In this document: positions 1-64,000 of the stretch, piece after piece | How positions within the stretch are numbered: the stretch's first letter is position 1 | How the letters are laid out: each line of letters starts with the position of its first letter | From: Odontesthes bonariensis | Taxonomy: Eukaryota > Chordata > Actinopteri > Atheriniformes > Atherinopsidae | DNA length: 64,000 nucleotides | Assembly: GCF_027942865.1 (NCBI RefSeq) | Contig: NC_134528.1 | Location: forward strand, 11,560,086 to 11,624,085 | Direction of reading: 5' to 3' | Notes under the pieces: generated by a model | Told to the model about the DNA's origin: nothing | The model's input: only the letters and a program-made list of their open reading frames with translations | Databases searched by the model: none | Translations under genes and position numbers: made by a program

Positions 1-1690
1 GTTATGATCAATCTATAACTTAACCATGTTCCTTTGGTGCTAAATCAAAACCACAAAAAGCAAATTAACTGATTTTGACTGATTTCATTTGCAAAATTTG
101 GGTGAACTGGCCCTTTAAGATTCCAACCACAAACAAAATGGAGCTTTTCAGCACAAATCAAAGAGCCCATATTATGCTCATGTACAGGTTAAGAATTTTT
201 TATTTTGGCGGTCCACGAGAATAGGTTTGATGTTTTAATGTCCAAAGAGAAATGATTTTTCAGGCAGGCAATGTGCAAACGTGTCACGTGATGATGTGAA
301 TGAGTAACAAAAGCAAAGATGGGGCTGCAAACAAGATGTTCAATTAGTTCATGAGCAGTTTCTTCTGTGTGAGGGAATAACTCCTTTTGGTGTGGAGTTT
401 TTAAGTTTCAAGACATTTCTTAATAAAAAGGACATATAAGACACTGAAGATGAGGGAAAACCCCCAAAAGTATAATATGGCCTCTTAAAGCCTACGCTGC
501 TACAAATAGGATATTTACAGTAGTGTATGGCTTTTCTTTGCTGTCTGTGCAATGGACTCCTCTGTGCCTTTCTCCCACATTCCTCTGCTCATTCCATCCA
601 ACCAACCACACTTTTTCTGTCCTTCACCCATCCCTCCCTATTCTTCCCTCCTGATCGTGACCTCAGTGAGGAGGCGGGCTCTCCTTTGGCGTAAGTACAG
701 CAGCATTGCGTTTCCCTCCTGCCTCTAATCAAATACTCTTTTCTCTCATGACTTCATAACAGCTTGTGCATTGCTCTATACATCTTATATTTAAAAATCC
801 CTCTGCATCCCTAAGTTCACTTTGTTATGTTTGTGTGTTCATTTGGTTTTCTGGTGTGTTATGAATCACAGTGTTTGATGGACAAACTTGCTAACCATGG
901 ACTCGGTTTCATGTGTGGAAGTACCTTCATTAGTACTTCGGCCAAAGTGTGAAGTGCAAGTCATATTTAGGGGATCTTTGGAAACATGATGGGATTTCAT
1001 CTGATGGAATTTAATGGCATGGAAATCATCAGTTTGCGGGTTTTAAACAACTATCGATGATGGTACTGACTTACTTTCTAATATTCATTAAACAACACTT
1101 GGAGAGCACTGTCCAGTCACTTTGCTTCAAGGTCACTCCAATATTTATTGTACTGTAGACAATAGGTACCCTCCATCTAAGGGAGAGTCAACCCCAATCT
1201 TCTGTGTCATGGAGCAAAACTGTTGTAATTGACCATGATATTATAATTGCCTTCCACTACATTGTATCTAAACCTCAAATACTCTCATGTGACATTTAAT
1301 CATTAAGAAATTATTTATAGAAATGTCCCCGTGTGCATGTCTAATGGCAGCCAAAAGTCTTGGCAAGTTTTTCCAAAGAGTGCGTCTCCTTATTAGGGAC
1401 ACATAATACAAATGGGAGGGAAAACTTTATATTTGAACAGTTCTTCAACTTCCAACAACTGCTTAAATGCACAAAAGTGAAGTTTTAGGCTACTTACAGT
1501 AAATATATTTGCTTGCTATCAACTTCCTAAAAACACTTCTAGCTAAATACATTCAGAAAAGATAAATGCAAAATAATTCCCAGTGCATCATGGATTCGTA
1601 ACACTTTTTAGATATGTTTTTACATATTTTGTTCATAATTGTAATGAATACCACATATTCTGAGGTCTGAGTGTACCCTCTGCCCTCCAG
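1..1690 (+). other. ldb3: Intron of ldb3 (window starts inside the gene)
   Basis: This stretch precedes the first recognisable ldb3 exon at 1691. I see no open frame resembling the upstream ldb3 exons (PDZ domain or the glycine/serine-rich linker), so it reads as intron. A short exon-like block at 669-692 sits between an AG and a GTAAGT, but its translation matches nothing I know in LDB3. The rest is AT-rich unique sequence. Confidence 0.6.
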
Positions 1691-3061
1691 TGGAGCTCTG
1701 CCCATCAAGGAGCCTGTGGTAGACTGCGCATCTCCGGTGTACCAAGCAGTGATCAAGCCTTTAGAAACGAACCAGGACATGAGCGAGTGGGCTCGCCGTG
1801 CTGCCAACCTGCAGTCTAAAAGCTTCAGGATCCTGGCCCACATCACTGGCACTGAATATCGTCAGTACCCAGATTCCTCTTTTTCTTTCTTTCTTCTTTT
1901 GTATTTTCTTAGCTGTTTGATACACCCCTCTGTTTAGTCTCACTTGTGTTTACTTATTCAGCTATAAGATCCTTATTGAGTCAGTACTAAATCCTCATTT
2001 CTGTCCATGCAGTGCAAGATCCAGATGAGGAAGCGCTTCAGAAGTCGAGGTAAGAGTGGTCTTTTAATGAGGAAGTGTTCAGCTCCTTGTTTCAGTCTGC
2101 ATTTGTCATCAGATTAAATCAAAGACAATTCAAGAGGAGGATTAAACAAATAAGTTGCTGTGGATAACCATGTTTCATAAAGCAAAAGTTTCCATGTTTT
2201 GAAGAAAACTTAATTATATACTTGCAAAGAGGTTGATGAGAGGACTGATACCACTCTTGTATCTGTATGTGAACAATTAAGTCGTAACTAGGACTTGGTA
2301 GGCTAGCCTAAGCGTGAAGCCACAGGCCTGGCTGCTTCCAGTGGTAACAAAATGAGCTAAACAGCTCCTGTAAAGCGTATTAAAGACCTTTCAAGGCTTA
2401 ATCACTCTTTTAAAGTAATGACCATCTGTCATACAGAGAATGATCACTTTTATGTTGATGTTGCTCATGGCTTCATTCACACATTTCTTGCACTACAGTG
2501 AGTGAGGAGTGAGGATGTATATGTGATATTTGCCATAAGCTCAAAATTTTACCGAACAGCAAGATATTTACAGTGCAATTCAGAATAGTGCTTGTGTTAT
2601 CTCACAACACTATGTCACCACTTGCCCAATGTCTGCCTCAACATCTTCCCTTTGAGCAACGGTAGAAATGTTCTTTGACCTCAACATGGGATTTGTTTCC
2701 AGACACTTAATGTCTGATATATTAAATGCAAAGTGTAACAACAACACAACCAGCCACCTATGGAGACCTCCATAGGTTATTTCAGCTGTTGCCAAGAAAA
2801 GATAACTATTCATTTTTACACTTTGACCTTTTTGATGAATGAACAAAATGAATTGGTAGCTTCCTTTTCACTAAACCTGGTAGTAGTCTTTTATTTTGCT
2901 AAATTGTTTATGAAAAATGTTATGTTTGCACCAGATCTAACAGGCCTGTCTTCCTCACAATCAGAGAGAAGTTTGAGTCAGAGGTCAAAGGACCTCGCTT
3001 TGCCAAGCTGAAGAACTGGCACCACGGATTGTCTGCACAGATCCTCAACATCCAAGAATAA
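1691..3061 (+). CDS. ldb3: LIM domain-binding protein 3 (Cypher/ZASP), 3' end of short isoform, partial
   Basis: LDB3 is a sarcomeric Z-disc scaffold that binds alpha-actinin. Three exons are visible: 1691-1860, 2013-2049 and 2965-3061, joined in consistent phase. Exon 1691-1860 encodes the ZASP motif region, with SPVYQAVIK and the [17 protein letters not shown] core followed by ITGTEY. Exon 2013-2049 gives [13 protein letters not shown]. The last exon reads REKFESEV, then [18 protein letters not shown] and a stop after NIQE. This closely follows the end of the mammalian short (PDZ-ZM only) isoform, from the RERFETERNSPRF segment to SAQILNVKS. The PDZ domain lies upstream of the window. No LIM-domain exon was seen between the stop and sncg. 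Which teleost duplicate (ldb3a or ldb3b) this is cannot be decided here. The family call is near certain. Confidence 0.93.
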
Positions 3062-6000
3062 AGGAAGAAGGAAATGCAAAAAGAGGGAGCGTGACAGATA
3101 GGAGGAGGACCTGCAAAGATGGGCAAAAGCATAGGAGTTAACAGGAAGAGGCGGTAGATTATGAAGAGAAAAATGAGAAGGAGAAGGAGGAAACTCCTCA
3201 GGAATGTGAGATAGTTGTAGCCTAGCTTGGTAGAATGTGATATACTAAATGTTAGTATGAGAATGCTATGTGTTTATAAGTGTCATGTGTCAAATATATC
3301 TGTCTGCTGCTAAGACCTGATCTCACATTTGGTTTTTTTTTCTTCTTTGTTTTTTCTTTCCTGTTTATGACTTCACTGTCTCTTAGAATAAAGGGAAATT
3401 GTACAAAACATAAGTATTTAAGTGAAAATGCAGAAATTATGTTTATTTTATGCTCTGGAACCTATACCACATGCACAAACGTATGGATTTTGACACTTTG
3501 AGCATGTTTGTCAGATGTGACACTTGGAGAAATACACCCAAAGAGATATATCTACATGCACAAATGCAATATGTAAAAAAAATGCACTCAAAAATGTACT
3601 GATATCAATGTGAATAAACATTTTCTTAAATCTATATGGCCGAGTAAACTGTTGAGAACCCAACAAATGAAATAAGTGTGTGACATTCTCTATTTTAAGA
3701 AACTTGAAGGCACCTTGTTTGATTTATAAAGACATCCTTCGATTAACACGTAACACTTGTTGTAATTCACATTGCTAATAGATGTGTTCTGACTTTCCAA
3801 TTAGTACTTAAATCAGCAATAAGCGTCTTACAGAGTAAAATTACTGTTTATTAGATGGTGGTGACATGGATGGTGACACAGCTGTGATTACAACCAGTAA
3901 ACCAGTGCACCCAGTACCCATTTTGTTTCATTTAATTTAAAAATATTTTTTTTAGACAATTATGCTCTCTTCTACTTTTTAGCTCATTCTGATTGGCTCT
4001 TCACCTTGCAAATTAATGCAGGAGAAGGGAAGTCAATGAAAGAACTTAACATGCACGCAGTCTCTTCTTATTTAGCGTCTTGATTTCTCCAAAACTAGCA
4101 ACGTGGTGTGAAGAATCAGAGGACCAACTGATAATCGTGATCAGGAGAGACCAGCTCTTTATGACATAGCTAAACACAAAGTACACGCTTTTATGTTAAC
4201 ATTTTGTTTGTTGGTTGATTGATCAATCTATGCAACATTGTAGTTCCATGAATCGATATACAGCGGGTACCTGTCTCCATTCTCCAGCATCACCTGATGC
4301 TGGTAGCCACGGGAAATAAATATGCAAGATACCATCATCAAACAAACCCCTGATTGACTGGCTCTTCTTCTGGTTGTCCTGCTGATTTCTGAGCTTCTCC
4401 ATTTCTGTTTCATGAATTGTCTATCTGTCCTTCAACATGAGTGCAATATCGTCATTGTGGCTGTCAAGTTGTTTTTTCCCTCATGTTGGAGTGACGTCAT
4501 ACTGGATGCTACATCAACTCATTATGCTATATTCAGGCATAAATTGGTTGTAAACAATGGCAGTTCATAGCATGCAAACTTAACCTCTGTAATCACAGTG
4601 CATTCAAATGTCAGACTGGGTGTTGATAAGTTTATCCAAATTTTGAAAGTTTTAAAGAGTATTTCATGCAAACAATAATACATATTGTTCTTTTCATTGC
4701 TAATTGATCCACTACCTCTTTGGTTAGTTTAGGTTAGATGTGATTCCTGGGGAAAACAGCTGCACCCTGGGCCTGGAACCAACACTAAAGAGTTGAAACA
4801 TTTTAAAAATCCACAGTTAGGGGGCAGCTGTGTGTCACTGTTAGTTTCAGCTGCAGTCGCACAAATCAGCAATGTGGCACCCTCTCATAGCTTTGTGCAA
4901 AGTGTGAGTTTTAAACTACTGCTTTTGAACATAACTGCTGCCAAACAATCAGAAAGTAGCTTTTTATTTCTGTGACTTACTATTTTCTTCTCACCATGGC
5001 TGCGCCCTCTGAGGAAATGAGACTTGACTAAGGTTACTTCTCTCGGTTGAAATACCAATAAATAACATTACAGAAACAGATTTTTTCAAATGGCATGTCA
5101 TTCCAAAACACCGTTAGAAACTGTTGCTTTTATATCTTTTAATCAGCTTACTAAAATCACTAAAGCCTGAATAATCCCTTTTAATTCTACCACAGGGTCT
5201 TGTTGTCATATGTGCTGTGACCATCAGAAGGCAGTGTAACCATCTTTGTTTTTTCAGATTCACAGAGCAATGCAGATAGGATAATGACTCAGCAACAGAT
5301 TTTTTATTTTGGTCCCCAGTTTTTTTTGTTTTTTTTTTGGGGGGGGGGGGGTTTGCTTCATAACTCTTCAATTAAAAATCTTCAAAATTTGACCAAATCT
5401 AACTAATTGTCTCAAAAAAGTGTCATCAAAGAACTACTATGCTGACAAGATATAGGACAAGAAGGGGAGTTGTGACCCATTCAGGTGGGAATGACGAAGC
5501 ATTTTCTCTCTCAATACAACAAAACGGCTGCAGATACTGTCCTTGTCTTTCTGTATTAAATGAAACTCATCACATTGAGGCTTAACTCACATGGCATCTT
5601 TTACAAAAGACATGATGCCACTATGCCTAATATAAAGAATGTATAACATTGCCAACTACAGCACTGAGAACAATTCCATTTAGAAGTACTTTCATGTAGC
5701 AGAAGGAACTGCATCATTGGGGCAGGCCGAGTGATGTATTATAGATTACATGCCAAAATTTCACCCATTGTATGAGGTGAAAATAAATCCTCTTCGCCTC
5801 TTGTGCTGAAGCTGTGCTGCTTATGTAATAGTGCACAACTCAGAATCTAGACAGGTGTCCTCAGAGCAACACGCCAGTCAAAATATGCAAACAGAAAGAT
5901 CGAGGCTGAGTATGAGTAAAGAATGATGGATGAGACTGGAGGGATGGTTGAGGGGCGGGGTTGCTGCATGGCTTGAAAAATGCTGCAGCATCCAGCTATC

Positions 6001-6254
6001 TCTCCTCCTCCTCTTCTCTCCATCTCGTGCATAACGGCTGTTTCCTCCTCCCTCTTTCTCTCAGTCTGCGTGCTGTGGCCCTGCTGTGCATTGCTCTTAG
6101 CCCTCTGTTGGAGCACCAAAGGGAGGAGGAGCCAAAAGCAAACACGCACTCTGACATCTCACATCATCTCTTCTGCACATTAACTGTAAGCACCAGCCAG
6201 CCAGCCAGCCAGGTCCATTTGGAGCAGGGGAGCCCAGCCGTCTTGTCACCCACG
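3062..6254. other. ldb3 3' UTR and intergenic/sncg upstream region
   Basis: About 3.2 kb lie between the ldb3 stop and the sncg start. The first few hundred bases are presumably ldb3 3' UTR. A coding-like minus-strand patch is at 4190-4470. A T/G homopolymer run is at 5325-5352. The 5' UTR of sncg probably lies within about 6000-6254, where CT-rich sequence precedes the ATG. No TATA box was recognised. No LIM-domain exons and no bmpr1a or mmrn2 exons were found. Confidence 0.5.
3387..3392 (+). terminator. Candidate polyadenylation signal of ldb3
   Basis: AATAAA lies about 330 bases after the ldb3 stop codon. A second AATAAA is at 3613-3618. Either could end the short transcript; sequence alone cannot choose. 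Confidence 0.45.
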
Positions 6255-9200
6255 ATGGATGTATTTATGAAGGGGTTCTCCATGGCCAAGGAGGGGGTCG
6301 TGGCCGCCGCAGAAAAGACTAAAGCAGGCATGGAGGAGGCAGCTGCCAAGACCAAGGAAGGGGTGATGTATGTAGGTACGTAACACCCTCTGTTTGTGGA
6401 ACGGCAGAATAAAAAGAGACAGACATCTTTTGGGGGGGATGGATTCCGCTTTTTTGTGTCATGTGCAATTGCCTCGTGTATTTCTGCATTGTATGACGTG
6501 GGGTCCCATGGGTGTCCATGTCTGGGACTCGTGAGAAGTGAGAGGATCAGAGGGAGGAGGAGGAAGGTGGGAAAGGAGTGAGTGCCGGCAGGATACTGCT
6601 GCAGGACTGCTGCAGGGCAGGGGGTGTGGGATCTATAACAGTGATGGATGGATAGAATGGAGGGTAGATAGAAAAAGTTGTAGCTAGACAATAAGAGGTG
6701 GGTACTGGTTTATGAAGGATAGAAAAGAATCACGAGAAAAGAGGGAAGGAAAGAAGGACACTGCAGACACCTGCAATTGTGCTTTTATGACCTGTCCAGC
6801 ATTATTTACAATCAATGGTTTGCGGAGCTGATTGCAGAGGGGGACGTCCAGTGATCGACTCAATGCAGCTAGGCCCCTGAAAGTCATCGACCTGACCTAT
6901 ATTTAAAAATATACTTCATGCATCATTCCGTTGGCTTCCCGTTTGAAGATAAATGCGCAGATATTTCAGAACAAATTAAAGTGTACCAGGGCAGATCATT
7001 CATATATTCCATATTTCTTTAGAGACGTTTGATGCTGCTTTGTGCATCTGCTGTTCTTTCCTGTGCTTTTATTTTAGCTCAAGCAGCAACTGCGTCAGAT
7101 CTCAAGGTTAGTCCACCAGAGAGAGGGGGAGAGGGGAGGGGGTGGAAGTGGAAGTGGAAGTCCTGGTCTTCATATGCAGCCCATTCTTTCGGGGCTGCCA
7201 CTGACGTCACACCGCAGCTTCCAAATCTTAATCATGATGATGAAGAAAATGTGCTTGTAGGAGTCAGTGCCAAAAGCTGAAAGAATAAGGAGGGGAGTGC
7301 TGAAGGTGCTTCACACAATGATGTAGATAGTGCAATGTAGACAAGGATCACTTGAATCACTTGAGCACTGCAGCAACTTGCTTTCCCACTCTTTTTTTCC
7401 TCCTATATTTGAGTTAATGCAAGAGCGTGTGTGTATGCATATATGTTTGTGGTGCTGCAGCATGCTGGATTTTCAGTTTGTGCTGGTTGACGGCAAACCA
7501 CCATCGTCCATCCACAGCTCTTAGAACAAACCCCCACCCCAGGGAAAGAGGGTGGGATGCAGGGACATCGAAGAGAGAAGGGAGGGGTGTTATGTCACAA
7601 AAAGCTTTGAGCATGTAGTCCCGTGGCTCCTGAATGAACACATGCAGGGACAGGAAGAGGAAGATGGGTGACATAGCTAGATTACAGGGATGAAGGAGGT
7701 GGGAATGACACCTGGATGTTCCAGAGAATAGAGACCAGTGACAAGCTCAGGTGAGGGAGATGGAAGATTGGAAGAAATGAAAAAGCCGATCATTGGAGCA
7801 GGAAGAGAAGAGGGAGGAGATGTGATCGCTGAAGTGAAGAGGGTCGATGGCTGTGATAAAACCATTGTATCTGCCTGTAGCCGAGTGCACACACCAGCAT
7901 GTGAATACACAGTAACAATTTCCATACCGAGGTGAGACCTGGACAAACGGCAGGTCATGTTCACAGATTAAATGAATATCCCTCATGGGCATGCAGCCTC
8001 AAAAAAGCTCCAAATCGTGTTTCTGTGGTGATTTTATTTGGAGTTATTGTGGAATGGTTTCTATTCATGTCTTTATTTTATGAATATTCATTTCCTGTGT
8101 ATTGTCAAATCAGTAATCGTTAATCAAGGCTAAGTCTGTCTTTTTTTTGGATAAGCATTTAAAACACATTTAAAACACAGATTATGCAATTTAAAAGATT
8201 GCATAATCTTGAACAAAAGCACAAGATAAAAAATTTCTACGTGTCACTTGTGTTCACCTGACATCAATGTAAATTCCTTAGTAATTCAGTAGTACGCAGG
8301 GGGCTTTGTACAGGCCCTCAGCTTTTAAGCATTAAAACCCAGTAAAACGTACAATCTTCATTTCTCCCGGTTTATCATTTAAGACAAGAATTATTTAAGC
8401 AATTGTTTACTCGTCTGATCAGCAGACTCTCGTGTGTCAACCTTTGCTGGGATCTCAATGTGTTTATGATTTGAATTAGAGGAGATGAGATTGAATTTTA
8501 CCCACAGGGGTGAATAAAGTATTTTTTGTATTTTTCTATTCTATTCTATTCTATTTAGATATGGTTTTCAAGAGGTTTCAGGCAGGGTCAGATATAGATA
8601 TGGGCTCCCTCGGTTGACTGAGCAAAAGAAGCTGTGTCACTGCAGTGTGTGTGTGTATGTGCTGTCCTGCAGTACTGCTCTGTACTCAGGCACGTGGCTT
8701 GTGTACCACAGAGAGCGTGCAGCGAGATGGAGGGGAGCAGGAGGCAGCAAGGACGGATGGATGTAGGAAACTGTAAATGGTAGAATCCGCATCTGTGTGA
8801 CAGTCCAAAGAGAGCATGCTCAGTTTGCTCCAAATGATGTTGTTCTGCAGATATATTCTCCCTTCCTCCCACTACTGTCACTCATCTTTTAAAGCACAGA
8901 TTTCCCTCCTTCCACCCCTTTGACTCTGTCAGATTATATAACCACAGATTAATCTGTTAAGGATCATCCTACAATGAACACAGGACTGTGCGATGTGGTA
9001 GAATTCACAAAAAAACTGCTTTTCCAAGGAAAATGTTTCCAAGAATTCCTTTTTAAAGCTGTTAAAAACATAAAATACTGAGATATCATGGTTGAAAGGT
9101 GATGATGATGATGATGGACACTGCTGATCTGATGCTCACTGCAACATAATGTTGGTTAGTAGAGGAGTGTCAGCAGTTGGGAAATGTCCAAAAATACAAA

Positions 9201-11679
9201 GCAAATGTATTCACTTTTACCATGTTACTCTTTCTCAAGATTAGAAAAGAACACACTAATATATTAAGTCATTTGGACTTTGAAGCAGCTGTACCTTTTT
9301 AAGTCATGCGATGATTGTGTTGTGCAGCATATTATAGCACTTTTCATGACTAGGTTATCAACTTACCACAAATATATATTCTTAGGTGTAAGGATCGATA
9401 AAGAAAGGCCACATTCATCCCTGGTGGAAAAAACTAAATGATTCAATGAATCTCAGTGGAAAGCGGAAAAATGTCAAATGTGTCACTTTTCTCTCAAAGT
9501 AAATGAGTTCAGTAGATAAATGTCTTCTTTTTCTCTGGCCTGCAGGCAGCAAGACAAAGGAGGGAGTTGTGTCATCAGTAAACACAGGTAAGAAAAGCTT
9601 CATACTTACCTGTAACTTACTGTAAAATCTACGTTCTGTTCACATTAATCCCACAGCACAAATCCGAGGCTATTGTTCTCCACTGGTTTACACCCCACAG
9701 TTCGCCGTCTCTTGTGCATGAAAGCATAATCTATGAGTTCAAAATCAAAACCTCATGAGTCAGAATTTCCAAAAACAATTTGGGTCACTGAAGGTTACGC
9801 AGGGTAGAGAGTGCGTTTTGTATTTGAAGTGGGGCGGTTAGGCAATTAGTTAGGAGGGAATGGTACATTTCATTCCACTGTCAAGACATTTGGAAGGAAT
9901 TCGTCATACCTTAGTCATTTTTAGCACCCTGTTTTGTTGGCTTCTAATTGACATTGTAGCATTTTTCAACGAGTGGTGTCTAGCAGATTAAAATTTGTCA
10001 TGGTTGAGTGGGACTGTTGATGATAATCCAAGTGGTCATGTCAAAACAGGCCACGCCTTTAAAGTGATTTAGTAACTAGTCATTAGTTCAGAATAGGCAT
10101 TTTTTTTGTTCATATTTGTCCAAATCCAGGAGGAGCTAGTTATTCCTCTCTCGCTCTGACATTTAGAGAAATGGAAAAGCATCTGTAACATCTGCACACA
10201 GACACAGGTTCTACAGACAAACATACAAAAACTCTGTCACGTTATTAATGACTAAATATTTAAAGTCATACTTAAATGTTATTAGTCGTGAATAATTCTA
10301 TCTATCAATGTTGCTTATTAAGAGGTTGTTTTTTTTCCAAGTTGATTATAGGCATTTTGTATATTATTATCAACATGTTGGATTCCATCCCTATGGGTCA
10401 AATAAATATTGTGAATGGTGTTATATATATATAAATGGATTTAAATTATAATTGCACCTAGATGCCAGATAAAAGTTTACTATATGTGAGTTTTATTGTC
10501 CAATTAGTCTTTGAGTAACTGAGGAAAATACAAAAAGAGTTGCAACTGTTAACAGTCTCCCTTACGCATCAGGCTTAAAGTGTGTTCTCAACACGCTGAA
10601 AGATGTGGTTTCAAAATATTTCTCTGGTATATTGCTGCACAGAGCTACAAATTGAGTGCTCACCAACCGTCAGGTAAAATATAACTACATTTATTTTTAC
10701 ATACGTCTCTGATCTATATTCCACTGGAAAGTGTCCTCTTTATTCCACTGACCTACATCTACATGGCAGCCTCAGTTTATATATACCATGTAATTAAAAT
10801 AGTTTGAATAATAACGAGGCAAAAGTGCTTGAATATATCCTTTGGTGCAGGTGCTTTGATGCATCCAATTAAAGTACTGCTGAAACGATTGGTTGATTAG
10901 TAATTTGTATTTTACAAACTTAGATGCACGTGAACACATCATCAAGGATGTAACCCGAGGTGTCTCGGGTTTTCTAACATCAGATCTGCCCTCTTAGATG
11001 ACCCCAGCTCCTTCATGTATAGAGGCTATAAAATGTAAATGTTCATTTAACTCAGGTTTCAAGAATTACTACTTTGAAAAAGTAATAAACTAAATAAACA
11101 ACAATTTGATACACATGAAGACAATATAAAGCTTCTAAAAACACCAACGATACCTAAGAAATCTACACCACTGTCTATGTTTTTGAATATATTCAGTGTG
11201 TTTACATTTTTTCTGCAGTTAACTGCCCCACCTGAGCTGCTGATAAAGTGGTGTGTGTATGTGTCAATTGTGTTTGCTCAGTGTGTGTGTGAGTTTAATA
11301 ACTGACCTTCCTCCGCTCAGTGGCCAACAAGACCGTGGACCAGGCCAACATCGTTGGAGACACGGCGGTTGCTGGGGCCAACGAAGTGTCACAGGCGACC
11401 GTGGAGGGGGTCGAGAATGTCGCCGCGTCAACCGGAATGGTCAACCAGGTCAGTTACCATGGAAACACTGAATAATGTGTCCTGCTTCCATGTTTTCTTT
11501 TTTTTGTCTCAAATATAGAGCTGACTGTGTAGAAGCAAAAAAAAACAGCTATTTTCTCTTCTGACAAAAAAATTGGAAATCATGAAGAAACTCAGAGGTC
11601 TAAAGATACTTGAACTGCTATTTTGATATAAGCCACAAGATGGGGCCATTTTCCACTTATATAAATATTTCCACTTCCA

Positions 11680-11724
<45 letters not shown>

Positions 11725-14700
11725 ATATTTTAATAACTTTTGCTTTGAGTAAATGGGCTTCATTTGGGCTGCACAAAACAAAAATATGTGCAAAATTACA
11801 AAAAAAACAAAAACATTTTAAATTAAGGCTGGGCAACGATTAAAAACTTTAATCTAATTAATCACATGATTTCCCTGATTAATCACGATTAATCGCATTT
11901 GTTTGCGAAATCCAAAAATGAATTCAAAAGTCGTATATAGCTTTTAGCATTTAGTTTTATTTTAAATGTGCTGCCATATGAATGAAAGTGCCATAACATT
12001 TGTTGTGCAAACACACTTTTAACATCAGCATCTTTATATAGCAGCCTCGCCCCATGTCTGTTTCGTTGAAGGATTTGCGGGAATAAATAGTGTGTTTTGC
12101 CTCAAAGTGATATTTTAGACTGGAACAGTGATAAGACAATTCAACTTGGCAGTGTTTACAGATGACTTTGGTTCTGTCGACTCCGCCGTCTGGAAGAACT
12201 TTAAAATGAAAATGGCCGAGTAAAAGTTCCGTACCCTTCTCCATGTTTGGTGGATCCGCCGATTACTTTCTTTTCCGGTTCCACAGCAGACAGCAACAGA
12301 CTTTTACAAAATAAAAGCCTGTGAGCAACAGACTTTTACAAAATAAAAGCCTGTGAGCAACAGACTTTTACAAAATAAAAGCCTGTGAGCAACAGACTTT
12401 TACAATAATAAAATAAATAATAAAATCGACGTTAAATAATTAACGAGTTAACGCGATAATAACGAGTTAACTCGCCCAGCCCTATTTAAAATAGAGTCTA
12501 GTCTTAACCACAATAATTATTTCATCATTTGTGGATTAACAAATAATTGTTTCCCAAATATTCCTATAATTCCTCTTTGGCTTTGTTGTTCTTTCCTTCA
12601 TTTCCTTTAACAGCTTCTGTGGTACATTTTAGAAACTGAACCATGTTTTTTTTTTGGCATTTTTAACATAAGAAGAGTGACATTAACTCTTAATAAACTA
12701 TTGTTTGTGTCTAGAGTAAAGCTGCTCACCTGTGTCCTTTGAATGTGACGCACCCAGGTGCCTGGTGTACATGCATTGCTGTGCAGATGTGTGCGTGCAG
12801 ATTCAATATATCAGTCCACCCAGTTGGGTAGGAAGAAGGAGTCCTGTGGTCTTGGAGTGTGTCAATACATCAGAATACAACAGAGAGAACAGTCTTTCCT
12901 CTGTCTTAGAATTTTAAAGGAATTTTCTCCATTGTTTCCGCCCTCGGTGAAGAGAATAAAACTGTTAGGATTACACAAGCTAAAAATGTATTTGCACTGT
13001 TTGTACTTATGTGCTCTGTTTTAAACTATGATCAGTTGATTTAATTGCAACACTTAACAGCTGATCATCTCTCTTCTGTTCTTATATGTTAAATGTACTT
13101 ACATTTAACATTTGTGTCTTGCATGCCTTTGAGAGTTTTTCTATATTATTCCTTTTGTCTTGTGTGTCATTGCTGTGTTGTGCTACTGTTCTCACCTTTT
13201 GTTTTTATGTTGTTTGTGTCTCATTTGTGTTTTTCTGATAGGAGGAGCCTGTATACGAGGTGCCTATTTGACTGAGCAAAAGGGGATCATAGGTCATCCA
13301 GGGGTGGGCTAGAGGGAAGGGGAGACAGGGAGAGGATGTTCTGCATGCATGAAAACTGTTGAAACCTGTGAAATTCATTTCAATATTCCTGCAATACACC
13401 TGCAGAATCCTCATGTTTAAAGTTAAGTAGGGTGTATTGCAGGGTTTTTGCATTGGATTGCGCTGGTGTGCATCTGCTATAGTAATAGTACACAAGCAGT
13501 GAGCATTGGGAGGGGAAATGAGAGACAGAAGCTGTTGTGATGCTTCCTGAATTAAATTTAGTAAACTCCTGCAGTTTTTGTGGCTTCAAAGAAAAAGCTT
13601 ACATCAGACAAGTAACCATTACAACATCCTTTACTGATTGTTGCAAACATTTTCCCCTCTGACGCTCTCTAACTTGTGTGATTTAGGCAACAATGATACT
13701 AAAATTCTCATTTCTAACCATATCGACCCAGCTGATCGGAGCAGGCAGTGATTATATTAAAAATGCTTTTCGCACAGCTCAGGCTGAATAAGGCCTATGC
13801 GCCTGAGGCCTTGCAGGTCAGGGTTTTTGTTTTACAAGCTACAAAGCTATAACAGACTAACTGACCTCTTATAGAGCATGTTAATGGGAGCTGATTTAAT
13901 CACACAGCATGTCTTTTTGAGTGTGTGTGTCCAAACCGGTTTATGAAATTAAAGCTCGACAGTTGCTGAGGCCATCTGAGGACACAACGTTGCCATCACC
14001 TCATACTTTCATTTTTGCGGTCCACTCTACCTCTCTTGAGTATGTCGTTTGGTCTCATTCCTGTCCTCTTCTCCCACAGGGAGAGTACGGAGGAATGCAG
14101 CAGGGCGGGGAAGGAGGAGAGGTAAGACAAAAAGATTGAGGAAATGTTTTGAAAGCAGGAGCTTTTTATAATACACTTTTGGGAAAGTGCTTTATTGTTA
14201 TGGCAGGTTATCAGAGGGTATTAAAGTAATGCATCTACTTATGTACAGTACATTGTGATCCTTACATGCTTCTATGCAAAGGTCCAGTAAGTTGGATTTA
14301 GTCACATCCAGGTGTAAAAACTTCCAATTGCAAACTGCTTGATACCCCTTACCAACCCTCAAACTATGGTGGCTGCGAAAACCGGTCAAACACAATATGC
14401 CCACTCTCGCTTGTGTTGGGTTTGTTCCTTCTGGGCCTCTGTACTGAGATGGCAGTGCTACATGGTGGAGGGCGATGTGCAGCGTCTTTGTATATAAATT
14501 GCTTGTTTGGATATATTTTTATGCAATTATGCGCAACTGAAAACGTACTTTTGAATATTGTACTTCTGCCAATAGCTCACCCTAAATGTTACTCTCTAAA
14601 ACTTAACATTTTATGAAATATATTGTCAAATATATTTTTGAAGGAAATATTATTTAGTTTAGTAAATGTATGAGACAGCTGCATATAGTGATTCCTTCTC

Positions 14701-15883
14701 ATACAGCAGATGCTGTTGACAAACAACAATTTCTGTTTATTAAGATCTAGTTTACGTAGAAATCCTGAAGTATATGCTGTTAAACTCCTTTTTCAGATCT
14801 GTCAGTTTTTGGGGTTTAAATCGAATTAACTGTGACCGAAAACTGAATTTTTATTGATAAAATAATAATGGAATGAAAAAGAATGACAACATAGATTTTT
14901 GGTTTCATACGGGACATGAATGCCACTCTCCCTGTGTGTGACTGCCAAAATGAAGCCTCAAGTTCCTCATTTGCCATCACGTTCATGGTCTTTTAGGAAC
15001 CTCATTTGACTTAATTTGAACTAGAAGACAGAACTGGACACTGACACATCAAATTTGATTGGACAATTGTATGTCACTTATCATTGAGTCCAAATATCAA
15101 CCTAATTAAGAAATTAACCACCAACTGGTGAGATGATCGGGATGTACTCTACCTAATGACGCCACAATTAAATATATTTTTCTCTTAGTACATAATGAGA
15201 GATATTGATGTAATTTGAGAATGAATAGGGAGTCAGAGAAGTTTTGGAGCCATTATCTAGTGGCCATTTTATTTATAATCAATTCAACTCTTACTGTACT
15301 GCATTTCTGATTTTTATTATTTCATGTTATTGTTGAGGGTTGTACTTTGTGAGTGAAGTTACCGGAGTCAAATTCATTGTTTGTTTATTCAAACCTGGCC
15401 AATAAAGCTGATTCTGATTCTGATTCTGATCAGTGGTACTATACTTTAAGGCTCCTCTTCACATTGCCGGATCAGTGGTTACACCGACATGATATGGTCG
15501 TTTTGACCCTTTCATCCACCCTTATCTCTGACATGGAGGTCAGATAAGAATTTGGAGTGAAAATTTAAGTCTAAGATCGGACAAAGGGCACAAATGTAGT
15601 GCTCTTCAGTAAGGGGGTCCTATCCAATCCTAATTTTGAAGGTTGTTACAGTTTAACACATATGTAGAGAGTAAGATGTACAATATTTCTCCAAAGAATT
15701 TTGTGGCATAGAATTAGTAGGCTGCATAGATAATAACAGATTATTTGAATACCTAAAAACTGTCTTTAAAACTGTATCTGCAGAGAGCCATTTTAACCAC
15801 AGACGTATGTTTTTATTACTCTGTTGAATTTCTGCTTTATCGCTAACCTACCCCTTGTCCTTTTTTTTTTCCAGGGGTATTAA
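6255..15883 (+). CDS. sncg: Gamma-synuclein
   Basis: Synucleins are small, intrinsically disordered, membrane-binding neuronal proteins. The five coding exons are 6255-6375, 9546-9587, 11321-11448, 14080-14121 and 15875-15883, all with GT/AG borders and matching phase, giving 113 residues. The start [20 protein letters not shown] is typical of gamma-synuclein. The imperfect KTKEGV 11-mer repeats run through about residue 85 and include [16 protein letters not shown] and [10 protein letters not shown]. The NAC-like segment includes [14 protein letters not shown], and the helical part ends in [13 protein letters not shown]. The C-terminal tail is short and glycine/glutamine-rich ([16 protein letters not shown]) rather than strongly acidic. 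An open frame extends upstream of the ATG to 5961, but it lacks synuclein similarity and is 5' UTR. A teleost paralogue label (sncga or sncgb) cannot be assigned. The neighbour glud1 matches the human 10q23 order. Confidence 0.95.
8179..8209. repeat. Perfect 12-bp inverted repeat, 7-base loop
   Basis: The arms AGATTATGCAAT and ATTGCATAATCT flank the loop TTAAAAG. It lies in sncg intron 1. Function is unknown. Confidence 0.7.
8484..8556 (+). repeat. LINE/SINE-type 3' tail with (TTCTA)n
   Basis: A GGGGTGAATAAAGTATTTTT segment runs into four to five copies of TTCTA. This is the usual form of truncated Rex1-like retroposon 3' ends in fish. The family label comes from general knowledge. Confidence 0.5.
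9588..11320 (+). other. sncg: sncg intron 2
   Basis: This is AT-rich intron sequence with no exon-like content. It carries a perfect 8-bp-arm hairpin at 10952-10971 (AACCCGAG, GTGT, CTCGGGTT). Confidence 0.6.
11683..11720. repeat. (TA)n microsatellite
   Basis: Uninterrupted TA dinucleotides occur in sncg intron 3. Confidence 0.85.
11827..12482 (-). mobile_element. Short hAT-like DNA transposon with BED-finger remnant
   Basis: The ends are inverted copies: GGCTGGGCAACGATTAAA at the left, and a right end whose reverse complement begins GGGCTGGGCGAGTTAACT. Both subterminal regions are rich in TTAAT/TAATCG motifs. On the minus strand, 12244 down to about 12060 encodes a BED-type zinc finger: [14 protein letters not shown] followed by [10 protein letters not shown], which fits the CxxC...HxxxxH pattern found at the N terminus of hAT transposases. 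No catalytic transposase domain is present, so the copy is non-autonomous. It also carries a 32-bp tandem repeat. The AT-rich flanks do not give a clean 8-bp target duplication. Confidence 0.72.
12293..12407. repeat. 32-bp tandem repeat, about 3.6 copies
   Basis: The unit begins GCAACAGACTTTTACAAAAT and starts at 12293, 12325, 12357 and 12389. The first three copies are essentially identical and the last is cut short. It lies inside the hAT-like element. There are no spacers, so this is not a CRISPR array. Confidence 0.9.
13242..13271 (+). other. Candidate alternative terminal exon of sncg
   Basis: A pyrimidine-rich tract ending in GATAG precedes GAG GAG CCT GTA TAC GAG GTG CCT ATT TGA, which reads EEPVYEVPI and stops. 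Exon 3 ends in phase 0, so splicing here would keep frame and replace the GEYGG tail. The acidic/proline/tyrosine make-up resembles C-terminal tails of alpha- and beta-synuclein. No transcript evidence is available. Confidence 0.3.
14122..15874 (+). other. sncg: sncg intron 4
   Basis: Intron sequence. A retroposon-like tail, AATAAAGCTGATTCTGATTC with three further repeat units, occurs at about 15401-15430. It ends in a long T run before the acceptor at 15874. Confidence 0.6.
15400..15430 (+). repeat. Retroposon 3' tail with (TGATTC)n
   Basis: CCAATAAAGCTGATTCTGAT with hexamer repeats is a common truncated LINE 3' end in fish genomes. Confidence 0.45.
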
Positions 15884-18155
15884 TCATCTTCAGGACCCTC
15901 CAGCAGCCCCTCGCCTTCCTCCCCTCGCTGTACCAGACTCCAGATGTCCTACATATTTTTTTGTGACTTAACGGAACCAAAATCAACTAAAACAGACTCT
16001 TCCGGATGCTGCACCTCAGCCCCTCTCCCTGATGCCCCCCTCCCACTGCCACCTGTCCTCACCCTCTTCCCTCTCCTTCTGATTTCCTGCAGCTTGTAGC
16101 TTTTCCTCCACCTCCCGTCCAACCCGAGCCTCATTTGTGTGTTATTGTTGTCTTGCTATGAACCCCCATGTTGTTGCCAACCCATGCCTGCCAACCCATA
16201 GCAACATCTCAAGCACACACGTTCACCCAAACAAAAAGAGACAAACCTTGCTCAGGCACAGGCGTGAAACACTCACATACAGTACATACCATAAATGCCA
16301 GCACAGACCACACATTGGACAAGTGAGTGACAGGAGCTGAAATTCCTAATGTGTACATACAGAGAAGCCGATCCACAATGAAAAACAAGAAATCATAGTG
16401 TGCCTGAGGAGGGCTTGAGAGGGTGTGTGAGCTGCAGACAGTGTGTCTGTGCTAGTTTGTGTGCATGTGTAGCTGCTGGCGTACAAAATTAATCTTCAGG
16501 GGCTTGAGCAGGGAATTGTGCGCTGAGGACAGATATCATGTGCAGTAGTTAGTTACAGCAGACTGCATGAGCAGATGTTCGGTGTTGTTAATTGTAGAGT
16601 AGCAGCTGTTCTGTGTAGCTTTGTACTGCTTAGTGTGTGTGTTCTGCCGCAGCATTTAGAATCAGTGGAAGTGATGTACATTGCTCATTTATCTCAGCTG
16701 TTAGAGGGAATGTGCGATATGATACAAGAAAAAGCATAAGCAGTTTTAAATCCGTCTCTGTAACATTAAACATTTGAAAAGTTAAATTGGAATGAGAAGA
16801 AACATTTAACAATTAGATTTGTCTGAAAAGGGGGCTTCCCTGCAAACGGCCAGATTCTGATATCTAAATGATTAGATTTGGTCATTAATAACAACTAAAA
16901 CTTTATCAACACATCTCAAATTCACATCAGCCAGCCAGTCAGGTTTCAGGTGTTTTGCTCAATCAAATGATTTAATGTTAAAGTTGACTTTTTGAATATA
17001 GACTCCTTATTGTGAAACAATTTATGTCACAAAGCGTATGAATGCCCCAAAACGTGTTTTTGTAAAGTGACAGTGACGTTTGAGGATCAGATTGTGTTCA
17101 CTTTATCATCAGGTCCAAGTTAATGTTTGGTCAAAATTTGAAGAAATTCCCCCCAAAGGCCCCCCAGAATCCATGGACAACTTTTTCTTCTTCTTCCATA
17201 TGAACCAACTCCTTGTACCAATTGCTGATCGACATATTTTGTCCTCAAAGACATAGAACTTTATTTATAATGCAAACATGTGGATAATGTTGCACAAAAT
17301 CATTTTTGGTGCTGTACTGTCACAAGAGGACAGAATCTCAGTTTGAAATGTCCCCCGTTTTTTTTGTTTTGTTGATATTGAATATTACTGAAAAGGGAAC
17401 TGTACAAAATACTAAACAAAGAGGCGAACAATGAACACAATGTCATTTAATGAGGAGACACAATCCCCTTTTGTTCTTGTCTGGTTAATTTGTGAAACTG
17501 GGTTGCGTGCTATGCAGAGAAAAGAGCAATTGGGGTGCTTGTTTGTTCGTTATTTAGGATTTTGTGATTTAAAAAAAGTGTATTTCATCAATGTTATGAG
17601 ATGGCAAAAGAAGATGAAAGAAGGTTGAGTTTCATTATAGCTCAGCTTTGTGTGTTGCTCAAATTGTGGGCTACGTAGATGTTTTAAGGATACTTTTTAG
17701 TCTGACTGTTCTGAAGCTCCCACCCCTCAACTGTCTCAGCCAATAAGATGCCTCCGTTCTCCTGCCACCCAGTGTCATGCCACCTTTCACGGCGAATCTG
17801 CCCAGCGGCGTGTGTTTTCGTATGCGCTGTATGTGTGTGCGTGCATGTGTGTGTTATCATAGAACAGGTTCAGCCAGCAAAGTGTGCGTGTATGTTTGTC
17901 TTGAGCTGGTTTGTGTGTTTTTACTTTGAGGCCAATGGAAACTGATGACTGCATGTTGCCTTATTAAGCAATCTCACACTCCCGCACACACAGATAGCAC
18001 ACAACACGACACTTCTACTGACACAAGCGCACACCTCACTCGAAACGTGCAAACACTAATCCCTCCACAAATACACCAACACAAATCATGCACCATGTTC
18101 AAGTTGGCATCAAATCAGACTCGCTGATTTTATAAACTGTACCAGTGGAAATAAA
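15884..18155 (+). other. sncg: Probable sncg 3' UTR
   Basis: Non-coding sequence follows the GGG TAT TAA end of sncg. The first good polyadenylation signal I accept is AATAAA at 18150-18155, implying a UTR of about 2.3 kb. Open frames inside it are short and unlike known proteins. Confidence 0.45.
18150..18155 (+). terminator. Candidate polyadenylation signal of sncg
   Basis: AATAAA occurs in the context GTGGAAATAAAAAGG, followed by GT/T-rich sequence (GGTTTTGTTG) that could serve as a downstream element. Confidence 0.5.
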
Positions 18156-18379
18156 AAGGTTTTGTTGAAATCCAGCAGTCGTGTTGGGGTTTTATTTAAC
18201 AAGGTTTCAACAGACATTGCAACAGCTGATCTGAACAAGGCCGCATTAACCCGTGAGGGCAGTTCATTTTTTTCCTGAGCTCTGAAACCAGTGTGACTTT
18301 TTAAGACTTTCATGTTGCCCTGCCCTGTTTAACATTGTGAGGGTCACCCTTGGAGTCCTGAAAACTTATCAGGAGCACT

Positions 18380-18700
18380 TTTATGTCCTATAAGGTGGGG
18401 TACAGGGCCTTTCACAGATCTGATCGGCTTTTCCAGCACCAACAGATAATCAGACGGACTGAGATCTGGGAAATATGGAGAACAAGCTTGAACAATTTTT
18501 CCGTGCATAAGGAAGAATTATCATGCAGAAAGACACCACTGACATCCTAAAATATGCTTACCATGAAGGCATGTCCACAGTCTGCCAGTATTTAGGTTGG
18601 TGTTGCTCCAGAGTTCATTGTAGGTGTGTTGGCAGTGGACGGGGCTCAGTATGGGCTGCATCATGCCCAGCAAGTCTTTTTGAGCTCCAGCCACTCGATA
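18380..18700. repeat. Degraded copy of an abundant teleost repeat (class uncertain)
   Basis: Phrases such as GAGATCTGGGAAATATGGAG, CATGCAGAAAGACACCACTG, TACCATGAAGGCATGT and TGTGTTGGCAGTGGACGGGG follow, in order, a highly repeated sequence seen in many fish genomes. It is probably part of a DNA transposon. The copy is clearly decayed. The assignment is from memory only. Confidence 0.45.
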
Positions 18701-19156
18701 TACAAATGTTACCCTGATATGCTTATTGGTGTAAGAATGAATGAAGCATTGTAAAACTCTTTAAAGAACCCAAACAAAGATTAAGAGACACTATGAGTGC
18801 AGATTTTTCACAAGATAGCATTTTTGATTTCAGTAAAGATTGAGGAGCTACCTCCACACTCCAGTTTAAAAAAAAATCCGATTTCTAATGTTCTTCAACA
18901 GTCAAATTGGCAATTAAAAACATGAAAAACATACACTGCACTTTTTTTTACTTAAATTGTCAAGAGAGCCTTGAATCTGACCCACTTAAAGTGATAGTTC
19001 AGAATAGAAATCCTCACTCCATGTAACATGAACTTTCATTGAGTTAGCGCTTTTAACCATCTTTAAAAAAAAATAATTAAAAAAAAAGTCTAAAAACAGA
19101 AATGTGAGTGAAATGAGTATTATTTACATAGATCTGTACAGATATTTGAACAGGTC

Positions 19157-19860
19157 TACCTGTGGTACCGACAGCTTAGGTTAAGTTGAACTAAAAAGCA
19201 AAACAGAAATATGAAAGATTCATGGAAATAATTCATGGAAATAAAGGGAAATGTAGCACACTTTGCCAGCAATTTCCAACTGTCTCTAACAAAAAGTTAT
19301 AAAACCACAGCTTTAACATCTCTAACTTTCTTAGATACAAGTTCTACATCTTATTTATTGCTTTCTTCTTCTTCTCTCAGAGACATATTGTTGTATTCTT
19401 CTTTGTTGAAATTGAAACAATTAAAAAAAAATGAAAATGAAACTGAAACTGGATCAACTGTAATTATATTTGAACAGTCTTTGGCTCTAAGGAAAAAAGA
19501 CACTTTTCTAGATTTATAGAGGATTTCCTGACATCCTAAGTCTTCCATAACTGACATAAACGTTGTGAATAAAATGTTCAGCTTTTTCAACTTATTACAC
19601 CAACAATAAATATTACATAACCACTCAAGGGACTAGACAAAAAAAACAAAACATATATGACGGCATTGTGTTGATATAAAATAAGTGATTGTCTTTTTTT
19701 AATGTTTCGACTAAAACTCTGATCATTTTTAACCCGTTCTATAAAAATCTGAATAATAAAACTTGAACAATTCATGTGTGCATCCCTACATTTTGTGTCA
19801 TTTCTGTTCATTCTAAGCAGAAAAGAAAAAAAATAATACAAATTTTGGGAAAAACTTAAA
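19157..19860 (-). pseudogene. Decayed partial duplicate of the glud1 3' region
   Basis: Blocks of this stretch match, in the same order, the glud1 region at about 22255-23935. 19170-19400 matches 22262-22495: both share GTTGAACTAAAAA, ATGAAAGATTCATG, CAGCAATTTCCA and ACAAGTTCTAC. The 19520 area shares TATAGAGGATTTCCTGA with the intron before exon 10. It then shares GTCTTCCATAACTGACAT, which is coding sequence of glud1 exon 10 (VSYGRL on the minus strand), followed by CATAAACGTTG. 19740-19830 matches 23845-23910, sharing TTCATTCTAAGCAGA. Most exon sequence has been lost from the copy, so it is non-functional. Confidence 0.7.
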
Positions 19861-20060
19861 CTTAAATAGATGAATATCCAATCCAAAATTTGTTTTTAGG
19901 GTCTTCAAATGGGGGAAATAAGAACATGGACTTATAGAAAACCATTCCAGTCTATGTGACCAAAGTGCTTTTACACTACAAACCACATTCACCATGTTTT
20001 AGTCTGTATAATGTTACAAGCAACAGAGTGCTTTTTCTCTATCACACACATCCACACACC

Positions 20061-20170
20061 ATCGGTAGGCAACGTTGGATTCAGCATCCTGCCCAAGGAC
20101 ACTTCGCCATGTGGTGCGGGACAGCTGTGAATTGAACCACCACCTTTCCAATCACCCTCCTGAGCTTCAG
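20061..20170 (-). repeat. tRNA-like SINE fragment
   Basis: GCCCAAGGACACTTCGCCAT, GAATTGAACCACCACCTTTC and CCTCCTGAGC are hallmarks of a frequent teleost tRNA-derived repeat. Read on the minus strand it has a B-box-like GGTTCAATTC. Confidence 0.55.
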
Positions 20171-20260
20171 GAAGCTATGACAGAGGTTTGCATATATCAT
20201 TGGCTGGATTAGGTAACATTTATCTGATAGCAACCAGTTAGTTTATGTGAATGAGAAATC

Positions 20261-20830
20261 TTCCTGACAGACCAGAGGGAGTCATGGACTTCTGCAGAGT
20301 TCGCTGCCTGGACCGACTCTTTGAATTTAGATGTTTCCATTAGCTGTCATTGGACAGCATGGCATACGTTCCCATTGCTATGCTGATGATGATACTCGGC
20401 TATACTCATCTGTGAAACCAATCAGTTGTTTACATTACAAGCATGTTTAAAATAATAATAATAATAATGATCTGGAGGAATTTTCTGCTTCTAAATTCAG
20501 AGAAAACTGAAGTTATTGTCTTTGGACCCGAGCACTGAAGGACCTTGGCTTTCAGTATTACAGTGAGGAACCTTGTCCTAGTTCTATGAGGGTGTCTCAC
20601 ATATAAAACAGGTTTCTGGGACTGCCTTTTTTCACCTTCAACATTTAGCCCAAAATTAAGAACATCCAGTCTCAGAGTGGTGCAGAAAAACCTGGTCCAT
20701 CCATTGGTTACTTTGAGATTAGCCTACTGTAATTCTTTATTATTGGGCTGGCCCAGAAATTCTCTGAAAGGCCAAAATGATCTTCTTGCTAACTTCACAA
20801 GTGAAGCTGAAGAGGATGCACCTCATTTCC
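20261..20830 (+). mobile_element. LINE reverse-transcriptase remnant
   Basis: Fragments of a non-LTR reverse transcriptase are readable with frame breaks. They include the catalytic-site block YADDDTRLYSSVK at about 20379-20420, LNSEKTEVIVFGP at 20493-20531, and a TLRLAYCNSLLLGWP block at 20710-20750. The last corresponds to the TSRLDYCNSLLYGLP motif of L2/Maui-type fish LINEs. It is non-functional. Confidence 0.75.
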
Positions 20831-20909
20831 TGCTCAGAGAGGTTTCAGGTGTATTATGTGAACGAAAAAAAAAAGACAAGAGGGAAAAAGTGGGAGTTTT
20901 TCTGAACAT

Positions 20910-20915
20910 TTTATT
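20910..20915 (-). terminator. Candidate polyadenylation signal of glud1
   Basis: TTTATT on the plus strand is AATAAA on the minus strand, about 825 bases past the glud1 stop. Another TTTATT at about 21231 could be used instead. Confidence 0.4.
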
Positions 20916-21739
20916 GGTTTCCAAAAAAAAGAAAAGACGAAATAAAAATAAAAAGTAATTTCCTCCAAAATAACATCAACGCTGAAGAACGGGACGGTTA
21001 AAACTGAAGAAAATTCCAGCAGGAATTGGGGGGCGCTCACAGCGACACCTCGCCCCATCGGGGGAGTCGGGGAGAAGCTGAAGATGAAGCGACGGATAAA
21101 GAGGAGAAACGAAGAAGAGCATCTACTGAGTGCTGACAGGAAAAACACTTGCTATGGAAAAATAGGTCTGGAAACTTCACAGCTAACCTTTACGTTGTAA
21201 GAGGGCGAGGACAAGCTAAGTTTACATTTATCTTTTATTCTCATCAAGTTAAGTCTTAATCCCTTTTAAACAGAATTAGACTGAAGAGGCCATCTCCCTT
21301 TAAGAGCAGATCTCCTCCTGAAATAAGGCATCTGTAGTGCTGTCAACAACTCCAACAGGAGGGTAACACGTGCATTCAGCACCCACAATAAGAGCGCCGT
21401 GAACATGGCTGCCGCGTAATCTCAAACATCTATACGGTGGCTGGGGGAGGACAGGGTCCTTCGTTCTCTCTGAGGATTTAGCTCTGTGTGTCATTTCAGG
21501 CAGAAACAAGAGCAGGGCGGCATCTAAACAGATTGCAGGAATAGAACAGCAGCACAGAGATCACAGGTTAAATACCAGGCGAGCCGATGTGTCGTTGCAT
21601 GTGTGTAAAAGAGCCAATGAGCAGCGGTAAACAGTGATATGTTCTGAAGGCTGTTTGAGGAGGTAGAGGGAGAAAGAAGAGGGGGGTGAATAGCGGGAGG
21701 GTGGAGGAAGGGGGAACAGTGCAGGTCGTGATGAGCCAT

Positions 21740-35578
<13,839 letters not shown>

Positions 35579-35860
35579 GGTTGAAATAAGCTAACTGGGT
35601 GATCGAACTAATAAAAATGCAACTAAACAACAAGGACAATGGGAGGGACGACAGGAAATGGGGTCGAATGACAGATACAGCAGTTCCTCACTCTGTCCCG
35701 TCCTCTGGCCGAGTGGGAAATGGCATGCTGTGTCAGTTTGCTTTAAAAGGCAGTATGAGCTAAGGGAGGAATCGAGAGCTTCTCGAGACAGACGCACGCG
35801 GAAGAGGAGGACCAACGGAATCGGCGCGCGCTCCCGAGTTTTCAAAGCTACAGAAAAGCA
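35579..35860 (-). promoter_or_regulatory. Probable glud1 promoter region, CpG-bearing
   Basis: Sequence immediately upstream of the glud1 ATG is richer in CpG than its surroundings, for example at 35790-35835, where several CGCG groups lie close together. This fits a TATA-less housekeeping promoter. No specific site is claimed. Confidence 0.4.
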
Positions 35861-36529
35861 GCCCGTTGATGTATTTCTTTTTCTAAGAACAGTTATGAAC
35901 AATTCGAGCCACCTTTTTACTGTGTTGTTATTTTCACCTACATATTGAAATCACACATATTTAGAAATGAATCTTTCTGCAACGTAACACTTTTATCTTG
36001 TAAATTAAGTAAAAATCTTTATCTTTATCTTTACTTCATAATCGTCAGAAATATATACGTTATACCTACATATTATTCATCATTGTAATGTTCACACAAA
36101 ATACAGTATGGTACAGTAAAATGTTACAAATTCAACAAGTCAACTCCATATGAAAATAGTAAAATTAGCTCGACTTTGACCTTCATTATGACCTCCACTT
36201 TGACCTTAATTTGTACAACTCAAATTCCCCCAAAAAGTTGTAGTGTTGAGTAAAATGTAAATAGGAAAGAATGCAATGATTTTCTTTTCTCGTGTTCGAA
36301 GATTTTTTTCTCAATAGAACACCGAAAATACATCAAATGTTTAAATTTCCTAAAAAAATTTGAATAATTTTTAATGTGATGGCAGCAAAGCATCTAAAAA
36401 AAAAAAGTTGGATGTGACCAAAAACAAAAACTGTACTAAAGTACTAAAAAGAAGCATCTGGAAGAAGATGTTGTAGCTAATAGATAAATGTAGATGTAAA
36501 TGTAGATGTAGATGTTGTAGCTGTAGTTT

Positions 36530-36637
36530 TTACGCTGCTTTATGCTGTTCTTTTAAATGCATTGTCTTTATGTAAAGCACATTGAGTTGCCTGTGGTATG
36601 AAATGCGCTATATAAATAAAGATGCCTTGCCTTGCCT
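36530..36637 (+). repeat. Retroposon-like 3' end
   Basis: The stretch GTAAAGCACATTGAGTTGCC then GCGCTATATAAATAAAGATG and (CCTTG)n is the typical terminal sequence of a widespread fish retroposon. TATATAAATAAA here should not be taken for a promoter. Confidence 0.55.
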
Positions 36638-37499
36638 AATTAGGTTAACTGACAACAGGTCAGTAACATGACTAAGAATAAAAAGAGCTCCTGAGAGAGG
36701 CAGAGTCTGTCACAAGTAAAGATGGATGGAGTTTCAGCTATCTGCAAGAAACTGCTTAGCATAAAGTCTTGAAAATGAACAGATTGAAAATAGATACATA
36801 TATTTACTAAGATCTTTATTTTATTATCATCGGTCAAGCGAACAAAGACAGCTTTAGAATTTTATCTTCCAGAAGACAAGATGGTTGCGTTACTTTAATG
36901 CAAAAGGGCCATCAATGGATTTAATATAATTCAAATATTTAAAGTGATTGCATGACAGACATGCAAAAATGAAGGAGAAATGCTTCACATTTATGCTACA
37001 TTAAACACAGCACAATGTCATTTTGATTTTCAGAAGCATTAGCTTCCAGCTGCTGCATGATGCTCACCAGCCTGGTCATTCATTAGCTTTTCTATAGCAC
37101 GGCTTGAAAGTCTTGTACTTTGTGGTTTGCGATCAAAGGGTCTATGCAAGGCCTGCTGTCATCAGCAGTTCCCTGACCTGTTGGGTGTGTCACACAGTTG
37201 TGAGGAGAGAAGGCAAGTCAGGTGGGAGATGCTGAGGAGGCCCATTATGCTTGCATCAGTCATTAACTTTCTTCATGGGCAGAAATGATTAACGAAGGAG
37301 ATGACCTAGTTGCTGGAGTTTATGTTGGTATGTTGCATGCTATCATTTTCTGATAACAAGCAGGACACAGATTTTGTTAGTTTCCTAAAGGGTCCCATGA
37401 ATTTCTTACAAACTCACCCAACAGCTGGTAAGACATTGGATTTAAAAGCACAAATGTCAATAGAAAACTTAGACAATCTGCAATTTTAGAGGAATTCAT

Positions 37500-38010
37500 C
37501 TTCTCTGAATCATCAAAATGATACAGTTTGACAGACACAAGATAGTATTTTCCATCAATAAGGTGATTCCCAAGGAGCTATTAGACAAAAGCTTGGCATA
37601 GTGTGCAGTGTATTTTAAAGAAACTGTAGAAATGGGGGGACAATCTATCTAAGACGATCTACTGCAGGTAAACAGTGTCTCAATGTGATTTCTTTAAGAG
37701 ACAGAAAAAAATCCAGCAAAGACTTGACACACAGGACCTGAGGGATGCATCTGGCCCTTGAGTAGATCCATTTATTGTTAACTAGAGCTGTTGAATGTTA
37801 AATGGTCTCCATTGAAGAAAAGGAAACAGGAAGAAAAAGCTGAGGTATGCCACAAGAACCTGGCTGAAAATCTGTGGAAACAGGTCTCATGGAGTGATGA
37901 ATCCTCCCTAGAGAACCTTGACATTACTGAAGCAGGGTGGGAACAAAAGGCAGCCAACAGCCAAAGAGGAGCTTTGGAATGTCCCTCAAGAAGCATTTGG
38001 GCAGTTGTTG
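37500..38010 (+). mobile_element. Degraded DNA transposon, probably Tc1/mariner-like
   Basis: Plus-strand fragments with stops include a KVIPKELLDKSLA-like block near 37560-37600, DLRDASGP near 37737-37760, and WKQVSWSDESSLENLDI at 37876-37926. The last is reminiscent of the WSDES motif before the second catalytic acid of Tc1-type transposases. The frame is broken in several places. Confidence 0.45.
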
Positions 38011-40117
38011 TGTCTAATCAAGAAGTCATAATTTTGAGCAGCTTTACATTTGTGGTGTGCATAAAATTTGAGTGAACAGAGGAACACCTGGAAAGCGTTT
38101 CAGAGACAGCTGCGATCAGAGACTATATTGCTATGATATCACTGTAGCCACAGAACTGAGAGGTTCTCTGTCTTTACTTTGATGTCAGCCACACATCGGT
38201 AAAGTTCAATGACCATCGCTTTTTAGTATTGCCCTCTTTGGTAGGTATCTACCAAAGGTATCTATCAACTCTTCCTTTGATGAAAACAATACAACTTTGA
38301 TGTTGCAGCTGGCAAAAGTCAGAGTGTGTACGCATGTGTCTGTTTAGGTAGGGAAAGGTTGGTGTCTTTCTTTGGGCGGTGATGAGACAACCAAGATAGT
38401 AGCTCAACATACATTTCGTTAGAGGTTTTCTGACTCAGCAGAGGGGCAAAATATCAAGGGTACCAATCAGCCAATCAGCAGGGCTTTTTACATAGCCTTT
38501 ATGCATATTACAAGCAGAATGTTTTCCAAAAAAAACGTGATGTCCCAGACTGTTGGACAGTAGACGCCAGCAGCAAATATCATGTAGGGTAATGTTTAAC
38601 AATGTTTTCCAGGATGACACTGACCACGTAACCATGTGTCCTATCTATCTGCATGCACCGTCAAAGAACAGCAGAGTGCGTGAATGTTGCTTAACATTAT
38701 CATTATTTCACACATATACACAAACGTGAACGCGTGTACATTGTTTACTGCTTGATATGTCAGAGTGCTGAGTTTGTCTCAATGAGGCCCTGACCGAAGC
38801 CTGCACCTGTGGACTCTGCACATGAGATAAGATTAAGTCTATTTCCTGGGATGCATGTACAAATATCAATTCATATGGATACACAGTAGTACAAATGCAT
38901 ACATTCTACATAGTACAGTATGAAGAGCAAGTTGATTAATAACTCAGCCGGTTGTAATTTTTCATACAGTACGCAGAGTTTTGTGGAGATTTGAGAATCA
39001 AGAGTAACCATGGCACTCATTACAAATGGCACATAATCAAGGCCTTCAATATACTAATGCAATAATGGTAGGGCTTATCTCCCAGTGTGTTGCGTACTGC
39101 CATGCCATATAACGGTTTTTATCAACTTTTAAAGCTGATATCTGTACAGCAAGTTGAGATGAAACAACTGTGCATTTGAAAGTATTCACTGTACAGTCTG
39201 AACATTCATATCCCTGTTTGTTCTCTTTGTTCTCTCAAATAGATAAGCACACAGCAGTAAAGATAAAGTCCGGCAAAGGTGCAAGACAAAAACAGCATGC
39301 AAAGGAAAAGGAGAGATTGTCTACATACTGAGAGTCAAGCTGCAGAAATGTTAGAATATAACGCAAACTGCAGAGATCTGTGATATCCTGGTTACTGGCC
39401 ATACAAAAACGTAATTCCATACGATTGGTGCTGTGGCTAAGAAATGTGAAATATGTGCTCACATTTCTTTAATGTGAGCTTCGTGTCCTTATAAGTGTTG
39501 CATCAATTAAGTTTGAGGAAAACAGTGCTCAAAATCCTGGACAACCTCCCCTTTTCCATTCTGACAGCAATCTCAGATCAATAAAGATTTTCACACTGGA
39601 ACATGCTTTTCAACACACAGTCAAAAACAAGCTTTATATTCTTTGTTTTGTACAGGTCCCTAATCACAGAGCTGTACCCCCAAATCCACCGTCTCTGTGA
39701 TAAGTTTTCATTTTTGATCATTTCTTATGTCTTATTTTGCCTTTTGTGTTAATTTTCCATCCAATTGGGTTGTTTTATGTCACATTTTGGTCACTTTGTG
39801 CCTGGCGTTGGTCATTTTATATCTTCTCAGAGTTGTTTTATGACTTCAGCGGAGTCATTCTGCATCTTTGTGATCACTTAAGGACTCTCGATGATCTTTT
39901 TTTGCTGGCATTTAGTCTCTTTGTGATAATTTTGCATCCATTCATACAAGTCTGTTTTGTGTGCTATGTGTGTTCCTCAGATAAACTGTATATTCAATTT
40001 CTAGAATAGGTTGGGCAGTGCTTGGAAGGCCTTTTCAATACTGACAAGTTCTGAGATTTTAGTGTATATTTTTTATTAATTCAATTAATGGGAATATCAA
40101 TTCCCATACAAATGTAT

Positions 40118-40232
40118 GATGGTATTAGCACCATCGCCTCACAAGAAGAGGGTTCCTGGTACAAATCCCGGCTGGGGCCTTTCTGTGTAGAGTTTGCATT
40201 GTCCCCAGGAGTGAGTGTGCATGGTTATTTGG
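40118..40232 (+). repeat. tRNA-like SINE fragment
   Basis: TTAGCACCATCGCCTCACAA, then GGTTCCTGGTACAAATCCCG, then GCTGGGGCCTTTCTGTGTAG and GAGTTTGCATTGTCCCC match a very common teleost SINE, including a B-box-like ACAAATCCC. Confidence 0.65.
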
Positions 40233-42139
40233 ACTACTCTATCAGCAAAAACTAATTATAACTTTTGACAGCACAGCCATTGGATTATCCAATAAACCTA
40301 ACACTTTGTTTCTGGAGTGATTATTCTTTTAAAGCTATAAGTATCTTGAAGGATATTCTTTTGATTTATTAAAAAAAATTCAGAACATTTTGTCTTTATT
40401 TCTTTTACTATACAGTTTGGAGGAAAAACGTCCATTGAGTCTCTAAAGAGACACGGAGAAAAATAAAGTAATAGAATAAAAATTAGGACATTAATTATGC
40501 AAAATCCTACATTCATTTCTCTCAAAGTAAACTATCTTTTATTCTCCAGCATCCCATCAAGGGCTCAGATGCTTCCAAAGGTTTCAGGAGTGAGACAAAA
40601 ATGTCTACAATCTAACACAAAAGCAGCTTCGGCACAAGACCACCTTGCATAAAACTTCGGCCAATATTTGCGTGATTTTTTTTGTTTGTTTCTTATTTAT
40701 CATTTTTAGGTTTCTTTTTATGTTTATCTCGTGTTTTTTTTCTTCAGTATTTGCTGCTGTAATGGTGCTACTTCTTAACATTAGATTTTCAGAAGAAAGT
40801 AAAAAAAGTAAAAAGCACTGTACAAAGAGCAAAAGCCTGTTTTTCTGTGATGTTAATCAGTTAAAGAACTTTGAACATGGACTTTTGGAACCGATATCTG
40901 TTAAGTTCAGCTCAGGTGTTTCTCATCATTATCATGTCAAAAAAGACCAGTTAGAGAAACTTTTAATAACTGGGTGGAAATAACCACGTGAAGGACGAGA
41001 ACTTTAGTGCCTTGGATTATTAGAGCAATATATTTTCAATCACCACACCGGTGCACCAGTTTCCAGCTTGTGTGCTCCCGTTCATCTTTTATTCGTCCCT
41101 TTCGCTTTCTGTTTTCCTCATTGCACTGACACCCTTTGATTTATCAGGGCCTGTGTCAAAGGGTGGACACTGCCGAATCATTGGCTGACAGCCTGACAAC
41201 TCCCACCCAATCATAGGGGTGTGACCAGGGGAGGAGTGCAGGGTAAGAGGGGGTATGTGAGTTGAAGTAAACAAGGGCCTGTTCAGCTGAGTCACATGGT
41301 GCTTTAAATGGAACAGAAAGTGTCTGTTGGATAATGTGGTTAAAGTTCTGTTTCTGCCCATGTTCGTTCCTTTTCTTTTTTAATTTCAGACCATCAAGCA
41401 ATCACTACTGCAGCCATTTAAATCCACTTTATAGTATATTGCACAGACATGGTTGAACTAAAGTGATCAGGCCTCTTAAACAACATGAAAGGTCACACAC
41501 TCCCCAGTCGCTGAGGTCATCCTGAGAATGAGCTTCAGTATCAAGATTTACTGGTTTTGCAGAGGGATAGAGGTAAATGATAAAGAATCTTTTTAAGAGA
41601 GAAGTAGGTTGAGGAGTTAATGTTAAACATGCGCTAGCTTCACTGTGAATAATCACTAGAGATCAAAGTTCAAATAATCTCTGAGAAGGATAAACATTTC
41701 CAGGTAATTAGACCCCAATACAGTTGTCTTACACATACTGCCAGGGCCTTGATAATGATAGAAGCAGCCTCAGATGGACTGTACGGCACATTTGTTTTTA
41801 CAGAGTTTGGTGTGGCTTTAATACATTTCACCCCACTTCATCCCTTACTTGTGACCAACCCTCAATTAATCAACTAAGAGCCCCATGTGCCAGAGGACCA
41901 CACCTCCATTATTATTCAGAACTTTTGTGTGGAAGGGTTCCTCCATATCAAATTTTTTGCCTAATCCTGATATGGGATTTCATCCCTAAAAACACAGCAG
42001 TTATAGTAGATCTATACTTCATTACAGACTAAAGCTCAAAGATTTAAAAAAAAAGAGATAAAGACAAAGAAAAGGCATTTTTGGTTCTATAGTTCTTGAC
42101 ACTCTATGGTATTATGTTTTTCTGTTCTACTCTACACAG

Positions 42140-42400
42140 TATAAATAGTAAGGAGCTGCCAGAGGACAGCACTTCCTCACACTAAAGACCACAAGAGGAT
42201 CTGCATAACTAAAACGGTTCGCCAGCAACTTACCAACCATGCAGATAGTTTCACAAACTGAACAAATCACCAATACAAACTTTAAAAAGAAGCCCTGGCA
42301 CAACCTCCCTTGTCTGACATTGTTACCGACCTCAAATGGAGCTCAGAAGATATCGCCTCGTTTAATTTGTATGGTTTGGTTGTTTGTTTCACAAAGCTAG
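42140..42400 (+). other. TATA box followed by a short open frame (candidate small gene)
   Basis: TATAAATA at 42140-42147 has good TATA-box form. The first downstream ATG, at 42239, opens a frame that starts MQIVSQTEQITN, continues KKKPWHNLPC and stops about 53 codons later. I do not recognise the protein. A GT at about 42370 could be a donor extending it. This is a weak candidate; chance occurrence in AT-rich DNA is possible. Confidence 0.25.
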
Positions 42401-42609
42401 TATTCTTATGATACATCTTTGACTCAATTGAACAAATATATTTATATGGTTAACACAATAAATTATTTTAGATGCTTCAATAAAACAACTTTTTATTTCT
42501 GTAGATGTTTACAGTTTTATACCTAATAACATGTATGTGCACGTAGCAACCAAACTGGTTATCTGTAGAAATAATAAGTGAATTATACAGCCAGAGTCGC
42601 TCAACTTAC

Positions 42610-42663
42610 CTCTTTAGACTTCCCCTCTTCTAAGTGCTCCTTGGAAGAAGTCGTGTCTGACAT
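42610..42663 (-). CDS. Candidate first coding exon of an unrecognised gene
   Basis: On the minus strand an ATG starts MSDTTSSKEHLEEGKSKE, and the frame runs straight into a good donor (GTAAGT) after exactly 18 codons. The charged, low-hydrophobicity start looks protein-like. In human, TMEM247 lies just downstream of EPAS1 in the same orientation, so a gene here would be plausible, but the sequence is too short to identify and no second exon was found. Confidence 0.25.
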
Positions 42664-43952
42664 TTCCACTCTGCTCAACCATGTAAAGGATGCTAATTTC
42701 AGTAACTACAGTTAAACACTAGATGGTGCAACTAGGTCAGTCCAACATGCTACTGTCTGGCTGCATAGGTGAGAGAAGATGATAGAAATCAAAGGAAGCC
42801 CTTTGCTTTAATGCCACGATGAGCTTCCAAAAAGTTGATACACATATTTTGGAGAACTAATAATGGATTCATTAGTACTGAATGTTATGCTGGATCATTA
42901 GAAATCTGACATCAACTGGTAAAGGATCGTTAGTAAATACATTTAAACATAGTGTATAATTTAAATTTCAAATCTCTACTTTTTTTTCTTTTTTTTTTTT
43001 ATAGTTTTGTACCATCTTGACACAAGGGTACAATTTGCAGAATCAACGCATTGTTTTTAAAGTGATTGCTTTCACCACTGTGGAGATAAGGAAAGGGTGA
43101 AAAGTTATCTCAGACAATCAAGAGCAAATAGAACTCAAGCGTTTTCTATCGGCAGATTATCCAACCCAGCCTCAGGGCGCGTATGATAGTGACGTTGGTC
43201 CACAGCACAAAACGTTTGCTTCACAAAATCCATTTTCATTTAGGGGAGCTTATGTGATGATGTATAAGTTCAACGTCCGCCTCGCATTCTCTCTGCCTGA
43301 TGAGTTTGTTTCATTGAACACTGGATTTGCCCACTTATAAGGACGCCCAGTCTGATTTTCCTACAAGAGACCACAGGATCGAGATCCAGCTGATGTTTTC
43401 AACAGCCCTTTCCTCGTTATTTATTACTTGTGAAAGCTTAGGGGAAAAACTGATTAACGTGATTAGGTTTAGATGTTTCTGAATACATGTTGTGTTCAAC
43501 TGTTTGAAAGATAGAAATGTTTAGTGCTGAGATAGTCTAATATTCAGGCATCACCATTACAATAATAAACAAATAATAAAATTAGGACACAAGCATGTTT
43601 CAGGCAGGTACGAACACAGCTTAACATTTACTTGTAAGAGAGGGCGGCCAAGTCTGTGACTGTTCTGCTGAGTAGTTAAATGTGGTTTTCACCTCACTTG
43701 GCTCAGTAAAATTTGACCATGTTGCGAAGTATCACAGTGAGCAGAGAAGGAGCCGAAGAGTGGGGGAGAAGACTGACATTTAATGCCAAGAGCCACAATG
43801 TATGTTTGGTATGAGGTCACATAGCAAAATTTGATATTGTGAGTCCGTAATTCCTCATTTTCTTACAGTGATTATAGTCCGTCTGCATTTTGCTTTTCCA
43901 TTTTGATTCAGTTTTACACCAGTCAAGTCAGTTGAACTGAAACTTAAAATGC

Positions 43953-44046
<94 letters not shown>
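43953..44046. repeat. Long (TG)n microsatellite
   Basis: About 94 bases of nearly pure TG with one TTT interruption lie downstream of the HIF-like gene. Confidence 0.95.
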
Positions 44047-44049
<3 letters not shown>

Positions 44050-44462
44050 TCGCACTTAGAAACCGAGAGGTAAAAAGTTGATAAAGTTCCCACGAGAACT
44101 TTCCTATCGAATGTCTCTATTCAGGAAGCTGCGGCTTTGACTTGCGACTACTCACATCTCCTCATCAGCACAGAGCACATCACTCTGTGTGAACCCTATA
44201 TGTACTACGCGTGTCAGGTGGCCCAGAAGGAAACCCCATAGGAAGTACGGTAAGGCTCAGAGAGGTCATGAAAAAGTCAAACAACCTGCTCACATAAACA
44301 TATTTCACTACACCCGTCAACTGTCTGTCAACCACAGTCTACACAAAAAAAAGTTCTAGTTTTCTCTTTAGAAGACAGAAGTGCTACTGCAAAGATTATG
44401 CAACTGTGTGACACAACTGAGAAATGATGGGCTACTGTGTCTACCTGAAATATCACTGAACT

Positions 44463-44468
44463 TTTATT
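44463..44468 (-). terminator. Candidate polyadenylation signal of the HIF-like gene
   Basis: TTTATT on the plus strand is AATAAA on the minus strand, about 185 bases beyond the TGA stop. This supports the transcript ending shortly after the truncated frame. Confidence 0.45.
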
Positions 44469-44649
44469 ACAACATGTCTCTAATCTGCAGTTCAAATAAT
44501 TGCAGCTGTAAGAGGAACACACAATAATCCACTTTGACTGAGAAAGTTCACATTTAATGAGAGTTAGATAAACTAGCAAAATATTAGAAATTTACTGAAA
44601 CAGGAAGAGCAGATTGCTGTTCTTTAGTTGGGTTCTGCAGACTCTGCTT

Positions 44650-47600
44650 TCAGCACAGGTATCTGTTGACAGTCTGGTCCAAGGAGAGCTGCAGAGACGG
44701 CTCCTCCACTCCACTGCGACACGGGCACATAAAGCACACAGCATTAAACATTTGTAAAAGATGATACTCTAGAAACAACTAAAACCTGCTTTATTTGCAA
44801 AATTTCCACTGAAAAGCACCAAAACTGCATGCAACACGCATCTTATGCATGTTTGAGTGTGTTAAATGTAACACAGTCATTCTACAATGCTTTCTATCAG
44901 TCAAAAGAAGTATAGTAAAGCCAAAACCAATTTCTAAACTAATTTGGGCTATATATTAATTTTGATGGATATTCTCGTACTTTTTTCCACTAAAACTAAT
45001 CAAGTTTGATCAAAAATACTTAAACTATAATGAAACTAATCTTTACTTACAGCCCTGAAACAAATACTTGAGTGCTATAAATCGCAGCATATCAAGATCA
45101 ACTTCAACTTGCCTATCTGTGGTCCAGAATTTTTTATTTATAGTCAAAGTTACAATTTCACATTAATGAGCAAGCAACAGAAACTGGCTTTTGAAAACCG
45201 TCTTGTTAGAGATTATTCCAGGTCAATTAAAATCCAGTCGAACAGCAAAAGCGAAGAATATTAAAAAAAGATTTTTTCAAATTGAATTGGGTTCTTTTTT
45301 TGTGTTAGGCACGTTATTTAGAGTGAAAGTAAGGGGATTTAAGAGGAATTTTCAGGAAGTACTGAATGTCCATGGCTATTTTTCTACATTTCCAACTAGC
45401 AAAGGTAAAAAAAAAACAGAGTCAGTAACAGCCGCAAAACTGTAACAGTTAAATGACTATAGCTTTTTGGACAAGAGACACTTTTGAAACACACAGAGAT
45501 CTATTGTCCCGATCACCATGACGGAGAGAGATTTCACAATGTGTCATGAAACATTGATATTACTAAACCAGTGAAAAAATGCAACTGAAACAAAAGGGTG
45601 ATTTATGACTTCAGCCAGTCGAGTATCATTAGTGTTGTACAGTTCTAAATGTTCAAAACATTTTTCTTGCAGATTTGTCGTATTAGTGCAGTTTTAACTA
45701 TCTGCAAAAAGCTTCTCGTGGAAAACTGACGTGAAATGATGCACGCACCTGAGGACATAAGTAACGCAGAGGATGCAGAGCGGCTGGTTAGAGCTGTGCC
45801 TGGACCTGGGAGTTCGGATACTGGGGATGACAGCACTGTGACTCTCCACCCAAACATAACCGCCCCCTCTCACCAGCATCCTGTACTGACCGCTGACTGA
45901 CTGACTCTTCAAACACACTGCAGAGACAGGTGTAAAAGTCACAGGCGTGAACTGTGACAATGTGTGCAGTTTGTGAGCGTGTGGGTGCGTTGGCGCTTAC
46001 AGTTGAGATGATTTTTGTTCAAACAGTTTGTGTCCAAAGTGTGACAGAGATCGTAGATGGAACGGCCCAGCAGCTCCTCAGGCCTGTAACCTAAAAGAGA
46101 AGTGACTCTGCACAAGCAAGAAAACATGCAGAAGAAGAAGAAGAAGCATTTGAGCATTAACAAAGCTCACGTTTGACTATTTTCAGGAAGTTGACAAGAA
46201 CATAGGCAGCAAACCAAACCAGTTTATGGTTCACTGATACACGCACTCATAGCTCTCAACTTAAGTTGAGAAAGCCTCTCTAAATCTTTGTCACACAAAA
46301 TGAACAAAACAAAATGCAGTTTCACAAAGTCTTGTACTTTCTTTAAACGGAAATAGACATATTTGGTATCTTTAGGAGGTCCTAAGTGTCGGTTTGAATG
46401 ACGCTTGGCTGCACAGTATGAGCCTAGTGTAACAGATTATGCTCTGTAGAGGTTTTGTGTTCCAAACATAGATTGTCTACAACTCTATTTGTTTAGAACT
46501 GTCCTACATCATATTGAGTTATTATTTACTCAATTAACTATAAAACCACACCACAGCATATTCAACTTTTCAAAAGTATCTAAATCACACTTTTTTAAAG
46601 CATGAATGTGGAGCCTTGACACTCCCGCTGTACACCGCTACGCTGCTACAACAATGGTGACTTGTTGACCAGAATTGTGAATTCTGGTCCAGAACAGTTG
46701 ATGTATGACGTGAAATACGTTTTATTTGAATGTTTTCATCCTTTTTTCTGTTCCATTAAGTATGGCTCTGCGTTAAAAACAGGAATACAGGAATAATGAA
46801 GTCCCGAAAAATACCATGAGTACAAATAGATAAAAGGATTGACCCACTCGATCTCCATTTAATTGGGACAGTATGTATTTTCACCATATTTATTCAACAA
46901 TTCTTTGTTACTGAATATGTGTATCTTTTAATCTTTGTGTACACATATTGGTTTATTCATCAAGAAACATTTTTATTTAATGACTTTTTGTATTCCTGTG
47001 TAAACAAAGTGGGTGGTGCTCACCTCAGATGTTAACAGAAAGCTTAGGAGGGTGGGATTGTTGCGGCTCTACTTCAAACTGTTAAAATAGCTACTTTGTT
47101 AAAGAATTGTTTGTTTGAAGTGCTCTTTGGGTGGGGGAAAATAAACCTGAATGTGAAAAAAAACTCTAAGGCGCTCTCGTTTGGTGAAATCATTTAAAGT
47201 GCCTTTATTTTCAGGGCATACTCACAGTGACTTCTAAAACACTATTCTCCAAGCTGAGAATTCCTGTTGGTTGAATTCCACTAGGAAAGGACCTTGAACT
47301 CCATTAAATCGGTCTGACTTCTTGAAAAAGGCTAAGCCAAAACACGATGGTGTTTCAGAAGTCATTATGACTGTGCCTTTAAAAGTAAAGGCCTTTGAAA
47401 TGTTTTTTTTATTATAAAGAGACTGCCTTGGAGTTTTTTGACATTCTCGCTACAGCATTAGTCTTAGTTTTCCATAGGCCATTTATCTATAAGTCGAGGA
47501 CCATCATTCATTCAGTTTTTGTCAGGCATAGTGTGGAGTTAGGACTGAACACCTATTAACAAACCCCTGCAGAAATGTTGAAATAAATAAATGCATCAAT

Positions 47601-50600
47601 GCATAGAAAATAATCCATCCATCCATCCATCCACTGCTACATATCCAGAAGCAGGTTGCAGGGACAGCAGATCCCCAAACCTCCGTCTCACCATCCACAT
47701 CATCCAGCTCTTTTCCGAGGGGACGCTGAGGCATTCCCAAGCCAGCCGAGACATATAATGTGTGTATTTATAGAGTCACAGCAGACCCAAGATTCCCCAA
47801 GCGTAGAAATAAATAGAAGAAGTGCAAAAACAATGCAGTGACGTTTAAAGAGAGACGTGTGAGACGCCTCGATCTAGTTGACACGCTCTCAGATGGTTCA
47901 CGCAGCCGTCTACGTTACTTTTTTTTTTAAACCAGGGTTTACAAATGATTGTTTTGATCTCGTGGAGAATTACAGAAAAAAGAAAGTGAAGAAAATTTCC
48001 GTCGTCCACATTGTTAACTTTGTTCTAAGTGAGATAACTATTTACAAAACGAACATGAAGCGCTGTTAAACAGGATGCGAAACTGGCTAGACTAGACTTT
48101 TGAAACCACAGGAATCGCCCCCCCTGGCCAACAGACAGAACGCAGATTTAGAGACTTCCTAAATATAATGCATGAAGATCCTATACTGTGAACAGTGTCT
48201 TTTTCTATTCCTAAAATGTGTGCATATATTCATTTGTGCACATGATAGCTTTCATCTTCCATTCCACAGAAAATTCAGCTTATTCACAAGTTCAAGTAAC
48301 GCAGGAATGGAGGAGCTCACGTGTGTATACGCACCTCTGGTCACAGTATGTGAACCTCATGTCCATGCTGTGCTGGCTTGTGAATGTGTGTGTGTTGAGG
48401 AGTGTGTGTGAGAGGGGCAGAGGCCGGCAGGTCAGGAGTACACAGGAAACCGAAGACGAGGCCACACACATCTTCGCTCTGCCCTGACAGTGCAGGACCT
48501 GAAGTCACAGATCCCAGAACCAAAACATTAAAAAACTTCACCGGAATCTTTTTTGACACTAATGATGTTTTGAGGGGCAGAAATGTTTCAGTTTAAAGTT
48601 GCATTGTTTCTCTTCAACCTTCCAGGTCGCAGACTTGAGGCTGGTGCTCCTCCCTCTGTGCGTCAGAGCGCTTTTTATCCTCAAGACAAAGTCCCTCTTC
48701 TGACTGCAACAAACTTCTAGAAAAAGAAAAACAAGACATTTACTGAGCTACATGGATGAACCTGTGAAAATCTGCAAAAACAGAACACACAGACCGCTCA
48801 ACCGAACTCCCCTGAGTGTTAACACACACACACACCTGCAGTCAGACGCAGATTATTTCGGATTTCCTCATGATCACAGGGGTGTGTATACTCAAAGATA
48901 TTGTGCCCCATCAACTCCGTCTGTCAGAAAACAACGAGCAAATTTATCTTTAAATCCTGAAACATTATTCTTATACTGACTGCATGAGTTTAGTCTCACC
49001 TGTGTCAAGCCCATGTATTTGCTGACATTATCTGACAGGAAGATCATGTCTCCCTCAGTGGACAAGACCATCAGAAATCCCTCCAGAATCCTCAGGTACA
49101 TGTTTGACTCCTCCGACAACATGAGTTCCTTTGTCTCTTTCTCCTCCTTATCCAATCGTCCATTTCTATTCAGTTCCTTGGCCCCTTCCACCCCTGGTAG
49201 ATATGTGTGCCTTGTCCCTGCATTTGTCCCAGAAGTTTCTAAAACAGAGAAACGTCGGATTATCTCCAAAAAACAGAGTTTCTTGCTTGAGAAACTTTTC
49301 TATTCCATATTTTGTTTGTAGTGTTTGTAGGAACTATAAATACAGGAGAACAAAAGGCTGTGGTGTGTTTTTATAATCACTGCTCGCATTGCCTGTTGCA
49401 GGTGTTATAAAGGATTTCCTAAGTGAAACTACCAGTTAGGCACCATTGTTTTCAGAAGAAAAAATACCATTTTAAAGTGTATTTTTACATGTCTGGACTT
49501 ATTCTAAATAAACACGTTGGGCGGAAATAAGAATTCATGTATGAATTGCTCCAGAACCTTTGGAGGGTTCATTGTGCAGTTTTTAAATAATTTTTAGGGC
49601 AGGAGAGTTTTTTTTTTTTTTTTACATCTGTGATCTGTAAAACTAACTCATCTTCATAATGTATTGATTAGACATAGCAAGAGCACATGCACAGACACAT
49701 TAAAAAGGCGTTCAGTGGAAATTTCATGACTGCATTTGTCTTACATGAAGACATTGGGTCCTACGCATTCTGAGATTTTTCAGGTGCCAAATCTATAAAA
49801 AAAAAAATGTTTTGAGCAAAAAATGAAGCAAGTGAAAGTGAGAAAGTGCTGCCACAGCATATGTTACATATGTTTTATATGTTTTACATTTAAATGCACC
49901 TTTTACCAACATCTGCCCGATTCTGAAACATACTACTTTTCCTACTTTTTAATCTCCTGATCTAGTTTGTTGAAAGTACAAATAACCAGAGATGGTGTTG
50001 CTGATCTCTTTTTAACAGGTACGACGTCTGTTTTCTTACCTTTGAGCAGCGTGTGCATGCGTATGTAGCTGAGGGTGAGGCGGATGATAGAGGGTTTGTC
50101 CATGTGAGTTTGGACAGAGGGCTGCAGTGGCAAGAGACGAGATAAATCTCCAAACACGTCAGACTCTACTCGCCGTCTCCGTCTGGCTGCCTCACGGCTG
50201 ATGGCTCTACGGAGAGCAGAAGTCAGGAAAAAGAAAAAAACGACAGTAACTTAACAGAAATAACTGAAATAACAAATGCACTGTACACTATCAATCTTTT
50301 AACTTGAGATTTATCTACATTCATGTGATGAAATTACAATGAGCACTTTAGAGGTGAATTTACTTCAAAGCACACCTACAACGTAATGATACTTCGCAGA
50401 AGTGTTTTCACTTTGTCAGAACTTTAGACTATTTTAGACGATAATATTTATCTCTTCCAGTGCACCTTTGCCTTGTACTGTTGTTACTTTGCAGATTTGG
50501 ATTAAGTTGTTGGTTAGATGGGACCTAAAACTGCAAAAACACCATGAGTGCATGGTGGTTGGGGGGAAAAATAGCTATTTAAGTACTTAACTTTTAATGT

Positions 50601-50895
50601 TTCAACTTGATGGCACAGTGACTTTTTGACCTCAACTAAAAGGGTTTTAGAACGTTTCTCAATACGTAGGGAAGCATGTCCCACTTCTTCAATATCCAGT
50701 TTCAGCTTATTTTCATGCCTTTCCCTACTTTTACTAGCACTGCTAATACCGTTTTGCTTTAGATTTTGATTGCACGGCTTTAACTTGTACTTTCCTCCCC
50801 TTTAAAATCTTTTTTTCTCAAAAAATATTTTCCAAAACATGAAGTTTCTCAATGCAACACACTCTTTACCTTCTTCTCTCCTTGTCAGCCGTCAT
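44650..50895 (-). CDS. HIF-alpha-like bHLH-PAS protein, epas1-related, ending after PAS-B
   Basis: HIF-alpha proteins pair with ARNT to bind hypoxia response elements. Nine exons, 50895-50870, 50206-50040, 49238-49000, 48920-48836, 48716-48619, 48498-48335, 46107-46001, 45917-45749 and 44713-44650, total 1119 bases in one frame: 372 residues. The start MTADKER and 26-base first exon match EPAS1. The basic region is [12 protein letters not shown], followed by an HLH with [24 protein letters not shown] includes [18 protein letters not shown] and [16 protein letters not shown], then [11 protein letters not shown]. Exon 6 ends in [16 protein letters not shown] has [16 protein letters not shown] and [17 protein letters not shown]. 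After [12 protein letters not shown] comes TGA. The oxygen-degradation domain, its hydroxylated prolines and both transactivation domains are absent. Exon 5 uses a weak donor (GTTGAA). It could be an epas1 duplicate or a gene called hif1a-like in some fish. Location beside prkce favours epas1. Confidence 0.88.
46108..48334 (-). other. Intron 6 of the HIF-like gene
   Basis: This 2.2 kb intron separates the end of the PAS-A/PAS-B linker from the PAS-B exons. It contains a fish repeat at 47613-47763. No other exon was recognised. Confidence 0.65.
47613..47763. repeat. Truncated abundant teleost repeat beginning (ATCC)n
   Basis: ATCCATCCATCCATCC followed by GCAGGTTGCAGGGACAGCAG, CATCCAGCTCTTTTCCGAGG and GCATTCCCAAGCCAGCCGAG follows the well-known fish LINE-derived repeat with a (CATC)n start. 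Confidence 0.6.
49239..50039 (-). other. Intron 2 of the HIF-like gene
   Basis: AT-rich intron containing a T run at about 49606-49624. No other feature was seen. Confidence 0.65.
50207..50869 (-). other. Intron 1 of the HIF-like gene
   Basis: Short first intron between the 26-base coding exon and the bHLH exon. Nothing else was seen. Confidence 0.65.
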
Positions 50896-51334
50896 CGTGT
50901 CCTGCAGGAGTCTCCAGGTGTAGGCATGGTGAGAGCTGGCTCGGAAAAGTTGTGATGGTTCACAGCTCTAGCGGGAGTCCAGAAGAAGCTCCAAATCGCA
51001 CCATCACAGGTAGCCTAATTCATCGGTGAGGCAATTAGTGGTGTCATGTGTCACAAGGCAAGTGCTTCCTGCAGCGCGGGCGATTTGGGCTGACTCCAGT
51101 GAGCGTCTCCTCTCCCCTCTGCATGCAAATCACCTACAGGGTGCAGTGATAGGACAGCTGGCCAGGAAGAGCATCACACACCTCCTCCCTCCACTCTACC
51201 CTCCCCTCTCTAACAGAAACTTTTGAGCATCCCTCAGATTTGCCTCTGTAAAGCAGGGGCAACACAAAAAACACAAAAAAAGAAAGGCAAAAAAGACACA
51301 GAAGCCCCTGGGATTGATGTAGACAGCTCAGTGT
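50896..51334. promoter_or_regulatory. Short interval between prkce 3' end and the HIF-like start
   Basis: Only about 440 bases separate the candidate prkce polyadenylation signal from the HIF-like ATG. This stretch must hold the 5' UTR and at least the core promoter of the HIF-like gene, unless non-coding exons lie further upstream. No TATA box was recognised. Confidence 0.35.
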
Positions 51335-51340
51335 TTTATT
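51335..51340 (-). terminator. Candidate polyadenylation signal of prkce
   Basis: TTTATT on the plus strand (AATAAA on the minus strand) lies about 1.6 kb beyond the prkce stop. Confidence 0.45.
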
Positions 51341-52940
51341 GGAATCAGACCAGACAGGACTAGCCCGGCTGTTGCACTACATTTTGGCACAGAGTAAGAT
51401 AGTGTGACCAGGAACAGCCCTACCCCTGGGTGCACAAAGCTTCACTACACACCGACTCTACTGCACAGACAGCAACCAGCTCGTCTTCTCATCACTGTAC
51501 AACAGTCCTTCTCAGTGTGTGCATGTGTTTGTAAGAGAGACAGTGAGGAGGAGGGGGAGGGCTTGAAGAAGAGTCTGTGTGTGGTATTCGGTGTGTGCGT
51601 GTCTGAAATGAGAGGTAATTCAGCTGCTGGTTCTCCACATTTCCTATCAACCGGCTGTAACAGACCTATAATGGTATAGTTATAGTAATATACATAAAGG
51701 TTTCCTCATGATACACTGTACAATAATAATAATAATAATTATAATGATAAAAAATAGAGAGCAAAAAGAAATAAAAGCCATTCTTGAAAAAAAGCTAAAG
51801 AGAGAAAAGCAAGTGGTTTTGGCAAAGAGAAAGAGAGATGGCTGCTGGAGGTGGAAAAAGGGAATTGGTGCTTTGGAGAAGGGAAGCAAAGGAGGGAGGC
51901 TGAAAACACTGATGGTAGCTATAGAAACAGAAATGCTGAGGACAAAAAGTCACAAGACAGGGAGGAAAAAAAAGAAAGTTCACACATTCATGCACACAAA
52001 AATGTACATTCACGATTTTATTTTTATTTAAAAAAAAAAAAAAAAAAAACAACCACGGGCCAACACATTCACACCAGTAGGGCAGGCATGGAGTCTGAAA
52101 CGAGCAGATGGATGAAATATCCGGACACTGAGCTTTTCACTGCTACACAGGCCGCCTGTAACGCTCTGCTCCACATAATTAGTTCAATAGCCTGTAACAT
52201 TCACTTTATATACACAGGACAGGAGGACAGAGATTGTGCGACAGTGAAAGAAATATTTCAATCCCACAAAAAAAAAGAAGACATTTCAAAGAGGAAAAAA
52301 AAGAAAACACACAAAAATAAACACATGAACAAACAAACCATAAAATATATAGATAGTCATGGTATTGCACAAAGGGAATTTGGCCCTAACTGGTCCACAA
52401 TAAGGACAGTAATAACACAGGTAGGGTGCTTGTCCATGCGCCACGACGCTCCTTTACTAGCAGACAATACCAACACGATACAGCCATTTAACACAGGCTA
52501 TATACAGGCCTCAGCACCCAGCACCTTCAGTTCACATGTGTACAGGTGCCGGAGAGAGAAGCAGTGTAAGTGTGAGTGTCTGGTTGTCTGAGCTTGTGGA
52601 TGTCTGAGAGCATCTCAAAGATTGTAGTGTTTGTGTGTAAATCTGCGTTAAAAGGGTGCGGGTGAGAGTGTGTGTGAGAGCGTGTGCAGCTGTGCATATT
52701 CATATTTATTCTCATAGTCATATTCATAATAAACCCAGGCAACAATAACAACACAATGCAAGAAATAATATTCCAAAAGTAACAACAACCAATAGCTTCA
52801 AAGAAAAGGAGTGACCGTGTTTATGTGTGTGTGTTTTGTACATGGAATTACGGTTCTACTGAGTGTAAGCATGTGTACGTACGAGCATGCCATGTAAAGT
52901 GTTGCTGATCAGTGTGTGTGTGTGTGTGTGTGCGTGCGCG
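51341..52940 (-). other. prkce: Probable prkce 3' UTR
   Basis: Non-coding, low-complexity sequence follows the prkce stop. It includes a (CA)n run touching the stop (plus-strand TG at 52913-52931), an A run at 52030-52049 and an (ATA/AAT)n tract near 51722-51745. A 246-codon plus-strand frame here is lysine-rich low-complexity sequence and not a gene. Confidence 0.5.
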
Positions 52941-63226
<10,286 letters not shown>

Positions 63227-64000
63227 CTGAAAGCACCGACATCACAAATATTGTTCAGTTCAGTCAAACAGAAATTTGCCTGGACTGCAGAATTTGAATC
63301 ATGGAGGGGAATCAAATCTGTAATTAATGCTAATTTCAGTTTTGCAGCCAAACACTGCTTTATCCTAATTGAAAAGAACCCTGTTTTTTTTTACAGAAGC
63401 AGCTTAAAGGACTTTATACTGTACATACAATAAACTTTAAAAAGAATGTGGGTATATGAACATTCCTTAGAGTTCTGTGTTGCTGCAGTCTCTCATACAT
63501 GAACAGGAAAGTTTACTGATTACTTGAGAGAGACCGAGGGCACTGATACTTTATTGTGGCTGATAATTCTCTTTATCACGGATCCTTGCTGGGAGTGAGA
63601 AAAAGTGAAAAGTGAATTAAATTACTATCATGACAACCATTTACGCTGTCTGAATTCCCTTTAATATGCCTTGAAAATGGAAAATCATTTTAAAAACAAG
63701 CTGAAATTTTCATGATAATATTGTTAGATGCTTCACAGCCATTATAGAAGAAACGTAGCACGCTACAAAACATTATACTAGACAATGCTGGAAACTTCTC
63801 AATGTCAATTTGTTAGAATGTATCATTTCAACGCTTTAAAGTCACTGCATATACTGTAACTTGTTAAAAATCTCTGGAAGTACACCTGCTATAGCCATCT
63901 TTGCCTCTTGGTTTAGGTATGTATTGCATAAAAAGAGAATATGCTGTGCTGATACTTTTTCAAGTTTTGATACTTTTATCATGAAGTGACACCTGAAAAT
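63227..64000 (-). other. prkce: prkce intron, continuing out of the window
   Basis: The C1A exon starts within a codon at 63226, so at least one upstream exon lies beyond 64000. No exon was recognised in this remainder. Confidence 0.6.

Follow-up and report, generated by a model that had tools for sequence, protein, structure and literature searches.

The window analyzed here, a stretch of 64,000 nucleotides from Odontesthes bonariensis with a GC content of 40%, carries a HIF-alpha-like gene on its minus strand, flanked upstream by a protein kinase C gene and downstream by GLUD1 and a synuclein gene. The joined coding sequence of the HIF-alpha-like gene (minus strand, 50895..44650) consists of nine exons with a total of 1119 bases, encodes 372 residues with zero internal stops, and is interrupted by introns that have GT-AG boundaries in all eight cases. 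Coding exon 1 (50870..50895, start ATG at 50895-50893) encodes MTADKERRR, and its first six residues match the N-terminus of EPAS1. The remainder of the basic region and the helix-loop-helix follow in exon 2 (50040..50206; Pfam bHLH_HIF1A 54.1 bits, cut-off 27). As judged from exon joining and alignment, exon 3 (49000..49238) encodes the linker between bHLH and PAS-A, which is rich in charged residues and 28 residues longer than in HIF-2-alpha, together with the start of PAS-A. PAS-A continues through exon 4 (48836..48920) and exon 5 (48619..48716), both placed by exon joining and matches to solved chains, with a loop in exon 5 that the alignment shows to be shorter than in HIF-2-alpha. Exon 6 (48335..48498; exon joining, alignment) comprises the end of PAS-A, a shortened linker and the start of PAS-B, and exons 7 (46001..46107) and 8 (45749..45917) encode PAS-B, as supported by exon joining and Pfam. 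Finally, exon 9 (44650..44713; exon joining, solved-chain matches) adds 14 residues and VNRYLC before a TGA at 44652-44650. A chance reading frame is ruled out by the intact spliced frame, by the matches to solved chains, and by the stops in the remaining two sense frames of the joined exons (18 and 14). The gene model put forward in a preliminary description, with nine exons in an intact frame encoding bHLH, PAS-A and PAS-B, was thus recovered by exon joining, Pfam and solved-chain matches, as was its termination 20 residues into exon 9. A poly(A) signal had been placed about 185 bases further on, and a candidate AATAAA (minus strand, 44463..44468) indeed begins 182 bases beyond the stop; a second motif, ATTAAA, lies 92 bases beyond it (44558).

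In the other direction, the 305 bases 5' of the start codon contain six ATGs. The last of these opens an upstream ORF of 11 codons (minus strand, 50892..50927), whose TGA overlaps the main ATG (ATGA). This ORF would be present in the mRNA, provided that transcription starts 5' of it, and if transcribed could damp translation of the main frame. The 2.1 kb upstream contain three RCGTG hypoxia-response cores, all on the opposite strand, which we consider uninformative.

Upstream, a protein kinase C gene with C1 and PKC C-terminal domains in Pfam shares the strand of the HIF-alpha-like gene (minus strand, 52944-59378, and further to about 62847). We read it as PRKCE from Pfam, PDB and a comparison of its C-terminus. 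Between its exons lies a piece of 18S rRNA (plus strand, 54138-54274), probably an inserted rRNA fragment, which matches model positions 1296-1453 of Rfam SSU_rRNA_eukarya with 51.6 bits (gathering 50). GLUD1 (minus strand, 24199-35470) lies downstream, with one piece confirmed by PDB and three more read by eye. Further downstream, the first coding exon of a synuclein gene was found on the plus strand at approximately 6255-6380 (Pfam Synuclein 80.9 bits); our guess is that it is of the gamma type. In addition, a BED zinc finger fragment (minus strand, 11957-12262) scores 22.8 bits against a cut-off of 20.6, and perhaps derives from a transposon or a transposon-derived host gene.

Paralogue assignment and published counterparts

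The 372-residue protein has the bHLH, PAS-A and PAS-B domains of a HIF-alpha. Seven Pfam models match it above cut-off (bHLH_HIF1A, HLH, PAS_11, PAS_3, PAS, PAS_9 and PAS_4), and searches against solved chains return HIF-2-alpha (E = 6e-98), HIF-1-alpha (5e-91) and HIF-3-alpha (3e-78). In the alignment with 4zp4_B, a HIF-2-alpha chain of 360 residues solved with ARNT, residue 358 of the chain pairs with residue 366 of the 372, so that only six residues are left and the gene encodes roughly the same span as the 4zp4 construct. The stop falls six residues beyond SLDQT. Full-length fish HIF-2-alpha, on the other hand, exceeds 800 residues.

The sequence by itself does not separate HIF-2 from HIF-1. 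Over aligned residues, with gaps excluded, identity is 172/325 (53%) to HIF-2, 163/322 (51%) to HIF-1 and 148/322 (46%) to HIF-3. This is a large divergence, as HIF-2 is 68% identical to HIF-1 and 55% identical to HIF-3. Of the residues that occur in a single paralogue, the protein has 3 of 29 for HIF-2, 4 of 24 for HIF-1 and 6 of 64 for HIF-3. The assignment to HIF-2 is therefore based on the adjoining PKC gene and on the N-terminal MTADKE. PRKCH is the neighbor of human HIF1A, and would as such point to HIF1A. We rejected it because the C-terminus of the PKC gene matches human PRKCE at 35 of 42 residues vs 25 of 42 for PRKCH; its best PDB match among the matches listed is PRKCH, and no PRKCE catalytic chain is among them. 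Synteny of EPAS1 with PRKCE has been reported for chromosome 2 in human and for chromosomes 12 and 13 in zebrafish (PMC3238403), and the gene described here adjoins the PKC gene read as PRKCE in the same way. The claim that a gene resembling HIF-2-alpha stops after PAS-B was therefore borne out, with the qualification that its HIF-2 part follows from the PKC neighbor and MTADKE and not from sequence identity.

A gene of this type has been described before. In Salmoniformes, Esociformes and Neoteleostei, a HIF2A cut down to between a third and half of its length has been retained (Townley 2022, PMC9789988), against which the 372 residues found here can be set. The truncated form is assigned to HIF2Ab in the same paper by its flanking genes, as sequence does not do so reliably, and the truncation is repeated in Babin 2024 (PMC11370800) and in a killifish study (PMC10805151). 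Our gene resembles truncated HIF2Ab in being HIF-2-alpha-like, in encoding the N-terminal part only, in being a separate gene and in the EPAS1/PRKCE synteny, and we found no feature that distinguishes the two. We are therefore confident that the locus beside PRKCE is HIF2Ab, the teleost duplicate of HIF-2-alpha, in its truncated form (HIF2Ab is named epas1a in zebrafish). Unlike this gene, the zebrafish orthologue epas1a is full length, and Townley 2022 (PMC9789988) cites a robust response of full-length zebrafish HIF2Ab to low oxygen. Because that paper both reports the truncation and suggests that any protein made from the gene could be a negative regulator of oxygen-dependent expression in the manner of HIF3A splice variants, the truncated gene and the inhibitor idea are both already in print, and the locus is one more copy of a known gene. 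Among the literature matches listed, whose coverage leaves out most subscription papers, there was no functional test of truncated HIF2Ab. A 2024 review describes the HIF2A studies in its data set as all concerning HIF2Aa, and the lack of data on HIF2Ab as a critical gap (PMC11486919).

Coding constraint and the ARNT interface

Three observations speak to the history of this copy as a coding sequence. Firstly, in a neutral simulation at 0.02, 0.05, 0.1, 0.2, 0.3 and 0.5 changes per site, frame and ATG survived in 44%, 14%, 1.7%, 0.3%, 0 and 0 of 300 runs, respectively (5, 1 and 0 surviving runs at 0.1, 0.2 and 0.3), which makes the open frame uninformative at the small divergences of 0.02 and 0.05. 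Secondly, GC at fourfold sites is 96/165 (GC4 0.58) vs 36% in the introns (4,927 bases), and lies near that of hand-picked pieces of the neighbors, with 66/107 in four pieces of GLUD1 and 93/144 in six pieces of PRKCE, single pieces ranging from 0.41 to 0.76. Thirdly, the 42 changes at columns that are invariant among HIF-1, HIF-2 and HIF-3 are conservative, with a mean BLOSUM score of 0.64 vs -0.21 for random changes (1 of 5000 runs), in a comparison that covers one-step changes only. Of the residues invariant in the family, the bHLH retains 23 of 38 and the PAS domains retain 86 of 113 (5 further deleted positions uncounted), a difference in constraint that does not reach significance (P = 0.09). 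Open frame, GC4 and conservative changes favor long constraint as coding sequence, which is new for this copy. The three tests also carry the selection that acted before the truncation, and therefore argue against an old pseudogene without proving present function. In this respect, the argument of the preliminary description against a simple pseudogene agrees with our results, as the gene has little of the appearance of a pseudogene that decayed long ago.

In a different reading of the locus, the gene is a slowly dying relic. The C-terminal exons would have disappeared long ago, expression would be minimal and without further importance to the fish, and the frame would still be open because constraint ended only recently. 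The term "relic" was applied to truncated HIF2A by Rytkonen 2013, as quoted in Townley 2022, where the truncated HIF2Ab transcript is described as unrecovered from PhyloFish and as very scarce in the transcriptomic studies that detected it (PMC9789988). The strong divergence of the protein, with losses in the bHLH, the PAS-A loop and the linkers, would also fit such a relic. Against it stand the 372 intact codons and eight intact introns, a GC4 above intron GC and close to that of the neighbors, and the conservative nature of the changes. Moreover, truncation across several large fish groups (PMC9789988) is hard to reconcile with neutrality, unless it was repeated and recent. On balance, we consider a relic unlikely, though still to be taken seriously.

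The residues that would contact DNA and ARNT are partly retained. The basic region aligns without gaps, with ERRR of exon 1 at the position of HIF-2-alpha ERRK, and R20, A22, A23, R24, R26 and R27 (RxAARxRR) are all kept. Five of eight dimer positions of HIF-2-alpha are kept as well (V192, H194, D258, S355 and T359), of which V192 and H194 were essential by co-IP (PMC5847239). The three others are changed (F169 to V, I223 to L and R247 to Q), which gives a mixed picture of the interface that is likewise new for this copy. Dimer formation is disrupted by F169D, and R247H has been linked to cancer (PMC5847239). Position 169 is S in HIF-3-alpha and position 223 is V in HIF-1 and HIF-3, so that these two positions vary among working relatives. 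Of 16 positions of the PAS-B pocket, 8 are kept and 8 differ from HIF-2-alpha (A277I, Y281C, M289L, S292N, V302S, T321S, G323S and N341T), with A277I and M289L giving the HIF-1-alpha residue. Judging from these residues, a dimer with ARNT is plausible, and may be weaker in PAS-B.

The same substitutions could be taken to mean that the protein is a bHLH-PAS regulator with a role unrelated to hypoxia, such as repression in particular tissues or pairing with another PAS protein, and no competitor of HIF. The changed PAS-B surface (R247Q), the altered half of the pocket and the longer linker are compatible with such a role, and functions other than oxygen regulation have been raised for HIFA diversity in general (Townley 2022, PMC9789988). 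The retention of most dimer positions and of the basic-region arginines argues against it, as does the fact that two of the pocket changes give the HIF-1-alpha residue; we found no pointer to another partner. We therefore rate a role outside hypoxia as improbable, and slightly more so than a relic.

The 3' end of the gene

The preliminary description had reported that no prolyl-hydroxylation or C-terminal activation motif occurs in the following 8.6 kb, and Pfam and motif scans of 35600-44649 gave the same result. Neither ODD (PF11413) nor CTAD (PF08778) matches any of the three minus-strand frames of 35600-44649, which reaches down to GLUD1, and LxxLAP and YxCEV are missing both there and from the minus-strand frames of 1-35599. 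A more permissive pattern, LxxLxP, which is frequent by chance, occurs 4 times in 35600-44649 and 19 times in 1-35599 (minus-strand frames). At the DNA level, a degenerate LxxLAP pattern has 2 matches in the 64 kb vs 0.99 expected, neither of them inside the gene. As a positive control, the human HIF-2-alpha C-terminus scored 61 bits for ODD and 66 bits for CTAD; we rejected concealed ODD or CTAD exons on the minus strand of 35600-44649. In a control scan of the gene's own DNA, the bHLH passed its cut-off but no single PAS exon reached the threshold, so that a very diverged ODD exon could evade the scan. With this proviso, and for the minus strand, the gene has neither an oxygen-degradation nor an activation domain, as expected of an IPAS-like inhibitor.

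Traces of the lost part were sought as well. In the 200 bases 3' of the stop, a relic of the remainder of exon 9 did not outscore shuffled sequence (p = 0.65), and across 9 kb 11 of 60 shuffles did as well as the top match. KNSNLLF, which resembles human EKSNFLF, was accordingly rejected as a decayed remainder of exon 9. A large repeat at the cut point was likewise rejected, as there are no repeats of at least 40 bases in 35700-51500. That the gene is instead a full-length HIF-alpha with missed exons, either through skipping of exon 9 in other transcripts or through an assembly error at the TGA, is highly improbable: we worked from a single genome sequence in which a very diverged ODD exon could evade detection, but the minus-strand domain and motif scans and the search for an exon 9 remainder were negative, and the same kind of truncation is known from other fishes (PMC9789988).

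A possible HIF inhibitor encoded by its own gene

With no ODD, the oxygen-dependent decay signal should be absent, and with no activation domain any action of the protein should be that of a competitor. The following course of action can be proposed. Lacking LxxLAP, the protein would escape prolyl hydroxylation and VHL. It could enter the nucleus via its basic region, pair with ARNT through its PAS domains and, with RxAARxRR kept, may occupy hypoxia-response elements, so that the output of full-length HIF would be lowered where and when the truncated protein is expressed. The changes at three of the eight dimer positions, the large divergence from HIF-2 and the scarcity of the transcript in other fishes (PMC9789988) weigh against this proposal. 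An inhibitory effect on HIF, as predicted from the sequence, is a tentative proposal to which we give somewhat less than even weight. The same holds for the explanation as a whole, in which a truncated HIF2Ab beside PRKCE acts as a HIF inhibitor.

IPAS, a negative regulator, is likewise a HIF-family bHLH-PAS protein without activation function. It is, however, a splice product of HIF3A, whereas the locus described here is a separate nine-exon gene beside a PKC gene, with its lowest identity to HIF-3; an IPAS-like action would thus be reached by another route, with a gene in place of a splice form. NPAS1, which reportedly represses as a dimer with ARNT although its own activation domain is not functional or is lacking (PMC5111884), offers a comparable case, but belongs to another bHLH-PAS subfamily.

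More broadly, selection may have preserved in derived bony fishes just the part of HIF-2-alpha that binds ARNT and DNA, as a restraint on the hypoxia response that is itself insensitive to oxygen. Such a gene would be a dedicated equivalent of IPAS in the genome, formed when a copy from the genome duplication lost its 3' exons. This wider proposal is more doubtful than that of an inhibitor at this locus. If the gene is a relic, it documents ordinary gene loss under way. If the truncated copy does restrain HIF, hypoxia tolerance in derived bony fishes would be under a permanent, oxygen-insensitive control that is missed when HIF1A and HIF2Aa are measured, and the gene would be a clear example of a genome-duplication copy converted to an inhibitor through truncation.
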